Below, piece after piece: positions 1 to 64,000 of a stretch of DNA of 64,000 bases. The notes under the pieces are model-generated. The model saw only the letters and a list, made by a program, of their open reading frames with translations, was not told where the DNA came from and ran no database searches. Position 1 is the first letter of the stretch. The number at the start of each line of letters is the position of its first letter. The stretch is from Lacipirellula parvula (lineage in GTDB: Bacteria; Planctomycetota; Planctomycetia; Pirellulales; Lacipirellulaceae). The stretch is from contig NZ_AP021861.1 in the NCBI RefSeq assembly GCF_009177095.1, positions 6,368,501 through 6,432,500 on the forward strand. Reading direction: 5' to 3'. The translations under genes were made by a program, and so were the position numbers.

Positions 1-1339
1 CGCCCGCGGTGACCGCCGTGCCAAAAATCCGTCCGCCGCGGCCATGCCAGCCCGTGAGCTCTTGCAAGACGAATCGTCCCAACCGCGTGCAAACGTCGAG
101 CGTGTCGTACACGAACGTCGTGAACGCCATCAGCGCGAAGGTGACGCCAATCGCTTTTGAAACATGCAAGACGTCGAGAAACTTGCCAATGCCGTGCGCG
201 TAAATTTGGTTCGGCTTACCAGCCAGTTCGGGCGAGCCTTCGGCGAACATCATCACGCAACAGAGCGAGACGACGGCGACCATCCCTTCCAGCAACATCG
301 AGCCGTAGGCGACCGGTTTGGCGTCCATTTCGTTCCGTAGCTGCTTCGACGTGGTGCCGCTGGCGATCAGCGAGTGGAACCCGGAACAGGCGCCGCACGC
401 GATCGTGATGAACAGCAGCGGTACGAGCGAAGCGGTTCCGCCCGTTGCCGTGGCAACTTCCCAACCACGAAACGCGGGGTACTCGGTGCGAACATTGCCA
501 AACGCCAAGCCCAACGCCCCAGCGCCGAGTGCGGCGTACAAAAAGTACCCGCCCAATTGCCCACGCGGCTGCAGTAGCAACCACACCGGCAACACGCCCG
601 CGACTAGGCAGTAGGCCAGCAAGATGGTGCTCCACAGCTTCACCGCCGAGCCATCACTCCAGCCCGTGATCGCCGCGAGGTCAAGCGGCACGTTCGGCCC
701 AAACACGATCGCGAGCACCACCATCGGCAAGAAGACGCAGAGCGCGAGCCATGACGGCATCCCTGCGTATCGCATCACGAGGCCCATCACGAGCGTGATG
801 CCCAGATAAATCAGCGATGCCGACGCGATCGCTCCGCCGCCGATGCCGCCGTTCTCTGCGAGCGGCGCTCCCACAAACGACGCCGCCGTCACGCCGGTGA
901 ACGCGACGATGATATAGACGAGCGCGATCCAGATGAACGCCAGAAACATCAGGTACGAACGTCGCGTCATGTAGAGCCGCACCACCTCTGCAATCGAAGT
1001 CGCACGGTGGCGAATCGACGCTACCAGCGACGTGATGTCTTGCACGCCGCCGACGAAGATCGAACCGATCAGAATCCACAGGAGCGCGGGCAGCCAGCCG
1101 AACATCAGCCCGGCGAGAATCGGCCCCACGATCGGCCCCGCCGCTGCAATTGCGGAGAAGTGTTGCGGCAGCAACTCCGCCGCGGAAATCGGCTCAAAGT
1201 CGACCCCGTCGCGCTGCTCCACCGCCGGCACCGGCGCCTTCGCATCGAGACGCAGCAGCTTGCCGAGCAGTCGGCCGTAAGTGACGTAAGCGATGCCCAG
1301 CACGAGCGCACTGGGGAGGACGATCCAGAGGAGATTCAT
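1..1339 (-). CDS. cstA: Carbon starvation protein CstA, 3' end cut by window edge
   Basis: The minus-strand frame opens with ATG at 1339 (MNLLWIVLPSALVLG) and stays open to base 1, giving about 446 codons without a stop. It shows a run of hydrophobic segments and CstA-like blocks early on, including a segment reading AAAGPIVGPILAGLMFGWLP and then VGGVQDITSLVASIRHR. CstA proteins are inner-membrane peptide (and in some bacteria pyruvate) uptake systems induced when carbon runs low. The usual length is about 550-700 residues, so the C-terminal part lies outside the window. Nothing upstream suggests an operon; the next gene, a toxin-like ORF, ends 63 bases upstream on the same strand. Family assignment is firm; substrate is inferred from the family. 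Confidence 0.9.
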   Translation of the reverse strand, partial: MNLLWIVLPSALVLGIAYVTYGRLLGKLLRLDAKAPVPAVEQRDGVDFEPISAAELLPQHFSAIAAAGPIVGPILAGLMFGWLPALLWILIGSIFVGGVQDITSLVASIRHRATSIAEVVRLYMTRRSYLMFLAFIWIALVYIIVAFTGVTAASFVGAPLAENGGIGGGAIASASLIYLGITLVMGLVMRYAGMPSWLALCVFLPMVVLAIVFGPNVPLDLAAITGWSDGSAVKLWSTILLAYCLVAGVLPVWLLLQPRGQLGGYFLYAALGAGALGLAFGNVRTEYPAFRGWEVATATGGTASLVPLLFITIACGACSGFHSLIASGTTSKQLRNEMDAKPVAYGSMLLEGMVAVVSLCCVMMFAEGSPELAGKPNQIYAHGIGKFLDVLHVSKAIGVTFALMAFTTFVYDTLDVCTRLGRFVLQELTGWHGRGGRIFGTAVTAG

Positions 1340-1402
1340 GAAAGGATAAGCGTCGGCAAGAAGAGGAATCAAACGACCCAACGACGGCCTGCAGCCGTGC
1401 GG

Positions 1403-1705
1403 CTAAGTTGAAAGCCGCCGCTGCCAAGCCTCTGAGTCGCGCGAGGTATGAAAGATGGCGCAAATCGTGACTTCACGCCCATCGTACTGGTAGAACACTG
1501 CGTAGGGAAACCGCTTCACCAGAGCTCTTCGATAATCTCCGCAAGCTATCGCGAATGAGTTCGGAGCCGCAACGATACGCGAGATGCAATCGTTGACGCG
1601 AGTCATGAAGTAGATGCTGAGTCCTCGGCGTTGGCGCTCATACCAATCGCAGGCCGCTTCGAGATCGTCGTAGACGATCTCTTTGACGTACAACTCAGTG
1701 GCCAT
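1403..1705 (-). CDS. RelE/ParE-family toxin of a type II toxin-antitoxin pair
   Basis: A 100-residue protein with the short alpha-alpha-beta-beta-beta layout typical of ParE/RelE toxins: an N-terminal helix with ACDWYERQRRGLS, a middle RIVAAPNSFA turn, then YRRALVKRFPYAVFYQYDG and a last strand ending ICAIFHTSRD. Members poison gyrase or cleave mRNA at the ribosome; which of these applies here cannot be read from sequence. Its ATG at 1703-1705 overlaps the end of the antitoxin by 11 bases, so the two are translationally coupled with the antitoxin made first, the usual order for this class. The pair sits alone between cstA and a zinc-ribbon gene. Confidence 0.85.
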   Translation of the reverse strand: MATELYVKEIVYDDLEAACDWYERQRRGLSIYFMTRVNDCISRIVAAPNSFAIACGDYRRALVKRFPYAVFYQYDGREVTICAIFHTSRDSEAWQRRLST

Positions 1706-1904
1706 ACTTGGCCTTGAGCCGATCCACGATATCGTCCCACGTCGTTACGCGAGCATCACTCTGGCGGCGCTCAAGCTCTTGCTTCTGCCAATCAGGAACG
1801 GGAACTTCGCTCGGAGACGCGGATAAGTCGTCCCACAGGTTTCCCAGCAGCTCAAATTTTTCGGCGGAAGACAATCCCGCGATCGAAGTTAGTATGTCGT
1901 CCAT
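1695..1904 (-). CDS. Addiction-module antitoxin, partner of the downstream toxin
   Basis: A 69-residue acidic protein with the pattern of the small 'putative addiction module component' family: an N-terminal helix with LSSAEKFELLGNLWDDL, then PVPDWQKQELERR, and a late TTWDDIVDRLKAKYG. These antitoxins lie directly upstream of RelE/ParE-type toxins and neutralise them by binding through the C-terminal half. The gene overlaps the toxin start by 11 bases. Start is ATG at 1902-1904. No operator was identified in the 79 bases upstream. The family and pairing are well supported; actual toxicity is untested. Confidence 0.82.
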   Translation of the reverse strand: MDDILTSIAGLSSAEKFELLGNLWDDLSASPSEVPVPDWQKQELERRQSDARVTTWDDIVDRLKAKYGH

Positions 1905-1983
1905 CTTGGCGCCTGCGGCTCAACTCACCAGCAACCCATGCTGACAATTCTACCACGCCGGATAGAAATTCGGCAAACGCCCC

Positions 1984-2673
1984 CTACGCCGCGGCCGCCG
2001 CCCCTAGCTCCGCCAGCATCGCCCCCAAACAGCGCGTGCTCTTCCCCCAGTCGAACATCTGGCCCGGGATCTCGGTCGCCGCCTCGATGCAGCTACCGCC
2101 GGCAATGCGCGTCACGCTGACGACCACATCGCCCTCAAGCGCGAACAGATCCGACGGCAACGCCGCCCGCACAATGCAGCCATCGGAAAGTTGATGCACG
2201 TCACGCAGCGCTCGCCCTTCCTTCGCGAGCGAGCACAAGAGTCGCACCAGCATCTCGCCCACCGGTACGACGTAGGCGCCGCTCAGCGACTTGCCGGTTT
2301 TCACGCCCAGCTTTGCGTACGTCGACTGCGCGACGCCGGCAATCGTCGACATCGACAGCGGCAGCGGCACTCCCGCGAGCTTGCCGAGGGCTTTGCCGTA
2401 GAGATCAAGAATTTCCTCGCCAGTCATCCGCTTCTTCGATTGAGCTGATGCCCGCGCGATGCGGTCGCGCACGGCGGGGATCGCAATCAGCGTCTCGTAG
2501 TCGATGACGTCCGACCAATCGATCGTGAGGACGACGGTCGCGTCGTAGTCGATGGGGGCCGGCAGCGAACCGTCGTTCGCCCCCGTTTGCCCCCCGGCAG
2601 CCGTCGCCAATCGCTGGCCGCACCCCGTGCAGAATTTTCCTGTCCCCTTCGTCCCGCATTCCGCACAATACAT
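1984..2673 (-). CDS. Zinc-ribbon protein of unknown function
   Basis: A 229-residue protein starting with a four-cysteine zinc ribbon: C3, C6, C15 and C18 in MYCAECGTKGTGKFCTGCG. After an Ala/Gly-rich linker (about 20-40) a single soluble domain follows, with helices around RDRIARASAQSKKRMTGEE and a C-terminal strand-rich part containing VVSVTRIAGGSCIEA. There is no signal peptide or membrane segment, so it is probably cytoplasmic. I do not recognise the main domain. The N-terminal ribbon may hold a structural zinc or mediate protein binding. It stands alone, 79 bases upstream of the antitoxin and divergent from the serine hydrolase at 2874. Confidence 0.65.
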   Translation of the reverse strand: MYCAECGTKGTGKFCTGCGQRLATAAGGQTGANDGSLPAPIDYDATVVLTIDWSDVIDYETLIAIPAVRDRIARASAQSKKRMTGEEILDLYGKALGKLAGVPLPLSMSTIAGVAQSTYAKLGVKTGKSLSGAYVVPVGEMLVRLLCSLAKEGRALRDVHQLSDGCIVRAALPSDLFALEGDVVVSVTRIAGGSCIEAATEIPGQMFDWGKSTRCLGAMLAELGAAAAA

Positions 2674-2873
2674 GGGTGGCGTCCTACCGCGAGGTGAAAT
2701 CCGGGCCGTGCTAGCAACTGGCCTTCAGATGCACGATCCCACCTCTCCTATCGGCGCCAAGACTGCTAAAACTTCCTCCCCTACCCCACTTTCGGTCGCC
2801 GTGGCCGCCGCGAACTGGAAGTTACCCGCCGCTGTGCGATGATGAAGTTCCCGCCCACCCCGCATCTCGCCGT

Positions 2874-4175
2874 ATGATCCCGCACCCATTGCCCCGCCTG
2901 CTAGCCGTTTGCATCGCCATCATGGCTCCGATGCTCCACGCTCCCCAGGCAACTGCCGCCCACGATTTCAGCGCGCTGACGGCACTCGCCAATGGCGCCC
3001 TCGCCGGTCAACACGTCGGCACGCCCGTTCCAGGCTTCGAGATTCGCCTCCTAAAGCATGGCGTCCCCATCTACCATCAGGTCTTCGGGGCCTGGTCGCT
3101 CAACCGCCCCGCCAACGTCGATAGCAGCACGAAAACGCTCAGCGGCGCGCTGCTCATGTCGATCGCCGATTCGGGCAACGGAGGTTTCTCGCTCGACAGC
3201 CACCTCGCCGACTTTCTGCCCGAATACAACGCCCCCGGCTTCCGCGACATCACCATCCGGCAAGCCTTCTCGCACACCTCCGGCATCGCCGGCGATGAGC
3301 AGGCGCTCGTCCTCTACCAGAAGAACATCACGCTCCGTCAGGCCGCGGCGATCATCAAGCAAACGCCGCTGGCCTTCACCCCCGGCAGCACGTTTTCGTA
3401 TGGCGGGCTGTCAATGCAAGCCGCCGGCGCCGCGGCGGAAGTCGCCACTGGCGAGCGTTACATCGATCTCTTCGCCGAGCGCATCGCCGAGCCCCTCGGC
3501 ATGACGAACACCTCCTTCGTCATCGCCAGCGACACAAACCCGCGCGTCGCCGGCGGCGTCGAGTCGACCGCGAGCGACTACAGCCGCTTCATGGATATGC
3601 TTGCCAACGACGGCGTCGATCGCGCGACCGGCGTTCGCATCCTGTCGTCGGCCGCAGTGAACGAGATGCTCACCCGCCAAACCAATGACGGCCAGCCTGT
3701 CAACAATTCGCCCGCCGACAACAACTACTACGGCGTCGGCGTCTGGGTAAATCAACTCGTCCAGGCCGGGCCGCCGGTCGAAGCGATGGCCGCTGGGGCC
3801 CGCGGCTTTCACAGCTGGATTGATCAGAAGAACGACCTCGTCTTCACGTTCGCCACCGACCTGAGCCACTTCGCCAACGTCGAAGTCCTGTCGTCGATGA
3901 TGCACGCGGCAATTCTCGACGCCGTGCCGGCCGCCGATTTCGATCTCGACGGCACAGTCGACGGCAACGACCTTGCGATTTGGCAGACGGCGTTCGGCGC
4001 AACCCGCGCGGGCGACGCGAATGCTGACGGCGTCACCGATGGCGCCGACTTCCTCATCTGGCAGCGCGAACATGCGAATGCCGCTGCCTCGCCGAGCAGC
4101 CTTTCAGTTCCTGAACCAACAGGCATCGCGCTAGCGCTGTTGGCGATGGCGCCCTTCGTCCGCTGCCGACGTTGA
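2874..4175 (+). CDS. Exported serine hydrolase (beta-lactamase/DD-peptidase fold) with dockerin and PEP-CTERM tail
   Basis: 433 residues. Residues 1-29 form a signal peptide ending near ATAAH. The class C beta-lactamase/penicillin-binding fold follows with the SxxK motif at S84-S-T-K87, a HTSGIAGD stretch near 140, the second motif as SYGG rather than the usual Y-x-N, and GFHSWID late in the domain. At about 346-395 two dockerin-type calcium loops appear (DFDLDGTVDGND and DANADGVTDGAD), and the last 25 residues are a PEP-CTERM signal: VPEP, hydrophobic stretch, RCRR. It is therefore secreted and probably sorted by an exosortase encoded elsewhere. The altered Y-x-N motif makes esterase or peptidase activity uncertain. 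Confidence 0.82.
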   Translation: MIPHPLPRLLAVCIAIMAPMLHAPQATAAHDFSALTALANGALAGQHVGTPVPGFEIRLLKHGVPIYHQVFGAWSLNRPANVDSSTKTLSGALLMSIADSGNGGFSLDSHLADFLPEYNAPGFRDITIRQAFSHTSGIAGDEQALVLYQKNITLRQAAAIIKQTPLAFTPGSTFSYGGLSMQAAGAAAEVATGERYIDLFAERIAEPLGMTNTSFVIASDTNPRVAGGVESTASDYSRFMDMLANDGVDRATGVRILSSAAVNEMLTRQTNDGQPVNNSPADNNYYGVGVWVNQLVQAGPPVEAMAAGARGFHSWIDQKNDLVFTFATDLSHFANVEVLSSMMHAAILDAVPAADFDLDGTVDGNDLAIWQTAFGATRAGDANADGVTDGADFLIWQREHANAAASPSSLSVPEPTGIALALLAMAPFVRCRR

Positions 4176-4298
4176 CTCAATAACGCCCGCTGTGCAGTCA
4201 TCGCGCTGCAGAAAAGAATTGCCCCCTCGCCACGCCCCATCTAAGCTAGGGACTCGCCCCGCCACATCCCGTCAAAACATCTCATCTGGAGTCGTCTC

Positions 4299-4901
4299 AT
4301 GCAGCGTTCGAGCGTCGCGGCACTGGCCCTCATGGTCGCGTTGGCTAGCGTCAACGTTTCGCATGCCACCAAGTTCGCAGTCCTGCTCGGATCGCCCCAG
4401 GGGTCGGCCGTCATCGCTCCCAACCCCCTCTACACGTCCAACGAGCCAGAGGTCAATCCGCTCTTCCATCATGACGTGTTCGGACTCGGTTTCGACCCAA
4501 CCGAACTCTGGCAAGGCGCCCCCGCGACGCTGGAGGTCCTCTTCACCGACAGCCTCCCCGGCGATCTTCCCCCCGCCCCGAAAGGCGCACTCGTCTTCGG
4601 CGTCTCGCTCTTCGATCAAGCGTCCGGCAACGCGATCCACCAATTGCGGGCGCCGGTGACGCTCGCCGTCGAGTTCGACAGGCCCGCCGACCCGAGCAGC
4701 TTCGTCTTCAGCTCGCTCAACGAATCAACCGGCGTCTGGGGCGAGTTCCAGAAAGGAAAACCGAAGCAAGGTAGCACCGGCTCGGTTTGCGGCACAACCG
4801 ACCATTTCAGTTTCTTCTACATCGCCGCCGTGCCGGAGCCGTCGACGTGGACGCTCGCTCTAGCGGCGGGAGCGTTGGGCGTCGTGCGACGCCGGCGGTA
4901 A
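4299..4901 (+). CDS. PEP-CTERM surface protein
   Basis: 200 residues. A signal peptide (about 1-23, ending VSHA) is followed by a soluble beta-rich domain I do not recognise, with segments such as LWQGAPATLEVLFTD and VTLAVEFDRPADPSSF. The C-terminus has the sorting signal: VPEPSTWTLALAAGALGVV then RRRR. PEP-CTERM tails are cleaved by exosortase so that the mature protein reaches the envelope or exopolymer. It lies 123 bases downstream of the serine hydrolase and ends just before a GC-rich hairpin (4941-4970) that probably terminates transcription. Confidence 0.8.
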   Translation: MQRSSVAALALMVALASVNVSHATKFAVLLGSPQGSAVIAPNPLYTSNEPEVNPLFHHDVFGLGFDPTELWQGAPATLEVLFTDSLPGDLPPAPKGALVFGVSLFDQASGNAIHQLRAPVTLAVEFDRPADPSSFVFSSLNESTGVWGEFQKGKPKQGSTGSVCGTTDHFSFFYIAAVPEPSTWTLALAAGALGVVRRRR

Positions 4902-4940
4902 TCGATCGCCGACCGCACCTTTCTCCAACACGCAAGACTC

Positions 4941-4970
4941 TTAGCCCCCGGTTCTTCAAACCGGGGGCTA
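4941..4970 (+). terminator. GC-rich hairpin of the AGCCCCCGGTT family, likely terminator
   Basis: Near-perfect inverted repeat: arms AGCCCCCGGTT and AACCGGGGGCT separated by CTTCA. It lies 40 bases after a PEP-CTERM gene stop. The same hairpin recurs at 34839, 34960 and 35722, with relatives at 22863 and 41983, so it is both a terminator candidate and a dispersed repeat. Confidence 0.6.
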
Positions 4971-5174
4971 TTCGTACCCCCGCAACTTTCGCTGCGCGCA
5001 CCCCTCCATTTCGAGAAAGCAAGGTTAGCGAGGAAGGAGACTCAAACGAAATTGAGACTCGCTCTTTACAAATGCCAACGCAGGAGCGTCCTATCTCATT
5101 GACCGCCCTTTTTGCGCCTTCCATGCTGGAGAGATGTTCAACGTCACCTGTATTCCACGCGACGGACTTAATTG

Positions 5175-7367
5175 ATGCGGAAGACCCTCTCCCTTTCGCT
5201 TGCCATTCTGATCGGTGCGTGGCATGCGTCGACGCATGGCGCGGAGTCCTCCTCCTCGACCGCTGACGAGCAAGCACGCCGAGACTACGCCGAATATGCG
5301 CTGACTCATCAGGGCAACGTCGCGCGCGGCAAGCTCGTCTTCGAGCGATCAGCCGGTCCCAACTGCGCGAAGTGCCACACCGTCGACGGTAACCGTCGCT
5401 TCGCCGGTCCCGACCTGAGTAGTATCGGCGATAAGTTTGAACTCCCTGAACTGATCGACTCGATCCTCAATCCCTCGGCAACGATCGCGATCGGCTACGG
5501 CAACACGATCGTTCAAACGGATGCGGGCACAACGCACGCCGGGGTCATGCAACGAGTCACGGCCGATTGGCTCGAACTGCTCGACGAAAACAGCCGCCCC
5601 GTCCGCATCCCCGCGGCCGAGGTCGTCGCGACCCAGGAGAGCGACGTTTCGCTGATGCCCGCCGGGCTTGAGAAGTCGATGACTCGCGATGAGTTCGTCG
5701 ACCTCCTCGCCTACCTGCAATCGCTTCGGCAAGAACTCGGCGCTTCAGCCTCGCCGTCAACGCCCAACGAAATACCTCCATGCGCGGAGCCAGTGCAATT
5801 CGTGCCGCTATTCGACGCGAGCCTTCGCTTCGATCATCCTGTTTGGATCGGCCGCATCCCCGGCGACGGTCGTCGCTACGTCGTGCTCGAACATGCCGGC
5901 ATGAGTTGGATCGTCGAGAAGACGCCGGCCGGCGATCGACGCACGCCGCTGCTTGATCTCAGCGGCGTCGTTCGCCGCGGCGGAGCGACGGGCCTGCTCG
6001 GCTTCGCCTTTCATCCTAAGTTTACCGAGAATCATCGGTACTTCTTAAAGTACCATGTCGTCGAGGCAGGACAGATTTCCACGATCGTTGAAGAGCGATC
6101 GTTCGCCCCCGATTTTAAGGGCGATTCAGGCCAGCCTCCCCGCCAGTTGCTGAAGATTCCTAGCGTGACGCAAGATCACAATGGCGGCAGCATCGTCTTT
6201 GGCCCTGACGGTTACTTATACATCGGCACGGGTGACACCGGCCCGCAGCGCGATCCACGCGGCCATGGCCAAGACCTGGGCTCACTTCTCGGCAAGATGC
6301 TGCGCATCGACGTCGATCAAACTGAAGCCGACAAGGCGTACGCCATCCCTCCGGACAATCCATTCGTCGGCGTCGACGGCATCCGGCCGGAAATTTGGGC
6401 CTACGGCTTTCGCGAACCATGGCGTTACAGCTTCGATCGCCAAACGAACGATCTCTGGGTGGGCGACGTTGGCCAAGATCGTTTCGAAGAAGTGACGCTG
6501 GCCCGCGTCGGCGAGAACCATGGTTGGAACGTCTTCGAAGGAGCGACGCCCTTCTCCGAGGAATACCGTCGCGAGCACGAACGCTACGTCTCGCCCGTTC
6601 TCAGCTACCCGCGCCGCCTCGGCGTTTCAGTCACGGGCGGTTACGTCTACCGCGGCGCGCGGACTCCGGCGCTGATCGGCCAATACGTCTTCGGCGACTT
6701 CGAATCTCGACGACTCTGGGCGTTGCTTCCTGAAGGACGCAATACAAAGGAGATCGTCGAAATAGGTCGGTCGCCGACGCGGATCGTTTCGTTTGCCGAA
6801 GACGCCGATGGCGAACTGCTCATGGTCGGCTTCGACGACGGCGTCGTCTATCGGCTTGATTTCGAACAAATCGACCTGAGCCCGCTGGAAACACACACCA
6901 TTGCTGCAACCGCCGAGCAGAGCCCGGTCCTGTGGCGATACACGCTTGAATCGCCCTCAGAAAACTGGACCGCCGATTCGTTCGACGACTCGAGTTGGTC
7001 GCTGGCGCCAGGCGGCTTCGGCACGACGGGCACGCCGGGAGCAATCGTGCGAACAGACTGGCACGCTCGCGACATTTGGCTGCGTCGTTCTTTCGACCTC
7101 CCAACCGCGCCGTCTGCGACCGCGACGTTTGACGACAGGGAATTCGCCCTGCGGATCCATCATGACGAAGACGTCGAGATCTACCTTAACGGCGTCGAGA
7201 TCGCTCGCCTGCCGCGTTGGACGAGCGGATATGCCGAAATCCCTCTCAGCGCGACCGCAGCGTCGGCGCTGAAGCCGGGGAAAAACGTTCTTTCGATTCA
7301 CTGCCGGCAGAATAGCGGCGGCCAGTATATCGACGCGGGCATCGTCGAATACGTCCGACCGCGCTGA
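5175..7367 (+). CDS. Cytochrome c domain fused to a PQQ-type sugar dehydrogenase propeller
   Basis: 730 residues from ATG 5175; a TTG lies directly before it. Residues 1-23 are a signal peptide. A planctomycete-type heme domain follows with CAKCH (C64, C67, H68) and the downstream ILNPSATIAIGY block. From about 205 to 560 comes a six-bladed propeller like soluble glucose dehydrogenase, with HNGGSIVFGPDGYLYIGTG and RIDVDQTEAD regions. The last 130 residues are a beta-sandwich resembling carbohydrate- or ligand-binding domains (IYLNGVEIARLP). It probably oxidises a sugar or alcohol in the periplasm and passes electrons to its own heme. PQQ dependence and substrate are inferred from the family. 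Confidence 0.82.
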   Translation: MRKTLSLSLAILIGAWHASTHGAESSSSTADEQARRDYAEYALTHQGNVARGKLVFERSAGPNCAKCHTVDGNRRFAGPDLSSIGDKFELPELIDSILNPSATIAIGYGNTIVQTDAGTTHAGVMQRVTADWLELLDENSRPVRIPAAEVVATQESDVSLMPAGLEKSMTRDEFVDLLAYLQSLRQELGASASPSTPNEIPPCAEPVQFVPLFDASLRFDHPVWIGRIPGDGRRYVVLEHAGMSWIVEKTPAGDRRTPLLDLSGVVRRGGATGLLGFAFHPKFTENHRYFLKYHVVEAGQISTIVEERSFAPDFKGDSGQPPRQLLKIPSVTQDHNGGSIVFGPDGYLYIGTGDTGPQRDPRGHGQDLGSLLGKMLRIDVDQTEADKAYAIPPDNPFVGVDGIRPEIWAYGFREPWRYSFDRQTNDLWVGDVGQDRFEEVTLARVGENHGWNVFEGATPFSEEYRREHERYVSPVLSYPRRLGVSVTGGYVYRGARTPALIGQYVFGDFESRRLWALLPEGRNTKEIVEIGRSPTRIVSFAEDADGELLMVGFDDGVVYRLDFEQIDLSPLETHTIAATAEQSPVLWRYTLESPSENWTADSFDDSSWSLAPGGFGTTGTPGAIVRTDWHARDIWLRRSFDLPTAPSATATFDDREFALRIHHDEDVEIYLNGVEIARLPRWTSGYAEIPLSATAASALKPGKNVLSIHCRQNSGGQYIDAGIVEYVRPR

Positions 7368-7492
7368 TCGCGCGCCGGTTGAATCCCGGGTAGCAAGCCT
7401 CTCTTTGAACCAGGCGTGAACCTCGCAGGCGCGGCGTGCGTCCCTCCTCGCATCGCCGCCGCGTTCACCTCCTAGACAGCTCGCTTGCCCCC

Positions 7493-8107
7493 ATGCCCGA
7501 AGCCTCGACGCTGCTGAGCTATCTCTTCGTGATGTCGATCACGCCGGGCCCAAACAACCTGATGCTCACCGCGTCGGGCGTCAACTTCGGCGTCCGCCGT
7601 TCGGTTCCGCACATGCTCGGCATCTGCTTCGGCAACGCCATTCAGGTATTGCTGGCCGCGGCGCTCCTCGCCACAATCTCCGCCTGGATTGGCGAGTTGC
7701 GTTGGGTCATGGCGATGGTCGGCTGCAGTTATCTGCTTTGGCTCGCCTACAAGATCGGCCAAGCCGGCGCTCCCGAGCGTCGCGACTTGGCCCAACCGCT
7801 CAATTTCTGGAGCGCTGCGCTCTTTCAGGCCGTGAACCCCAAGGCGTGGGTGATGGTGATCAACACGGCGATCTTGTTCATGCCGCGCGACGGCCGCTTG
7901 GCCGCTGCCGTGGGCATCGCCGCCGTCAGCGCTACGGTCGCTCTACCGTGCATTGCCGTGTGGGCTTGGGGCGGCGAGCGACTTCGCCAATTGCTGCAAC
8001 GCCCCGCGGCGCTACATGCGTTCAACCTCACGATGGCCGCGCTACTCGCCGCCACCGCCATCTGGTTGCTCGTCGACGAGTATCACATCCGCTTCAGCGC
8101 GAGCTAA
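7493..8107 (+). CDS. LysE/RhtB-family exporter
   Basis: 204 residues from ATG 7493; an in-frame GTG at 7436 would add 19 non-hydrophobic residues and is less likely. The N-terminus has the family signature SITPGPNNLMLTASG, and the middle has FWSAALFQAVNPKAWVM, both conserved in LysE/RhtB transporters. About six hydrophobic helices can be drawn. Members export amino acids or related metabolites from the cytoplasm; the substrate here is unknown. It stands alone, converging on the PEP-CTERM gene at 8270 across a shared hairpin. Confidence 0.88.
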   Translation: MPEASTLLSYLFVMSITPGPNNLMLTASGVNFGVRRSVPHMLGICFGNAIQVLLAAALLATISAWIGELRWVMAMVGCSYLLWLAYKIGQAGAPERRDLAQPLNFWSAALFQAVNPKAWVMVINTAILFMPRDGRLAAAVGIAAVSATVALPCIAVWAWGGERLRQLLQRPAALHAFNLTMAALLAATAIWLLVDEYHIRFSAS

Positions 8108-8138
8108 AACCTTAGTCCGCTCCCACAACCAACGAAAA

Positions 8139-8180
8139 CTGCCCGCCCCCCGTCCGGCGAACCGGAAAGAGGACGGGCAG
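8139..8180. terminator. Hairpin between convergent genes
   Basis: Outer arms CTGCCCG and CGGGCAG enclose an inner CCGG-CGAA-CCGG hairpin. The position between the convergent LysE gene and the PEP-CTERM gene suits a bidirectional terminator. Confidence 0.5.
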
Positions 8181-8269
8181 AACAGGAGATTCACTCAGCG
8201 AGCTCGCCTTGGCAGGAAGCGGCCAACTCGCAGTCTCTAATTTCTAAACGTAACTCGCTGTCATTTGGT

Positions 8270-9031
8270 TCATGCACGGCGACGGCGAGCAGCGAGCAGC
8301 CCGATCACGGCGACGCCGGCCATCGCCGCGGTCGCCGGTTCCGGCACCGTCTGCACGAAGATGTTCGTCGCGGCGATGTCGGCCCCACGCACAGGAATGA
8401 TCCCGAAGAAAGTCAGCTCCGACACCGTGAGACGAATCTCGTACTCGCCGACCACTTCGGGATCGTAGCCAGTCGGCCCGATCGGCAGCGCCAAAAACCA
8501 CGATGCAAAGCCAAGGTTCGCCGAATCGCTCACCACCCACGGCGTCACGTCGTTCGACCAAGCGCCCGAACCAGGGTTCGCGTAGAAGTTCGGGGCCAAA
8601 CCCGAGACTGGCCCCGCGACGGTCTTGAAGCTCGCCGAGCCGGGGGTCGGATCGAAGTCCACCTCCAACGTGAGCCAGTAGTCGGTCAGCGAGAAGAAGT
8701 TCGGATCAGCGGCGCCATCTTCCGGCGTGAACTGATAATCGAACGACCAGGCGGGGTTCACGTTGTCGGCAGCCAGCCCCGTCGGCACGTAGTAGACGTT
8801 GCCGCTTTGCGAGAGGGGTTGTCCGGTGTCGCGAAGGCGACCTTTGAGGGCGACCGTGTCGCCGGTGTTGGCCGTCACCGAGGTGAAGTTGTCGGCCGGA
8901 ATGCCCGAGCCTGCGATAAACGTGCCGTTGGCTTTGCTGGGCGAGACGAGCGCGGCAGCGGCGGGAACGGCCAGAAAGGAAATCGCCGCGAAGGCGAGCA
9001 AGGTGGAGCGAAAGCAAACGGAGCGAGTCAT
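8270..9031 (-). CDS. PEP-CTERM surface protein (array member 1)
   Basis: 253 residues. Signal peptide about 1-26 (ending PAAAA); mature part with NGTFIAGSGIPADNF and WLTLEVDFDP, a beta-rich domain I cannot assign; C-terminal sorting signal VPEPATAAMAGVAVIGLLAA followed by RRRRA. It is the last of five co-oriented PEP-CTERM genes. Its leader (9032-9140) has only a partial match (GGTGCGA on the plus strand near 9064) to the element seen upstream of its neighbours. Function is probably structural or adhesive at the cell surface; this is inference from the tail only. Confidence 0.78.
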   Translation of the reverse strand: MTRSVCFRSTLLAFAAISFLAVPAAAALVSPSKANGTFIAGSGIPADNFTSVTANTGDTVALKGRLRDTGQPLSQSGNVYYVPTGLAADNVNPAWSFDYQFTPEDGAADPNFFSLTDYWLTLEVDFDPTPGSASFKTVAGPVSGLAPNFYANPGSGAWSNDVTPWVVSDSANLGFASWFLALPIGPTGYDPEVVGEYEIRLTVSELTFFGIIPVRGADIAATNIFVQTVPEPATAAMAGVAVIGLLAARRRRA

Positions 9032-9149
9032 GAGCGTTCTTCGGGGAGGGCCGTCGATTAGGACGGTGCGAGGCGGGAGTGATTGGGGAGCTTGTTAAGA
9101 GAATCGCGATCGTTACGGCTACGGTACGATCGCGGCAGTCGGCGCCACC

Positions 9150-9182
9150 GCCTTCCGCTCAGCCATCAGCCAAGCGGAAGGC
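9150..9182 (-). terminator. Terminator-like hairpin after array member 2
   Basis: Perfect 10-base arms (GCCTTCCGCT at 9150-9159, AGCGGAAGGC at 9173-9182) with a 13-base loop, about 25 bases past the stop of the 9208-10080 gene. Confidence 0.6.
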
Positions 9183-9207
9183 AGCGAGCCAGGAGATAGC
9201 CCGTCGA

Positions 9208-10080
9208 CTACGCGTTGCCGCGTTGACGACGTCGCACCACGAATAAGCTGAGGGCAGCGGCGCCGGCCAAGCCAAGGCTTGCCGGTTCGGGGACCACCGA
9301 CGACTGAATGTTGTCGATGGCAACCGAGTTCGCATAACCAGCTTCACCGTTCAGGTGGAAGAAGTACTCGCCGGTGGTAGCGCTCGGTTCGTTGGCGAGC
9401 AAGAAGGTGTGGTTCGAGATCTTTTCAATGCCGTCGACGAAGGCCTTCACTTTGCCCGTCGTGTAATCGGCTTCGATCGCCACGTTGTACGTCGTCCCTT
9501 CGACGTAGTTGAAGAAGTCGACGAGCGTGGTGTTGTCGGCCGAGCGGAAGGCGAACACGCCGCCCGTTTCGCTGGTCGGCGCGGCGGCAAAGCGGAACGA
9601 TTGTTGCGAACCGCTGTTCGTGAAGGCGTTCATGCCGAGAATGATGCCAGCCGACCCGCCGCCAGCCAACAGCTTCGGCTGCGTGAGCGCCACCGTCGGG
9701 GCCGCGAGGATGTTGACGTCGAACGACATCCGAACCTTTTGACCGACGGCGCCGAAGCCGTTGTTGTCGATCCACAGCGCGCCAAGCTCAGCGTTCGCGG
9801 GATTGGTGGTCATGATCGCCCCTTGGGCCATGCCCGGAGCGCTGCCGACCACGATCGTGCCGCTAGCAGCCGTTGGCGGGCTGTCGGAGGTCGTCGCGGT
9901 GTAGCCGCCGATCGCCGAGGGCTTCGTCATCGGATTGCCTGGCGCGCTCACGCTCGGGGCCGATCCGGCCGCGTCGCCTTCGAAGTCGATGTTCATGAAT
10001 GGCGCGGCCGAGGCCAGCGCGGGGGCCATGCCGATGGCGACGAGCAGAGCGGCGAGGCGTGAGAAGCGAGTAATGGTCAT
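9208..10080 (-). CDS. PEP-CTERM surface protein (array member 2)
   Basis: 290 residues. Signal peptide about 1-25 (ALASA). The mature domain begins FMNIDFEGDAAGS and contains VRMSFDVNI, IILGMNAF and YFFHLNGEAGYANSVAIDNI, a lectin-like or laminin-G-like beta-sandwich pattern seen in many PEP-CTERM proteins; this fold call is tentative. The tail is VVPEPASLGLAGAAALSLFVV then RRRQRGNA. A copy of the shared leader element lies at 10099-10120, 19 bases upstream of the ATG. The codons for FVVR at 9232-9243 contain the same 12-mer in inverted orientation to the leader copy. Confidence 0.8.
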   Translation of the reverse strand: MTITRFSRLAALLVAIGMAPALASAAPFMNIDFEGDAAGSAPSVSAPGNPMTKPSAIGGYTATTSDSPPTAASGTIVVGSAPGMAQGAIMTTNPANAELGALWIDNNGFGAVGQKVRMSFDVNILAAPTVALTQPKLLAGGGSAGIILGMNAFTNSGSQQSFRFAAAPTSETGGVFAFRSADNTTLVDFFNYVEGTTYNVAIEADYTTGKVKAFVDGIEKISNHTFLLANEPSATTGEYFFHLNGEAGYANSVAIDNIQSSVVPEPASLGLAGAAALSLFVVRRRQRGNA

Positions 10081-10098
10081 GAGCGTGTTCCTGATTGA

Positions 10099-10120
10099 AC
10101 CCGTAGTTCGTGGTGCGAAA
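10099..10120 (-). promoter_or_regulatory. Shared leader element, copy 1
   Basis: On the plus strand it reads ACCCGTAG then the core TTCGTGGTGCGAA (10107-10119). It lies 19-39 bases upstream of the start of the 9208-10080 gene. The match to copy 2 at 11364 covers about 20 bases with one difference. The role (operator, RNA leader or other) is unknown. Confidence 0.55.
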
Positions 10121-10201
10121 CGGGCTGGTTGTGGCTTAGATAAAAACTGAGAGTGTGATTTCGAGTGAGAGGGTCGAGGTGCGTCGCAGCCGGCGTCTCC
10201 G

Positions 10202-10320
10202 CCTCTCGCTCAGGGATCAGCTGAGCGAGAGGCAGCGAGCCAGGAGAAGGCCCGTCGGCTGACCACACACAAAGTCGCCGACGTCGCACCACGAAAATCT
10301 GCTGAGTCCCTGCGGCCAAG
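10202..10320 (-). pseudogene. Remnant of a PEP-CTERM gene tail with its terminator
   Basis: This stretch resembles 9150-9290, which holds the end of the neighbouring PEP-CTERM gene and its terminator: shared words include GGCAGCGAGCCAGGAGA, GCCCGTCG and GACGTCGCACCACGAA in the same order. Read on the minus strand it encodes IFVVRRRR, matching LFVVRRRQ of the intact gene, but no VPEP motif or long reading frame is left. A perfect hairpin closes it: CCTCTCGCTCAG at 10202-10213 and CTGAGCGAGAGG at 10221-10232. It is best read as a decayed duplicate that lost most of its coding region. Confidence 0.55.
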
Positions 10321-10480
10321 CCCGACGGGCGTTGGCGTCGCGGGGAGTGAAGGGTGTTCGTTGCCGCGTGTGTTGTAGAGAGAGCCGTGTAACGGCCAGT
10401 GAGCAGAGTGCCTGGATCGAACTACTCGTTGAAACTAACTGATTCGACTTAAATTCCGAGAGAGGCGTTACTCGCTGCTT

Positions 10481-10512
10481 CGTCTCCCGCCTGGCGAACC
10501 AGACGGGAGACG
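10481..10512 (-). terminator. Terminator-like hairpin after array member 3
   Basis: Fourteen-base arms with a single mismatch (CGTCTCCCG-C-CTGG and CCAG-A-CGGGAGACG) around a CGAA loop, 23 bases past the stop of the 10535-11338 gene. Confidence 0.65.
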
Positions 10513-10534
10513 ACTTGCAGCTCGTTTCAATCAA

Positions 10535-11338
10535 CTAGGCGTTGCGACGACGGCGAGCAGCCGAGAGCAAGCCCAGGCCAGCCAGCCCAGCGAGAGCGAC
10601 CGTGGTCGGTTCCGGCACGGCTTGGGCGACGGCGTCGCCGACGACGTAGCCTTGCATCCCGCTGACATAGTTCGTCAGCGTGTCGCCGAAGACCCAGTTC
10701 ACGCCGTAGGCGATGTTCGTGACGTCTTGACGCGGGGCGCCGGTGCCGATGCCGTTACCGCCGGCGATGTACGACGGGCTCGGGGCGCCGATCGTCAGGT
10801 TTGCCAGGTCGCCGAAGGTCAGCGGGCCGTTGATGCCGACCAAGTTGTGGACCCACGTGTTCGTCGAATTGAAACCGCCGTTCGAGGTTTCGTAGACTTG
10901 GACGCGCTTGTCGGCCAGGTCGGCGAAGTCGAGGCTGTATGACTTGGTGCCGTTGCCGTTGTCGATGAACAGCGGTTGGAAGTCGGGGTTCGACGGTTCG
11001 TTGGCGAGCACGGCGAAGTTCGTGCCGTCGGTCACCCAGATGTTGAGGTACGGGCCGACGGCCGGGCCCGAGCCGGCGGTGAAGCGAGTGGTGTCGTCGA
11101 ACCGCGTGATGCCCAGGTTGGTGATCTGGCCGATCTTGGCGCCGCTGATGTCGTTGCTACCGTAAGCAGCCTTCTGACCGGCCGATTGGATGACGAATTC
11201 CGTGTTGGCGCCAATCGGGTTGATCGTCGGGTTGTTGCGAATCTGGAAGCCCGTGAAGGCGGCTTGAGCGGAGGCGCCACAGACTGCGAGAGCGGCGGCG
11301 ACGGTCAGACAAGCGAAACGAATCTTAGAAACGGACAC
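10535..11338 (-). CDS. PEP-CTERM surface protein (array member 3)
   Basis: 267 residues with a GTG start at 11336-11338, supported by AAGGAG seven bases upstream. Signal peptide about 1-26 (GASAQA). The mature part contains FTGFQIRNNPTINPIG, a PYLNIWVTDGTNFAVLANEP stretch, and YSLDFADLADKRVQVYE; I do not recognise the domain. Tail: VPEPTTVALAGLAGLGLLSA then ARRRRNA. Leader element copy 2 lies at 11364-11384. Probably exported and exosortase-processed; role unknown. Confidence 0.8.
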   Translation of the reverse strand: MSVSKIRFACLTVAAALAVCGASAQAAFTGFQIRNNPTINPIGANTEFVIQSAGQKAAYGSNDISGAKIGQITNLGITRFDDTTRFTAGSGPAVGPYLNIWVTDGTNFAVLANEPSNPDFQPLFIDNGNGTKSYSLDFADLADKRVQVYETSNGGFNSTNTWVHNLVGINGPLTFGDLANLTIGAPSPSYIAGGNGIGTGAPRQDVTNIAYGVNWVFGDTLTNYVSGMQGYVVGDAVAQAVPEPTTVALAGLAGLGLLSAARRRRNA

Positions 11339-11363
11339 TAGCTTTCTCCTTGGAAGATGAACG

Positions 11364-11384
11364 ACCCGCAGTTCGTGGTGCGAA
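11364..11384 (-). promoter_or_regulatory. Shared leader element, copy 2
   Basis: Plus strand reads ACCCGCAG then TTCGTGGTGCGAA (core 11372-11384), 26-46 bases upstream of the GTG start of the 10535-11338 gene. It is nearly identical to copy 1. Confidence 0.55.
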
Positions 11385-11449
11385 GCGAGTCGCGATTATT
11401 TTTTGAGTAGATGAACGAGTGAATGATCAGCGAACGGTGTTCGACTAGC

Positions 11450-11478
11450 CTCCCCGTCCGCAGGCCGCGGACGGGGAG
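11450..11478 (-). terminator. Terminator-like hairpin after array member 4
   Basis: Perfect 12-base arms: CTCCCCGTCCGC (11450-11461) and GCGGACGGGGAG (11467-11478), five-base loop, 22 bases past the stop of the 11500-12354 gene. Confidence 0.65.
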
Positions 11479-11499
11479 AGCCGGTCGACAGGAGACTCG

Positions 11500-12354
11500 T
11501 TAGGCCTTGCGAGCCCGGCGACGCAGAGCGAGGCCAGCCACGCCGGCGAGGGCGGCCATGCCGATGCTGGCCGGTTCCGGCACAGCTTGGAAGTTCCAGG
11601 TCTGGCCGCCGCCGAGGGCGGTGTAGGAGATGCCGTCGAAGTAGCTCACTTCACCCGGGTTGTAGGTTCCTTCGCCGATGCCGAGAGCGACGACGCGAGC
11701 CGTGGCGAAATCGGTCGGATCGCTCGTTTGGAAGGCAGCGACCCATTCGGTGAGCGAGCGAAGCGGAGGACCGCCGGCGCCGCTGCCGATTTCGAAGCCG
11801 CCCGACCACCACCAACCGCCGTTGGCATCGTTGCCGCCGCCATCAGTCGGCGAGATCGAGACTGCTTGCCACGCATCGGCCGTCGGGGTCGGACCGTTCC
11901 AGTAGGGCTCGTAGATCAGCGTGCCGTAGTTGTCGCCGGTGCCCGAGGTCGAGTTGACGATCAGCTTCAGAGCGGGAGCAGCCGAAGCGTTCAGCGGATT
12001 GGCGGTCTTGTAGTAATTGTAAGCCAACTGAACGTTGCCGAGGAACGAGGCCGCATCGCCGAAGTCAGCGTAGGTGTAAGCTTCGGCACGAGCGCTGTTG
12101 TCGTTCGGGGTGGTGATCTTGCCGGCGCCGGTCGGCAGCGGCTGAGCCGATTCCAGGTTGCCGCCCGCACCGGTCAGATCGACGATGCCGATCGTGGCGC
12201 CGCCCTGCACGCCGCTCTCATACCACGAACCAACGGCCGGGGTCGGCGTCGCCGGAAGAATCTGAGTGACGACCGCGGCCAAGCCGACGTTCGCCGAGAA
12301 GGCACAAGCAGTGCCGAGAAGAATTGCCTTGAAACCAAATCGCGTGATGGACAT
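11500..12354 (-). CDS. PEP-CTERM surface protein (array member 4)
   Basis: 284 residues, ATG at 12352-12354 with GGAG eight bases upstream. Signal peptide about 1-26 (NVGLAA). The mature domain includes WYESGVQGGATIGIVDLTG, LIYEPYWNGPTPTADAWQ and GGWWWSGGFEIGSGAGG; such aspects recall extracellular beta-sandwich PEP-CTERM proteins but no family is assigned. Tail: VPEPASIGMAALAGVAGLAL then RRRARKA. It lacks the TTCGTGGTGCGA leader element; instead a (TG)9 tract lies at 12385-12402, about 30 bases before the start codon. Confidence 0.8.
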   Translation of the reverse strand: MSITRFGFKAILLGTACAFSANVGLAAVVTQILPATPTPAVGSWYESGVQGGATIGIVDLTGAGGNLESAQPLPTGAGKITTPNDNSARAEAYTYADFGDAASFLGNVQLAYNYYKTANPLNASAAPALKLIVNSTSGTGDNYGTLIYEPYWNGPTPTADAWQAVSISPTDGGGNDANGGWWWSGGFEIGSGAGGPPLRSLTEWVAAFQTSDPTDFATARVVALGIGEGTYNPGEVSYFDGISYTALGGGQTWNFQAVPEPASIGMAALAGVAGLALRRRARKA

Positions 12355-12384
12355 TAACGTTTCTCCGCCTAAAAAATGACTGAA

Positions 12385-12402
12385 TGTGTGTGTGTGTGTG
12401 TG
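12385..12402. repeat. (TG)9 dinucleotide tract upstream of a surface-protein gene
   Basis: Nine uninterrupted TG units (CA on the coding strand) 31 bases upstream of the ATG of the 11500-12354 gene. Tracts of this kind can change length by slippage and alter spacing between promoter or leader parts; no such variation is shown here. Confidence 0.9.
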
Positions 12403-12441
12403 AAAACTCGAATCTCAAAACTTGATCTGAATCGGTCGGCC

Positions 12442-12463
12442 GCCGCTCACCTCAATGAGCGGC
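12442..12463 (-). terminator. Terminator-like hairpin after array member 5
   Basis: Arms GCCGCTCA (12442-12449) and TGAGCGGC (12456-12463) with a six-base loop, about 20 bases past the stop of the 12483-13193 gene. Confidence 0.55.
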
Positions 12464-12482
12464 AGCCAACCCGTGACTTCAA

Positions 12483-13193
12483 CTAGCTCGCCCGACGCTT
12501 GCGAGTGGCGGCGAGGGCTCCCATGACGCCAACCGCGGCGAGGCCGATCGTTGCCGGCTCCGGCACCACGGCCACTTGGCCCAAGCGGTCGCTGCCGTAG
12601 CTCGCTCCGCCGGCGACGCTGTAGCCAAACGATTGGCTCAACCGCAGTTGCACGGCGGTCGTCGGAACGGCCGGGGCCGGCGACAGGCCAAGCGAGTTCG
12701 ACGTGAAGACTTCCCAAGGAGCGGCGAATTCAAGCACGCCGGGAGTCGAAGGGCCGCCGGGGGTGACCGAGTAGTGAATGTCGGCCGAGCCGGGCGTGTA
12801 AGCGATGCTGCCGGGAATGCCCGGAACGAAAGCATTCTGGTTCACGACTTCAAAGCCGATGTTCGAACCGGTCAGCGTGGTGCTGAAGTAGAGGTTGGCA
12901 AAGTCGAGGCCGCCGGTGTAGGTGTTGCCGGTCGTCGTGATGCCGACGTAAAAGTAGTCGTTGTCGCCGCGGGTGTAGATATCGTACGCGGTGGTGGCGT
13001 TCTCGTTGGTCGGCGTACCGAAGTTGCCGAGCAGAGCCGACGGATTGTACAGAACGCTCTTCACAGTTGCCCCGGCCCATTCGGCGCCGAGGGTGCCGTC
13101 GACGCTCACCGGAGCGGCATTGGCGCTCCCGACAAGCATCGTGGCCGCGACGCCGCAGGCGCCCAGAGCGGCCCAGAACTTGGAAACAGACAT
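12483..13193 (-). CDS. PEP-CTERM surface protein (array member 5)
   Basis: 236 residues, ATG at 13191-13193 with AGGAG seven bases upstream. Signal peptide about 1-26 (GSANA). The mature part starts PVSVDGTLGAEWAGATVK, a pattern common in surface proteins with a carbohydrate-binding-like DOMON/CBM9 fold (the DGxLxxEW start followed by DNDYFYVGI). That fold would suggest sugar or heme binding; it is an inference. Tail: VPEPATIGLAAVGVMGALAA then TRKRRAS. Two leader element copies lie at 13231-13243 and 13266-13277. Confidence 0.8.
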   Translation of the reverse strand: MSVSKFWAALGACGVAATMLVGSANAAPVSVDGTLGAEWAGATVKSVLYNPSALLGNFGTPTNENATTAYDIYTRGDNDYFYVGITTTGNTYTGGLDFANLYFSTTLTGSNIGFEVVNQNAFVPGIPGSIAYTPGSADIHYSVTPGGPSTPGVLEFAAPWEVFTSNSLGLSPAPAVPTTAVQLRLSQSFGYSVAGGASYGSDRLGQVAVVPEPATIGLAAVGVMGALAATRKRRAS

Positions 13194-13230
13194 TAGCGAT
13201 CTCCTGTTGATTGCCCACGTCGACGTTGCG

Positions 13231-13277
13231 TCTCGTGGTGCGACTCTAACTCTTTGGTCCCGCGATTCGTGGTGCGA
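13231..13277 (-). promoter_or_regulatory. Shared leader element, copies 3 and 4
   Basis: Two plus-strand copies: TCTCGTGGTGCGA at 13231-13243 and CCCGCGATTCGTGGTGCGA ending at 13277. They lie 38 and 73 bases upstream of the start of the 12483-13193 gene. Copy 4 keeps the CCCG prefix seen in copies 1 and 2. Confidence 0.5.
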
Positions 13278-13396
13278 TGAGCAGGACCGACCCGTAACAC
13301 ATGCGATGCACGACTAAGCTTTGATCTGGTGCATTGCGCCGCGAACTCTGCGTACAGAACTCGCGGTGGAACGCTCCCTTCACAGGAACCGTGGCC

Positions 13397-13434
13397 CCTG
13401 CTGCGGCGCCTTGAGGAGTCGGCGCCGCAGCAGG
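13397..13434 (-). terminator. Strong GC-rich hairpin without an adjacent gene
   Basis: Perfect 14-base arms (CCTGCTGCGGCGCC and GGCGCCGCAGCAGG) around a 10-base loop. No intact gene ends just before it on either strand; the nearest minus-strand stop is about 390 bases upstream. Confidence 0.55.
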
Positions 13435-13783
13435 CACGGCAAGGGTCGAATGATCCGGATCGATGATCCTCCTTGCATGAGTGACTTGCTTAGATCAACC
13501 GATCGACCAGGCGTGGCAGAGTATTCGTGTCGTGGTGCGAAGCTCGAGGCAGGCGCCATTTCTCCAGCTAAAAGAAACGACGGATGCTGGTCGGGACTTC
13601 TCTCTGAACCTGAGGGTCGATCAACAAACGACTTCAAACTTCGGATCAGGCATTCTTGCGAGCGCGATTGGGTCGGAACGCCGGCAAGAACTTCGCGGAA
13701 GCAAACGGTGTGTAGGCGTCGCCTCCGCAGGCAACGAACGCATTTTTTATAGACGGGCCTCCTTTCGATGGGTGGTGCGGGCA

Positions 13784-13813
13784 GGCGTCTCGCTTTGATC
13801 GGGTTAAGACGCC
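13784..13813 (-). terminator. Hairpin after the receiver-like gene
   Basis: Arms GGCGTCT (13784-13790) and AGACGCC (13807-13813), ten bases beyond the stop of the 13823-14248 gene. The stem is short, so support is modest. Confidence 0.4.
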
Positions 13814-13822
13814 CGCGACGGA

Positions 13823-14248
13823 CTACGCTTCAACTGGCCGCCAGTCGCCTTGGAGAACGACGGACGACGCCAACGGGGAAATAACTGCTTCCGGCCCACG
13901 ACGACGCAGCGACGACGCGAACTCGGCTAACCATGTTTCATCAGGCACGCTGTCGAGCACCAACGCGGCGCCGAGCGAGCGAGCCAAAATTTCTTCTTCT
14001 TGCGAGAGCGAGTCCGAAGCGACCAGCCACCGCTGCTGCGGCCAAGCCGTCAGCACGCGATGCATAATCTCCCACACGTCGATTTCGGCACGATCCAAAC
14101 CCACGACCACCAGGTCGAAGCCAATCAGCCGCATCGTCGACATCGCCTCGCGAATGGTCGACGCCGCGTAGACGTCAATCACCGCCGATGGACTCGACAG
14201 GCCGTCGATCCCGATGGTTAGGAGCGTGGGTTGAACCTTGGCTACCAT
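13823..14248 (-). CDS. Receiver-like protein, possibly a degenerate response-regulator domain
   Basis: 141 residues from ATG 14248. The frame stays open upstream to a TTG at 14404, but that extension is basic and lacks a ribosome site, so the ATG is preferred. The order of strands and helices looks like a receiver domain: LLTIGIDG, IDVYAASTIREAMSTMRLIGFDLVVVGL, then WLVASDS and ARSLGAALVLDSV. The acidic pair expected after strand 1 and the phospho-acceptor Asp after strand 3 are not clearly present (VVGLD is shifted), so phosphorylation is doubtful. It lies downstream of the sigma-54 activator on the same strand, separated by 630 bases. Function is unproven. Confidence 0.5.
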   Translation of the reverse strand: MVAKVQPTLLTIGIDGLSSPSAVIDVYAASTIREAMSTMRLIGFDLVVVGLDRAEIDVWEIMHRVLTAWPQQRWLVASDSLSQEEEILARSLGAALVLDSVPDETWLAEFASSLRRRGPEAVISPLASSVVLQGDWRPVEA

Positions 14249-14878
14249 GCGAACTAACTCTGATCGCGAACTAACTCGGAGAGGATTACTGGAGGCGAGT
14301 CGCCTCATTTCAATGCGTTCCCTTAAAGCGAACTGCGTGCCAATGGCGCGCAACGCCGCCGAGTCACGAAGAAATGCCGAGAAAACAAGGCTCCGTGAGG
14401 ACAAACGCCCAATTCCGCGACCGATCGCAAGAATCTGACCGACTGGTCGTTTTAACCTGCTGTTTGCGCGAGATGCGGCGGCAGAGCGAAGGCCGCAAAG
14501 ACGTTACGACGCGACCGGTTGTTTTGAACAGGGCAGGTTAAAATAACCATCCGGCGACATACGCCGACGAAGATGATGCAGAAACGCAACGAGTCGACCG
14601 CGGGCGCGGATAGTACGGAGAGGTGCGGACAGAATGACGCAGAGCGTCGAGAGGAGCGTTCCCACGCAGAGCGTGGAATTGAGGAGGAGTCGCCAAGAAT
14701 GACGCGCAGCACGGAGCTGGGCGCCGAGCAGTTCGAGAATCTCGAACTGTGAGGTCCCCTCCCCTTGAGGGGGAGGGTTAGGGAGGGGTGATTGCAGCGG
14801 GTACCAGGGTTCCACCCCCTCCCCAGCCCTCCCCTCAAGGGGGAGGGAGCCGGAACACTTATTTCCGTGCCGACTTGC
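14249..14878. other. 630-base gene-free stretch with a 95-bp palindromic repeat
   Basis: Holds copy A of the 95-bp palindromic family (14755-14850), an inverted pair near 14452-14545 (AACCTGC against GCAGGTT), and two tandem GCGAACTAACTC words at 14250-14279 just before the receiver-like gene. Nothing here looks coding. Confidence 0.6.
14755..14850. repeat. 95-bp palindromic repeat family, copy A
   Basis: Arms TCCCCTCCCCTTGAGGGGG and its approximate complement, each with a small inner palindrome (CCCCTTGAGGGG), around a centre reading GGGTACCAGGGTTCCA. Other copies lie at 32652, 38411 and 48778 (reversed). Confidence 0.8.
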
Positions 14879-15877
14879 TTAACCGCGCGTCGAAATATTC
14901 AACCGCTCAATCCGCCGGTTAAGCCGCTGAATGTTAATCCCCAACATCCGGCTCGCCTTCGCTTTGCAGAAGTCTGTCCGCCGGAGCGCCTCGGCAATTG
15001 TCCGCCGCTCCAGTTCCGTGAGGCACAACTCGGGCGTTTCCGCCGACGCCGGCTGCGGCGACTGCAGCCGCACGGGCAGATCGCTCAGTTCAATGCACTC
15101 GCCCTGAGCAAGCACATGGGCCGATTCCATCGCGTTGGCCAATTCGCGGACGTTGCCTGGCCAGTGATGCCGCTGCAGCGCCCCCGCGGCAGCCGCAGAG
15201 AGCTGACGCATCGGCTCGTCATACAGCTCCGCTTGCTTCTGCAGGAAGTGATTCGCCAGCGGTACGATATCTTCCGCCCGTTCCCGCAACGGCGGCAACG
15301 TCGTCACGACGACGTTCAGTCGGAAGTACAAGTCTTGCCGAAACGTCCCTTCGCGCACCATCGCGGCAAGATCGCGATGCGTCGCCGCAACAATCCGCAC
15401 GTCGACTTGGTGCGGTCGCGTATCGCCTACCGGCGTGACGCAGCGTTCCTGGATCACCCGCAACAGCTTCGCTTGCAACGGCAGCGAGAGCTCGCCAACT
15501 TCATCCAGAAACAGCGTGCCGCCATCCGCGGCGCGGACGAAACCGAGCGATTCCCGTACGGCGCCCGTAAACGCCCCTTGGACGTGGCCGAACATCTGGC
15601 TTTCGAACAGCGTGTCCGAAAGGGCCGAGCAATCGACCGGAATCAGCGGCGCAGCGCACCGGTCCGATTGGGCATGAATGTACCGGGCGACCATTTCTTT
15701 GCCGGCGCCCGTTTCGCCGAGAATCATGACCGTGCACTGACGCGAGGCGACGGTCGAGGCGACAGATTTGATGGCATTCATGGCGGCCGACCGACCCACG
15801 AGCGCCACAGGGCGCGCGAAGGATCGTCGAGCCGCGGGTGCGCGCAACGTGGCGCTACCCGAGGAGGTCCCGTTCAT
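14879..15877 (-). CDS. Sigma-54-dependent transcriptional activator without a receiver domain
   Basis: 332 residues from ATG 15877; an in-frame TTG at 15907 would add ten. The AAA+ core is complete: Walker A GETGAGK (54-60), the sigma-54 contact loop GAFTGA (101-106), Walker B GTLFLDEVGE (about 117-126), and RFRLN-like FRQDLYFRLN. The last 40 residues form a Fis-type helix-turn-helix (RRTIAEALRRTDFCKAKASRMLG). Only about 30 residues precede the core, so there is no receiver, GAF or PAS input domain, as in PspF. It would activate sigma-54 RNA polymerase by ATP hydrolysis from an upstream site. Neighbourhood suggests, but does not prove, control of the PEP-CTERM array. Confidence 0.88.
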   Translation of the reverse strand: MNGTSSGSATLRAPAARRSFARPVALVGRSAAMNAIKSVASTVASRQCTVMILGETGAGKEMVARYIHAQSDRCAAPLIPVDCSALSDTLFESQMFGHVQGAFTGAVRESLGFVRAADGGTLFLDEVGELSLPLQAKLLRVIQERCVTPVGDTRPHQVDVRIVAATHRDLAAMVREGTFRQDLYFRLNVVVTTLPPLRERAEDIVPLANHFLQKQAELYDEPMRQLSAAAAGALQRHHWPGNVRELANAMESAHVLAQGECIELSDLPVRLQSPQPASAETPELCLTELERRTIAEALRRTDFCKAKASRMLGINIQRLNRRIERLNISTRG

Positions 15878-16473
15878 TAGGCGTGGTGTCTCTTCAAAGG
15901 TGGGCAAGGCTCGGGCGTTGTTCCGAACGCACGAACCGGCAGAACGCTTGGCAGGATCTGCTCACCAGACGAGAAGTCGGCAGCCTCTGGGGGCCCAACA
16001 AGTGGCCGCTCCAGACGCCGGACGATAAGAGCTGCTCGCGATGCATCGCGGCTCAGCCCAGAGAACGTAAGTTGCTCTCCTGAAGCAACTTGCACCCTCG
16101 GAGCCACCGGCAAAACGCATCGCCGGGCGATCTCTTTCGCCCTGACTAAGCTCTTTCCCTGTCGACCCGATTCACAATTCTGGTGAAATTCCGCATGTGT
16201 AAAACCACATGCGGTTAAACGTCAGAATAGTCAAATCTTCACGTTGATCAAGTTTCCGACACGCCGATTCCGTCCAAAAAAATCCAGCAAGCCTCCCCAA
16301 ATTGGCTACTGATAGAGACTTCCGGCAACACAGCCCCGTCAAACTTTCCAAAGATTTCCTTCCCCAGCGAGCCGCGGGGTTCACCCCCGCGGTCCCCCGC
16401 CCCCAATATTCCCCAAACCAAATCCCAAATTCACCTTTATCCCGACCTCAGCGAAGCTGACAAACCCGCAATC
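15878..16473. other. 596-base gene-free stretch
   Basis: No gene is visible. It is more AT-rich at 16190-16440 than its surroundings and contains a palindromic element at 16366-16395 whose sequence closely matches the element found inside fmt at 30291. A promoter for the sigma-54 activator may lie here but none is recognised. Confidence 0.5.
16366..16395. repeat. Short palindromic element (AGCGAGCCGCGGGG family), intergenic copy
   Basis: AGCGAGCCGCGGGG, TTCA, CCCCCGCGGTC; stem CCGCGGGG against CCCCGCGG. It matches the in-gene copy at 30291-30323 in about 26 of 30 positions. It is placed just past the end of the 16474-18720 gene, on its downstream side. Confidence 0.6.
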
Positions 16474-18720
16474 TCAAGCTCCAACCCCCTCCGCCGCCGC
16501 TTGATCCCCATCCACCAGCCGAATCAACACCGGCAAAATGAGCAAGTTCCCAATCAACCCGCCAATCATCGACAGGCTCACCAGCACGCCAAAGTAAATC
16601 GTCGGCACAAAGTCGCTCACCCCCAGCGTGGCAAAGCCGACGGTCAGCGCGAGCGTCGAGTAAACCGCCGCCCGACCTACGGAACTCTGCGACTTCGCGA
16701 GCGCCGCATTGCACGACAGCCCTTCGCGCCGCAACCGCTGGTAGAACATCGTGTAGTGAATCGAACTATCAACCGACATGCCAATCGACACCGCGGCGAT
16801 CATCGCGGCGCCCATATTCACCTTCAGCCCCAAGATCCCCATCACGCCAAACAAGATCAGTGAGGGGAATATGTTGGGGAACATCGTCACCGCCGTGAGG
16901 CGAATGTCGCGGATCGCGACAATCATCATCGCCAACACCACGATCGTCGCCACGATGAAAGCCTTCCACTGATCGGCAAGCACGCTCTCGATCAGCCGCG
17001 TCATGAGGACGTAGTATCCGGTAACCTCCGCATCGGGGAATTCATCCTGCGTGATCGTGCGCACCTGTTCGATCATCGACGCCTTCTCATCTGCACTCAG
17101 TTGCTCCGGCGCTCGCAGCAAGACATGGAGCCACCAGCGGCCATCTTGCGGGTCATCCTGAAAGAGCGCGTCGACGAACTGAGGCATTCGAGCGCGAGCC
17201 GCCCCCAATCCCATACGCAGCGCGAAGTCCCCCGTACTAGCCAGCCCGGAAGCTCCCCCCACGCCCGCAGCTAGCGTGTCGGACAGCGAAATCGCCTTAC
17301 TGAGTTCAGGGGTCTGCGATTGAAGTTCGCCCTCGAGGTTCAACACCTGAACGTAAAGGTTAGCGTCGATCCTTGGCGGCTTCGTTGTGCGTGCACCATT
17401 CTCCTGCGGCACTGGAATCATGAGGTCCCACACGCCGGCCCCGCCAAACTCCGACTCGACGAAACCGTAGGCGCGGTTGATTTCGCTATCCGCGCGGAAG
17501 TTCTTCGTAAAGTCGGTCTCGTGGACCAACCGGTTCGAACCCCACATCGACACGGCAACGAGCACCACCGCCCCTGCCGCCAGCCAGCGAATATGCGTCG
17601 AAGACCAATTGAGCAGGACGTTCAACCAACGTCCCAGCGCGAGTTCATCGCTCGGCGTCTGCGGCTTCTGTTGATAGTCGCTCAACCAAACAAGCCCCGG
17701 CGTCAACAAAATGCACGACGGCAACACGAGCAAACTGCCGATCGCCATCATCAGCCCGAAATCGTGCACCGGCCCGACCTTCGAGACCATCAGCGCCGCA
17801 AAGCCGGCCGCATCGGTGAAGATCGCTATCGACACCGGCGCTGCGAGTTGATCGATCGTGTTGAACAGCGCTCGCCGGCGCCCATGTCCGTCGCGGCGTT
17901 CATCTAGGTAATGCACCAGCACATGCACCACGGACGCAACGCCGACCACGGTGACAATCGCGCCGAGCATCGAACTGACCATGCTGAGTTCCAGCCCGCT
18001 CAGCACCAGCACTGCATCGGTGAGCGCCAACGTCAGTTGCACGACCCCGAGCGGCAACAGCAGCCAAATGGGACTGCGGAAGCAGGCCAAGATCGTCAGC
18101 ATCACCAGCAGCGTGCACCAGGTGTTGAGCCGTCGGCCATCCTGCTCGAGCAGGTCGAATGCCTCTTCGATCAACACCGGCTCGCCGACGAGCGCTCCGC
18201 GCGGCAACTCGGCGACGACGTCGCGCATGCCTCGCAGCGTCACCCGCCGCGACGGCTTCTCGGGCCCGGGGCGCTCGACCAAGCAAATCACGCCCGCCGC
18301 CGTTAGTTCTTCGTTATGCGTGTAGCCAGAGAAAACTTCTCGATACCGGTCGCCCAGTTCGCTCGCCTCGAAGGTCGTTCCGCCCGGCACATCGTGCAGC
18401 GACACCGTCGCCGCCACGCCTGGCACCTTGTTGAGTTGCTCCTGCACGTTCTTCACGCGCTCGATTCCCTCGGGCGTCGCCAGCTTCTCGTCGGCGTACA
18501 TCGCCAGCACCACTTCGTACTCGCCAAATGTCCGCTGGAGCCGGTGATAGGGCACGAGCAGTGGATCGTCCGGCGCGAACATACTCTCGATCGACCGATC
18601 GAGCCGCAATCCGCGACCAGTGATCGCGGCGGCAATCCCCAGCACGGCCGCAAATCCCAGCAGCCAGTACCGGTGACGGATCATCCGTTTGATCCAGCGG
18701 CGATGGGAGAAACCGGTCAT
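16474..18720 (-). CDS. MMPL/RND-family membrane exporter
   Basis: 748 residues, ATG at 18718-18720. The layout is that of MMPL-type RND proteins: one N-terminal helix (YWLLGFAAVLGIAAAITG), a periplasmic domain with SIESMFAPDDPLL and FGEYEVVLAMYADE, a bundle of five helices around 205-370, a second single helix near 405, a second periplasmic domain with FRADSEINRAYGFVESEFGG, and a final five-helix bundle. The motif SIGMSVDSSIHYTMFYQRL near the end is typical of this superfamily, which exports lipids, hopanoids or other hydrophobic compounds using the proton gradient. Substrate unknown. It is divergent from the lptD-like gene, so an envelope-lipid role is plausible. Confidence 0.85.
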   Translation of the reverse strand: MTGFSHRRWIKRMIRHRYWLLGFAAVLGIAAAITGRGLRLDRSIESMFAPDDPLLVPYHRLQRTFGEYEVVLAMYADEKLATPEGIERVKNVQEQLNKVPGVAATVSLHDVPGGTTFEASELGDRYREVFSGYTHNEELTAAGVICLVERPGPEKPSRRVTLRGMRDVVAELPRGALVGEPVLIEEAFDLLEQDGRRLNTWCTLLVMLTILACFRSPIWLLLPLGVVQLTLALTDAVLVLSGLELSMVSSMLGAIVTVVGVASVVHVLVHYLDERRDGHGRRRALFNTIDQLAAPVSIAIFTDAAGFAALMVSKVGPVHDFGLMMAIGSLLVLPSCILLTPGLVWLSDYQQKPQTPSDELALGRWLNVLLNWSSTHIRWLAAGAVVLVAVSMWGSNRLVHETDFTKNFRADSEINRAYGFVESEFGGAGVWDLMIPVPQENGARTTKPPRIDANLYVQVLNLEGELQSQTPELSKAISLSDTLAAGVGGASGLASTGDFALRMGLGAARARMPQFVDALFQDDPQDGRWWLHVLLRAPEQLSADEKASMIEQVRTITQDEFPDAEVTGYYVLMTRLIESVLADQWKAFIVATIVVLAMMIVAIRDIRLTAVTMFPNIFPSLILFGVMGILGLKVNMGAAMIAAVSIGMSVDSSIHYTMFYQRLRREGLSCNAALAKSQSSVGRAAVYSTLALTVGFATLGVSDFVPTIYFGVLVSLSMIGGLIGNLLILPVLIRLVDGDQAAAEGVGA

Positions 18721-19278
18721 TCAACTTCCTTGAAGCGCTACGCGCTAGCGATTGCAGTGCCTGCTTGAAGACTGGACAGGATCACAGGATGTCGTGGATT
18801 GACGGGATGGCGGAACGATTTAGTACGCCAACACTCGCCCGCTATTCATCCTGTTGATCTGCGCAATCCTGTGATCCAGTCCATGCTCATTTGACGCCGC
18901 CTACCATCGGGGAGGGCCTCGCAGTATGGAGGTCTACAGCGCCCTCAACAAGGAACTGCAACACGCTGCTAGCAGCGCCAAACACTACCCGGCATTGCTG
19001 GAAATGGCCGACGCTTCGTCTGGCTGCAAGCTAGCAGCATGCCGTGAGGCGACGCAAGCCATTGACTGCCAACGACTTGCGGGGGCTGAAAACCACGCGA
19101 AGGCGACTTGCCCCTCCCGGCGGCGGTTCCTATACTCCGCCCCCTCTCCGCAGACCCCGCTGCGCGCAAGCCGTTGCCCCCGCTCCGGTTGAGCGTCCTT
19201 CGCATCGCGCCGCTGGTCGAGCGACTCGCCCGAGTTGCGCGCGAAGAGTCCCGTTCGTTCACTCATCGACATGCCGCC
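18721..19278. other. 558-base divergent spacer with a long inverted repeat
   Basis: Between the divergent MMPL and lptD-like genes. Bases 18770-18881 form an inverted repeat whose arms carry repeated words (GGACAGGATCACAGGAT against ATCCTGTGATCC). The rest (18887-19278) may hold the promoter of the lptD-like gene; none is recognised. Confidence 0.55.
18770..18881. repeat. Self-similar-word inverted repeat (CACAGGAT type)
   Basis: Left arm begins GACTGGACAGGATCACAGG and right arm ends AATCCTGTGATCCAGTC; the word CAGGAT occurs more than once in each arm. One of many such elements in the window. Confidence 0.7.
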
Positions 19279-22200
19279 ATGGAGGGCGACACGCTGATCA
19301 TCGCGCAGCACGCAACTCGCTGCCAAAGTTCGCTCCGCGCGAACAACGCTTGCCCTGCGCGCTCGCCGCGCTGGACGACGGCGATGCTGTGCGCGATCGC
19401 CCTGCTCTACTCGACATTGTGGACGAGCGTCTCCCGAGCCGACGACATTCAAGTCGCCTCAACCGCGACACACGAACCAATCAGCGTCGCCGCCGATTCG
19501 TGCACCCGCTGGAAAGAAGGCGTCTACGACGTCTGGCATCTTCGCGGCAACTGCTACCTCAACCAAGGGCTGACCTACGCTCGCGGTTCGGAAGCGGTGC
19601 TGTGGATCGACGCCCGCGAGGCGAATGGCCCGACGAAGGTAATCGCGTACTTCGAAGCGCCTCAGGGAGGCCACGTCGCCGTTGATTTCCGCCGCGCCGG
19701 TGCGAAAGCGAGCGAAGACGCCGTCCTCGGTCAGCAGAAAAGCCCCACTTGGTTCCAACGCCTCGAAACCGCGGCGCCGCTCCGCTGGAACGTCCCCGCT
19801 CCGCTCGGCACGACCGAAGCCCGCCCCGTGATCTACGAGCGCGGCCTGGCTCAGTTCAATCCCGATCATCGTCGTCAGTTAATGTTGGCGCAATACACCG
19901 AGTTCGTCCCCAACGCCGCTGACGGCGGCGCAACGATCCTGCCGCCTGGCATGGTCAAAATCGACGTCTTCGGCCGCAGCGACGCCTCGCCGAACGTCAC
20001 CTCCGACACTCGACAAGGCATCACGATGGCGAACGGCGGCATTCGCATTGTAATCGACGGACTCACCGTCGACGGCATGCCGGCCGGAATGGGACCGCTT
20101 GGTCAACTCGACCTCTCGACCGATCGCGCGGTGATTTGGAGTGCTCCGGGGCTGACCGGCGCCGGCGGCGTCCAATCAAAGGACGCTCCGCTTGAAATCT
20201 ACATGGAAGGGAACATCGAGTTCCGCCAAGGCGATCGCGTCGTCTACGCGGACCGGATGTTCTACGACGTCCGCCGCCAGATCGGCGTCATCCTCAACGC
20301 CGAACTCCTCACGCCGCTGCCGCGGATGGGCGACTTCCAGTACCCCGGCCTCGTGCGGTTGAAGGCCGACTCGATTCGCCAACTCGACGCGTCGCACTTC
20401 TCAGCGAACAACGCGCTGATCACGACCAGCCGCCTTGAAGAGCCGACCTACGATCTCTCCTCGCAGCAAATGACGTTCACCGACGTCCAGCAGCCGGTCG
20501 TCGATCCGCTGACCGGCATGCCGGTCGTCGCCCCCGACGGCAGTATGGAGATCGCCCACCAGCAAATGGCGACCGCCGAGTCGAACGTCATCCACATGCG
20601 CGGCGTACCAGTCTTTTACTGGCCGCGTTTCGCGACCAATCTGCAAGATCCGTCGCTCATCATTAATCGCATCCGCATCGGCAACGACAACGTCTTCGGC
20701 ACCCAGGCGATGATCGATTGGGACGCCTACGAACTCCTCGGCATGAAAAACGCGCCCGAGGGGACCGATTGGAACATCAGCACCGACTATCTCAGCGAAC
20801 GCGGCTTCGGCTACGGCACCGACTACCAATGGAACCGCAACGAAATCTTCGGTTTCGTCGGCCCCTCAACCGGCATCCTCGACTTCTGGGCGATCAAAGA
20901 TCACGGCCACGATAACCTCGGCCTCGGTCGTCGCGACATCACGCCCGAGAAGGACTTCCGCTTCCGCCTGTTCGGCCAACATCGTCAGCGGCTCGAAAAC
21001 GGCTGGGAAGTGACCGCTGAATCGGGCTGGGTGAGCGACACGACGTTCCTCAATCAGTACTACGAGCGGGAGTGGGACGAACTACGCAGCCCCCGCACCG
21101 GCGTCCGCGCGCGACGATACAACAACAATCGCGAGTGGATGCTCGAGGCGAACGCCCAGGTCAACAGCTTCTGGAGCGAAACGCAGTCGCTGCCGCGCGT
21201 CGATCACTACTGGCTTGGCGAGTCGCTGCTCGACGATCGGCTCACCTGGTTCGAGCATTCGCAAGCGTCGTATTCCAAGTACCGCATCGGCTCGGAGCCG
21301 ACCGAACCGACGCTGCAATCGCAGTGGGACGTACTGCCGTGGGAAGCCAACGTAGCCGGCGAGAAACTTGCGACGCGGCAAGAGCTTGATCTACCGATGC
21401 AATGGGGCGCCGTGAAAGTGGTGCCCTACGCGCTCGGCGAACTCGCCCGCTGGGGCGAAGCGCTCGACGGCGAACCGCTCGACCGGGCGTACGTCCAGAC
21501 CGGCGTCCGTGCGAGCCTGCCGATGTGGGCCACCTACGACGACGTCCGCGATCCGCTCTTCAATCTGAACGGTCTGGCCCACAAGGTGGTCTTCGACGCC
21601 GAGTTCTCGTACGCCGACGCGAACGCGAACTACGACGAGTTGCCGATGTACGACTTCATCGACGACACTTCGATTATCGAAATGATCCGTCGCCTGCAAA
21701 GCGGCGCCCTGCCGCCGACGATCACCAGCCCCAAGTTCGACCCCCGCAATTACCTGTTCCGCACCGGCATTCAAGGTTGGGTCACCTCGCCGTCCGCGGA
21801 AATCGTCGACGACCTCATGGCCCTTCGCATGGGCATGCGGCACCGCCTGCAAACCAAGCGCGGCCCCGCCGGCAATCAGCACATCGTCGATTGGTTCGCG
21901 TTCGACATGAACGCCACCCTCTTCCCCGACCCGAACCGCGACAACTTCGGCGAGGAAGTCGGTCTCATCGACTACGATATGCGCTGGAATCTCGGCGACC
22001 GGTTCTCGATCGTCTCCGACGGTTACGCCGACGTCTTCGGCGAAGGGTTGCGGACGATCTCCGGCGGCGTCGTGATGAATCGCCCGACCCGCGGTAACAT
22101 CTACGCAGGCGTCCGTTCGATCACCGGCCCGATCACCAGCAACGTCGTCATGGGCAGTTACAGCTACCGCCTCAGCGAAAAGTGGCTCACCACCGCCAGT

Positions 22201-22419
22201 GCGGCGTATGATTTTGATTCCGGAGGAGACATCGGCGAGACGATGACGGTCACCCGCATCGGCGAATCGATGTTGATGACAGTCGGGTTCAACGTCGATC
22301 ACTCGAAGAACAGCGTCGGCGTGAACTTTATGCTCGAGCCGCGGTTCCTACCGAATCTGCGCATAACTAAAACGACCGGCATCGACATACCGCCGGCGGG
22401 AGCGATGGGACTCGAATGA
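19279..22419 (+). CDS. lptD: LptD-like outer-membrane assembly protein
   Basis: 1046 residues from ATG 19279. An in-frame TTG at 19108 would add a basic 57-residue stretch and is less likely. A signal segment (MLCAIALLYSTLWTSVSRA) follows about 35 residues, possibly because the true start is the Met beginning it. A beta-jellyroll part (OstA-like: RQGDRVVYADRMFYDVRRQIG) precedes a long C-terminal beta-barrel. The diagnostic block is RGVPVFYWPRFATN, then SERGFGYGTDYQWNRN and many alternating strands to the C-terminus. LptD inserts lipopolysaccharide into the outer leaflet of Gram-negative bacteria; here it supports an outer membrane in a planctomycete. It overlaps the next gene by four bases. 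Confidence 0.75.
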   Translation: MEGDTLIIAQHATRCQSSLRANNACPARSPRWTTAMLCAIALLYSTLWTSVSRADDIQVASTATHEPISVAADSCTRWKEGVYDVWHLRGNCYLNQGLTYARGSEAVLWIDAREANGPTKVIAYFEAPQGGHVAVDFRRAGAKASEDAVLGQQKSPTWFQRLETAAPLRWNVPAPLGTTEARPVIYERGLAQFNPDHRRQLMLAQYTEFVPNAADGGATILPPGMVKIDVFGRSDASPNVTSDTRQGITMANGGIRIVIDGLTVDGMPAGMGPLGQLDLSTDRAVIWSAPGLTGAGGVQSKDAPLEIYMEGNIEFRQGDRVVYADRMFYDVRRQIGVILNAELLTPLPRMGDFQYPGLVRLKADSIRQLDASHFSANNALITTSRLEEPTYDLSSQQMTFTDVQQPVVDPLTGMPVVAPDGSMEIAHQQMATAESNVIHMRGVPVFYWPRFATNLQDPSLIINRIRIGNDNVFGTQAMIDWDAYELLGMKNAPEGTDWNISTDYLSERGFGYGTDYQWNRNEIFGFVGPSTGILDFWAIKDHGHDNLGLGRRDITPEKDFRFRLFGQHRQRLENGWEVTAESGWVSDTTFLNQYYEREWDELRSPRTGVRARRYNNNREWMLEANAQVNSFWSETQSLPRVDHYWLGESLLDDRLTWFEHSQASYSKYRIGSEPTEPTLQSQWDVLPWEANVAGEKLATRQELDLPMQWGAVKVVPYALGELARWGEALDGEPLDRAYVQTGVRASLPMWATYDDVRDPLFNLNGLAHKVVFDAEFSYADANANYDELPMYDFIDDTSIIEMIRRLQSGALPPTITSPKFDPRNYLFRTGIQGWVTSPSAEIVDDLMALRMGMRHRLQTKRGPAGNQHIVDWFAFDMNATLFPDPNRDNFGEEVGLIDYDMRWNLGDRFSIVSDGYADVFGEGLRTISGGVVMNRPTRGNIYAGVRSITGPITSNVVMGSYSYRLSEKWLTTASAAYDFDSGGDIGETMTVTRIGESMLMTVGFNVDHSKNSVGVNFMLEPRFLPNLRITKTTGIDIPPAGAMGLE

Positions 22420-22835
22420 GACTAGCCATGCCCCCCGACATGGAACCGGACGACGACCTGCGCGAACCCGAGGTGCGAACCTGGTTCCGGAAGTTTAGCG
22501 ATGCGCTGCGCGGTCTGAAGATCGCGTTCCGCAGTGAGATCAACTTCTTCGTCCACCTGTTCGTCGCGGTGATCGCCGGCGTCGCCGGCGGCATCGTCAC
22601 GATGACCGACGAACGGTGGTGCATCTTCATTATCTGCGTCGCCGTTGTGCTGTCGGCGGAGCTGTTCAACACGGCAATCGAACGCCTGGCTCGCGCCGTG
22701 ACGCGTGAAGAACACCCGGAAGTGCGCGACGCCCTCGACATCGCCGCCGGAGCCGTGCTGGTCGTCTCGATCGGCGCCGCCGTCGTCGGCGTGCTGATGA
22801 TCGGCTGGCCGTTCGTGGCGCAGATTACGCGCTAA
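22416..22835 (+). CDS. dgkA: Diacylglycerol kinase / undecaprenol kinase (DgkA family)
   Basis: 139 residues starting at the ATGA overlap with the preceding gene, so it is translationally coupled. An acidic N-terminal tail of about 25 residues precedes the family core: FRKFSDALRGLKIAFRSEINFFVHL, three helices, and the catalytic AELFNTAIERLARAVT with a later RDALDIAAGAVLV. E of AELFNTAIE is the conserved catalytic acid. Members phosphorylate diacylglycerol or undecaprenol in the inner membrane. Pairing with an LptD-like gene suggests recycling of lipid intermediates used in envelope assembly. The next feature is a GC-rich hairpin. Confidence 0.85.
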   Translation: MRLAMPPDMEPDDDLREPEVRTWFRKFSDALRGLKIAFRSEINFFVHLFVAVIAGVAGGIVTMTDERWCIFIICVAVVLSAELFNTAIERLARAVTREEHPEVRDALDIAAGAVLVVSIGAAVVGVLMIGWPFVAQITR

Positions 22836-22862
22836 TTCCCAACCGCGTCCCCTCCCAACACC

Positions 22863-22888
22863 TTAGCCCCCGGCCAGCGGCCGGGGGT
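22863..22888. terminator. GC-rich hairpin between convergent genes
   Basis: TTAGCCCCCGGCC, AGC, GGCCGGGGGTCG: near-perfect arms, 27 bases after the dgkA stop. It belongs to the same loose family as the hairpin at 4941. Confidence 0.6.
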
Positions 22889-22927
22889 CGAACGAGCGTT
22901 CACACTCCAAAAAGCGTGAGCCTTCGC

Positions 22928-23566
22928 TCACCGCTTTCCCGCCGCAAACACATCGCTCACGTTCACGCGTAGCCCGTCCAACAACCGCGAAGAAGCCTCG
23001 TCGCTTGCCTTAAAGACGCCGTGAGTTTCATACTTGTCCGCGGCAAGCGTCATCACGCTAATCGTCCCCGCCTGCGGATCGACAATCCAGTACTCCGGAA
23101 TGCCCGCACGCGCATAGTCGGCAAGCTTCTGCTCGTAGTCGCGTGCGTGACTCTGGGCATCGTCGCTGACGACTTCAACGACTAAGTCCGCCCCCTTGTA
23201 GTACTTGCGGTTGCTCTTGGCGTGATTCTCGGCCGACTGATAAATCAGATCAGGCTCGCGATACTGCCGATCTCGCGTCCAAACCGGCAGCGGTGCAAAG
23301 AGCACCACGCCCAGATCCTTGGGCTCGACGAACAGGCGGAACACGTCGAGCAGAAAGCGAACGATCAACTGATGTTCGATCGTCGGCATGGGCAAAACCT
23401 CAACGAAGCCATCGGAGTACTCGATGAGTTGGTTCGACGACAAAGCGAGGTCGAGGTATTCCTGCTCGTCCCAATACCCCTGCCCAGGGTATAGCAGCGC
23501 GATGCTCCACGCCGGCTCGCCGAGCACGGGAGCAGAGAACTGCGGTGATGGTGGAACGGTCGCCAT
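22928..23566 (-). CDS. Uma2-family putative restriction endonuclease-like protein
   Basis: 212 residues from ATG 23566; an in-frame Met four codons earlier is possible. The sequence has the family core: QLIEYSDGFVEVLPMPTIEHQ, then VLFAPLPVWTRDRQYREPDLIYQS (the E-P-D segment carries active-site residues of the PD-(D/E)xK fold), LVVEVVSDDA and the GIPEYWIVDP stretch. Uma2 proteins are abundant in cyanobacteria and planctomycetes; their biological target is not established. It stands alone, convergent with dgkA and following the topoisomerase VI genes on the same strand. Confidence 0.85.
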   Translation of the reverse strand: MATVPPSPQFSAPVLGEPAWSIALLYPGQGYWDEQEYLDLALSSNQLIEYSDGFVEVLPMPTIEHQLIVRFLLDVFRLFVEPKDLGVVLFAPLPVWTRDRQYREPDLIYQSAENHAKSNRKYYKGADLVVEVVSDDAQSHARDYEQKLADYARAGIPEYWIVDPQAGTISVMTLAADKYETHGVFKASDEASSRLLDGLRVNVSDVFAAGKR

Positions 23567-23629
23567 AGGATGCTCCAACGCGACGCCCCTCGCCGCCGCC
23601 GGTTCATTATACCACAGCGACCGCGTGGG

Positions 23630-24781
23630 CTAATCCAGCCAATCCTGATCCCGCAGCCGCGCCGGCACGTACTCTTCCGTCACGTAGCTGATATCCTTCG
23701 AAATCAGCGACTCGACTTCAAGCTTGAAGTCGTTCGACAGCATCTTCTTGATCTCCGTCTGCCATTTCGGCTTCTTCTCGAACCACGGGTACTGCGCTAC
23801 CTGCTTCGCCCGTTTGCGGTCGGTGTCGTTGAGCGAAATCTTCACGCTGTCTGAAAGTTGGCAGCGCTCGAAGTCGATGCTCCGCAGACCGAGGTACTTT
23901 GCTTCGGGGATCGCCATCCGCTGCGACTCGAACGCGAGGTTGATCGAGCCCTGCTTGATGACGCTGTAGATGTAGTACCCCCACGGGTCGTTATCGAGCA
24001 CGCAATAGAGCGGCAGTTCCAACTCGTTGTGCAACCGGTGCAGCATCCGTCGCACGCCGCGCGGCGGTTGGCCGGCGCCGTGAGTCAGAATACAGTTGTG
24101 CTTCTCCCAGAAGCGGTCCTCATTGAACCGCTGCCAGACCGTACCCTTTTCAACGTGCAGGATGAACTTCGCGGTGCAGCGTTTTTTGTCGAAGACGATG
24201 ACATCGGGCTCGACAATCGACGGAATCGCGTAACCACCCGATCCCATGCGAGCGCAATTGATCTCGTCCCCCTTGTCGGTGAGAGTGATAGCCCCCACCA
24301 TCGCTCCACGATTCTCCGCGTACAAATGCAACTCTTCGCGAATCGAGGAGAGGAGCACTTCGACGTCTTCGATAATCGTGTCGCACTCGCCCTGTTCGTC
24401 GAAGGTGTTTTCTTTTACGCCTTCGATCGTGTGCTTGAGCATGTAGAAGAGTCCCCGCAAGCTGGTGCTCTTCCCTTGGTCGATCAGCTTCTTGCAGCCG
24501 CTGGTGACCAGCATCGTCCGCATGTAGGCCTTCGCCTGCGAGAGATCAAAGAGCTGCCGCCGATTGGTGGCGTTGCCCATCTCGAGGATCTTCTTCTTGG
24601 GCGAATACTTCACGTTCGCCAAGGTCCGCGACGGGATGTCGACAAACGGATCCTTCCGGTTGTTCGCAGCGGTAACGACGCGATCCGCAAGCCCCGTGAG
24701 CCGCTCGGCCGTCTTCTCGTCGCGCGGCGAAAGCTTGACTTTGGGGGCCTTCGCAACAGTGGTCGGTTTCTTCTTGGCCAT
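23630..24781 (-). CDS. top6A: DNA topoisomerase VI subunit A (Spo11-like)
   Basis: 383 residues. The N-terminal 75 are basic. The winged-helix part carries STSLRGLFYMLKHT, with Y113 at the position of the DNA-cleaving tyrosine of TopoVIA/Spo11. The Toprim domain has FILHVEKGTVWQR (E211) and LDNDPWGYYIYS (D263, D265), the acidic metal-binding residues. The A subunit makes the double-strand break; the B subunit supplies ATP-driven strand passage. It follows the B-subunit gene on the same strand after a 107-base spacer holding an inverted repeat. Topoisomerase VI is universal in archaea and occurs only in some bacteria. Both subunits are needed, and both are here. Confidence 0.92.
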   Translation of the reverse strand: MAKKKPTTVAKAPKVKLSPRDEKTAERLTGLADRVVTAANNRKDPFVDIPSRTLANVKYSPKKKILEMGNATNRRQLFDLSQAKAYMRTMLVTSGCKKLIDQGKSTSLRGLFYMLKHTIEGVKENTFDEQGECDTIIEDVEVLLSSIREELHLYAENRGAMVGAITLTDKGDEINCARMGSGGYAIPSIVEPDVIVFDKKRCTAKFILHVEKGTVWQRFNEDRFWEKHNCILTHGAGQPPRGVRRMLHRLHNELELPLYCVLDNDPWGYYIYSVIKQGSINLAFESQRMAIPEAKYLGLRSIDFERCQLSDSVKISLNDTDRKRAKQVAQYPWFEKKPKWQTEIKKMLSNDFKLEVESLISKDISYVTEEYVPARLRDQDWLD

Positions 24782-24806
24782 CTCTTCTCTTTCAATCCAA
24801 TGCAGA

Positions 24807-24888
24807 TCTCACGCAAAGGCGCGAAGGCGCAAAGGAGAATAGCAACAGTGGTGGTATTTTCTTTGCGCCTTCGCGCCTTTGCGTGAGA
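24807..24888. repeat. Inverted repeat between the topoisomerase VI subunit genes (CGCAAAGGCGCGAAGGCGC type)
   Basis: Arms TCTCACGCAAAGGCGCGAAG and CTTCGCGCCTTTGCGTGAGA, almost perfect. Another copy lies at 52109-52186. Confidence 0.75.
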
Positions 24889-27066
24889 CTACTCTTCAGA
24901 AGTAGCAGCCGCCGCCGGAGTGCGTTTAATCGCCGCCGCATGGCTCGCCGGATCGACGATGATCACATTGTCGCCGTAGTCAGTCTCTTCCGTCGGCTCT
25001 TTAATCTTCCGCCCGCGGTCGTCGAGCTTCATATCCGCGTCGGCGGTCACCCGTTTCGCGACAGTGACGAGCTGGCCGTATAAGTTGTCGCGATCAACGC
25101 CGTTCAGCTCGTGCACCGCCGTGGCGACTTCCTTCAAATACCGCATGAAGATGTCACGCCGATCGCCCTGCTGCTTCACCCGCATCCGCTTGCGGACGTA
25201 CATGCCAAGCTTTCGACCCACTGCCTGCAAGCCGAGGCGAATCTCCTTTTGAATCTCCGGGTAGCTCGCGATTGCTTCCTTCGATTCGCTGGTAAACGGC
25301 ACCCACACGCTGGCGATGTGGACCATGATGTAAACCGGCCCCTTCGGCATGCCGCCGCGGGATTGGCTCAGGCCGTAGCTCCGCCAGTTGGTGCTGGTGA
25401 TCGTCTGCGTGATCGCACACGCCGCTTGTTGGAACTGCAACGGCACGCGATTGGCGTAACGCATCACTTCCATCGTTTGGCCTTCGGCGACGTTGACGTT
25501 CTGCATCGCCTGCAGCAGCCGCTCTTGCTCCTTCGGCTTCAACTGCTTGGCCGTCTGCCGAGTACCGAGCGCCGCCGCTTTCATGATGCGGTCCGCCGCG
25601 TCGCTGCCGAGCCCGTTGAAGGTATTGATCAAAAACTGCCGAATCGTGCGGGCGTCAGTCTCCTCCAACAAGTCGGACAGCAATTCTTTGTCGACGTTCT
25701 GCGTCGCCGCCGCGCCGCCGTAAGCGAGCGCGACTTCAATCTGAAATGGATTGCCGCGGTAGACAGACGGCGGTCGCGTCGCCGCGCAATAGAACTCGCC
25801 CGGCACGACTTGGTAGAGCCCCTTGAGCAGCAGCTCTTCGCCAATCGGGCAAATGCAATCCGTCGCCGGCGGGGCGATCTTCGTGCTCTGAATCGCTTGG
25901 TAGAGGGCCTCCGCTTCCGGCCGCCCCAGCTTGCGCGTCATCGCCCGCGGCGAGACCTTGGCCGTCGTGCAAATCTTCTTCGCCACGGCCGGCGAAACCC
26001 GCGAGAATTTCGTCGACAGGAACTGCGTGATTGACATGCCCTCCGCTTCGGCGAGCATCGCCGCCAGCCGGCCGAGCTCGATGCCGTACGGATGCGGCAG
26101 AATCTCCTTCGGCTCCGGCGGCAGCTTGTCGGCGGCCCGCTGGTAGTCGCGGGTGCTCCCCTCCGGGTCGGTATAGTGGAGCGTGATGTGGGGATTCGCA
26201 ATCGCGGTCTGGTGCAGGTACTCGTCGACGCTGCCGCGACCACGGTTGTACTTTGCTTCGAGCTCGATCGTTACTCGCGTGCCGTGCGGTTGATCGACCC
26301 ACTCGATGCCATGCTTCTCGATGTCCTTCGCGCCTTTGTCGCCAGGGGCGATGTCGACCCCTTCGCCGCCGCCGTTGAGAATTTTGGGCTCGTTGCGCTT
26401 CGTGTCGATCTGAATTTCGTAGTAGTGGGCCGGCTTCTTCGCCGAGATCCGCGAGATGATCTTCACCGGCTTGCCGGTCGTCTGCACGCCGTACATGCCG
26501 GCCGCGCTAATGCCGATGCCCTGCTGCCCGCGGCTCTGCCGCAGGCGATGGAACTTCGAACCATACAGCAGCTTGCCGAAGATCAGCGGGATCTGTTTTT
26601 TGACAATGCCGGGGCCGTTGTCCTGAACGCCGATCTTGTAGCGGTCGGTCGAGGTCTGTTCGATGTGAACCCAAATCTCCGGCAGGATGCCCGCCTCTTC
26701 GCAGGCGTCGAGCGAGTTGTCGACCGCTTCCTTAATCGTGGTGAGCAGCGCCTTCCGCGGATTGTCGAACCCAAGCAAGTGGCGGTTCTTCGCGAAGAAC
26801 TCGCTCACCGAGATGTCGCGCTGCTTCGACGCCATCGACTGCGCCGTCGCACGCCGGCCGGTCGACTTGCCGCCAGCCGGGGCCTCATCGGCGACGTCAT
26901 CGACTTCCGTGGCCGCGTCTTCAGCGGCAGCCGACTCCTCGGCCTCCGCCTCGGCAGCTTTCGGCGCGGCTTTCCGCTTGGCGGTACTCGCCGCCGCAGG
27001 AGCCTTTTTCTTCTTCGTCGCCAAGGCCGGGACGGAACGCTTCTGAATTGGTTTGCGGGTCGCCAA
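24889..27066 (-). CDS. top6B: DNA topoisomerase VI subunit B (GHKL ATPase)
   Basis: 725 residues. An Ala/Lys-rich, probably disordered N-terminal extension (1-85) precedes SVSEFFAKNRHLLGFDNP, the usual start of archaeal subunit B. The GHKL ATP site is complete: N box KEAVDNSLDA (113-121), DNGPGI (149-154) and SRGQQGIGISAAG (180-185 GQQGIG). The H2TH and transducer regions follow (KFSRVSPAVAKKICTTAKVS; later ITSTNWRSYGLSQSRGGMPKG). Archaeal subunit B is about 530-620 residues; this one is longer mainly through the N-terminal tail and a C-terminal acidic stretch. It is the upstream gene of the pair. Confidence 0.92.
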   Translation of the reverse strand: MATRKPIQKRSVPALATKKKKAPAAASTAKRKAAPKAAEAEAEESAAAEDAATEVDDVADEAPAGGKSTGRRATAQSMASKQRDISVSEFFAKNRHLLGFDNPRKALLTTIKEAVDNSLDACEEAGILPEIWVHIEQTSTDRYKIGVQDNGPGIVKKQIPLIFGKLLYGSKFHRLRQSRGQQGIGISAAGMYGVQTTGKPVKIISRISAKKPAHYYEIQIDTKRNEPKILNGGGEGVDIAPGDKGAKDIEKHGIEWVDQPHGTRVTIELEAKYNRGRGSVDEYLHQTAIANPHITLHYTDPEGSTRDYQRAADKLPPEPKEILPHPYGIELGRLAAMLAEAEGMSITQFLSTKFSRVSPAVAKKICTTAKVSPRAMTRKLGRPEAEALYQAIQSTKIAPPATDCICPIGEELLLKGLYQVVPGEFYCAATRPPSVYRGNPFQIEVALAYGGAAATQNVDKELLSDLLEETDARTIRQFLINTFNGLGSDAADRIMKAAALGTRQTAKQLKPKEQERLLQAMQNVNVAEGQTMEVMRYANRVPLQFQQAACAITQTITSTNWRSYGLSQSRGGMPKGPVYIMVHIASVWVPFTSESKEAIASYPEIQKEIRLGLQAVGRKLGMYVRKRMRVKQQGDRRDIFMRYLKEVATAVHELNGVDRDNLYGQLVTVAKRVTADADMKLDDRGRKIKEPTEETDYGDNVIIVDPASHAAAIKRTPAAAATSEE

Positions 27067-27138
27067 GGCGACTACTCCTGTTCGAGTCGGTCGACCAAGC
27101 AGGTCGACGCGCGAGGTCTCTTCGTGATGAAAGTCTTC

Positions 27139-27230
27139 TGTGGGAGGCGTCTCCGACGCCGATTCCGCTCACCACCCTAGGCCACTGTGGTTTCGCCGCG
27201 CTGCTTCGGGGTCGGAGACCCCTCCCACAA
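27139..27230. repeat. 93-bp asymmetric palindromic repeat, copy E
   Basis: Starts TGTGGGAGGCGTCTCCGACG and ends GGGGTCGGAGACCCCTCCCA (plus CAA). Each end has its own inner palindrome: GGCGTC-TCC-GACGCC at the left and GGGGTC-GGA-GACCCC at the right. Related copies: 30664, 47488 (reversed), 48230 (reversed). Confidence 0.85.
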
Positions 27231-27530
27231 ATCGAAAGGCTTCCTGGCCCCTATCGGCAATCGCAAGCCCACGATTCGCCGCATGTCAAAAGGTAGCGAT
27301 CGCAGCGATTGTAGCGGCCAAATCCGGCGATTCCCACCCGCTGCGGCATGCTACCACCGGCATAAGCGGCGCGGGTGTTACGGCTGGCAGACAAAAACTC
27401 ATCGTCACAGCCCGGACGATCCGACACACAGAACAACGAGGGGGACTTTTCGATCAACCGGCCTGCCAGGCCAGGGGTCAGCTTCCCCTCCCTACCCGCC
27501 CACCCGCGAGGGCCATCCCCTCGCACCTCG

Positions 27531-27554
27531 GACTGGTCGCTTCAGCGACGAGTC
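27531..27554 (+). repeat. Hairpin upstream of the 27634 gene, related to that at 28067
   Basis: GACTGGTCGCT and AGCGACGAGTC form a stem with one mismatch. It is preceded by CACCTCG and followed by CCGCCCTGCC, as at 28067. It lies about 80 bases upstream of the start codon, so it may be a leader structure or a dispersed repeat. Confidence 0.45.
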
Positions 27555-27633
27555 CCGCCCTGCCGGGAAGCCCAGGCTTCCACAGACCCGCCCCAACCGA
27601 ATACTCCCCGAACTCCAAACGAAGGAGCGTTTC

Positions 27634-28026
27634 ATGTCGATTCGCGTCATGGCACTCGCGCTCGTCGCCGCCGGCGTCGTCGCGTCGGTCGCCTCGTCAG
27701 CCCAGGCTGAAGAAGGTCTCTACAAGCGCGTCATCAGCTACCAGAACAAGCAAGACTTGTTCTACAACTTCTACGAAGGTCCAGATCCGAGCGGCACGAC
27801 CACGGCGATGTACATCGCGCCCCGTCCAGTGCCGGCGTACGTTGGCCACACCTACACGACGTATCAGCCCTTCATGCCGCACGAGTACACCTACAAGCAC
27901 ACCCGCTCGAACTACGCCTACGCCCCCGGCGCCGGCTGGTCGCGGTCGAAGGTTCGTTACCGCACGGGCGGCCTGTGGCTCGACCACTGGGCGGCTGGCA
28001 TCGACCCCGTCTTCTGCTGCCACTAA
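27634..28026 (+). CDS. Small exported Tyr-rich protein of unknown function
   Basis: 130 residues from ATG 27634, with GAAGGAG nine bases upstream (the longer open frame upstream is repeat-derived). Signal peptide about 1-25 (SSAQA). The mature part is rich in Tyr and His, with YQNKQDLFYNFYEGPDPSGT, YIAPRPVPAYVGHTYTTYQP and CCH at the end. The two terminal cysteines could bind a partner. I do not recognise the family. The next gene, 28181, encodes another small exported Tyr/Trp-rich protein, so the two may work together. Confidence 0.75.
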   Translation: MSIRVMALALVAAGVVASVASSAQAEEGLYKRVISYQNKQDLFYNFYEGPDPSGTTTAMYIAPRPVPAYVGHTYTTYQPFMPHEYTYKHTRSNYAYAPGAGWSRSKVRYRTGGLWLDHWAAGIDPVFCCH

Positions 28027-28066
28027 GCCGCAGCGGCACGGATGCCCAAATACTCTCCCCACCTCG

Positions 28067-28090
28067 GACTGGTTGCTTAAGCAACCAGTC
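28067..28090 (+). terminator. Perfect 24-base palindrome, terminator or leader hairpin
   Basis: GACTGGTTGCTT followed by its exact complement AAGCAACCAGTC. It lies 41 bases past the 27634 gene stop and 91 bases before the 28181 start, so it could end the first transcript or sit in the leader of the second. Confidence 0.55.
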
Positions 28091-28180
28091 CAGCCCTGCC
28101 CAAACGCGTCCCGCCTAAATCACTGAACGCAGCCAGCCTCCCCCGCTGGCTGCTTCATCCCCACACAAAGGAAGCGTCAC

Positions 28181-28555
28181 GTGAACAAGTCGCTTGCCGC
28201 CTGCACGCTGGCCGTGGCCGCCGCCATCGCCGCCTGCCCGGCGATCGCCACGGCCGAGATGCCGTACCTGAAACCGCTCCGCCGCGCGAGCATGTACAAC
28301 TGGCACGCCCAGTATGCGTACACCAACTACGGCGTGCCGACCTCGCTGGTCGTTCCGCCGACGGCGCAGCTCCAAACCAACTGGAGCTGGGGCGCCCCGA
28401 GCATGCGCGTCTCGCGGATCGACCACCAGTACACCCGCAACTACGCCGGCCAAGGCGCTGCAGGTCCGTGGGCGTACACGCCCCACCACCCGCAAGACAC
28501 CGCCCAGTTCGGCGTCTACTACGTCCGTGCTCCGTGGTATCCCACCCAGCGGTAA
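28181..28555 (+). CDS. Small exported protein of unknown function
   Basis: 124 residues with a GTG start at 28181, supported by AAAGGAAG nine bases upstream. Signal peptide about 1-25 (AIATA). The mature part has MPYLKPLRRASMYNWHAQYA, WSWGAPSMRVSRIDHQYTRN and YYVRAPWYPTQR. It shares the size, exported nature and aromatic-rich composition of the 27634 product, but I cannot align the two confidently. An intrinsic terminator follows at 28631. Confidence 0.72.
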   Translation: MNKSLAACTLAVAAAIAACPAIATAEMPYLKPLRRASMYNWHAQYAYTNYGVPTSLVVPPTAQLQTNWSWGAPSMRVSRIDHQYTRNYAGQGAAGPWAYTPHHPQDTAQFGVYYVRAPWYPTQR

Positions 28556-28861
28556 GCAAACGTGGCGCTCGCCCAGCGCCACGCTGATTCAATCGGCGCC
28601 GCGATCCCCCTCGCGACGCGATTCCCCCAGCAGCCCCGACCTAGCTAGGTCGGGGCTGTTTTCGCATAGAGACGCAGCCGCGCTCGCATTTCGTCACACA
28701 AATCCCCATCCCCGGCCCCACGCGTTTCACGCCAACTCCTCGCCCCCCATTCCCACCTACGCCCTCTGCCTCCGGCGCCATATACTAAACGAAGGCGACA
28801 TTTTTTTGCGTTCAGTCGCTATTTGCTTACGAATCGACCGCTACGCGAGAAGGTGACCTCC
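28556..28861. other. 306-base spacer before def
   Basis: Holds the terminator at 28631-28662 and, closer to def, an AT-rich patch CATTTTTTTGCG at about 28799-28810. No gene is visible. Confidence 0.55.
28631..28662 (+). terminator. Intrinsic terminator
   Basis: A perfect 28-base palindrome (CAGCCCCGACCTAG and its complement) followed by four T residues at 28659-28662, 75 bases after the exported-protein gene. The best terminator in the window. Confidence 0.85.
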
Positions 28862-29449
28862 TTGAGCCTCGAAATCATCCACTACCCCCACCCGACGCTC
28901 CGCTACGTGTCGCGTCCGCTGAAGCGCGTCGACGCCGAGCTCAAGGAAATGGTCGCCGAGATGTTCGCACTGATGTACGAACACGACGGCATCGGGCTCG
29001 CCGCAAATCAGGTCGATTTGCCGTACCGTCTCTTCGTCTGCAATCCTTCGGGCGACCCCGAGCAAAAAGAGTCGGAGCATGTCTTCATTAACCCCGTGAT
29101 CCTCAAAGGCTCGGGGCAACACGAACGCGAGGAAGGTTGCCTCAGCATCCCCGGCGTTTACGCACCGGTGACTCGCAAGGAAAAGATCACCGTCCAAGCC
29201 TACAACCTCGCCGGCGAAGAAATCACCGGCGAACTCGACGGCCTGTTCGCGCGCGTGGTCCAGCACGAAACCGACCACCTCGACGGCCGCCTCTTCATCG
29301 ACCGCCTGACGCCGACGGAACTCGCCGACATCTCGGGCGAACTTGAAGAATTCGAAATCGACTTCGAAAGCCGCCGCAACGTCGGCGAGCTTCCCACCGA
29401 CGAACAGATCGCCGCGCGGATCGATGAACTCGTCCGTCTGCGGACGTAG
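28862..29449 (+). CDS. def: Peptide deformylase
   Basis: 195 residues if TTG 28862 is the start (protein MSLEIIHYPHP, aligning with typical deformylase N-termini); AGAAGGTG lies just upstream. GTG 28853 is the main alternative. All three motifs are present: GIGLAANQV, EGCLSIPG and QHETDHLDG, the last holding the metal-binding HExxH. It removes formyl groups from nascent proteins in the cytoplasm. A C-terminal acidic tail of about 35 residues follows the catalytic core. fmt comes next on the same strand after 133 bases, the common def-fmt pairing. Confidence 0.93.
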   Translation: MSLEIIHYPHPTLRYVSRPLKRVDAELKEMVAEMFALMYEHDGIGLAANQVDLPYRLFVCNPSGDPEQKESEHVFINPVILKGSGQHEREEGCLSIPGVYAPVTRKEKITVQAYNLAGEEITGELDGLFARVVQHETDHLDGRLFIDRLTPTELADISGELEEFEIDFESRRNVGELPTDEQIAARIDELVRLRT

Positions 29450-29458
29450 TTTTTTTGG

Positions 29459-29563
29459 CCGCGAGAAGGCACAGAAGGCGCAAGAAGAAAAGCATGGAGC
29501 CCGCGAAGCACGCGAGCAATGTTTTTCCTTTTTGCGATTCCTGCGTCTCTTCGCGGCCAACGC
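29459..29563. repeat. Inverted repeat between def and fmt
   Basis: Left arm GGCCGCGAGAAGGCACAGAA and right arm ending in GTCTCTTCGCGGCC; the word AGAAGGC recurs in the left arm. It separates two genes that normally share a transcript. Confidence 0.6.
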
Positions 29564-29582
29564 ATTTTTAAGGACATCGGCG

Positions 29583-30569
29583 ATGCGATTAGTGATGCTC
29601 GGCACCGGCCCGTTCGCGGTTCCCACGTTACGGCGCCTCGCCGCCTCACCGCACGAAGTGCTGCGCGTGATCACGCGTCCCCCGCGCGGCCGCCGACCTG
29701 AAGCCCCGCCGATGCAAGTCGCCGCCGAGGAACTCAACCTTCCCCTCTGGCAGCCCGACACGGTCAACTCAGAAGACAGCCGCTTGCGGCTTAGCGCCGA
29801 CGCCCCCGAACTCCTAGTGGTCTGCGACTACGGCGAGATCCTCAAGCCCGAAACGCTCGCCCTCACCCCGCACGGCGGCATCAACCTCCACGGCTCGCTG
29901 CTGCCGAAGTACCGCGGCGCCGCCCCCGTGCAGTGGGCCGTCCTCAACGGCGACGCGGAAACGGGCAACACCGTCATCCAAATGACCGCCGGCCTCGACG
30001 CGGGCCCCTGCCTCGGCATCGATGTGCTGCCGATCGACCCCGACGAATCGGCCGGCGCGCTCGAAGCCCGCCTCGCGGCCCGCGGCGGCGATTTGGTCCT
30101 CACCGTGATCGACGCCCTCGCTGCCGGCACGGCGACGCCGATCAAACAAGACCGCCAACAAGCCAGCAAAGCTCCCCGCCTCGAAAAAGAGCACGGCGCC
30201 ATCGACTGGTCCCGCGACGCCCAGGCGATCAAAAACCAAGTCCGCGCCCTAGATCCCTGGCCGCGAGCCTACACCAGCTGGCAGCGCATCAGCGAGCCGG
30301 GGGGTTCATCCCCCCGGTCTTCATCCCCCGGCTCCTCCCCCCAAGAACCCCTCCGCCTCATCCTCCACCGCACGAGCGTCATCGCCCCCTCCCCCAATCC
30401 CGCCGCGGCCCCCGGCACGGTCCTCGAAGCCGGCCCCCGCCTGCTCGTCGCCACCGGCGCCGGCGCCCTCGAAATCCTCGCCCTCCAGCCCGCCGGCAAA
30501 CGCGTCATGGAAGCCGCCGAATTCCTCCGCGGCTACCAACTCCCCATTGGCGCCCTCCTGGGTACATAG
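29583..30569 (+). CDS. fmt: Methionyl-tRNA formyltransferase with an in-frame palindromic insertion
   Basis: 328 residues from ATG 29583 (protein MRLVMLGTGPFAVPTL). Family motifs are present: HGGINLHGSLLPKYRGAAPVQ with the catalytic region, DLVLTV, and KEHGAIDWSRDAQAI. It formylates initiator Met-tRNA. Near residue 235, SEPGGSSPRSSSPGSSPQEP interrupts the C-terminal domain; this stretch is encoded by the palindromic element at 30291-30323 plus CCCCCGGCTCC-rich sequence. The element resembles 16366-16395, so it probably inserted in frame. The catalytic domain looks intact, so the enzyme is likely active. Confidence 0.9.
   Translation: MRLVMLGTGPFAVPTLRRLAASPHEVLRVITRPPRGRRPEAPPMQVAAEELNLPLWQPDTVNSEDSRLRLSADAPELLVVCDYGEILKPETLALTPHGGINLHGSLLPKYRGAAPVQWAVLNGDAETGNTVIQMTAGLDAGPCLGIDVLPIDPDESAGALEARLAARGGDLVLTVIDALAAGTATPIKQDRQQASKAPRLEKEHGAIDWSRDAQAIKNQVRALDPWPRAYTSWQRISEPGGSSPRSSSPGSSPQEPLRLILHRTSVIAPSPNPAAAPGTVLEAGPRLLVATGAGALEILALQPAGKRVMEAAEFLRGYQLPIGALLGT
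30291..30323. repeat. Short palindromic element inside fmt
   Basis: AGCGAGCCGGGGGG, TTCAT, CCCCCCGGTC, stem of eight bases at 30297-30304 and 30310-30317. It is read in frame as part of fmt. Confidence 0.7.
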
Positions 30570-30878
30570 CCACAGGTTCCCACCCGCGTCCCGCCCACCA
30601 CCCCACCCCGCCCATTTAGCCGCGTGCATGAGCCCGCGCCGCCCCCAGCGATAGAAATCGCTCTTGTGGGAGGCGTCTCCGACGCCGATACCGTTTTCCA
30701 CTGCAAGCAGCCGTGGTAGTTCAACGCTGCTTCGGGGTCGGAGACCCCTCCCACAATTTTGGGCAGAGTCCGCCCCAGCCGAGCCCCCACGCAAGTCCCC
30801 TCGTCCCGCCAGCCGATTTCACGCTATGATGCAAGTTCGCAGGAAGCGTCCGCGCCTCGGCCAAAGGAGGGCCGTGCG
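30570..30878. other. 309-base spacer with palindromic repeat copy F
   Basis: Bases 30664-30756 are copy F of the 93-bp asymmetric palindrome. The ribosome site of the next gene (AAAGGAGG, 30863-30870) ends the stretch. Nothing else is assignable. Confidence 0.6.
30664..30756. repeat. 93-bp asymmetric palindromic repeat, copy F
   Basis: Begins TTGTGGGAGGCGTCTCCGAC and ends GAGACCCCTCCCACAA, in the same orientation as copy E. Confidence 0.85.
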
Positions 30879-31061
30879 ATGGTTGATCGGTTCGATATGC
30901 TGATGTTCGCCATCGCCGGCTACGTGGCGATCGTCACCCTCGTCCGGCTGATGATCTCCCGCCGCGACGAGGTCGTCGGCTACCTCCGCACCCAACTCGA
31001 ACGCCAAGCCGCCGAAGCCGCCGCTCAGGCCGCCGAGGAAGAAGACCGCGACGCCGCGTAA
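30879..31061 (+). CDS. Small single-span membrane protein
   Basis: 60 residues from ATG 30879, with an excellent AAAGGAGG eight bases upstream. Residues about 8-26 are a membrane helix (MFAIAGYVAIVTLVRLMI), followed by a basic patch ISRRDEV and a coiled, charged tail rich in Ala, Glu and Gln (LERQAAEAAAQAAEEEDRDAA). The helix-plus-coil layout suggests an inner-membrane anchor with a cytoplasmic coiled coil. No family recognised. An inverted repeat separates it from miaB. Confidence 0.65.
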   Translation: MVDRFDMLMFAIAGYVAIVTLVRLMISRRDEVVGYLRTQLERQAAEAAAQAAEEEDRDAA

Positions 31062-31084
31062 GCCGCCAATCGCGGCAATGACCA

Positions 31085-31164
31085 AATGACGAAGCCCGAA
31101 TGACGAATGAGCCAAGCGTCTCTCGTCTTCCTATTCGTCATTCGGATTTCGTCATTCGTCATTC
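31085..31164. repeat. ATGACGAA-word inverted repeat, copy 1
   Basis: Left arm AATGACGAAGCCCGAATGAC and right arm GTCATTCGGATTTCGTCATT, each holding the word ATGACGAA (or its complement) two or more times. Copies also at 54815 and 60131. Confidence 0.75.
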
Positions 31165-31179
31165 ACCCCTCCCGTTTGC

Positions 31180-32598
31180 ATGACCAAAAAGCTCTACATC
31201 GAAACCGTCGGCTGCCAAATGAACGTGCTCGACAGCGAGCTCGTCGTCGCCAGCCTGCGCAAGCGGGGTTACGAACTCACCCACGACACCGGCGACGCCG
31301 ACACGATCCTCTTCAACACCTGCAGCGTCCGCGAACACGCCGAAGAGAAGATCTACAGCGCCCTCGGCCGCCTCAAGAACGCCAAGCAGCAGAACCCGAA
31401 CAAAATCATCGGCGTCATCGGCTGCATGGCGCAGAACCATCAGCGGACAGTCTTCGAACGCGCCCCGTACGTCGACCTCGTCGTCGGCCCCGGCCAACTG
31501 CATCAGGTTCCCGACCTGATCGACAAGATCGCCGCCGGCGGCGGACAGCAGCTGGAAGTCAGCCTCGGCCGCAAAGATGGCAGCCGCACCGAAATCGAAC
31601 GGAGCCACGAAAGCTTCGACCCGCTCCGCGACCCGACGATGCGGCCCACGCCGTTCCAGGCGTACGTCCGCATTCAAATCGGCTGCGACAAGTTCTGCAC
31701 CTACTGCATCGTCCCCAGCGTCCGCGGCCCCGAGCAAAGCCGCCACCCTGCCGACATCATCGCCGAGGCCCGCCAGCTCGCCGGCGAAGGCTGCAAGGAA
31801 ATCACGCTCCTCGGCCAAACGGTCAACAGCTACCGCTACCGCGAAGGCGACCGCACCACGCGGATGAGCGACCTGCTCTATTCACTACACGAAATCGACG
31901 GCCTCGAACGGATCAAGTTCGTCACGAACTACCCGAAGGACATGACCGACGACCTGCTCGCCGCGGTCCGCGACCTGCCGAAGGCCTGCAAGTATCTTCA
32001 CGTCCCGGCGCAAAGCGGCTCGAACCGCATGCTCCAGCGGATGAAGCGTGGCTACACGATCGAAGACTACCGCGAGATGCACCAGCGGATTCGCGAATGG
32101 CTCCCTGAGGCGGCAGTCACCAGCGACTTCATCGTCGGCTTCTCCGGCGAGACCGACGAAGATTTTGAGCTGTCGTGCGACCTGGTCCGCGAGTGCCGCT
32201 TCAAGAACAGCTTCATCTTCAAGTACAGCGTCCGCCCGGGCACGAAAGGCGCCGACCTGTACGCTGACGACATTCCGGAAGAGACGAAGCGCGTCCGCAA
32301 CAACGAACTGCTCGCGATTCAGAACGAAATCTGCGAAGCGGACAACCAGCGGTTCCTCGGCCAGCAGGTTTCGATCTTGGTCGAAGGCCGCAGCAAGGCC
32401 GCCGAACGCCGCGAGGAAACGGGCGAAGCGACCCAACTCGTGGGCCGCACGATGTGCGACCGGATCGTCGTGTTCGACGGCAACCTCCGCCAAGTCGGCC
32501 AAACGCTGCCGATCTCGATCTACGACGCCAACGCCCACACCCTCTTCGGCGCCGTGGTCACGCAACACGTCGGGCCCGAGCTCTTCTCGCTCGCGTAG
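31180..32598 (+). CDS. miaB: tRNA-2-methylthio-N6-dimethylallyladenosine synthase
   Basis: 472 residues. The N-terminal UPF0004 domain has the three cysteines of the auxiliary cluster (C12, C48, C82) in GCQMN, NTCSVRE and GCMAQ. The radical SAM motif is IGCDKFCTYC (C169, C173, C176), with downstream LGQTVNSY and VPAQSGSNRML. A C-terminal TRAM domain begins near 400. It adds a methylthio group to i6A37 in tRNAs reading codons starting with U, using SAM and iron-sulfur clusters. The length is typical. It is followed by repeat copy B. Confidence 0.94.
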   Translation: MTKKLYIETVGCQMNVLDSELVVASLRKRGYELTHDTGDADTILFNTCSVREHAEEKIYSALGRLKNAKQQNPNKIIGVIGCMAQNHQRTVFERAPYVDLVVGPGQLHQVPDLIDKIAAGGGQQLEVSLGRKDGSRTEIERSHESFDPLRDPTMRPTPFQAYVRIQIGCDKFCTYCIVPSVRGPEQSRHPADIIAEARQLAGEGCKEITLLGQTVNSYRYREGDRTTRMSDLLYSLHEIDGLERIKFVTNYPKDMTDDLLAAVRDLPKACKYLHVPAQSGSNRMLQRMKRGYTIEDYREMHQRIREWLPEAAVTSDFIVGFSGETDEDFELSCDLVRECRFKNSFIFKYSVRPGTKGADLYADDIPEETKRVRNNELLAIQNEICEADNQRFLGQQVSILVEGRSKAAERREETGEATQLVGRTMCDRIVVFDGNLRQVGQTLPISIYDANAHTLFGAVVTQHVGPELFSLA

Positions 32599-32651
32599 CC
32601 CTCGCTCCGCGTGCTCGTTCCCACGCTCCGCGCGCCTCATGAATCTTGAGG

Positions 32652-32746
32652 TCCCCTCCCCTTGAGGGGGAGGGTTAGGGAGGGGTGACGGCGCCGGGTA
32701 CCAGGGTTCCACCCCCTCCCCAGCCCTCCCCTCAAGGGGGAGGGAG
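32652..32746. repeat. 95-bp palindromic repeat family, copy B
   Basis: Same orientation as copy A; centre GGGTACCAGGGTTCCA identical to copy A. It lies 54 bases past the miaB stop. Confidence 0.85.
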
Positions 32747-32836
32747 CCAGAACATTTATGGAAGATGGCCCGGCTCGTGCACGATTAGCTCCTCTGCTCA
32801 AGGCTAGAAGAAACGCCGCACGAGTTGCAGCAACGC

Positions 32837-33190
32837 TCAACCGCGGGCCAAAAGATCACCCGTCCGGCAAGCCAAGTGGTACAGCAGCGTAATCGCCGCC
32901 GCCGCGTCGAGCCCAGCCAGCACCGCCCAGGCGAGCGATGCATCCATCGCCAGGTCGACTTCCGACATCACGGCCAGAATCCCCAACGGCGTGTAAATCA
33001 GAGCGGCCAGAATCAGCAGTTCCCGCCGCTGCGAGACGTTCAACACGGTCCCCCAGGCCACCAGCGCAATCGCCCCGGCCATCGGCACTGCCGACCAAAA
33101 CTGAGCCGAGACGACGACCGCCACTCCTGCCATGAGGAGCTTGACGCCAATGCCGGATTCGGCCGCAGAATGAAGAGGGGCGTGAGCCAT
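32837..33190 (-). CDS. Small membrane protein of unknown function
   Basis: 117 residues from ATG 33190 (GAGG three bases upstream, a close spacing). A longer in-frame extension to 33376 carries low-complexity sequence and is not preferred. Three or four hydrophobic helices: KLLMAGVAVVVSAQFWSAVP, AGAIALVAWGTVLNV, ELLILAALIYTPLGILAVM and LAWAVLAGLDAAAAITLLYHL. No family recognised. It is divergent from the 33369 gene. Confidence 0.6.
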   Translation of the reverse strand: MAHAPLHSAAESGIGVKLLMAGVAVVVSAQFWSAVPMAGAIALVAWGTVLNVSQRRELLILAALIYTPLGILAVMSEVDLAMDASLAWAVLAGLDAAAAITLLYHLACRTGDLLARG

Positions 33191-33368
33191 AACCTCATTC
33201 TGATTGCCCTTGCAATCGCGTCTAGAAAATTGCGGAAAAGTTCGGGTGACCGCTAAGGTCGGCCAAATCTCCGGTTGCTTGTGCGTCCGGCTCATCGCTT
33301 GGCGCCGCCGCCCCAAGCCGGAAGCATTAGCGCCTGGCGCCACTCCATGCGTTACAATCGGACCCGCA

Positions 33369-34118
33369 ATGTCCATTGAACCGCAGCCAACGCCGCCCAG
33401 CCACGCCTACCGCTTTCCCCTGCGGACGCTGCTCGTCCTCACAACGACGCTCGCAATCATCGCGGCAATCGCCGGAACGTACTATCGCAGCGTCGAGAGC
33501 GAAGCCGCTCGCAACAAGCTCATCGGTTCGTGGTCACTGTTCTCAGTATTTGTGGCCGGGTCATTATTCGCACGAGGCTGGGAAGCGTGGCGAGCATCAG
33601 CGGGCCGAGAGGTGCGATACATCGTCCACGCGCGGGGCCGCCGCCGGCAAGGAAGATGGTCAACGATCTCCACCGCAGCCTGCTGCCTAGCCGTCGGCTT
33701 GTGGATCGCCGTGGGTTCGTACGGCGTCGTCTTGGAAACACAGCAAGGGTTTGGGCAACGGTCGCCGCTGATAGAATTCGCCCTGATTCCGCTCCACAAC
33801 TTCGGCATCATCGGCGCCGCAACCTCCGCTCTGATCTTCTCCCTCATCCGCCGACCGATGTTTCTTTGCGAGGAAGGCGTTCCGCTAAGAAGCGACTACC
33901 TAATCCCCTGGAACCACATCGTCCATGCCGAGTGGCAAACCGACCGCCCGGCAACGCTCAAACTCCATCAAGTCACCGACGACGTGTATCTCGACGTGCC
34001 TATTGCATTGCGTGCTGAAATTGAGCAATTCGTTCGCGGAAAAATTCGGTTTATTGATAACTTGAGCGACTCCCCTCGAATCGCTCGGCCCCAGCGTCAC
34101 GAAAAGACGCCCGCTTAG
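33369..34118 (+). CDS. Membrane protein, paralog 1 of a three-gene tandem family
   Basis: 249 residues from ATG 33369 (an in-frame start at 33204 would add non-conserved sequence). The N-terminus reads MSIEPQPTPPSHAYRFPLRT, then a membrane helix (LLVLTTTLAIIAAIAG), three more helices (about 60, 115 and 150), and a soluble C-terminal domain with MFLCEEGVPLRSDYLIPWNH and LDVPIALRAEIEQFVR. The C-terminal layout recalls membrane proteins with a cytoplasmic PH-like or YcxB-like domain; this is a guess. Two paralogs follow directly on the same strand with 17 and 54 bases between them, so the three are probably one transcript. Confidence 0.65.
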   Translation: MSIEPQPTPPSHAYRFPLRTLLVLTTTLAIIAAIAGTYYRSVESEAARNKLIGSWSLFSVFVAGSLFARGWEAWRASAGREVRYIVHARGRRRQGRWSTISTAACCLAVGLWIAVGSYGVVLETQQGFGQRSPLIEFALIPLHNFGIIGAATSALIFSLIRRPMFLCEEGVPLRSDYLIPWNHIVHAEWQTDRPATLKLHQVTDDVYLDVPIALRAEIEQFVRGKIRFIDNLSDSPRIARPQRHEKTPA

Positions 34119-34135
34119 CGCCCCTCGATGCCAGA

Positions 34136-34842
34136 ATGAGCATTGAACATCCTCAAACGCCGCTCGATCCCGTCGTCCGCTTCCGCATCCGTACGGTGCT
34201 GACGGTCACGACAATCGCCGCCGTTGCCGCCGCGACGCCGCTCCTTTTTGGCGCCTGCAACCTGCAGCCGTTCGCCCTGCCCTCCTGGCTTACTGGGGCG
34301 GCTTCTTGATGCTCGCGCTCCTCGGCGGATGGCACAACTGGCGGCTCGCCTGGCGCCATCTGCCAGAAGCGGGGCCAATCGCGCACATCGTCTGGCTTCG
34401 ACGGCGTACGCAGCTGAGCGCCATTCACCACCCCGCCGCCCTCGTGTTGATCGCGGTGTGCCTGCTCATCTCCATCGGCGGCCAATCGTACGCCATCGCC
34501 GATCGCGGCGCCAATGGCCGGAGCCACTCGCTCGTCTTCACGGTGATCCAAGGCATGAGCCAAGGGTTTTTGTTCGGCGGCATACTGCTGATTTTCCTCC
34601 GCCGTCCCGCGTACCTCTGCGAAACTGGCCTCTCCGGCGGAATCTACGCCCCTTGGAAATACATCCGCCACGCCGAATGGCTGCCTAGCGACGAAGGCGT
34701 GATGAAACTCCGCCGCTTCGACGGCGACATCTATATCGACGTCCCCGCCCGCGAACGCGACGCCGTCGAAGCGTTCGTCCGCGCCAAAACCAAATTCATC
34801 GACGCCGCGCCAACAGTCCCCGAACCGCAACCCACCCCTTAG
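34136..34842 (+). pseudogene. Membrane protein, paralog 2, broken by a frameshift
   Basis: Frame 1 opens at ATG 34136 (MSIEHPQTPLDPVVRFRIRT, like paralog 1) and stops at TGA 34307-34309. The rest of the protein continues in the frame read from ATG 34309 to 34842, including YWGGFLMLALLGGWHNWR, RRPAYLCETGLSGGIYAP and VPARERDAVEAFVRAKTKF, again like paralog 1. The TGA overlaps the ATG. The shift needed equals one missing base; the likeliest place is the T5 run at 34245-34249, where a sixth T would give LLFWRLQPAAVRPALLAYW. A sequencing error, a real mutation, or coupled split genes are the options. Confidence 0.6.
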
Positions 34843-34866
34843 CCCCCGGTTCTTCAAACCGGGGGT
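34839..34866. terminator. GC-rich hairpin at the end of paralog 2
   Basis: TTAGCCCCCGGTT, CTTCA, AACCGGGGG; overlaps the stop codon of the frameshifted gene. Same family as 4941. Confidence 0.5.
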
Positions 34867-34896
34867 CGCATCGCCCGCCAAACACATCAACCGCCG

Positions 34897-35691
34897 ATGC
34901 CAACGTCGCCACAAGAACTTTCGGAACACGCGACCGCGTTTTTGTCCGACGCCGGCATCGCCCCCGGTTTGAAGAACCGGGGGCTAAATAACGTATCGCT
35001 GGGGCCCAAGTTCTCGCTGCGAACGTTGCTCCTCGTCACGGCCCTCGGCGCCGCCGTCGCGGCGGCGGCTGGGATAGCGTACCGCGCGGCGCCGGCCGGG
35101 TCGCGCGCGACGCTGCTGACCTGCTGGCTAACGATCGCTGCGGTGCACGTTTCCTATCTGGCGTTCCAATGGCGAGCGCACACGCGACGACTGACGCTGG
35201 CGGGCCCCATCCGCTTTACGTTGCAGCGTCCCGACCTTCGCAATGATTCGAACGCGGCGATCATCCTCGCCGCGTTTGTATTTGTCTGCTTCGCGTCGCT
35301 CCTGGTCTTGTCGCTATCCATGGCAGTTTTGTTCACACTGCATTCGATCGACATGCGGAGCGGCCCTGGAGTCGTCCCCACGACCTGTTTCGGCGTGATC
35401 GTCGGCTTCATGATGGTCGCCGCGATCCATTTTTTGTACCGACCATTCGCGCACGCGCGGCCAATCCTCTTGGGCGATCAAGGCGTCATCGTGCGACGCC
35501 GCGTTCTGCGCTGGCAGACGTTCAAGCGAGCATCGTGGCATCACCTGCTGCCAAATTGGCTGATGCTCTACGGCAGCGGGCGGAAGTACGCAGCCGCTGT
35601 TCCCGACGCGCTGAAGACCGAAGTCGAAGCCCTCGTCGCCGCGCGAACGCGTTTTGAGGTCGACCAAACAAAATTAGCCCCTGGTCGCTGA
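34897..35691 (+). CDS. Membrane protein, paralog 3, with a palindromic element in its reading frame
   Basis: 264 residues from ATG 34897. FSLRTLLLVTALGAAV matches the FPLRTLLVLTTT region of paralog 1, followed by helices at about 70, 120 and 160 and a similar C-terminal domain (PILLGDQGVIVRRRVLRW; VPDALKTEVEALVAARTRF). Between the N-terminus and the shared block, residues about 22-30 (APGLKNRGLN) are encoded by a copy of the AGCCCCCGGTT hairpin (34960-34986) that paralogs 1 and 2 lack. The element has therefore inserted without breaking the frame, adding about 20 residues. Function unknown; it follows the frameshifted paralog by 54 bases. Confidence 0.6.
   Translation: MPTSPQELSEHATAFLSDAGIAPGLKNRGLNNVSLGPKFSLRTLLLVTALGAAVAAAAGIAYRAAPAGSRATLLTCWLTIAAVHVSYLAFQWRAHTRRLTLAGPIRFTLQRPDLRNDSNAAIILAAFVFVCFASLLVLSLSMAVLFTLHSIDMRSGPGVVPTTCFGVIVGFMMVAAIHFLYRPFAHARPILLGDQGVIVRRRVLRWQTFKRASWHHLLPNWLMLYGSGRKYAAAVPDALKTEVEALVAARTRFEVDQTKLAPGR
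34960..34986. repeat. Palindromic element inside paralog 3
   Basis: GCCCCCGGTT, TGAAG, AACCGGGGGC; inverted relative to the copy at 34839. It is coding in this position. Confidence 0.75.
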
Positions 35692-35721
35692 GCGGGGCCG
35701 ACTTGGCGGCGTCAAAAACAA

Positions 35722-35750
35722 AGCCCCCGGTTTGAAGAACCGGGGGCTAA
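35722..35750. terminator. GC-rich hairpin between paralog 3 and ftsH
   Basis: AGCCCCCGGTT, TGAAG, AACCGGGGGCT, between the convergent paralog 3 and ftsH genes; probably terminates either or both. Confidence 0.6.
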
Positions 35751-35786
35751 GCGTTGGCAATTTTGCTGGCACGTCGAACGCGGCGT

Positions 35787-37901
35787 TTACATCCCGCCCG
35801 CGTCCTTCTCCGGCGAAGCCGCGGCCGACGGCTCGTCCGCCTTGATCCGCGACGGACGCTTCGGCTCGACGGCCGTCCCCGGCACAATCCGCGCCCCAGA
35901 GGTCGTCTCGTCGATGATCTGCCGCAGCACCTCCGAATCGATCGTCTCTTGCTCCATCAGCGCCTTGGTCACCGCTTCGAGCGTGTGACGACGTTCGCCG
36001 AGGATGTGACGCACGCGTTCCAAGCCTTCGTCGAGAATCCGCTTCACTTCCTCGTCGATCTCACGCGCCGTTTGCTCGCTGTGCGTGCTGGAACGGCCGA
36101 AGTCGCCGCTGCCGGCCAAGAACGGGCTGCGGTTGCTCTCGCGGAAGTTGACGCGGCCGAGGCGGCTCATGCCGAAGTCCATCACCATGCTGCGGCCGAT
36201 TTCGGTCGCACGCTCCAGATCGTTCTGGGCGCCGCTGCTAATGTCTTCGAAAACCATTTCTTCAGCGACCGTACCGGCGAGCAACACCTGAATGCGGCTT
36301 TCCAGTTCGCTCTTGGTCATCAGGAACCGATCTTGCTCGGGCCGCTGCATCGTGTAACCGAGAGCAGCGAGACCGCGCGGGATGATCGAGACCTTGTGCA
36401 CCGGGTCGGTATTCGGCAGCGAGTAAGCAACGAGCGCGTGACCGCTTTCGTGGTACGCCACCCGCAGCTTTTCCTCGGGCTGCATGATGCGGCTTTTCTT
36501 TTCGAGACCGGCGCTCGAGCGCTCCACCGCTTCGTTGAGTTCCTTCATGCCGACCGCCTTCTTGCCGTTGCGAGCGGCGAGCAAGGCGGCCTCATTGACG
36601 ATGTTCGCGAGGTCGGCGCCGACGAAGCCGCTCGTGATCGCAGCGACCTGCTTCACGTTGACGTCTTCATCGACTTTGATCTTCTGCAAGTGAACTTCAA
36701 GAATCTCCTCGCGGCCCGACACGTCGGGACGATCGACCAACACGTGGCGGTCGAACCGGCCTGGACGCAGCAGCGCGGGGTCGAGCGTTTCCGGACGATT
36801 CGTCGCGGCCATGATGATAATGCCGCTGTTCGTGCCGAAGCCGTCCATCTCCACGAGCAACGCGTTGAGCGTTTGCTCGCGTTCGTCGTGGCCGCCGATC
36901 TGGCCGCTGCCACGGGTCTTGCCGAGGGCGTCGAGTTCGTCGATGAACACAATACAGGGGGCACGCTGCTCCGCTTGCTGGAACATGTCGCGGACGCGGG
37001 CGGCGCCGACGCCAACGAACATTTCCACGAAGTCCGAACCGCTGAGGCTGAAGAACGGCACGCCCGCTTCGCCGGCGACGGCCTTGGCGAGCAACGTCTT
37101 ACCCGTACCAGGAGGGCCCACCAGCAGCACGCCCTTCGGAATGCGGCCGCCGAGGCGATGGTAACGTTCCGGGTTCTTGAGGAAGTCGACCACTTCGCGC
37201 AGTTCGTCGACGGCTTCTTCGATGCCGGCGACGTCGTCGAAGGTCACTTCAATGTCTTCTTGAGCGATCAACTTCCCGCGGCTGCGACCGAACGCCATCG
37301 GCGAACCGGCCCCGCCCATGCGTCGCAACATCACGATCATCAACATCACGAACATGCCAGTCAGCACCAGCACGGGGATGTAGGCGATCAGTTGGCTTGG
37401 TTGCTCGTCGTTGCGGTAGTCGGGAATCTTATTATCCCGCAGCAGGTTGAGAACTTTGGGAGCCAAGTAAGGCTGCGACGCGACGCGGAAGCCAGTCGGC
37501 GTGTACTCGCTCCAACCGGTGCTGGGGTCGAGAATGCTCTCCTTACCCCCTTCCGCGCCCTTGCGCTGCTGCGCCATCACCGTGCCGGTCACTTCGGTCG
37601 AGCCGACGTAAATGTTCGTCGGCTCTTTCAATCGCCACTGAATCGACGGCTTCACCGACTTGTCTTCGTAGGTGATGTAGCGATCGGCGTCTTTCGGCGC
37701 ATCGGGATTGCTAGCGACGATCAAGTGGTCGAAATCGCTCCAGCCGATCGTCAGCTTGTTTTGCGTCTGCCAGACGGTGACGAGCAGGAGCAGCAGCACG
37801 CCGAGGCCGAGCAGATACCACAACATGTTGTTGTTCTGCGGCGGGGCCTTCTTGTCGGCAGGCTTCTTGGGAGTCTTGGAAGCGTCCTTCGGTTGATCCA
37901 T
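35787..37901 (-). CDS. ftsH: ATP-dependent zinc metalloprotease FtsH
   Basis: 704 residues from ATG 37901; a GTG-type extension to 37928 adds nine residues and is less likely. Two membrane helices (about 26-44 and 171-192) flank a periplasmic domain. The AAA+ module has Walker A GPPGTGKT (262-269), Walker [11 protein letters not shown] and the second region of homology [20 protein letters not shown]. The zinc motif is HESGH (484-488). It unfolds and degrades membrane and cytosolic proteins in a hexameric ring at the inner membrane. The length is about 60 residues more than E. coli FtsH, mostly in the periplasmic domain. It stands alone, convergent with paralog 3. Confidence 0.96.
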
Positions 37902-38410
37902 GGATCGATGCCTTGGCAGGAATAGCACGGCCGTTTGAGTCAGCCGCGAGGTGGGTCGAGTTTTTCAAAGCCGCCATGCGGAGGCGGCTAAATGGTACGG
38001 CAGCCGCCTCGATCGGGGCAATCACCGCCCCGGCGAAGCTCAGCCGCCGCTCTTAACTATTGGTAGGATAGCACTTGCGGCGCGGAAAGGGAGCCTCCCC
38101 GGGCCGCCGGCGACTCCCAACGCGGGTTGTCGCGATTCTCGGCCACCCCTAAAATGCTGCGTCCCGATCGACGCCTTGCGGGGCGGCAGACGAGATCGCC
38201 CGCCTGCCACCCCAGCCGGCACTGCTGTCTCGCCGACGCTCCTCCTACGTCGATCCCCGCGGCATGGTGCGGCTGCTTTCCCGTTTCCAGGTGCGATTCG
38301 AACGATTGTTCCTATCAAACCGAAAACGTCAGCGGCTCGCCGCGCCTGCATGTAATCACAAGTGATCCATCCATCGGTAAGCGAGGACATGCGACGATCT
38401 TCCCTCTGGT

Positions 38411-38503
38411 TCCCTCCCCTTGAGGGGGAGGGTTAGGGAGGGGTGATTGAAGCGTGTACCAGAGTTCCACCCCCTCCCCAGCCCTCCCCTCAAGGGGGAG
38501 GGA
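38411..38503. repeat. 95-bp palindromic repeat family, copy C
   Basis: Same orientation as copies A and B; the centre differs slightly (GTGTACCAGAGTTCCA). It is about 115 bases upstream of dxr. Confidence 0.85.
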
Positions 38504-38619
38504 GCCGGAAGAGACGAGTCTAGGCCGCAGCTTCGGTTCACACCGTTTCTACATAACCGAAATTGAGAGCGCGTCGGCCCGACGCACTGCAATCCGCCAC
38601 CACCTTGCCCTGCACCCTT

Positions 38620-39783
38620 ATGCCCTCCTCCCCGAAACGCGTCGCGGTCTTCGGCTCCACCGGCAGCATCGGCACCAGCGCCCTCGACGTGATCACGGCG
38701 AGCCAGGGACGGCTGCAGGCGGTGGCGATTTCAGCCCACTCGAAGCTCGACGAACTCGTCGAACAAGCGAAAAAACACCGCCCCTGCTGGGTCATCGCCT
38801 GCGACGCCCGCGCCGCGAAGCAGTACGACTGGTCCGACCTCCCCAAAGAGTGCGAACTCCTCACCGGCCCCGACGCACTCGTCCGCATTGCCGGCGAGCC
38901 GGACGTCGACGTGCTGCTCGCAGCGATCGTCGGCGCCGCCGGCCTCGCGAGCACCTGGGCCGCCGTCGAAGCCAAGAAAACCGTCGCCCTGGCGAATAAA
39001 GAGACGCTGGTGATGGCCGGCGAACTGATCGGCGAACTTGCCCGTAAGTCTGGTAGCCCGTTGCTGCCCGTCGACAGCGAGCACAGCGCCTTGTTCCAAG
39101 CCCTCCAGGCCGGCCAGCCGAGCGAAGTCTCGCGGCTGATCCTCACCGCCAGCGGCGGGCCGTTCAAACACCTTTCCCCCGTCGAACTCCAACAAGTCAC
39201 CGTCGCCGAAGCGCTGGCCCATCCCACCTGGCAAATGGGCCCGAAAATCACCATCGACTCGGCGACGATGATGAACAAAGCCCTCGAAATCATCGAAGCC
39301 CGTTGGCTCTTCAACATCGAAGGCGAACGGATTTCGGTGGTCATCCACCCGCAGTCGATCGTCCACTCGATGGTCGAATTCATCGACGGCTCGGTGGTTT
39401 CGCAAATGAGTCCTCCCGACATGCGGCTGCCAATTCAATACGCCCTCGAATACCCGCACCGCGCCCCCGGCGTCGCGCGGCGGTTCGATTGGCGGCAGCC
39501 GTTCAAACTCGAATTCGAACCGCCCGATCGCGAGCGCTTCCCTGCGCTCGCCCTCGGCGAGGAATGCGCCAAATCGGGCGGCACCACCGGCGCCGTGCTG
39601 AATGCCGCGAATGAAGCGGCTGTAGGGGCCTTCCTCGACGGTGAGCTACACTTCACGGAAATCGTGCCAGCATGCCGCAGCGTGCTCTCGGCGCATCACT
39701 TTGAACCAAACCCGACGCTCGATGCGCTGTTGAAGCTGGATCGCTGGGCGCGGCAGGAGATATCTCGGTGGGTATGTGCTTGA
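38620..39783 (+). CDS. dxr: 1-deoxy-D-xylulose 5-phosphate reductoisomerase
   Basis: 387 residues from ATG 38620 (protein MPSSPKRVAVFGSTGSIG). The NADPH motif GSTGSIGTSALDV opens the Rossmann domain; the catalytic domain has LANKETLVMAGELI, VDSEHSALFQ and MGPKITIDSATMMNKALEII. It converts DXP to MEP in the non-mevalonate isoprenoid pathway with NADPH. The last 16 bases overlap the rseP-like gene, which suggests translational coupling. The dxr-rseP order recurs in many bacteria. Confidence 0.95.
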   Translation: MPSSPKRVAVFGSTGSIGTSALDVITASQGRLQAVAISAHSKLDELVEQAKKHRPCWVIACDARAAKQYDWSDLPKECELLTGPDALVRIAGEPDVDVLLAAIVGAAGLASTWAAVEAKKTVALANKETLVMAGELIGELARKSGSPLLPVDSEHSALFQALQAGQPSEVSRLILTASGGPFKHLSPVELQQVTVAEALAHPTWQMGPKITIDSATMMNKALEIIEARWLFNIEGERISVVIHPQSIVHSMVEFIDGSVVSQMSPPDMRLPIQYALEYPHRAPGVARRFDWRQPFKLEFEPPDRERFPALALGEECAKSGGTTGAVLNAANEAAVGAFLDGELHFTEIVPACRSVLSAHHFEPNPTLDALLKLDRWARQEISRWVCA

Positions 39784-41966
39784 TCGCGGCGATGGACTTC
39801 GCCGCCCTGGGTAACTTGCTGCTCGTCATCCTCATGGTCGCCGCCGGCCTCGGCGCCGTCATTTTCGTCCATGAGCTCGGACACTTCGCCGTCGCCAAAA
39901 TGTGCGGCGTCAAATGCCCCAAGTTTTACATCGGCTTCGACGTCCCCCTCGGCAGCATGATTAACAACATGCTCGGCCGCGAAGGCGAGTTCAAAATCTT
40001 CGGCATCGGCATCCCGCGCACCATCGGCCCGCCCATCACCATCGGCGAAACCGAGTACGGCATCGGCATCCTCCCCCTCGGCGGCTACGTCCGCATGCTC
40101 GGCCAGGACGACGATCCCTCGAACATCAACGAACAACTCCGCGAATCCCAAGTCGCCGGCAACTCGCCCGACTCGAAAACGATCATCGGCCCCGACGGTA
40201 AGAGCTACGTCGTCGACCGCCGCAGCTATCTCGCCAAAAGCGTCCCGCAGCGGATGGCGATCATCTCCGCCGGCGTCATCATGAACATCATTTTCGCGTT
40301 CATCTTCGCGACGGTCGCGTTCAAGATCGGCGTCCCCTACGAACCGTCGTTTGTCTCGCGCACCGCCCCTGGTTCGCCCGCCTGGCGCGCCGCGATCGTC
40401 CCCGGCGACGAAGTCGTGCAAATCGACGACATCGTGAAGCCCTCGTTCGCTGAAGAACTCATGGGCAGCGTCACGCTCGGCGACCTGGAACATGGCTTGC
40501 CGTTCGTCATCGAACGCGACGGCAAGCAAGTCAAGTTGCAACTCGTCCCCGAGCAAGGCGAAAAGCTCGCCCGCGTCGGTCTGGCGAGCGGCCGCTCGCT
40601 GCAACTCGGCCCGCCGGCCATCCTCAGGGCGCACACCGCCGCCGCCCAAGCCTCCCCCGCGTTCGAACTCGGCGACGAAATTCTCGCCGTCGACGGCGCC
40701 CCCGTCGCCAACTACGCCGAATACCTCTCCGCGCTCCTCAAGAAATCCGACAAGCCGGTCACGCTCACCGTCCTCCGCGGCGGCAAGCGTCCCGCCGACA
40801 AGCCCGAAGCCGCTCCCGAAGGCGGCGAAAAGATTGAGATCATCGTCCAGCCGGAACTCGAACGCACCACCGGCCTGGTGATGCAAATGAGCAAAATCAC
40901 CGCGGTGCAAGACAACTCGCCCGCGGCGAAGGCTGGCCTCAAAGCCGGCGATTTCATCGAACGCATTGTCGCCGCCGACGACGACGCGGCCGACGACGCT
41001 CCGTCGCTCACTCGCGATCCCTTCACGTTGCCGGCAGCCCTCGCCGAACTCGGCGACGCCGGCAAAGAAATCAAACTCACTGTCCGTCGCGGCGCCAACG
41101 AAGAAGGCCGCCAAGGAACCGAAGAGCTGACGATCCCGCTGCGCAGCGTCGACTGGGTCGAAGAACCGATCGCCAACAACGATCCCATCTCGGCCCCGGC
41201 CCTCGGCGTCGCCTACCGCGCCCTGACCGTCGTCAGCGAAGCAAAGCCCGGCAGCCCCGCTGCGGAAGCCGGCCTGCAAGAAGCCGACGAACTGCAATCG
41301 GTCGAGTTCATCCCGCCTGCAGACATGAAGGACAAACCCAAAAAACTCACATTCGACTTGAGCCAAGGCGATAAGAAGGACGGCTACGGCCTGCCGTCGA
41401 TTCTTTCCGAACTCCAACTCTTCCCGCCTGGCACGCAGCTCAAGTTCACCTACAAACGCGGCAGCGAATCGCTCGACGCGACGCTCACCCCCGTGGCGAG
41501 CGAGGACGTCTACTCGGTCGAACGCGGCATCCTCCTGCAGCCAATCCAACGTATCCGCGTCGCCGAAACCTGGAGCGAAGCCGCCCACCGCGGCCGCACC
41601 GAAACTGTCCGCTCGCTGACGATGGTCTACCGCTTCCTCAGCAAGCTCGGCAGCGGCCAAGTGCCGGTAACGATGCTCGGCGGCCCGCTCACCATCGCCC
41701 AAGCCGCCGGCTACTCGGCGTTCCAAGGCTGGGGCAAACTGCTGATCTTCCTGACGATGCTCAGCGCGAACCTCGCGGTGATCAACTTCCTGCCGATCCC
41801 GATGCTCGACGGCGGCCACATGGTGTTCCTCGCCTGGGAAGGCCTCCGCGGCCGCCCCGCGAACGAACGCGTCGTGATGACAATGCAAACCGTCGGCTTC
41901 GTTTTCCTGATCTCGCTGATGCTATTCGTCTTCACGCTCGACATCACGCGACTGTTCTCCGCATAA
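39768..41966 (+). CDS. rseP: RIP-type site-2 protease (RseP-like) with several PDZ-like segments
   Basis: 732 residues. The GTG at 39768 is chosen because AGGAG (39755-39759) is eight bases upstream; ATG 39774 or 39792 are alternatives. An N-terminal helix carries the zinc motif VHELGHF; the C-terminal helices hold INFLPIPMLDGGH. In between lie up to four PDZ-like segments: TAPGSPAWRAAIVPGDEV, FELGDEILAVDG, SPAAKAGLKAGDFIERI and SPAAEAGLQEADELQ. E. coli RseP has two PDZ domains in 450 residues, so this protein is larger. Known members cleave anti-sigma factors in the membrane; here the substrate is unknown. Overlaps dxr. Confidence 0.9.
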   Translation: MGMCLIAAMDFAALGNLLLVILMVAAGLGAVIFVHELGHFAVAKMCGVKCPKFYIGFDVPLGSMINNMLGREGEFKIFGIGIPRTIGPPITIGETEYGIGILPLGGYVRMLGQDDDPSNINEQLRESQVAGNSPDSKTIIGPDGKSYVVDRRSYLAKSVPQRMAIISAGVIMNIIFAFIFATVAFKIGVPYEPSFVSRTAPGSPAWRAAIVPGDEVVQIDDIVKPSFAEELMGSVTLGDLEHGLPFVIERDGKQVKLQLVPEQGEKLARVGLASGRSLQLGPPAILRAHTAAAQASPAFELGDEILAVDGAPVANYAEYLSALLKKSDKPVTLTVLRGGKRPADKPEAAPEGGEKIEIIVQPELERTTGLVMQMSKITAVQDNSPAAKAGLKAGDFIERIVAADDDAADDAPSLTRDPFTLPAALAELGDAGKEIKLTVRRGANEEGRQGTEELTIPLRSVDWVEEPIANNDPISAPALGVAYRALTVVSEAKPGSPAAEAGLQEADELQSVEFIPPADMKDKPKKLTFDLSQGDKKDGYGLPSILSELQLFPPGTQLKFTYKRGSESLDATLTPVASEDVYSVERGILLQPIQRIRVAETWSEAAHRGRTETVRSLTMVYRFLSKLGSGQVPVTMLGGPLTIAQAAGYSAFQGWGKLLIFLTMLSANLAVINFLPIPMLDGGHMVFLAWEGLRGRPANERVVMTMQTVGFVFLISLMLFVFTLDITRLFSA

Positions 41967-41982
41967 CGCGAAGCGCCCCTAG

Positions 41983-42001
41983 CCCCGGGCTCTGCCCGGG
42001 G
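41983..42001 (+). terminator. Hairpin after rseP
   Basis: CCCCGGGC, TCT, GCCCGGGG: perfect eight-base stem, 17 bases past the rseP stop. Confidence 0.65.
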
Positions 42002-42043
42002 GTCGGTTCCCATTCCGATACCGGCTAACCCTGGTGGTGGGTG

Positions 42044-42091
42044 GCCCTGGTTGGCGTACCCGCCTACCAGGGCGGCGCAGCCGCAAGAGGC
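42044..42091 (+). repeat. 48-bp direct repeat, left flank of the three-gene island
   Basis: GCCCTGGTTGGCGTACCCGC with an inner CCCTGGT/ACCAGGG pair, then GGCGGCGCAGCCGCAAGAGGC. It differs at two of 48 positions from 44915-44962, same orientation. Confidence 0.85.
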
Positions 42092-42145
42092 GCAATTTCA
42101 TCGGAGTTCAACCTCGACCCCAGGGTGATCGCGCAGCAATCCGCT

Positions 42146-42913
42146 TCACGCCAGCTGTCGAAACCACTCAACATTGACGAGCACCGAGTTGCGGATCGCA
42201 CTGCGAGCCGCATCGCTCGCCTCTACATAGGCCCGCAGCGCATGGCTCAACTCCACGAGCCGGCCCGGAGCCGTCTCGGGATGCGGCGAATGCGTTCGCC
42301 CCGCTGCTGCGCGAAAGCTGAAGTGGTACGAGACTCCGTCCAGCACAACGCTTGACGGCAATGCGTGCCGCACCCGCCGCATCATCTTTTCCCAAGCGAC
42401 CTTCATCCCGTCGGCCAGCGCGTCGTCAATCTTCACGCGAACGTTGTCAACGTCCACCTCCTCAGTTCGCTCAGGCGGCCATATTGGCGATTTCGCCGTG
42501 CGCAGCGACAACATGAAGCCCACGCGCTTCACGTCCAACAGCAACAGCGCCCACTCAGGCTCGAAGGAAGGGAGACAAACGACGCTCAACTGCGGCCGAT
42601 CATGATGACTCTCCGTTACCAGCAACGTCCGAGCGATCTTGCCGTAATAATTCTCTTTGTACGACGTGCCCACGATCTCAAACGGCGAATCCTCCGGCTG
42701 CAAACATTCGCCACCAACGAATCGGCTCGCTTCGCGCACTAGTTCCGACCGGACGGCGGACTGCAAAGGTTCAGGCACGTAGGCCAACATTTCCCCCGCA
42801 TCTTCTACGGTCGCCAATGTCGCAATCTGATTCGCTGCCTCTTCGAGGCCAAAAATGCCTTGCGCATGGTAAGCCAGTAACTTCTCAAGCTGCGTGCGAG
42901 ATCTCTCGTTCAT
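42146..42913 (-). CDS. Unrecognised soluble protein
   Basis: 255 residues from ATG 42913; GTG 42925 would add four. The N-terminal 60 residues are helical (NERSRTQLEKLLAYHAQGIF, LVREASRFVGGE). A beta-rich middle follows with FEIVGTSYKENYYGKIARTL and WALLLLDVKRVGFMLSLRTA, and a basic C-terminal part. No membrane segment or signal peptide. No family assignment. It is the last gene of the co-oriented trio 44470-42146 and sits inside the direct-repeat island. Confidence 0.5.
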   Translation of the reverse strand: MNERSRTQLEKLLAYHAQGIFGLEEAANQIATLATVEDAGEMLAYVPEPLQSAVRSELVREASRFVGGECLQPEDSPFEIVGTSYKENYYGKIARTLLVTESHHDRPQLSVVCLPSFEPEWALLLLDVKRVGFMLSLRTAKSPIWPPERTEEVDVDNVRVKIDDALADGMKVAWEKMMRRVRHALPSSVVLDGVSYHFSFRAAAGRTHSPHPETAPGRLVELSHALRAYVEASDAARSAIRNSVLVNVEWFRQLA

Positions 42914-43054
42914 CGTTGTCGTCACTCAAGAGGAGGCGGCGTGCTGATAATCGCAAAACATGAGCATTAGAGCGAGAGTTTAGCCTTTCGCTCATACCAT
43001 CTCCTCTACGCCAGAGCGTGTCGATGCTCTGCGCCGACGCGCCAGCCGCGTTGA

Positions 43055-43561
43055 TCACGCAAAGTCGCTGGGGTTGATCAGCGGTACAATTGGCGAAAGA
43101 AACGGGTCGTCAAATTCCATTAATTGCCCTGACGCCAACCTCCACACTCGGAACTCGTTTGTTCGATCGACGCCGCCTCGTCCATACCGCTTAGAAACTC
43201 CATCGTCCTCATCGTCGTGCAAGTAAAGGAGTCCGTAGGACCCAGTTCCGTTCACAGCAAGCCACTCCATAATCCTCAGAGACGTTGGCGATTTGCCTCG
43301 GTGATTACGAGACGAAGCGAAGGTCAGCACGCCTCGAACATTGTTCAGCGCCCGCTGAAAGCTCCACGAAAGCATGCCGTCGTCACACTCGGCCATGAAG
43401 GCCTCAAATCTATCGAAGAGTTCCAAGTCAGCTCGATCGCAAGCGTCGTCGATAACATTGAAAGCCTGTGACCACTCTTCCGCTCCCATCGAATCAAAAT
43501 TCAACGTCGCAAAAGGCTCGCGAGACGATCGCACGACAGCCCACCCAACGGCGAACAGCAT
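43055..43561 (-). CDS. Imm7-like immunity protein
   Basis: 168 residues from ATG 43561. The C-terminal block TGSYGLLYLHDDEDDG followed by NEFRVWRLASGQLMEFDDPF and LSPIVPLI resembles the Imm7 immunity family, in which the conserved pattern is GSYGLLY, an acidic stretch, N-E-F and DPFLSP. The N-terminal MLFAVGWAVVRSS also fits. Immunity proteins of this group protect against polymorphic toxins delivered by neighbours. No toxin gene is seen next to it. The assignment rests on motif memory, not on a profile search, and needs confirmation. Confidence 0.5.
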   Translation of the reverse strand: MLFAVGWAVVRSSREPFATLNFDSMGAEEWSQAFNVIDDACDRADLELFDRFEAFMAECDDGMLSWSFQRALNNVRGVLTFASSRNHRGKSPTSLRIMEWLAVNGTGSYGLLYLHDDEDDGVSKRYGRGGVDRTNEFRVWRLASGQLMEFDDPFLSPIVPLINPSDFA

Positions 43562-43693
43562 CACAATGCTCCAATCTAACTAGAGAACATCAACGGTTCT
43601 CTATACTCCAGCGCAGCGCTGATATCGAAAAGCAACTTATCCTGGGCGCCTCCGTCGACTCGACAATCGCGTCCCCAAAGAGGTTGCGGATCA

Positions 43694-44470
43694 CTAAGCC
43701 GCGTCCTCAATCGGATCGACCCACCGCTCGATCTCTTCACGTTTCCGCAGATCAACGATGAGGCCGCTGTTCCAATCGACCATCAGCAACGGAAACGCAC
43801 CGCCCAACTCGACTAGTTTCTCGATCAACTTGGAGTAGCTTCCCCGCCCCTGCCCGAAGAACCGCATAGCCACGACGGTGACCGTTCCAACGTGTTCTTG
43901 GCCGTAAAAGAAGGCCTCTTCCGACGCTTCGAACAAGAACGATCCGTCGACCTTCGCAATCGTAGTGACATCTGAGCTTTCTCTTATAAGCGGCAGGTCA
44001 TGGCGGCGCCACGATTTGAATAGCTTGCTCAGTTCCTCAAAGGGCAACTGAATGCTTGGCAAACCCTCCAGATGGTCGCGGCGAAGATAAATGTCGGCCC
44101 AACCTTCCCCCTCCCATCGTTCGACTTTGAACTTCTCGATGGCCGCGATTTCATCCTGAAGATCATCGCGAAGAGACGTCGGCAGGAACTCAATTTGCCG
44201 CCAATCGTCCTCCTCAACATGGAATTCCGGCAGATCCTCGGTCGCATCTAGGTCTCGCGGTTCGCATGTTGCGGGCCGCGCATCGCAAAGAGTGGGCGTC
44301 GCGAACCTCACGAAGTGCGTGGGCGCCTGTCCCAAATTCTTGAGGGGTATCCGCTCATCGCTCGCTCGCTTCATCTCGCGTTTCAGCATGATGAATATCG
44401 GGGTCAAAATCGCCGCCAGAACAACTCCGGCGAACAGCAGTGCGGTCAGAAATTCGAAGAATACTCTCAC
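43694..44470 (-). CDS. Membrane-anchored protein of unknown function
   Basis: 258 residues with GTG start at 44468-44470. A single N-terminal membrane helix (about 4-28: FFEFLTALLFAGVVLAAILT) precedes a basic patch KREMKRASDER and a soluble domain with LPSIQLPFEELSKLFKSWRR, ESSDVTTIAKVDGSFLFEAS and VVDLRKREEIERW near the end. No family recognised. It is the first of three co-oriented genes; spacers of 132 bases and 141 bases do not show strong coupling. Slightly lower GC than the flanks is visible by eye. Confidence 0.5.
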   Translation of the reverse strand: MRVFFEFLTALLFAGVVLAAILTPIFIMLKREMKRASDERIPLKNLGQAPTHFVRFATPTLCDARPATCEPRDLDATEDLPEFHVEEDDWRQIEFLPTSLRDDLQDEIAAIEKFKVERWEGEGWADIYLRRDHLEGLPSIQLPFEELSKLFKSWRRHDLPLIRESSDVTTIAKVDGSFLFEASEEAFFYGQEHVGTVTVVAMRFFGQGRGSYSKLIEKLVELGGAFPLLMVDWNSGLIVDLRKREEIERWVDPIEDAA

Positions 44471-44643
44471 GCATCAGGCCCAAGGTTTGCCGATCAGTCA
44501 ATCGCTAATATTCGGCCGCGCAATCATTGCGTCTACGCTAACAAATCCAAAAACTTTTGTGTCGAAACTAGGCCACCCGTTCTGCTAGGCTCGATCTCAA
44601 TCAGAACTGCGCGCTGTCCACAATCAGCGATGAAGCATCAACC

Positions 44644-44733
44644 GCTAGCCGGAGGGCCACGCCCTCTGGGCTGCAGCGCGCACGATTCGCCATCCCAAAC
44701 GAGCCGCCACCGGACCGCGTGGCGATCCGGCTA
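44644..44733. repeat. Branched palindrome, CTAGCCGG family
   Basis: CTAGCCGG at the left and CCGGCTA at the right enclose a GAGGGC-CAC-GCCCTC hairpin and a CCGC-GTG-GCG hairpin. Related to 53297-53348. Confidence 0.6.
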
Positions 44734-44914
44734 CTACGCCGCCTAGAACAGAACGCCTTGCAGCAGCATGTTCACCGCAGCAACCAGAAAACACACTGTC
44801 GCGACATCTGTCGCCGCCAAGCCGGCGCTAAACGCCACCGCAGCAACAACTTAGATTTATGTCGCCAAAAACGCGATACGCGACAAAAAGCGACTGACGA
44901 CAGAAATCTGGGTA

Positions 44915-44962
44915 GCCCTGGTTGGCGTACTCGCCTACCAGGGCGGCGCAGCCGCGAGAGGC
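44915..44962 (+). repeat. 48-bp direct repeat, right flank of the three-gene island
   Basis: 46 of 48 positions match the copy at 42044-42091, same orientation. Confidence 0.85.
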
Positions 44963-45057
44963 CCAACACTGAACGGCCTCCTGCGGCTACGCCGCCTCGG
45001 TAGCCGCTCCGGCGGCAACCGAGGCCACCCATCTTCCATTGCCAACAATGCCAGCGA

Positions 45058-46617
45058 TCACTCGGCCAACTCAAGCACCACGACCGACTTCGCCGGCAAC
45101 TCCACCGTCAAACTTCCGTTCCCGACCTTCGCACCAGCAAACTCACGAGGCGTCACCGCATTGAGATCAGTAAACGTGTTATGAGCATCCAGTTTGTCAC
45201 CCGTGAGCACCCGCCCCGTCGCCCCCTTCGCGGCGACGCCGGCGAGTTCGCACGTCACGGTCACGGCCGCCGTCGGATGAACATTCACCAGCGACACATG
45301 CACCTTGCCGGCCTTATCGCGCGACGCCGAGGCGCTCACCGCCGGAATCGCCTGATCGCCGTGGCGATACTCGGGCGACTTCAACTCCAGCGGCAGCCGC
45401 GTCGCGTCTTGATGCACCTTGTACATCTCGAACACATGGTAGGTCGGCGTCAGCAGCATCTTGTCCCCCTCGGTGAGGATCATCGCCTGCAGCACGTTCA
45501 CCACTTGCGCGATGTTCGCCATGCGAACCCGTTCGCAGTGATCGTGAAAGATGTTGAGGCTCAGCCCCGCCACCATCGCGTCCCGCAGCGTGTTCTGTTG
45601 GAAGAGCGCGTAGCCTGGCGTCCCCGGCTCGGCTTCGTACCACGTTCCCCACTCATCGACGAACAAGCCGATCCGCTTCTGCGGGTCGAACTTGTCCATA
45701 ATCGCCTCGGTGTCGTCGAGCGTCTTCTCCATCGCGAGCGAATCGCGGACGATCGCGAACCACGCCGCTTCGTCGAACCCGGTCGCCGGCCGCTTGCTGT
45801 TCCACGGCGCCGCGAGGGTGTACTGGTGGAGCGACAGCGCCTGCATCCGCCCGCCGATCCGCTCCATCACGGTGCGGGTCCAATTGCCGTCGTTGCCGTT
45901 CGGCCCGCACGCGACGCGCGTGAGCCGATTGCCGGAAAGATCGCGACAGAATTCCGCATAGCGGCGATAAAGATCGGCGTAGTACTCCGGCCGCATGGCG
46001 CCGCCGCAGCCCCAGTTCTCGTTGCCGACGCCGAAGAACTCGATCCGCCACGGTTTTTCATGACCGTTCTTGCGGCGGAGGTTCGCCAACTCGCTATCGC
46101 CGTCGAAGGTGAGGTACTCGATCCAATCCCGCATCTCCTCGGGCGTGCCGCTGCCGACGTTGCCGGCGAGGTACGGCTCGGCGCCGAGCAACTCGCACAG
46201 CGCCAAAAACTCGTGCGTGCCAAACGCGTTCGTCTCGACCTCTTGCCCCCAGTGAATGTTGATCGTCTGCGGCCGCTGATCGACGGGGCCAATGCCGTCG
46301 CGCCAGTGGTAGTCGTCGGCAAAGCAGCCGCCGGGCCAGCGGAGGTTGGGGATCTTCAGATTTTTGAGCGCCGCGATGACGTCGTTGCGAACGCCGCCCG
46401 TGTTCGGAACCTTCGAATCAGTCCCCACCCACAGCCCATCGTAAATGCAGCGGCCGAGGTGCTCGGCAAAGTGCCCGTACAAGTGCCGGCTGATCGTCCC
46501 GCCGTTCTGATCGCCATGAATCACCCCCGTGGCGGTAAGCGGCTCGGCGGCCCTCACGGCAAATGGAGCGACCAGCGCGAGTCCAACGACAAACAACGAA
46601 CGAGCGAGAAGCGTCAT
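45058..46617 (-). CDS. Alpha-L-arabinofuranosidase, GH51
   Basis: 519 residues from ATG 46617; the N-terminus is a signal peptide ending near AVRA, so the enzyme is exported. The barrel shows GHFAEHLGRCIYDGLWVG, NLRWPGGCFADDYHW, the acid/base region GVGNENWGCGG (E200) and the nucleophile region IGLFVDEWGTWYE (E322), all typical of GH51. A C-terminal beta domain follows (VTVTCELAGVAAKG). It releases arabinose from arabinan or arabinoxylan. The exported location suits a planctomycete degrading plant or algal polysaccharide. It stands alone, and its upstream spacer is filled with repeats. Confidence 0.92.
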   Translation of the reverse strand: MTLLARSLFVVGLALVAPFAVRAAEPLTATGVIHGDQNGGTISRHLYGHFAEHLGRCIYDGLWVGTDSKVPNTGGVRNDVIAALKNLKIPNLRWPGGCFADDYHWRDGIGPVDQRPQTINIHWGQEVETNAFGTHEFLALCELLGAEPYLAGNVGSGTPEEMRDWIEYLTFDGDSELANLRRKNGHEKPWRIEFFGVGNENWGCGGAMRPEYYADLYRRYAEFCRDLSGNRLTRVACGPNGNDGNWTRTVMERIGGRMQALSLHQYTLAAPWNSKRPATGFDEAAWFAIVRDSLAMEKTLDDTEAIMDKFDPQKRIGLFVDEWGTWYEAEPGTPGYALFQQNTLRDAMVAGLSLNIFHDHCERVRMANIAQVVNVLQAMILTEGDKMLLTPTYHVFEMYKVHQDATRLPLELKSPEYRHGDQAIPAVSASASRDKAGKVHVSLVNVHPTAAVTVTCELAGVAAKGATGRVLTGDKLDAHNTFTDLNAVTPREFAGAKVGNGSLTVELPAKSVVVLELAE

Positions 46618-47060
46618 CACTTGGTCCTGACGATGAAAAGGAGCCGCTACCACCCGCCGGCGGGAGAGCTCCCGTCGACAATTGCGAGCCAGAACCTGCG
46701 AGTTTCAACCGCCGGCGCCAGCGGGTCAAGCAGCTTTCACCGGCGATTTCCGGCCACGCCGAAAGACTTGAACCGCCAAGGACGCCAAGATCGCCAAGGT
46801 AAAACGAGGGGAATGGAACCGCAGATAAACGCCGATGAACGCCGATGAACGCAGATCAGAGCCAGCCGACCTCCGCATTTGTCAGCGTTTATCGGCTTTC
46901 ATCAGCGGTTCCGCCTGTCCCCGCTCTTCCCCTTGGCGATCTTGGCGTCCTTGGCGGTTAGTCTTCGGATTTCCCCCCACCGGAATTGGCGTTCCGCCGG
47001 AAACCACCTATCATTGTGAAGGCTTTCACAAGGTCACTCCTCTTGTCCGGGCGGTTCGAC
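46618..47060. other. 443-base spacer occupied by nested inverted repeats
   Basis: Nearly half of the spacer (46771-46959) is one inverted repeat with another nested inside (46815-46912). The remaining bases at 46618-46770 and 46960-47060 show no assignable features. Confidence 0.6.
46771..46959. repeat. Nested inverted repeats (CCGCCAAGGACGCCAAG and GATGAACGCC types)
   Basis: Outer arms: AACCGCCAAGGACGCCAAGA and its complement ending CTTGGCGGTT-like at 46959. Inner arms (46815-46912): GGAACCGCAGATAAACGCC with repeated GATGAACGC words, against GGCTTTCATCAGCGGTTCC. The same outer type recurs at 58019-58170. Confidence 0.75.
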
Positions 47061-47456
47061 ATGGCAAAGCAAGGTCCGCGGAAAAAGGTTCCGAAGGAGT
47101 TGGCGGTCATCAACGCCGACAACTGCACCGGCTGCGAGTCGTGTCTCGAGGTCTGCCCCGTCGACTGCATTGTGCTGATGAAGGTCGATCGCGGCATCGT
47201 GAAGGGGACGCAGCAGTGGTGCGAGATCGACCTCGAACGCTGCGTCGGCTGCGAAGTCTGCGTCCACATCCCCGGCAAAAAGTCGAACCCCTACGACCTG
47301 AAAGTCTGCCCCTGGGACGCCATCGAAATGGTGCCGACCGAACTGGTCGCCACCGTGGTCGCCGAAATCGGCGGCCCGCCGGAGTACATCCAAGAAAATT
47401 GGGACCGGCTCGTGGGGACTGCGCAGCAATTGGCCGAACTCCGCGCCGGGGCCTAA
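47061..47456 (+). CDS. Ferredoxin with two 4Fe-4S sites, second one with an insertion
   Basis: 131 residues from ATG 47061 (MAKQGPRKKVPKELAVIN). First site: C22, C25, C28 and C32 in CTGCESCLEVCP. Second site: C61, C64 and C67 in CVGCEVC, with the fourth ligand C83 displaced by a 15-residue loop (HIPGKKSNPYDLK) before CPWDAIEM. The loop is longer than the usual three residues, which may alter redox potential or hold a partner. A C-terminal helix (YIQENWDRLVGTAQQLAEL) completes the protein. It is a soluble electron carrier; its partner is not shown by context. Confidence 0.8.
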   Translation: MAKQGPRKKVPKELAVINADNCTGCESCLEVCPVDCIVLMKVDRGIVKGTQQWCEIDLERCVGCEVCVHIPGKKSNPYDLKVCPWDAIEMVPTELVATVVAEIGGPPEYIQENWDRLVGTAQQLAELRAGA

Positions 47457-47487
47457 CGGCTGCTCTGGGCGGTTATTTCCGCATCAA

Positions 47488-47581
47488 TTGTGGGAGGGGT
47501 CTCCGACCCCGATGCCGCGTTGCGCCACCGCTATCGGTCCGAAGTAGAGACCGCCATCGGCGTCGGAGACGCCTCCCACAA
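47488..47581. repeat. 93-bp asymmetric palindromic repeat, copy G (reversed)
   Basis: Begins TTGTGGGAGGGGTCTCCGAC and ends GTCGGAGACGCCTCCCACAA, so it is inverted relative to copies E and F. Confidence 0.85.
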
Positions 47582-47729
47582 CCGCACGGCGCCCGTACCA
47601 CTGACCACTGACAACTGACAAAAAATTTCTCCCCCCTGTCGATTCCGGCTCCAGGCAATCGACTACTAGACAAAGGCCCGATTCGCGGGCGAAAAATTCA
47701 ACGCACAACCGTCCACGGGAGATAGCAGC

Positions 47730-48188
47730 ATGTCCAGCGCCACAGGAACCGTCCGCTTGCACCGCGTCCTCCGCGCCCCTGCCAACCGCGTCTACAAGGC
47801 CTTCGTCGATGGCGACGCGATGGCCCGCTGGCTGCCGCCGCATGGGTTCATCGGCCAGGTTCACGAGATCGACGCCCGGGTCGGCGGCGGTTACCGCATG
47901 TCGTTCACCAACTTCGGCACCGGCTCGGCCCACAGTTTCAGCGCGAAGTACGTCGAGCTCGTCCCCAACGAACGAATCGTCCACACCGACCGCTTCGACG
48001 CCCCCGGCCTGCCGGGCGAGATGAACGTCACGATCACCTTCAAGCCGGTCCTGTGCGGAACCGAACTAAACATCGTCCAAGAAGGAATCCCCGCGGCGAT
48101 CCCCACCGAAATGTGTTACCTCGGCTGGCAAGAATCGCTCGGCCAACTGGCGAACCTCGTCGAGCCCAGCATCCCCGACGGCGAGTAA
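47730..48188 (+). CDS. SRPBCC/AHSA1-family protein
   Basis: 152 residues. The sequence fits the AHSA1/START fold: LHRVLRAPANRVYKAFVDGD, AMARWLPPHGF, RMSFTNFGTG, VELVPNERIVHTDRFDAP, then GTELNIVQEGIP and the final helix GWQESLGQLANLVE. This fold binds hydrophobic ligands; many bacterial members are of unknown function or respond to stress. Encoded 274 bases downstream of the ferredoxin, with copy G of the repeat between them. A DoxX-family gene follows. Confidence 0.85.
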   Translation: MSSATGTVRLHRVLRAPANRVYKAFVDGDAMARWLPPHGFIGQVHEIDARVGGGYRMSFTNFGTGSAHSFSAKYVELVPNERIVHTDRFDAPGLPGEMNVTITFKPVLCGTELNIVQEGIPAAIPTEMCYLGWQESLGQLANLVEPSIPDGE

Positions 48189-48229
48189 GCGGCCGAATCG
48201 ATATCGGCGATGCGGAAGGTCTCAATAGT

Positions 48230-48322
48230 TTGTGGGAGGGGTCTCCGACCCCGATTACGCGTTGAGTAACAAACATACAACGAAGCGGTAACCGCCCTCG
48301 GCGTCGGAGACGCCTCCCACAA
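48230..48322. repeat. 93-bp asymmetric palindromic repeat, copy H (reversed)
   Basis: Begins TTGTGGGAGGGGTCTCCGAC and ends GGAGACGCCTCCCACAA, oriented as copy G. It lies between the SRPBCC and DoxX genes. Confidence 0.85.
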
Positions 48323-48368
48323 TTTCTTTCCTCAACAATCAAACCAATTACCGAATAGCGAGTCTGCA

Positions 48369-48755
48369 ATGAACGTGAAAAAAATCATCGGCTGGGTCCT
48401 GAGCGTCCTCATCGCGGCGATGATGATCTTCCTCAGCGCCCCTGGCAAGTTCATGGACTTCGAGGGCAAAGAAGAGATGTTCGCCAAGATGGGCTGGGGC
48501 GTCGAGATAATGAAGACGATCGGCGTCATCGAGATCGCCGTGGCGATTCTCTACCTCATCCCCCGCACCGCATTCGTCGGCGCCGTACTGGTGACCGCAT
48601 ACCTCGGCGGCGCCATCTCCACCCATGTCCGCGTCAGTGACCAGTTCATCTTCCCGGTGATCATGGGCGTACTGGTCTGGATCGCCCTCGGCCTCCGCGA
48701 CGGCCGCGTCTTTACTGCCGCCTTCACCGCCCCGCCGAAGCCGATCTCCGACTAG
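48369..48755 (+). CDS. DoxX-family membrane protein
   Basis: 128 residues, four hydrophobic helices: IIGWVLSVLIAAMMIFLSA, MKTIGVIEIAVAILYLIP, AFVGAVLVTAYLGGAISTHV and FIFPVIMGVLVWIALGL. The loop LSAPGKFMDFEGKEEMFAKMG and the GAISTHVR motif near the third helix are usual for DoxX-like proteins, which are linked to quinone or thiosulfate metabolism in some species; the role is unclear here. Genes pairing SRPBCC with DoxX-like proteins are common in planctomycetes. Confidence 0.8.
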   Translation: MNVKKIIGWVLSVLIAAMMIFLSAPGKFMDFEGKEEMFAKMGWGVEIMKTIGVIEIAVAILYLIPRTAFVGAVLVTAYLGGAISTHVRVSDQFIFPVIMGVLVWIALGLRDGRVFTAAFTAPPKPISD

Positions 48756-48777
48756 CAACTCCGAAATATCTTCTGGC

Positions 48778-48870
48778 CCCCTCCCCCTTGAGGGGAGGGC
48801 TGGGGAGGGGGTGGGCGTCTGGTACACGCAGCAATCACCCCTCCCTAACCCTCCCCCTCAAGGGGAGGGA
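48778..48870. repeat. 95-bp palindromic repeat family, copy D (reversed)
   Basis: The complement of copies A-C: CCCCTCCCCCTTGAGGGGAG on the left and CTCCCCCTCAAGGGGAGGGA on the right. It lies between the convergent DoxX and TIM-barrel genes. Confidence 0.85.
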
Positions 48871-48889
48871 ACCAGAGGAAACAAAACAA

Positions 48890-49735
48890 TCAACCGTCAT
48901 TCGCAATCGCCGCTTCAATCTTCCGCAAGTACTCAATGCTCTGCTCGGCGATTTCGCGCGGGCTCGGCTCGTACTTAAACACCTCCAGCGAAAGCCAACC
49001 CGAGTAACCAATTTCATCGAGCGCCGTGAGGATCGGCCCATACTCGACATGCCCCATCCCGGGGCCGAGCAGATTCGGATCGTTCACATGAAAGTGAGCC
49101 AGCCACTCGCGGCTCTCGCGAATGATGACGTCGATCGGCTCCGCCTGGCTCGACATCGCCTTCACGTCGAGGTGCAACCGGCAATGGGGCGAGTCGACAA
49201 GCTTCGCGAGCTGAATGCCGCTCTTCGCGGTCAACATAAAGTTCCCCTCGGCGGGGCCGAGCGGTTCGAGCGCGATCGTCACGTTGTGGGCGGCGCACGC
49301 GGGCATCACTTCCCGCAGAATCTCAGCCGCGTATGATTCCGCGTCGTTGTACCCGACGCCCGGCAACAGGTTGCGCTGTTGCGGCGAGCCGAGTACCATC
49401 AGCGTGCCGCCGAGTTCGCCGCAGAGTTCGACGAGCGCTTTGAGATAGTCCGCCGTCGCCCGCCGGGTTGCGCCGTCGGGGCTGGTGAGGTAAAACCCGC
49501 TGGTCTTCGCGAGCAGCCAGTGAAGGCCGACGACTTCTAGCCCCGCCGCCTCGGCCTGCTGCCGGATCTCGCGCCGCCGCGCCGCGGGAACCTGCCGCGC
49601 GTCGAACGCCTCGGTCGGCGGCAACAATGTGAAGGGAGCAATTTCGACGCCCGTGTAACCAAGCGCCCGCATCGTTGAAGCGACCTGATCAAACGGCTCC
49701 TGGCCGAACATCTCGTTGCAGAAGGCGAATTTCAT
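48890..49735 (-). CDS. Sugar phosphate isomerase/epimerase-like TIM barrel
   Basis: 281 residues. AP-endonuclease-2/xylose-isomerase-like fold: MKFAFCNEMFGQEPF, GYTGVEIAPFTLLPP, GLEVVGLHWLLA, TLMVLGSP, VTIALEPLGPAEG, HCRLHLDVKAM, HFHVNDPNLLGPGMGHVEYG and GYSGWLSLEVF. The E, D, H, E residues at the ends of strands are the likely metal ligands. Members act on sugars or inositols; substrate unknown. It stands alone, which does not help assign a pathway. Confidence 0.85.
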   Translation of the reverse strand: MKFAFCNEMFGQEPFDQVASTMRALGYTGVEIAPFTLLPPTEAFDARQVPAARRREIRQQAEAAGLEVVGLHWLLAKTSGFYLTSPDGATRRATADYLKALVELCGELGGTLMVLGSPQQRNLLPGVGYNDAESYAAEILREVMPACAAHNVTIALEPLGPAEGNFMLTAKSGIQLAKLVDSPHCRLHLDVKAMSSQAEPIDVIIRESREWLAHFHVNDPNLLGPGMGHVEYGPILTALDEIGYSGWLSLEVFKYEPSPREIAEQSIEYLRKIEAAIANDG

Positions 49736-49787
49736 TGGATGGTTTTGCCTACACCCGTGAGATTTTTAAGCGTGGCAAAGGGGACTG

Positions 49788-49879
49788 CCAGTGGTCAGTA
49801 GTCCGTTGCCAGTTGCGATTAGAAGGCGGCCCTGAACCAGCGGCAGCCGCAACTGACCACTGACGACGGACAACTGACA
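49788..49879. repeat. GACCACTGAC-word inverted repeat
   Basis: CCAGTGGTCAGTAGTCCG at the left and ACCACTGACGACGGACAACT at the right, in the spacer before the methyltransferase. The right-arm words recur at 47601-47620. Confidence 0.6.
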
Positions 49880-49989
49880 AATCCCCGTCACTCCCCCAGT
49901 GTCGCAAACGCCGCAGGCCTTTGGTACCTTGTTCCACAGCATTGCTCTACGATTTTCCACCGCATGACGCCTAGTTCGCAGGTCGCACG

Positions 49990-50901
49990 ATGCCGCTGAA
50001 GCCAGGAAAAATTCATCAGGGCGACTGCCTGAAATTGATGGGTCAGATCGAAACCAGCTCGGTCGATCTCGCGTTCGCCGACCCGCCGTTCAACATCGGC
50101 TACAAGTACGACAAGTACCATGACAGCCAGGAAGACGCCAAATACCTCGACTGGTGCGGCGAGTGGATCGGCGAGATCTCGCGAATCCTCAAGCCGAGCG
50201 GCACGTTTTGGCTCGCGATTGGCGACGAGTACGCCGCGGAGCTGAAGGTCGGCGCGACGCGGCAGATCGCCAGCCCGTTCATCATGCGGGGCTGGGTCAT
50301 CTGGTACTACACCTTCGGCGTCAACTGCACGCGGAAGTTCAACCGCTCGCACGCCCACCTGTTCCAGTTCATCAAGGACGAGAAGCAGTTCACGTTCAAC
50401 GCCGAAGACCCCGCGGTGCGCGTCCCCTCGGCGCGGGCCCTCGTCTACGGCGATAGCCGCGCGAACCCCAAGGGCCGGCTCCCCGACGACACGTGGGTCC
50501 TCCGCCCGCAAGATGCGCCGGAAAGCTTCCAGTCGATGGACGACCTGTGGTACTACTCCCGCGTCGCCGGGACGTTCAAGGAACGCCAGGGCTTCCACGG
50601 CTGCCAAATGCCCGAGCAACTCCTCGGCCGCATCATCCGCGTGAGCAGCAACCCAGGCGACGTGGTGTTCGACCCCTTCACCGGCAGCGGCACGACGCTC
50701 GCCGTGGCGAAGAAGCTGGGCCGGGAGTTCCTCGGCACCGAACTCTCCGCCGATTACGCCAAGTACGCCACCCAGCGGCTGAAGGGGATCAAATCGGGCG
50801 ACCCGCTCGACGGCCCCACTGATCCAGCGTCGAGCTCGCCGAACACGGCGAGCGGCGTGACGCTCGAGGCACGCAATCGGCGTAAAGCTGCGGCGAAGTA
50901 G
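49990..50901 (+). CDS. Orphan DNA methyltransferase, beta class
   Basis: 303 residues from ATG 49990. Motif order is catalytic first, then SAM-binding: [16 protein letters not shown] near 25-45 (DPPF in place of the common DPPY) and [20 protein letters not shown] near 230-250, which is the beta arrangement. The target-recognition part lies between. No restriction enzyme gene is nearby, and the protein lacks the C-terminal domain of CcrM, so it is an orphan. Modified base (N6-adenine or N4-cytosine) is not determined by sequence; DPPF appears in both groups. Confidence 0.88.
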
Positions 50902-50917
50902 GCATGCGAAAGGCAAC

Positions 50918-50989
50918 GTCATTCTGAGCGGAGCGAAGAATCTGGATGCTCGCAAGATACGCTAAATCCTTCGCTCCGCTCAGGATGAC
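50918..50989. repeat. GAGCGAAG-word inverted repeat
   Basis: GTCATTCTGAGCGGAGCGAA and TCGCTCCGCTCAGGATGAC, between the convergent methyltransferase and rlmN genes. Confidence 0.7.
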
Positions 50990-50994
50990 CACTG

Positions 50995-52086
50995 CTACGC
51001 TTCGCTCAAATTTGCCGTCTTGATCGCAATCGCATGCTTGCGATTCTCCTTGCGAACCAGCTGCCCGCACGCTGCGGCGACGTCGGCGCCGAGGCTGTAG
51101 CGGATGGTGGTTTTGAGGCCGGCCGATTTGAGGTGGGCGCCGAAGGCTTCGCGCGTGGGACGATCGGCGCCCTGCAGGTGCGGAGCGTCGTCGATCGGAT
51201 TGAATGGGATGAGGTTCACGTGGACGCGCAGTCCGTCGAGCCAGGCGGCCAGTTCCGCCGCCGACTCCAACGAATCATTCACGCCGCCGAGCATTAAGTA
51301 CTCGACCATCACTTCGGTCGACTTCGGTTGGATGCGATTCAGTTCGACCAGGGCGCGCCGCAACTCCGCCAGTGGGAAACGCTTGGCGAGCGGAATGATT
51401 TGCTGCCGCGTCTCTTGGTTAGCGCTGTGCAGGCTGAGGGCGAGGTTAAGGTTGGGGAACCGCCGAGCGCAGCGGATCATTGCATTAGGCAGGCCGACGG
51501 TGGAGACGAGAATCCGGCTCGGCGGCTGGTGGAATAGCTCCGGCGCCTGCAGGGCTTCGAGCGTTGCGTACAGGTTCTCTTCGTTGTGGAACGGCTCGCC
51601 CATGCCCATGAAGACGAGGTTGCGGAGCTGCCGGCCCTCGGTGGCGAGGATCTGCCGCGACTGGGTGATCTGATCGAGAATCTCCGCGGGCTGCAGGTTC
51701 TGAGCGATGCCCATCTTGCCGGTCGCGCAGAAGTCGCAGGCCGCGGCGCAGCCGACCTGGCTCGATACGCAGAGCGTCGTCCGGCCGGTGGCGATGCGGA
51801 GGATCACCGACTCGATAAGCATCCCCGCACGAGTGCGGAAGAGGAGCTTCGACGCCCCGTCCTGCTGCGAGTCGTTGCGGCAATGCAGTTCCAGCGGGTG
51901 GAGACCGACGCGGCGAAGGAACTCCTCGCGCACGTCGGCAGGTAACTCCGTCGCCGCATCGGCGTCGGCTCGGCCATGCTTCAGCAGGGCATTTCGGTAA
52001 CGGCGCAGCGCGTGGGGATCAAACCGCAACTCATGGCGGAGCCGGTCGATCGCTGGCGTGTCGTAGATGCTTAGTTCGCTTGACAT
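50995..52086 (-). CDS. rlmN: 23S rRNA/tRNA adenine C2-methyltransferase RlmN
   Basis: 363 residues, ATG at 52084-52086. Radical SAM motif GCAAACDFC (C113, C117, C120), then VFMGMGEPFHNEENL, ILVSTVGLPNAMIR and LALSLHSANQETR. The C-terminal AACGQL holds the catalytic cysteine. It methylates C2 of A2503 in 23S rRNA and A37 in certain tRNAs. Cfr, a relative, methylates C8 of the same base; the length fits RlmN and no resistance context is present, so RlmN is preferred. It is upstream and convergent to the methyltransferase. Confidence 0.87.
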   Translation of the reverse strand: MSSELSIYDTPAIDRLRHELRFDPHALRRYRNALLKHGRADADAATELPADVREEFLRRVGLHPLELHCRNDSQQDGASKLLFRTRAGMLIESVILRIATGRTTLCVSSQVGCAAACDFCATGKMGIAQNLQPAEILDQITQSRQILATEGRQLRNLVFMGMGEPFHNEENLYATLEALQAPELFHQPPSRILVSTVGLPNAMIRCARRFPNLNLALSLHSANQETRQQIIPLAKRFPLAELRRALVELNRIQPKSTEVMVEYLMLGGVNDSLESAAELAAWLDGLRVHVNLIPFNPIDDAPHLQGADRPTREAFGAHLKSAGLKTTIRYSLGADVAAACGQLVRKENRKHAIAIKTANLSEA

Positions 52087-52108
52087 TTCAATTCGGGGAG
52101 GATTTCAC

Positions 52109-52186
52109 GCAAAGGCGCGAAGGCGCAAAGGAATACGCTTGATAGTTAGTCTTCTTCTTTGCGCCTTCGCGCCTTTGCGTGAGACC
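52109..52186. repeat. Inverted repeat of the CGCAAAGGCGCGAAGG type, second copy
   Basis: TCACGCAAAGGCGCGAAGGC and GCCTTCGCGCCTTTGCGTGA, almost the same arms as 24807-24888; located in the spacer between rlmN and epmB. Confidence 0.75.
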
Positions 52187-52195
52187 TGCATTTTT

Positions 52196-53284
52196 CTAAG
52201 CGAGAGCTACCTTGTGAGCAGCCCCCGGTTGGTCCTGCACGTACCGCGGCACCGCATAGCCTGGCAGACGGCGGCGGAGTTCTTTCATGATCTCGCGGCC
52301 CCGTTCCACGCTCACTTCAAAGTGGGCTGATCCGCGGACGCGGTCGAGTTGGTTCAAATAGTACGGCGTCACGCCGAGGTCGATCAGCCGCAGGTTGAGG
52401 TCGGCTTGGGCGTCGACCGTGTCGTTCACGCCGCGGAGCAGCACCGCCTGGTTGAGCAGTAGCACGCCCGCCTCGCGGAGGCGGCGGAGCGCGGCGGCCA
52501 CCTCGGCGTCGAGCTCCTGGGCGTGGTTCGAGTGAATCACCATCACCGGCGTCAGCCTAGTGCCGGTGAGCCAAGCGAGCAGCTCGTCGTTTACCCGCGA
52601 GGGGATCATCACCGGCAGGCGGGTGTGGATCCGCAGCCGGCGGAGGTGCGGGATCGCAGCGAACTGCTCCGCAAGCCGCGCCAACCGAGAATCGACCACC
52701 GTGAGCGGGTCGCCGCCGCTGAGAATGATCTCCTCGATCGTCGGATCGTTGCGGAGCGTCTCGACCGCCCCTGCCCACACCCGTTCGTTGGGGGGCGACT
52801 CGTCATACGGAAAATGGCGGCGGAAGCAGTAGCGGCAATGGATCGCACAGGCGCCGGTCACCACCATCAGGGCCCGGCCGGCGTACTTCTGCAGTAGCCC
52901 CGGGCGAAGGGCGAATGCGGCGTCCTCGACCGGGTCGTCGGTGAACCCGACCACTGACTCGGTCTCGGCCGCGGCGGGCCAAACTTGGCGGAACAGCGGG
53001 TCGGCCAGGTTCCCCCGTTCGATCCGGCGGAGGTAGCTGGGGGGCACGAACAGCGGGAAATCAGCCCCTGCGGCAGCCGCTTCAGCCGCCAATTCCGCCG
53101 GCAAACCGAGGGCCTCGAACAACCGCCGGGGGTCTCGAATCGAGTCGCGCAGCTCCCGCTGCCACGGGGCCGAGGTGGCCGTAGAACGGGCGCGGACAGC
53201 CGATTCTGGAGAGGTTAGAATGCTCAATTCGGTTTGCGGCAAGGGCTTCGCGTAAGGGGAGTCGCTGCGCGGCCAAACGACCAT
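52196..53284 (-). CDS. epmB: EF-P beta-lysylation protein EpmB
   Basis: 362 residues, ATG at 53282-53284. The KamA-type radical SAM core is present: TGACAIHCRYCFRRHFPY (C146, C150, C153), IILSGGDPLTV, HTRLPVMIPSRV and NQAVLLRGVNDT. EpmB converts alpha-lysine to (R)-beta-lysine, used by EpmA to modify EF-P. It lacks the longer C-terminal extension of lysine 2,3-aminomutase. It is divergent from efp, only 137 bases away, and epmA is 3.7 kb further on; the trio makes the EpmB call strong. Confidence 0.9.
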   Translation of the reverse strand: MVVWPRSDSPYAKPLPQTELSILTSPESAVRARSTATSAPWQRELRDSIRDPRRLFEALGLPAELAAEAAAAGADFPLFVPPSYLRRIERGNLADPLFRQVWPAAAETESVVGFTDDPVEDAAFALRPGLLQKYAGRALMVVTGACAIHCRYCFRRHFPYDESPPNERVWAGAVETLRNDPTIEEIILSGGDPLTVVDSRLARLAEQFAAIPHLRRLRIHTRLPVMIPSRVNDELLAWLTGTRLTPVMVIHSNHAQELDAEVAAALRRLREAGVLLLNQAVLLRGVNDTVDAQADLNLRLIDLGVTPYYLNQLDRVRGSAHFEVSVERGREIMKELRRRLPGYAVPRYVQDQPGAAHKVALA

Positions 53285-53296
53285 TATGCGTGACGG

Positions 53297-53348
53297 CTAG
53301 CCGGACCGCCACGCGGTCCGGGTCCGGAGGGCGTGGCCCTCCGGCTAG
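53297..53348. repeat. Branched palindrome between epmB and efp
   Basis: CTAGCCGG and CCGGCTAG form the outer stem; inside are two hairpins with three-base loops, GACCGC-CAC-GCGGTC and GAGGGC-GTG-GCCCTC. The loops CAC and GTG are complementary. Symmetric architecture, related to 44644-44733. Confidence 0.75.
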
Positions 53349-53421
53349 GGAGCGAACGCGCTCCGCACCTAGCTCCAACTAATAGAGACACTTTTTCAGT
53401 CGGACGACAGGAAGCAAATCA

Positions 53422-54000
53422 GTGGGAACTTACTCGACCAGCGATTTCCGGAAGGGCCTGAAGGTTCAGATCGACGGTATCCCGTACCTCATGATCGAAA
53501 TGAACTTCCGCAAGCCGGGCAAGGGCAACGCCCTGTACGAATGCAAGTTGCGGAACCTGCTTCGCGGCACGGTGATGGACAAGACCTACCGCGCGGGCCA
53601 GACGCTCGAATCGGCCGACGTGTCGGAATTCAACGCCCAATATCTCTACCGTCAGGGCGAAGAGTTCGTGTTCATGAAGAACGACGACTACGAGCAGTAC
53701 GAGATGTCGGCCGAGTCGGTCGGCGACGCCTGGAAGTTCCTGAAGGACAACATGGACTGCCAGTTGGTGGTTTACAACAACATGGCGATCGCGGTGACGC
53801 CGCCGAATCACGTCGTCCTGAAAGTTGAATATTGCGAGCCGGGCGCCAAGGGGAACACGGCGACGAACGTCACGAAGCCGTGCAAGCTGGAGACGGGCGC
53901 CGAGATTTTGGCCCCTGCATTCATCAATATCGGCGATTTCCTGCGAATTGACACCCGGACGGGTGAATATATTGAACGTGCCAAGGATCCAGACGCGTAA
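53422..54000 (+). CDS. efp: Elongation factor P
   Basis: 192 residues, GTG start at 53422 with CAGGAAG about nine bases upstream. The N-terminal KOW-like domain contains the modified loop NFRKPGKGNALY with K34 at the lysylation site (PGKGNA), followed by two OB domains with LRGTVMDKTYRAGQTLE and VEYCEPGAKGNTATNVTKPC. It relieves ribosome stalling at polyproline. The presence of epmA and epmB nearby indicates beta-lysylation of K34. Length is typical (about 188). Confidence 0.95.
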   Translation: MGTYSTSDFRKGLKVQIDGIPYLMIEMNFRKPGKGNALYECKLRNLLRGTVMDKTYRAGQTLESADVSEFNAQYLYRQGEEFVFMKNDDYEQYEMSAESVGDAWKFLKDNMDCQLVVYNNMAIAVTPPNHVVLKVEYCEPGAKGNTATNVTKPCKLETGAEILAPAFINIGDFLRIDTRTGEYIERAKDPDA

Positions 54001-54027
54001 GCGAATGAGGTAGTGTTGAATTACTAA

Positions 54028-54109
54028 CCGCGGATTGCACGGATGTCGCGGATGGGGTGTTCTTGGGCTTATGCCATCGCCCATCAGCGAAATGAGCGTG
54101 ATCCGCGGT
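54028..54109. repeat. Inverted repeat after efp (CGCGGATTGC type)
   Basis: CCGCGGATTGCACGGATG and the right arm ending GCGTGATCCGCGG, with the word GCGGAT repeated. It separates efp from lemA. Confidence 0.6.
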
Positions 54110-54143
54110 TTTCATATCCCGCGCCTAGAAAAGGACCGTCGCC

Positions 54144-54779
54144 ATGTCTGTTGAGTCGCTGACGCTGGCCGCTATCGGCGGCGGTTGGATCGCATTGATC
54201 GTCGTCGCCGTCATCGTCATCGTGACGCTGATGTACGGCGTCGGGATCTACAACCATCTGGTGACGCTGCGGAATCGGTTGGAGAACTCGTTCGCGCAGA
54301 TCGAAGTCCAACTAAAGCGTCGTTACGACCTGATTCCGAATTTGGTCGAAACCGTGAAGGGGTACATGAAGCACGAGCGCGAGACCCTCGAAGCGGTGAT
54401 CTCGGCTCGTAACGCTGCTGTTGGCGGCCTGCAGGCGGCTTCGGCCAACCCCGGCGACCCCGCGGCGATGAAGCAACTCGCCGCTGCGGAATCGAACCTG
54501 GGTGGCACGCTCGGCCGGTTGTTCGCGTTGTCGGAGGCGTATCCCGACCTGAAGGCGAACCAGAACATGGCGCAACTCACCGAAGAGCTAACCTCGACCG
54601 AGAACAAGGTCGCGTTCGCTCGCCAGGCGTACAACGATTCGGTGATGCAGTTCAACACCTACCGCCAGTCGTTCCCGCCGGTCTTCTTCGCCGGAATGTT
54701 TGGCTTTGGCCAGGACGCCGAGCTGCTGGAATTTGCCGATAGCAAGCAGATTGCGGAAGCGCCGAAGGTGAGCTTCTAA
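54144..54779 (+). CDS. lemA: LemA-family membrane protein
   Basis: 211 residues. The N-terminus is a membrane helix (GGWIALIVVAVIVIVTLMYG), followed by the LemA core: YNHLVTLRNRLENSFAQIEV, QLKRRYDLIPNLVETVKGYM, then ALSEAYPDLKANQNMAQLTE and FARQAYNDSVMQFNTYRQSF, ending with a hydrophobic PPVFFAGMFGF segment. LemA is a helical-bundle protein often adjacent to M48 proteases, as here (next gene). Function is unresolved, with proposed roles in envelope stress. Spacer to efp is 143 bases. Confidence 0.88.
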   Translation: MSVESLTLAAIGGGWIALIVVAVIVIVTLMYGVGIYNHLVTLRNRLENSFAQIEVQLKRRYDLIPNLVETVKGYMKHERETLEAVISARNAAVGGLQAASANPGDPAAMKQLAAAESNLGGTLGRLFALSEAYPDLKANQNMAQLTEELTSTENKVAFARQAYNDSVMQFNTYRQSFPPVFFAGMFGFGQDAELLEFADSKQIAEAPKVSF

Positions 54780-54814
54780 CATCGATTGGCGTGGTACGCC
54801 ACGCGGTTCAGGGA

Positions 54815-54916
54815 AATGACGAAGCACGAATGACGAATGACGAAACTAGCGAGCAACACGCCTCACTACAGTTCGTCAGCCGGCATTCGTCATTCGGATT
54901 TCGTCATTCGTCATTC
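54815..54916. repeat. ATGACGAA-word inverted repeat, copy 2
   Basis: AAATGACGAAGCACGAATGA and TTCGTCATTCGTCATTCTGC arms, similar to 31085 and 60131. Confidence 0.75.
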
Positions 54917-54956
54917 TGCTAGTCGGCTCTGAGCCGTCGCCGCGAGACATCACTGC

Positions 54957-57044
54957 ATGGCCACCGATTTCTTCGAACGGCAAGATCAGGCTCGCCGCAG
55001 CACGAAGTGGCTGGTGATTTTGTTCGTGCTGGGAGTGATCGGCATCGTCGGGGCGACGATGGGCGTCGTGTGGGTGGCAGTGGAAGCGACCCAACACCGG
55101 GAGGCGCTCGAGGAGGGCGATCTCAACGGTCTGGTCGACAATCCGCTGTATGAATCGCCAGAAGAGCTCGCTCTTCCCGTCGGCGCCGGCGGCGGAGCCC
55201 TCTTGCTAATCCTCGGCGGCAGTTTGTTCAAAGTGGCGCAGCTTTCGGGTGGCGGTCACGTTGTGGCCGAAAGCTTGCAAGGCCGCCGCATTCATAGCGA
55301 CACCACCGACGCCGTCGAACGTCGGCTGCTCAACGTCGTCGAAGAAATGGCGCTGGCTTCAGGCGTGCCGGTGCCACCGGTGTTTCTGCTGGACAGAGAG
55401 CCAGCCATTAACGCCTTCGCTGCCGGTTACTCGCCGAGCGATGCGGTGGTCGCCGTCACCCGCGGGACTGCCGAGAATCTGTCGCGCGACGAACTGCAGG
55501 GAGTCGTGGCGCACGAGTTCAGCCACATCCTCAACGGCGACATGCGGCTGAACATCCGCCTGATCGGCGTGCTGCACGGTATCCTGCTGCTCGGATTGAT
55601 CGGCCGCATCATGTTCCGCATGGCGGCGAACTCGGGGGGCTCGCGCAGCAGCCGGGACAACAAGGGGAATGCCGCGATTTACTTCTTGCTGATTGGCCTC
55701 GCTGTGATGGCGCTCGGCTTCCTCGGCACGCTGATGGGCAACATTATCAAGGCCGCCCTCTCACGGCAGCGCGAATACTTGGCCGATGCCTCGGCGGTGC
55801 AGTTCACGCGCAATCCGACCGGGCTGGCCGGCGCGCTGAAGCGAATCGGCAGCGCCGTCACTGGTTCCAAATTGCAAGCGGCGAACGCGAGCGAGGCGAG
55901 CCACCTGTTCTTCGCCCAAGGCGTGTGGGAAGGACTCACCTCGCTCACCGCGACCCACCCGCCGCTGCCGGCGCGAATCAAACAGCTCGAACCGCAGTGG
56001 GATGGCTCGTTCGAGATGCCGCCAGTGACGCCGGCGACATTCAACAACCCAGCGCCGCGCACGGGGGCGATTCCAGTGCCGGGCCTCGCGGCCGGCGGCA
56101 TTGCGGGGGCTGCGGCGGCACTCGCCACGGCGGCTGCAGTTTCTGAAGGTCCGGTGATCGTCCCAGGCGGATCGCCGGCCGAGGTAGTGCCGCTCGCCGT
56201 CGTCGCGAAGGCAGCCGATCAGGTGGGCGATCCGCAGGAAGCCCATCGCAAGTATGCCGCGGCGCTCGTTGGCTCGCTGCCGCCGCTCGTGCGCGATTCT
56301 GTTCACGAAACCTACGGCGCGCGGGCCGTTGTGTTCGGTTTGCTCGCGGATAAAGATCGCGAGATTCGGTCGAAGCAACTCAAGCGGCTTCGCGAGCTTG
56401 CGACGCCCGACATCGTCGACCTGACGAACAAACTCTTGCCGTACATCGACTTGCTCGACGTGCGGGCGCGGTTGCCGCTGGTCGACATGGCATTGCCGTC
56501 GCTGCGAGCGATGTCGCCGACGCAATACAAAGAGTTCCTCGCCTGCTTCAAGGAACTCGTCGCGGCGGACAATCGCCTAGGGTTGTTCGAGTGGACGCTC
56601 TACCGCGTGCTGCTGCGTCACTTAACGCCGCAGTTTGAAAAGACTGCCGCGCCGCGGATCGCTTACTACGGTCTGCAAAAGATGGGGCCGCAGTGCTCGG
56701 TATTGCTGTCGACGCTGGCGTATGCCGACAATCGCGTCGACGAGGCGCCCAAAGCGCTCGCCCGCGGCGCCGAGAAGCTGCAAGGCATCGCCGTGAAGTT
56801 GCTAACGCCCGAAGAGTGCGGCCTCGACCAGCTGAGCAAGGCGCTCGACGACCTCTCGCGCGTCGCCGACAAAAAGCGGCGGCCGTTGGTCGCCGCCTGC
56901 GCCGCGGTAATCTGTGCCGACCGCGAAGTGACAGTCGCTGAAGCCGAGCTTCTCCGCGGCGTCTGCGACATGCTCGACTGCCCGATGCCGCCGCTGCTGC
57001 CGGGCGGGCCGGCGACGTTTGCTCACGACAGCGTGGCGTCATGA
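54957..57044 (+). CDS. M48-family metalloprotease with a long C-terminal extension
   Basis: 695 residues. Membrane helices at about 18-42 and 75-90; the protease domain follows with VTRGTAENLSRDELQGVVAH and EFSHILNGD, giving the zinc motif HEFSH (186-190), and REYLADASAVQFTR supplying the third ligand. Two more helices flank 200-260. The C-terminal 350 residues are helical, with Ala/Gly-rich linkers and no recognised domain. HtpX-type proteases degrade misfolded membrane proteins; HtpX itself is about 290 residues. It follows lemA and overlaps epmA by four bases. Confidence 0.85.
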   Translation: MATDFFERQDQARRSTKWLVILFVLGVIGIVGATMGVVWVAVEATQHREALEEGDLNGLVDNPLYESPEELALPVGAGGGALLLILGGSLFKVAQLSGGGHVVAESLQGRRIHSDTTDAVERRLLNVVEEMALASGVPVPPVFLLDREPAINAFAAGYSPSDAVVAVTRGTAENLSRDELQGVVAHEFSHILNGDMRLNIRLIGVLHGILLLGLIGRIMFRMAANSGGSRSSRDNKGNAAIYFLLIGLAVMALGFLGTLMGNIIKAALSRQREYLADASAVQFTRNPTGLAGALKRIGSAVTGSKLQAANASEASHLFFAQGVWEGLTSLTATHPPLPARIKQLEPQWDGSFEMPPVTPATFNNPAPRTGAIPVPGLAAGGIAGAAAALATAAAVSEGPVIVPGGSPAEVVPLAVVAKAADQVGDPQEAHRKYAAALVGSLPPLVRDSVHETYGARAVVFGLLADKDREIRSKQLKRLRELATPDIVDLTNKLLPYIDLLDVRARLPLVDMALPSLRAMSPTQYKEFLACFKELVAADNRLGLFEWTLYRVLLRHLTPQFEKTAAPRIAYYGLQKMGPQCSVLLSTLAYADNRVDEAPKALARGAEKLQGIAVKLLTPEECGLDQLSKALDDLSRVADKKRRPLVAACAAVICADREVTVAEAELLRGVCDMLDCPMPPLLPGGPATFAHDSVAS

Positions 57045-58006
57045 GCGGCGGCAACGAGTTAGCGTTGCGACATGAGCGGCTACGCCAGCGAGCGGCGATG
57101 CTCGCGCGGCTGCGCGGGTTCTTTGCGGAACGCGGGTTTCTGGAAGTTGAGACGCCGGTCGTTGATGCGGAGATTATTCCGGAGCTGCATATTGAGCCGT
57201 TTGGCGTGGGCGATGCATCGCACAAACAGGCGTTCGGCTTTCTGCAAGCATCCCCCGAGCTCCACATGAAGCGGCTCCTCTGCGAGGGGCTGCCGGCGAT
57301 CTTTCAGGTGACGCGATCGTTCCGCTACGGCGAGCGCGGAGCGATTCATAATCCTGAGTTCACGATGGTTGAGTGGTACCGCACCGGCGATGGCATGGCG
57401 GCGGGGATGCAATTGCTTGACGAGTTGTGCCAGGCGGTTGCGGGTTCGTCGGTAGCGACTCGTACGACGTACGCCGAGGCGTTCCGCACGCACGCGGGCG
57501 TTGATGCTCACCATGCGAACTGCGCCGAACTGGCCGCGGCCGCGAAGCGTTTGCACGTCGCCGTCCCCGAGGGAATTCACGCCGACGACCGCGACGAATG
57601 GCTCAACCTGCTGCTGGCCGACGTGGTCGAGCCGCGGCTTGGCGCCGATTGGCCCGAAATTCTCTACGACTATCCAGCCACCCAATCGGCGCTCGCGGTG
57701 ACGGCGACGCGTGCGGACGGAACGCTCGTCGGCGAGCGGTTCGAACTTTACTGGCACGGCATCGAACTGGCGAACGGCTACCACGAATTGACCGACGCCG
57801 CGGCGCTGCGCACCCGGTTGGAAGAAGTGAACCGCCAACGCTCTGCCGACAACCGCCCTGCCCTGCCGCTGCCGGAGCGGCTGCTGGCGGCGATGGCCGA
57901 TCCGGGGCTACCGGCGTGCAGTGGGTGTGCGCTGGGGTTTGATCGACTTGCGATGCTGGCCGGTGGGGCGACTACCATCGACGATGTGATGGCTTTCACT
58001 TGGTAG
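57041..58006 (+). CDS. epmA: EF-P lysyltransferase EpmA
   Basis: 321 residues starting at the ATGA overlap with the M48 gene. A class II lysyl-tRNA synthetase-like domain without the anticodon-binding domain: GFLQASPELHMKRLLCEGLP, RYGERGAIHNPEFTMVEWYR, ERFELYWHGIELANGYHELT and SGCALGFDRLAMLAGG. EpmA transfers (R)-beta-lysine to K34 of EF-P using ATP. The overlap with the M48 gene couples its translation to that gene. Length matches E. coli EpmA (325). Confidence 0.92.
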   Translation: MSGGNELALRHERLRQRAAMLARLRGFFAERGFLEVETPVVDAEIIPELHIEPFGVGDASHKQAFGFLQASPELHMKRLLCEGLPAIFQVTRSFRYGERGAIHNPEFTMVEWYRTGDGMAAGMQLLDELCQAVAGSSVATRTTYAEAFRTHAGVDAHHANCAELAAAAKRLHVAVPEGIHADDRDEWLNLLLADVVEPRLGADWPEILYDYPATQSALAVTATRADGTLVGERFELYWHGIELANGYHELTDAAALRTRLEEVNRQRSADNRPALPLPERLLAAMADPGLPACSGCALGFDRLAMLAGGATTIDDVMAFTW

Positions 58007-58018
58007 GTCTAAGAATTG

Positions 58019-58170
58019 AACCGCCAAGGACGCCAAGAGCGCCAAGGGGAAATACTTTTTGCCACGAAACACACGAAGCACACCAAAGTTTGGAAGCGTT
58101 AAATCGCACGCTCTGTTTGTTTAGTGTGCTTCGTGTGTTTCGTGGTAAATCTCCCCGTATTCCTTGGCGG
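58019..58170. repeat. Nested inverted repeats (CCGCCAAGGACGCCAAG and CACACGAAGCACACC types)
   Basis: Outer arms start AACCGCCAAGGACGCCAAGA and end CCTTGGCGGT; inner arms (58062-58145) CCACGAAACACACGAAGCAC and GTGCTTCGTGTGTTTCGTGG. Parallels 46771-46959, with a different inner element. Confidence 0.75.
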
Positions 58171-58234
58171 TCGCCTCTTCTTATCACCGCTCCGGCGCCC
58201 GTGTACTCGCGGCAGCAAACTCGTTGACCCGCGG

Positions 58235-58840
58235 CTACCATTTTTTCTTGGCCAGCTTTGCGCAGGGATGATAACGGAAGCAGGTGGCGAGGTGGTCGTT
58301 CACTAGGCCCGTGGCTTGCATGTGGGCATAGATGATCGTGCTGCCGACGAACTTGAAGCCTCGCTTCTTCAAATCTTTGCTTGCCGCGTCCGACTCGGGC
58401 GACGTCGCTGGGACTTGCTTGTGGGCTTCCCAACGATTCTGAATCGGTCGGCCGTCGACGAACTGCCACAGGTAGCGGGCGAAGCCGTCGAACTCTTCCT
58501 GCACCTGCAGAAACAGCTGAGCGTTCGTGACCGCGGCCTTCACCTTCAGGCGGTTCCGCACGATGCCGGGATCAGTGAGGATCTTTTCGATTCGCTTCTC
58601 GGTGAAACGGGCGACCTGCACTGGATCGAAGTCGGCGAACGCCCGGCGGTAGCCCTCGCGTTTGTTGAGGATCGTCGACCAGCTCAACCCCGCCTGGGCG
58701 CTTTCGAGCGTGAGGAACTCGAACTGCTTTCGGTCGTCATAGACGGGAACGCCCCATTCCTCGTCGTGATACTGGTGGTAGAGTTCGTTGCCGCCCATGG
58801 CCCAGGTGCAACGGACGACTTCCTTCTTGGCAGCAGGCAT
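58235..58840 (-). CDS. tag: DNA-3-methyladenine glycosylase I
   Basis: 201 residues. The family start is RCTWAMGGNELYHQYHDEEW (metal-binding C11 and the HDEEWG segment), followed by FEFLTLESAQAGLSWSTILN, GIVRNRLKVKAAVTNA and KFVGSTIIYAHMQATGLVND. The C-terminal HPCAKLAKKKW completes the zinc site. It removes 3-methyladenine from alkylated DNA. Its ATG overlaps the stop of folA by one base (58840), so it is the last gene of a thyA-folA-tag operon. Confidence 0.92.
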   Translation of the reverse strand: MPAAKKEVVRCTWAMGGNELYHQYHDEEWGVPVYDDRKQFEFLTLESAQAGLSWSTILNKREGYRRAFADFDPVQVARFTEKRIEKILTDPGIVRNRLKVKAAVTNAQLFLQVQEEFDGFARYLWQFVDGRPIQNRWEAHKQVPATSPESDAASKDLKKRGFKFVGSTIIYAHMQATGLVNDHLATCFRYHPCAKLAKKKW

Positions 58841-59334
58841 CAGGGGACTCGTTCGTAGAGTTCGAAGCTATACGGATGCTCATTCTTCGCGTCGGCTTCG
58901 TGGCGAACCGATTCCACGAGCCGCCACGCGCCGCGATCGAACGCCGGGAAGCGTACGTCGCCGTCGACGTTGGCATGAACGCGCGTCCAGTATAGCCGCT
59001 CCGCCCGCGGCAGGAAGTGGGCGAAGATTTCCGCCCCGCCGATGATGAACACCTCCGTCTCGCCGGAACTCGCCGCGAGTTCGACGGCGGCCTCCATGCT
59101 GCCGACGACTTCTACGCCGTCGGCTTGGTAATCTGCTTGCCGCGTGACGACGATCATCCGCCGTCCCGGCAGCGGCCGGCCGATCGATTCGTACGTCTTC
59201 CGCCCCATGACGACGGCGTGGCCCATCGTCAGTTTTTTGAACCGCTGCAGGTCGGCCGAGAGCCGCCACGGCAGATCGTTCTGCCGGCCGATGACGTCGT
59301 TCTCCGCCGCGGCGACGATCAGCGAGACGATCAT
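58840..59334 (-). CDS. folA: Dihydrofolate reductase
   Basis: 164 residues: [20 protein letters not shown] (D27-like position), [21 protein letters not shown] and [20 protein letters not shown], ending [10 protein letters not shown]. Reduces dihydrofolate to tetrahydrofolate with NADPH, replenishing cofactor used by ThyA. The start overlaps thyA by four bases (ATGA, 59331-59334), so the two are translated together. Length is typical. Confidence 0.95.
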
Positions 59335-60125
59335 ACCGCCACCGGGGCCTTGATGTGCGGGTGCGGATCGTAGTTCAGCAGTTCAAAGTCGTCGAACTTG
59401 AACGCGAATAAATCCTTCACCGCCGGGTTGAGCCGCATCGTCGGCAGTGGGCGCGGCTCGCGCGATAGCTGCAGCCGCGCCTGCTCCAGATGATTGTCGT
59501 AGAGGTGGGCGTCGCCGAGCGTGTGGACGAAATCGCCCGGCTGCAGGCCGGTCGCCTGGGCGACCATCATCGTCAGCAGCGCGTAGGAGGCGATGTTGAA
59601 CGGCACGCCGAGGAAGATGTCGGCGCTCCGCTGGTAGAGCTGGCACGAGAGCCGCCCCTCGGCGACGTAGAACTGGAACAGCAAGTGGCACGGCGGCAGC
59701 GCCATCTGCGCCACGTCGGCGACGTTCCAGGCACTGACGATCAGGCGCCGCGAGTCAGGGTTCTTTTTGATCTGCTCGACGACGGCTTGCATCTGGTCGA
59801 TCGAACCGCCGTCGGGGGTCGCCCAACTGCGCCACTGCTTGCCGTAAACGGGGCCAAGCTCGCCGTCGGCGTCGGCCCACTCGTTCCAGATGCTCACGCC
59901 GTTTTGCGTGAGATACTCGATGTTCGTCTCGCCGCGGAGGAACCACAAGAGCTCGTGGATGATCGACCGCAGGTGGACCTTCTTCGTCGTGACGAGCGGA
60001 AAGCCCTCGGCCAGATTGAATCGCATCTGATAGCCGAAGACGCTGCGCGTGCCGGTGCCGGTGCGGTCGCTCTTGTGAACGCCGTGCTGCAGGACGTGGT
60101 CGAGAAGGTCGAGGTATTGCCGCAT
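59331..60125 (-). CDS. thyA: Thymidylate synthase
   Basis: 264 residues, the same as E. coli ThyA. Catalytic C146 lies in [14 protein letters not shown], with [17 protein letters not shown] and the conserved [20 protein letters not shown] downstream. It makes dTMP from dUMP with methylene-tetrahydrofolate. First gene of the thyA-folA-tag operon; a repeat lies just upstream. Confidence 0.96.
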
Positions 60126-60130
60126 GTGCT

Positions 60131-60239
60131 AATGACGAATGACGAAGCACGAATGACGAATGAGAACTAGCGAGGGCTCGACTCTGAACAGAGTTGAAGT
60201 CCTCCCATTCGTCATTCGGATTTCGTCATTCGTCATTCA
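60131..60239. repeat. ATGACGAA-word inverted repeat, copy 3
   Basis: AATGACGAATGACGAAGCAC and GATTTCGTCATTCGTCATTC arms, immediately upstream of thyA (minus strand). Confidence 0.75.
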
Positions 60240-60251
60240 CTATTCACTTTC

Positions 60252-60512
60252 CTATTTGCCTGTGAGTTCCGTCACCTTCTTCGCCAACAGCGTCACGTCG
60301 TCCTTCTTCAGCAGATGGTCGATCTCGGTCTTCGGCACGCCGGCGCGTTCTAGGGCGGTAGCGATTTGCTTCCACTTGGTCGCGCGGCCCTTGCCTTCGG
60401 CGAGGTACAGGTCGGTCACCAGTTCGCCGAGTCGCTGCAGCGAGATCGACTCGCGGTTGTCGTAGAAGTTCTGAATCGCCTTTTGCTGGAACTTTGAATA
60501 TTGGCGGTCCAT
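60252..60512 (-). CDS. Conserved small protein of unknown function
   Basis: 86 residues from ATG 60512, with CAGGAG about nine bases upstream; a longer open frame upstream is not supported. It is all-helical: FQQKAIQNFYDNRESISLQR, LGELVTDLYLAEGKGRATKW and VPKTEIDHLLKKDDVTLLAK. Such small proteins recur in planctomycete genomes near other genes, but I cannot assign a function. It is upstream of thyA on the same strand, with the repeat between them. Confidence 0.65.
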   Translation of the reverse strand: MDRQYSKFQQKAIQNFYDNRESISLQRLGELVTDLYLAEGKGRATKWKQIATALERAGVPKTEIDHLLKKDDVTLLAKKVTELTGK

Positions 60513-60765
60513 CGAGCGGGTGCTCCTGGCGCGGCCTGACGGCTCGCGGCTAAATGGGGTGTTCGGTGTTGTCGATTCAACGGCAGGGCTCGCCGCTAGC
60601 GGCTTAGCGGGCCGTGGAGGCGGGCGTTTTTGCTCCATCGGCGCGCCGCGGGGCTCTACTTTCGTGGCCGCGGGGGGCGCGTTACAGTATGGTATCGCTC
60701 GGCGGGGCCTCGCGGCTACCGCCCCTCTCTTCCCTCCTGATGCAGCTTACAGGAATCAGCAGGCC

Positions 60766-61155
60766 ATGCCGATTATCAAGTTCATTAAGGAAAAAAAGGA
60801 AATTGAAGTTCCTCGCGGGGCCAACCTGCGGAAGTCCGCCATCGAGGCTGGCATCAACCTTTACCAGGGAATCAACGGCTTCGGCGCCACGATCAATCAG
60901 TACGTCAACTGCCACGGCCTCGGCCAATGCGGCATGTGCCGGGTGCTGATTACCAAGGGGATGGAAAATACCAGCCCGATGGGGAGCATGGAAAAGTTCA
61001 AGTTCCGGGTACCGGTGCCCGACCCGATGGCCGCCCTCGCCTATGTCGGCAACGAGCAAACGATGCGGCTCGCCTGCTACACTGAAGTGAACGGCGACGT
61101 CGAGGTGCAAACCGGCCCCGAGATCGACCTCTTCGGCGAGAACTTTTTCAGCTAG
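60766..61155 (+). CDS. 2Fe-2S ferredoxin
   Basis: 129 residues from ATG 60766. Plant-type ligands are C49, C55, C58 and C104 in NCHGLGQCGMC and RLACYTEVNG, around a loop with spacing x5 and x2. The protein begins MPIIKFIKEKKEIEVPRGAN and ends GPEIDLFGENFFS. Soluble electron carrier; partner unknown. It is divergent from the small protein gene and 88 bases before the P-II gene. Confidence 0.85.
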   Translation: MPIIKFIKEKKEIEVPRGANLRKSAIEAGINLYQGINGFGATINQYVNCHGLGQCGMCRVLITKGMENTSPMGSMEKFKFRVPVPDPMAALAYVGNEQTMRLACYTEVNGDVEVQTGPEIDLFGENFFS

Positions 61156-61243
61156 CCAGCGGCCGGCGGCGGTCGGTTAGAATGAAAGGCGTTCGTCGCA
61201 GTTGCCCGGGCTGATTGCTGACCGCTGAAAGCTGACCGCTCCC

Positions 61244-61567
61244 ATGAAACAAGTCGTCGCCATCGTCAAACCCTTCCTCGCCGAGCGGATTCTCGAAGGC
61301 CTCCGCCGCGCGCCGCTCGAGGCGGTCCATGTCCGCGAGGTGAAGGGCGTCGGCCGGCAGAAGAGCTATCTCGACGAGTATGCCGACAGCGAATATGCCG
61401 AGGCGTTTCTGCCGAAGGTCGAGATCACCGCCTGGGTCGACGACATGCGTGCGGAGGAAGTGATCCGCAAAATGGTCGAAGCGGCCCGCACCGGTCGGAT
61501 GGGCGACGGCAAGATCTTTGTGCTGTCGGCGCAGTCGTACGAAGCGGTGCTGGGCGGAAAGTTTTAG
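61244..61567 (+). CDS. glnB: P-II nitrogen regulatory protein
   Basis: 107 residues. The T-loop is intact: GVGRQKSYLDEYADSEYAEA with Y51 at the uridylylation site, followed by FLPKVEITAWVDDMRAEEVI; the C-terminus has GDGKIFVLSAQSYEAVLGG. It senses 2-oxoglutarate and ATP/ADP and controls nitrogen enzymes and transporters. It converges with glnE across only 13 bases, and glnE acts on glutamine synthetase, a main P-II target pathway. A glnK identity cannot be excluded. Confidence 0.93.
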   Translation: MKQVVAIVKPFLAERILEGLRRAPLEAVHVREVKGVGRQKSYLDEYADSEYAEAFLPKVEITAWVDDMRAEEVIRKMVEAARTGRMGDGKIFVLSAQSYEAVLGGKF

Positions 61568-61580
61568 CGCGTAGCGCGAG

Positions 61581-64000
61581 CTATTCCGCAGCCGCAGCTT
61601 CGTTGAAAATGCGATCGAACCGTTCGCGCGTGTCGCGCCAGGTTTGGTCGACTTCTTGCACCAGCCGATCGACGTCGGCGTAGCCGAGTAGGAACGCCAG
61701 CTTCTCCAGTTCCCGCGGTTCGTCGGGGAACTCGTGCCGGCCGGCCGAATCCATCAGCCGGATGCGGGCCTCGACGCTCCGCTGGAAACGATAGCTCGCC
61801 GCGAGCGAACGGGCGTCGTCCTTGCCGAGCACGCCGGCAGCTTGCAATGCTTCGAGCGCGGCAATCGTTCCCGGCACGCGAATCTGCGGTAAATCAAGGC
61901 CGTGCTTCAATTGCAGCATCTGCACGATGAACTCGGCGTCCATCGTACCGCCAGCGGCACGTTTGAGATTCTGCGACGAAGCCGACTCGCGGAGCCGTTG
62001 TCGCATCTCTTTGATCTCTTGGGCGTCTTGCGAACGCCACGGCCGGCAGTAGATCGAATCGGTCACCGCGCTCATCGCCCGCTGCGCCGCTTCCGGCGAG
62101 CCCACGATCACTCGCGACTTGCAAAGGGCGAGTCGCTCCCAGAGCTGCCCCTCTCCCTCACGGAAGTAACGGACGAACGACGACAGCGGCATCGCCAGGG
62201 CGCCGCTTCGCCCCGTCGGCCGCAGTCGCGGGTCGACTTCGTACAGCCGGCCATGCGGGCCGAACTGCGTCGCCGCTTTGATAATCCGCTGGCCGAGTTC
62301 GCTGAAGAAGTGACTGTTGCTCGTCGAGGCGCCGCGGCGGCCGGGGATCGTCGATCCTTCGCCGTCGTACAAAAACACGAGGTCGAGATCACTGTGGTAG
62401 TTCGGTTCGCGACCGCCGAGTTTGCCGAGCGCGAGGACGACCAGCTCGCTGGGCTGGCCGACTTGCTCCGGCCGCGGCGACCACGCCGGGAACTCGCCCT
62501 CAGCGTTTTCGATCCCGCTTAGCTGACCGATCGTCGGTTGACCGAGCTTGTCGATCAGCTTCACCGTCTCGGCGACGGCGATTTCTTGCAAGCAAGCCTC
62601 GGCGACGTCGCTGAGCGCGGCGTGCGTGTCTTGCACATCGTCTTTGCCGACGATGTCGCGGACGCCGACGCGCAGATGCTGAGCGTGCTTGAAGCTGAGC
62701 AGAATCGGCTCGAGATCTTCCGCCCCGCGGGTCAACTCGGCGAGCGATGCCTTGAGCCGCGCCAGGTCGGGAAGCCTCTCCACGATGAGGCTGTCCATCA
62801 GCTCGTCGATCATGCCCGGGTTGCTGGTGAGGATGCTCGCCAGGTAGGGGCACGCCGCACAGAGCGTGACGTACAGATTGAGCGACGGGCGATTGCTGCT
62901 GAACAGTTCCCACAACGCTGCCTTACCGCCGAGCGAATCGCTCACGCGGCTGAGCGTGATGAGCGTCGCATCGGGATCGGGCGTTGTTGCAATCGCCGCC
63001 AACAGTCGCGGCGCGATCGAGGCGAGAAACAACCGGCAGCGCCGCGTCGAGAGAAACGGAATGCTCTCGCTGGCAAGCGACATCAGGTTGTCGTACTCCG
63101 CGTGGACGTCGCGGAAATGATATCGCTCCAGCACGCGCTCGATCGTCTCCGGCGAAGGATCGGGATCGTTGACCAGATCGATCTCCGGCTCGGTCTCCGC
63201 GCGTTCAGGGAAGGCGTCGTGCAGCAGGTGATCGAGGATGCGGCGATTGACCGCGGTGCGATCGGCGTAGTCCTTCTTGAACGCCTCAAGCGCCGTCACG
63301 CCCCCCGCAGCGCGGTAGCCGAGGCGACGAGCGAGCTTGTGAATTTCAACGTCGGTGACCGGCAGCTCATGCGTTTGCAGGTCGAACATGATCTGCAGAC
63401 GATGCTCCACCTTGCGGAGGAAGCTGTAGTTGTCCTCCAGGATCGTCTGTTCCTGGTGAGTGAGACAACCAGCCTGCTCGAGCCGTTCGATCGCGGCGAG
63501 GGTGTTGCCGGTGCGCAGCGCCGGAATGGCGCCGCCGTTGAGCAGTTGCAAGAACTGGATGACGAATTCGATGTCGCGAATGCCGCCGCGGCCGGTCTTC
63601 ACATGCCGTTCGGCGACGCCTGCCTCCTCAGCGTGCTTCTCGATCTTTCGCTTCAGGCCCTTGATGCCGGTGATATCGGCGAGGCTGAGATAACGGCGGT
63701 AGATCCACGGCCGCAGGTGGTGGAGGTAGGTCTTCCCCAGTTCGATGTCGCCGGCGATCGCGCGGGCCTTCACGTAGGCCTGCCGTTCCCACGTGCGGCC
63801 ACGGGTATCGTAGTAGGCGAGCGCCTGGTCGATGCGGGTACAAAGCTGCCCCTGGCTGCCGTCGGGTCGCAATCGCATGTCGACGCGGTAAGCGAAACCG
63901 AGATCAGTCGATTCGGTAAGGAGTTTGATCACCTCGCGGGCGAGCCGTTGAGCGAACTCGCCGCCGTCGGTGTCGGGCGTGCCGCTCACTCCCTCGGCGT
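61581..64000 (-). CDS. glnE: Glutamine synthetase adenylyltransferase/deadenylylase, 5' end cut by window edge
   Basis: At least 805 residues, open to the right edge. The first part has FAYRVDMRLRPDGSQGQLCT, WERQAYVKARAIAGD and RHVKTGRGGIRDIEFVIQFL (the end of the first nucleotidyltransferase domain); the second domain has VLALGKLGGREPNYHSDLDL with the D-x-D catalytic pair, YEVDPRLRPTGRSGALAMPL and FQRSVEARIRLMDSAG. The missing N-terminus holds the other catalytic D-x-D. It adds or removes AMP on glutamine synthetase in response to nitrogen status. Convergent with glnB. Confidence 0.94.
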   Translation of the reverse strand, partial: AEGVSGTPDTDGGEFAQRLAREVIKLLTESTDLGFAYRVDMRLRPDGSQGQLCTRIDQALAYYDTRGRTWERQAYVKARAIAGDIELGKTYLHHLRPWIYRRYLSLADITGIKGLKRKIEKHAEEAGVAERHVKTGRGGIRDIEFVIQFLQLLNGGAIPALRTGNTLAAIERLEQAGCLTHQEQTILEDNYSFLRKVEHRLQIMFDLQTHELPVTDVEIHKLARRLGYRAAGGVTALEAFKKDYADRTAVNRRILDHLLHDAFPERAETEPEIDLVNDPDPSPETIERVLERYHFRDVHAEYDNLMSLASESIPFLSTRRCRLFLASIAPRLLAAIATTPDPDATLITLSRVSDSLGGKAALWELFSSNRPSLNLYVTLCAACPYLASILTSNPGMIDELMDSLIVERLPDLARLKASLAELTRGAEDLEPILLSFKHAQHLRVGVRDIVGKDDVQDTHAALSDVAEACLQEIAVAETVKLIDKLGQPTIGQLSGIENAEGEFPAWSPRPEQVGQPSELVVLALGKLGGREPNYHSDLDLVFLYDGEGSTIPGRRGASTSNSHFFSELGQRIIKAATQFGPHGRLYEVDPRLRPTGRSGALAMPLSSFVRYFREGEGQLWERLALCKSRVIVGSPEAAQRAMSAVTDSIYCRPWRSQDAQEIKEMRQRLRESASSQNLKRAAGGTMDAEFIVQMLQLKHGLDLPQIRVPGTIAALEALQAAGVLGKDDARSLAASYRFQRSVEARIRLMDSAGRHEFPDEPRELEKLAFLLGYADVDRLVQEVDQTWRDTRERFDRIFNEAAAAE

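Follow-up and report, generated by a model that had tools for sequence, protein, structure and literature searches.

Control of PEP-CTERM genes has been described in Proteobacteria, where PEP-CTERM/exosortase systems under PrsK-PrsR-sigma-54 control were reported by Haft et al. 2006 (PMC1569441). In the portion of that account relevant here, the upstream elements of the PrsR system are DNA motifs, restricted to the Proteobacteria of that set, where they precede 99 of 167 genes; TTTACA forms the end of motif 1. Control at the RNA level is illustrated by the cip-cel cluster of Clostridium cellulolyticum, for which the sections of the source drawn on here describe selective RNA processing and stabilization, with stem-loops at the 3' ends of genes that are strongly transcribed and with mapped processed sites (PMC4423207).

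The locus studied here lies in a 64-kb stretch of Lacipirellula parvula DNA (the window), in which five co-oriented PEP-CTERM open reading frames form an array on the minus strand (Table 1). The initial annotation had proposed five such genes with seemingly unrelated variable domains, and both points are borne out. All five proteins pass the gathering score of Pfam PF07589, and in a genome search the tails of all five exceed the TIGR02595 cut-off. Their N termini are hydrophobic in the translations, making them putative signal peptides, and their middles are without evident similarity, at 21–24% identity to the first protein with the tails counted in. That comparison aligned the five window proteins with one protein from each of two further genomes of the genus, G003 and G004, which carry syntenic arrays (cited as loci L067 and L068). 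The gene at 11500–12354 has orthologues at 73–74% in both, and the relic is probably the remnant of a 215-aa gene that both have kept (L067:10329-10976, L068:6045-6692). The genome encodes an exosortase (PF09721, E 9.9e-56, C1:390624-391388) and holds at least 149 PEP-CTERM matches, with 150 of 433 candidates scored.

Table 1. Features of the PEP-CTERM array and its upstream region (window coordinates; CM, covariance model).
Feature	Position	Strand	Evidence or remark
PEP-CTERM gene 1	12483..13193	-	Pfam PF07589
PEP-CTERM gene 2, leader core absent in this species	11500..12354	-	Pfam PF07589
PEP-CTERM gene 3, GTG start	10535..11338	-	Pfam PF07589
PEP-CTERM gene 4	9208..10080	-	Pfam PF07589
PEP-CTERM gene 5, exact leader core absent	8270..9031	-	Pfam PF07589
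Relic: PEP-CTERM tail (IFVVRRRRLCV) and GC hairpin	10186..10320	-	repeats D2 81%, D17 91%
Leader hairpin, copy a, of gene 12483–13193	13256..13288	-	flank shuffle 4/500; CM 27.6 bits
Leader hairpin of gene 10535–11338	11361..11393	-	flank shuffle 4/500, 11/1000; CM 43.8 bits
Leader hairpin of gene 9208–10080	10098..10126	-	flank shuffle 0/500, 5/1000; CM 36.5 bits
Leader core copy b, without stable stem	13232..13243	-	flank shuffle 325/500, 823/1000
Orphan leader core, no gene directly after	13529..13541	-	motif match; no significant stem
Tail codons TTC GTG GTG CGA, exact reverse complement of leader core	9232..9243	-	gene 9208–10080
Strong GC-rich hairpin, array front part, no U tract	13388..13440	-	60-nt window, -41.8 kcal/mol
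Inter-genic GC-rich hairpin	12434..12471	-	60-nt window folding
Inter-genic GC-rich hairpin	11438..11490	-	arms change together between species
Inter-genic GC-rich hairpin	10470..10525	-	60-nt window folding
Inter-genic GC-rich hairpin	9140..9191	-	60-nt window folding
Array-end terminator, hairpin then T-rich stretch	8135..8180	-	closely similar terminator closes G003 and G004 arrays
Small receiver-like protein gene	13823..14248	-	start MVAKVQ inferred from alignments with relatives
Putative sigma-54 -24/-12 promoter, TGGCACGCAGTTCGC	14328..14342	-	exact pattern match
Sigma-54-interacting AAA+ activator, Fis-type HTH	14879..15907	-	Pfam Sigma54_activat E 1.7e-65, HTH_8

A short core occurs five times in leader orientation, at 10107, 11372, 13232, 13266 and 13529, the very positions first listed; the copies at 13232 and 13529 carry one mismatch each to the 12-mer. 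Missing from that list were two more perfect copies that run the other way, one in the coding tail of gene 9208–10080 (9232) and one in the tail-like relic (10284); both consist of tail codons and are the reverse complement of the core. Of the 12 perfect matches to the 11-mer TCGCACCACGA in the genome (6.92 Mb), seven fall within the array, where 0.004 would be expected in 5272 bp at the rate outside it; the reversed control pattern has five copies genome-wide. The orphan core is conserved at L067:6962, though without a significant stem. The CCCG that had been taken for a shared prefix is indeed present (10099, 11364 and 13258), and in the mRNA it forms the 3' arm of a hairpin.

The core itself is the apex of that hairpin in the mRNA, UCG-CACCA-CGA, and the stem beneath it, some 4 to 8 pairs long as read from the sequence, varies from copy to copy while complementarity is kept. 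Across the syntenic arrays of the three species the hairpin precedes eight of 13 array genes. The spacing from the end of the core to the start codon is 27, 31, 32, 32 and 34 nt in five of these copies and 73, 83 and 105 nt in the remaining three; in the window it is 27 nt for the leader at 10098..10126, 34 nt for that at 11361..11393 and 73 nt for copy a. When flanks were shuffled with the core pairs enforced, five of the six exact-core gene hairpins stood at 0–4 of 500, and the sixth, the G004 leader at 9697, has a stem that is not significant (47/500; 99/1000 unconstrained). Two G003 leaders with altered cores gave 33/1000 and 36/1000 in the unconstrained shuffle. At chance in the flank shuffle (238 to 488 of 500) were six tail-orientation copies, two orphans, copy b and five genome-wide control copies. 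Swapping the 3' flanks among six of the eight hairpin leaders, the two altered-core G003 copies being set aside, left 3 of 720 arrangements, the true one counted, that match the stability of the true pairing.

All eight copies fit one covariance model at E 1.5e-4 to 6.8e-13, values obtained with a model built from the very copies it scores. On the model alignment 76.1% of pairs form, mildly above the 72.4% of column shuffles (42/500), and slid controls reach 27–45%; pairs changed on both sides number 4 vs 3.0 in column shuffles (171/500). A complementary stem is kept through sequence change, as in a structured RNA; the column-shuffle count shows this only weakly. Nothing in the window reaches the gathering score of a known Rfam family, and in 8100–14400 the single match below gathering score was Cobalamin (E 0.87, plus strand).

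So far, the hairpin is known only from three closely related species, the array-bearing Lacipirellula limnantheis I41 among them, and the element appears restricted to the genus. Of 149 PEP-CTERM matches, 134 had a readable upstream region, in a reading that covered 80 of 83 sequence stretches and frames of up to 1000 aa, with start codons picked by our own score. Among these 134 genes, GCACCACG lies within 100 nt upstream of only three, all in the array, which speaks against the common regulator of PEP-CTERM genes at large that had been suggested; a core before other PEP-CTERM genes was accordingly rejected. The shorter CGCACCA precedes two others of the 134, and in other PEP-CTERM clusters same-strand neighbours within 6 kb share just one other leader word above 10 nt, a 12-nt word at 3838875 and 3840819.

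A profile search had been proposed to ask whether leaders occur at PEP-CTERM genes beyond the array, and the matches inspected include no such leader: none in 18 of 27 distinct matches outside arrays in family and order, and none in 11 of 62 outside matches in the genus (E up to 5), all 11 lying inside ORFs. At locus L189 a PEP-CTERM gene is present and ends 430 nt before the match, and at L199 there is only a chance match of the PEP-CTERM search expression. These searches scored a capped 147–150 candidates per genome (25 in one) and filtered more strictly when more than 40 genomes were covered, so that weak copies may have escaped them. The 13-mer TTCGCACCACGAA occurs at 20 places across 39 relatives vs 5 for the reversed control; 17 are outside arrays, 16 of those inside an ORF of at least 90 aa, and it is therefore not a rare word in relatives. 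At these outside loci no PEP-CTERM gene was found, barring two chance matches of the search expression. Verrucomicrobial relatives of gene 11500–12354 (L184–L186) carry no CGCACCACG on either strand. A fully complementary trans-acting RNA was also considered and found no candidate: the five outside copies or complements of the core lie in ORFs of at least 258 aa, so no long-pairing trans RNA is evident.

The region before the array holds further conserved parts. Orthologues of the activator, 88–89% identical, adjoin the arrays in G003 and G004; the protein has no receiver domain match in Pfam and is not the PrsR equivalog, scoring 294.6 bits against TIGR02915 (cut-off 502.6). The sigma-54-type site is the sole exact match in the window, with none before single cassettes, and it recurs at the same place in L067 and L068 within a strongly conserved block; genome-wide the pattern shows no enrichment (17 vs 29 for the reversed control). 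A sigma-54 domain is matched in all six genus genomes. The small gene at 13823..14248 turns up in three of 43 family genomes (E 1e-8), precisely those with the array. Its protein matches nothing in Pfam or NCBIfam at E 0.001, and the matches of its structure model are mostly receiver domains (best E 2.3e-3, none ≤0.001); because mean pLDDT is 47, the predicted resemblance to receivers is only a hint.

A GC-rich hairpin stretch follows each array gene (60-nt windows at -36.5 to -41.8 kcal/mol), and only the array-end hairpin has a U tract after it. The proposal of an own hairpin per cassette thus stands as to the hairpin, but a terminator role is doubtful for the internal ones, which lack a U tract. 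Elsewhere in the genome, a strong hairpin lies behind 92 of 127 other PEP-CTERM genes, and a U tract follows in only 16 of those. With activator, conserved -24/-12 site and receiver-like gene before it and a U-tract terminator at its end, the array may form a single operon with a sigma-54-type promoter in front.

The reading we prefer, to which we assign a probability of about 0.55 as a whole, is that the leader is an RNA hairpin, confined to the genus, that acts in cis ahead of the Shine-Dalgarno sequence and tunes single cassettes. Action at the RNA level is favoured because the variable flanks stay complementary around a fixed apex and three species have retained the element. As the hairpin is common to three of five unrelated genes, the five PEP-CTERM genes are probably controlled together post-transcriptionally. 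Where the initial annotation had offered a common regulator or RNA-based control, RNA control is supported for this array and a general PEP-CTERM regulator is not. In such a scheme, the neighbouring activator would switch on the sigma-54-type promoter, from which the array would be transcribed for the most part as a single RNA ending at the conserved terminator. The leader hairpin and the strong hairpin behind the preceding gene would then set the amount of each surface protein, either through protection of the 5' end after processing or through a factor that recognises the apical loop and competes with the ribosome. Several observations run counter to this model: five of 13 array genes lack a hairpin, the orphan core persists with no significant stem, the G004 leader at 9697 falls short of significance, three copies lie 73 to 105 nt from the start codon, the pair count exceeds its column shuffles only mildly, the sigma-54 pattern shows no genome-wide enrichment, the internal hairpins may be terminators of cassettes with their own promoters, and the 13-mer is no rare word in relatives.

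Some of the same evidence can be read at the DNA level. The core is nearly palindromic (TTCG-N5-CGAA), an HTH_8 activator adjoins the array in all three species, and the core persists in the orphan and copy b although neither has a stable stem, so that a DNA operator, bound by the neighbouring Fis-type sigma-54 activator or another dimeric regulator, is conceivable, if unlikely. From such an operator one would expect conserved half-sites and no need for complementary flanks that change, whereas in these copies it is the middle that stays constant and the flanks that vary in concert; moreover, all leader copies point the same way relative to the gene and sit downstream of the sigma-54-type site, ahead of the ribosome sites. 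Rather doubtful, too, is that each cassette has its own terminator and a promoter of its own just before the leader, and that the hairpin is a simple stabiliser of the ompA type, that is, a hairpin stabilising mRNA at the 5' end. An AT-rich patch directly before several hairpins and one weak sigma-70-like match before gene 10535–11338 agree with separate units, and since U-less hairpins are common behind this genome's PEP-CTERM genes, the internal ones may be terminators of cassettes with their own promoters. However, no sigma-70-like match was found in the scanned G003 and G004 stretches, a scan of one promoter type, and a stabiliser alone needs no fixed apical sequence.

The tail codons raise an improbable reading in which the leader UUCGCACCACGAA pairs with UUCGUGGUGCGA, in the same mRNA or between cassettes. 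The apical loop would recognise the PEP-CTERM tail codons of its own or a neighbouring cassette, translation start would depend on an intact tail end, and cassettes would be linked via an RNA-level check of the sorting signal. Gene 9208–10080 has an exact 12-nt complementarity, the longest own-gene match of 134 (next 10); among 17,822 other ordered pairs, 9 reach 12 or more, two of them within the array. Its tail is the only one of 134 with FVVR (VVRR is in three), and identical tail codons are found again in G003 and G004, in two genes of each. Against this, leader and tail motif are not linked in the 13 array genes (three with both, five leader only, two tail only, three neither), and because tails are homologous, the match amounts to about one event. 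Mere coding coincidence was not accepted outright, given the rarity of FVVR, and neither was pairing. The shared leader could also be a functionless by-product of recent cassette duplication and shuffling: tails and GC hairpins are plainly mosaic (repeats D2 and D17), and cassettes are gained and lost between species. As an account of the leader this is nonetheless very improbable, since duplication would leave stems and core alike, and here the stems differ yet pair and the core is kept.

If the RNA hairpin does tune single cassettes, a small RNA element common to unrelated surface-protein genes would provide a handle on relative surface-protein amounts, and would also show that a regulatory RNA part can remain constant as the proteins that follow it are replaced. 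The genome is rich in PEP-CTERM proteins, and the control elements described in the relevant portion of PMC1569441 are proteobacterial DNA sites. The leader hairpin itself met with no description in the literature searched, whose scope lay outside subscription journals. Like Rfam cis-regulatory families, it is a small structured element of the 5' region; unlike them, it has no match at gathering score. With the PrsK-PrsR system, as set out in that portion of PMC1569441, the locus shares PEP-CTERM genes in the company of a Fis-type activator and a putative -24/-12 site of sigma-54 type, with an exosortase in the genome. Unlike in that account, the element here is a hairpin near the ribosome site, confined to one array, and, unlike PrsR, the activator is without a receiver match and below the PrsR cut-off. 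With cip-cel, to the extent that the cited sections of PMC4423207 describe it, the array shares strong inter-genic stem-loops in a multi-gene surface-protein cluster; unlike cip-cel, this array adds a 5' hairpin with a fixed apex.

A short core is shared upstream of three of the array's five PEP-CTERM genes (plus strand TTCGTGGTGCGA; mRNA TCGCACCACGAA), and the initial annotation placed five copies of it in leader orientation, all of which we find at those positions; two more array copies lie in the opposite orientation. The genome has 12 exact copies of the 11-mer TCGCACCACGA, seven of them within the array, against five for the reversed control, and all five non-array copies sit within ORFs of at least 258 aa. 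Among 39 relatives, the 13-mer TTCGCACCACGAA is found in 20 places versus 5 for its reversed control and is therefore not rare in the order; 17 of the 20 fall outside arrays, 16 of these in ORFs.

Coordinates of array features in the window
Feature	Position	Setting or remark
Five PEP-CTERM genes, minus strand	8270-9031, 9208-10080, 10535-11338, 11500-12354, 12483-13193	
Core, leader orientation	10107, 11372, 13232, 13266, 13529	13529 is an orphan, with no directly following gene
Core, opposite orientation	9232-9243, 10284-10295	
Relic of PEP-CTERM tail and its GC hairpin	about 10186-10320	
TG/CA dinucleotide run	12385-12402	5' of gene 11500-12354
Small receiver-like gene	13823-14248	no family match at E 0.001
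Sigma-54-type -24/-12 site	14342-14328	between activator and small gene; no other exact match to the pattern in the 64 kb
Activator (sigma-54-interacting AAA+ protein)	14879-15907	
U-tract terminator	about 8180-8135	end of array; conserved in three species' arrays

As transcribed, the core is UCG-CACCA-CGA, and at three copies it lies between paired flanks that differ from copy to copy: AGCCCGU/ACGGGUU at 10107, CGACUCGC/GCGGGUCG at 11372 and GGUCCUGC/GCGGGACC at 13266. With the core held fixed and the 14-nt flanks shuffled 500 times, the real stability was matched by 0, 4 and 4 shuffles, respectively. The same shuffles revealed no stem beyond chance at 13232, at the orphan or at either reversed copy, and the stability of five genome-wide control copies was at chance. 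Elsewhere in the genus, three exact-core leaders in the MAG Pirellula sp. PB1.3.31 (G004) gave 2, 2 and 47 of 500; two leaders with altered cores in Lacipirellula limnantheis I41 (G003, NZ_CP036339.1), where the orphan is also present, gave 33 and 36 of 1000. Of the 720 ways to exchange 3' flanks among six leaders, 3, counting the true pairing itself, are as stable as that pairing; without the orthologous G004 copy, the figure is 2 of 120. A column-based count was weaker (76.1% paired; column shuffles gave 72.4%, with 42/500, and slid controls 27-45%), its alignment allowing no one- or two-base stem shift although real copies require such shifts. The leaders of 9208-10080 and of G004 gene 6831-7628 follow similar tail-plus-hairpin stretches and have different paired stems. 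Across the three arrays, eight leaders share a hairpin whose apex is fixed while its stem varies and stays paired; five of the eight keep a nearly uniform spacing to the start codon.

A covariance model built from these eight leaders recovers all eight, by construction, at E 1.5e-4 to 6.8e-13. In six genus genomes its matches outside arrays begin at E 0.0014, and the 11 checked of 62 among the matches listed all lie inside ORFs. Among the matches listed, in searches that can miss weak copies, 14 of 43 family genomes have one at E ≤0.02 and 16 of 246 order genomes one at E ≤0.002, the three array genomes included in each case; the best non-array match in the order, again among those listed, reaches E 5.0e-5. 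The expectation that such matches would cluster upstream of PEP-CTERM genes is not supported by the 18 inspected of 27 distinct outside matches, among which no PEP-CTERM leader appears. The association of the core GCACCACG with these genes held, within 100 nt upstream, for three of 134, all of them in the array.

Variable domains had been called unrelated, and the protein middles indeed lack evident similarity in an alignment of the five window proteins with one each from G003 and G004 (21-24% identity to the first, tails counted). PEP-CTERM tails are present on all five minus-strand ORFs, and the 6.92-Mb single-contig genome, of which the window spans 6,368,501-6,432,500, holds at least 149 PEP-CTERM matches, several clustered (e.g., G000:C1:1271855-1277560). 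The neighboring PEP-CTERM genes at 3838875 and 3840819 have a common 12-nt upstream word. In G003 and G004 the array is syntenic and likewise preceded by the activator and the small gene; both genomes have orthologues of 11500-12354 and of 10535-11338 (62-74%), and G003 alone has one of 12483-13193. Verrucomicrobiota MAGs encode relatives of the 11500-12354 product (48-50%) at three loci that lack the core. The leader at the place of the TG/CA run is degenerate in G003 and intact in G004; the run itself could vary in length by slippage. The relic is probably the remnant left by loss of a 215-aa gene still present in G003 and G004.

Both reversed copies read TTC GTG GTG CGA, precisely the reverse complement of the core in the leaders, and encode F-V-V-R of PEP-CTERM tails (FVVR in 1 and VVRR in 3 of 134 tails); the G003 and G004 arrays each have these codons in two genes. 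Since one copy encodes the tail of 9208-10080, that gene has 12 nt of exact leader-tail complementarity, the longest own-gene value among 134 (next 10). At least 12 nt is reached in 9 of 17,822 other pairs, two of them within the array. The 13 array genes show no association between leader and tail motif: 3 have both, 5 the leader alone, 2 the tail motif alone and 3 have neither. The complementarity is suggestive only.

Activator, -24/-12 site, small gene, orphan core, five genes and terminator follow one another co-oriented. The site and its surroundings are conserved in all three species, and a sigma-54 domain match is found in 6/6 genus genomes; genome-wide, the pattern is not enriched over control (17 vs 29). 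The single site, the conserved end terminator and internal hairpins without U tracts (-37.8 to -41.8 kcal/mol in 60-nt windows) suggest one operon, short of proof because strong downstream hairpins follow 92 of 127 other PEP-CTERM genes, only 16 of the 92 with a U tract. Of 43 family genomes, three match the small gene at E 1e-8, namely those that also carry the leader, two of the other genus genomes surveyed being incomplete (68 and 82%); the gene's predicted structure is poor (pLDDT 47), with weak likeness to receiver domains.

Array transcription would be sigma-54-dependent, and the leader hairpin may act as RNA, near ribosome binding, on translation or stability. We found no published description of the hairpin in the literature searched, which excludes subscription journals. 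PMC9850573 shows that pepA is RpoN-dependent, and PMC1569441 describes DNA motifs together with PrsR/sigma-54 in Proteobacteria. Those elements are DNA motifs, whereas the array leader is a hairpin in the mRNA; its nearest RNA analogue in the literature searched is that of PMC4423207.
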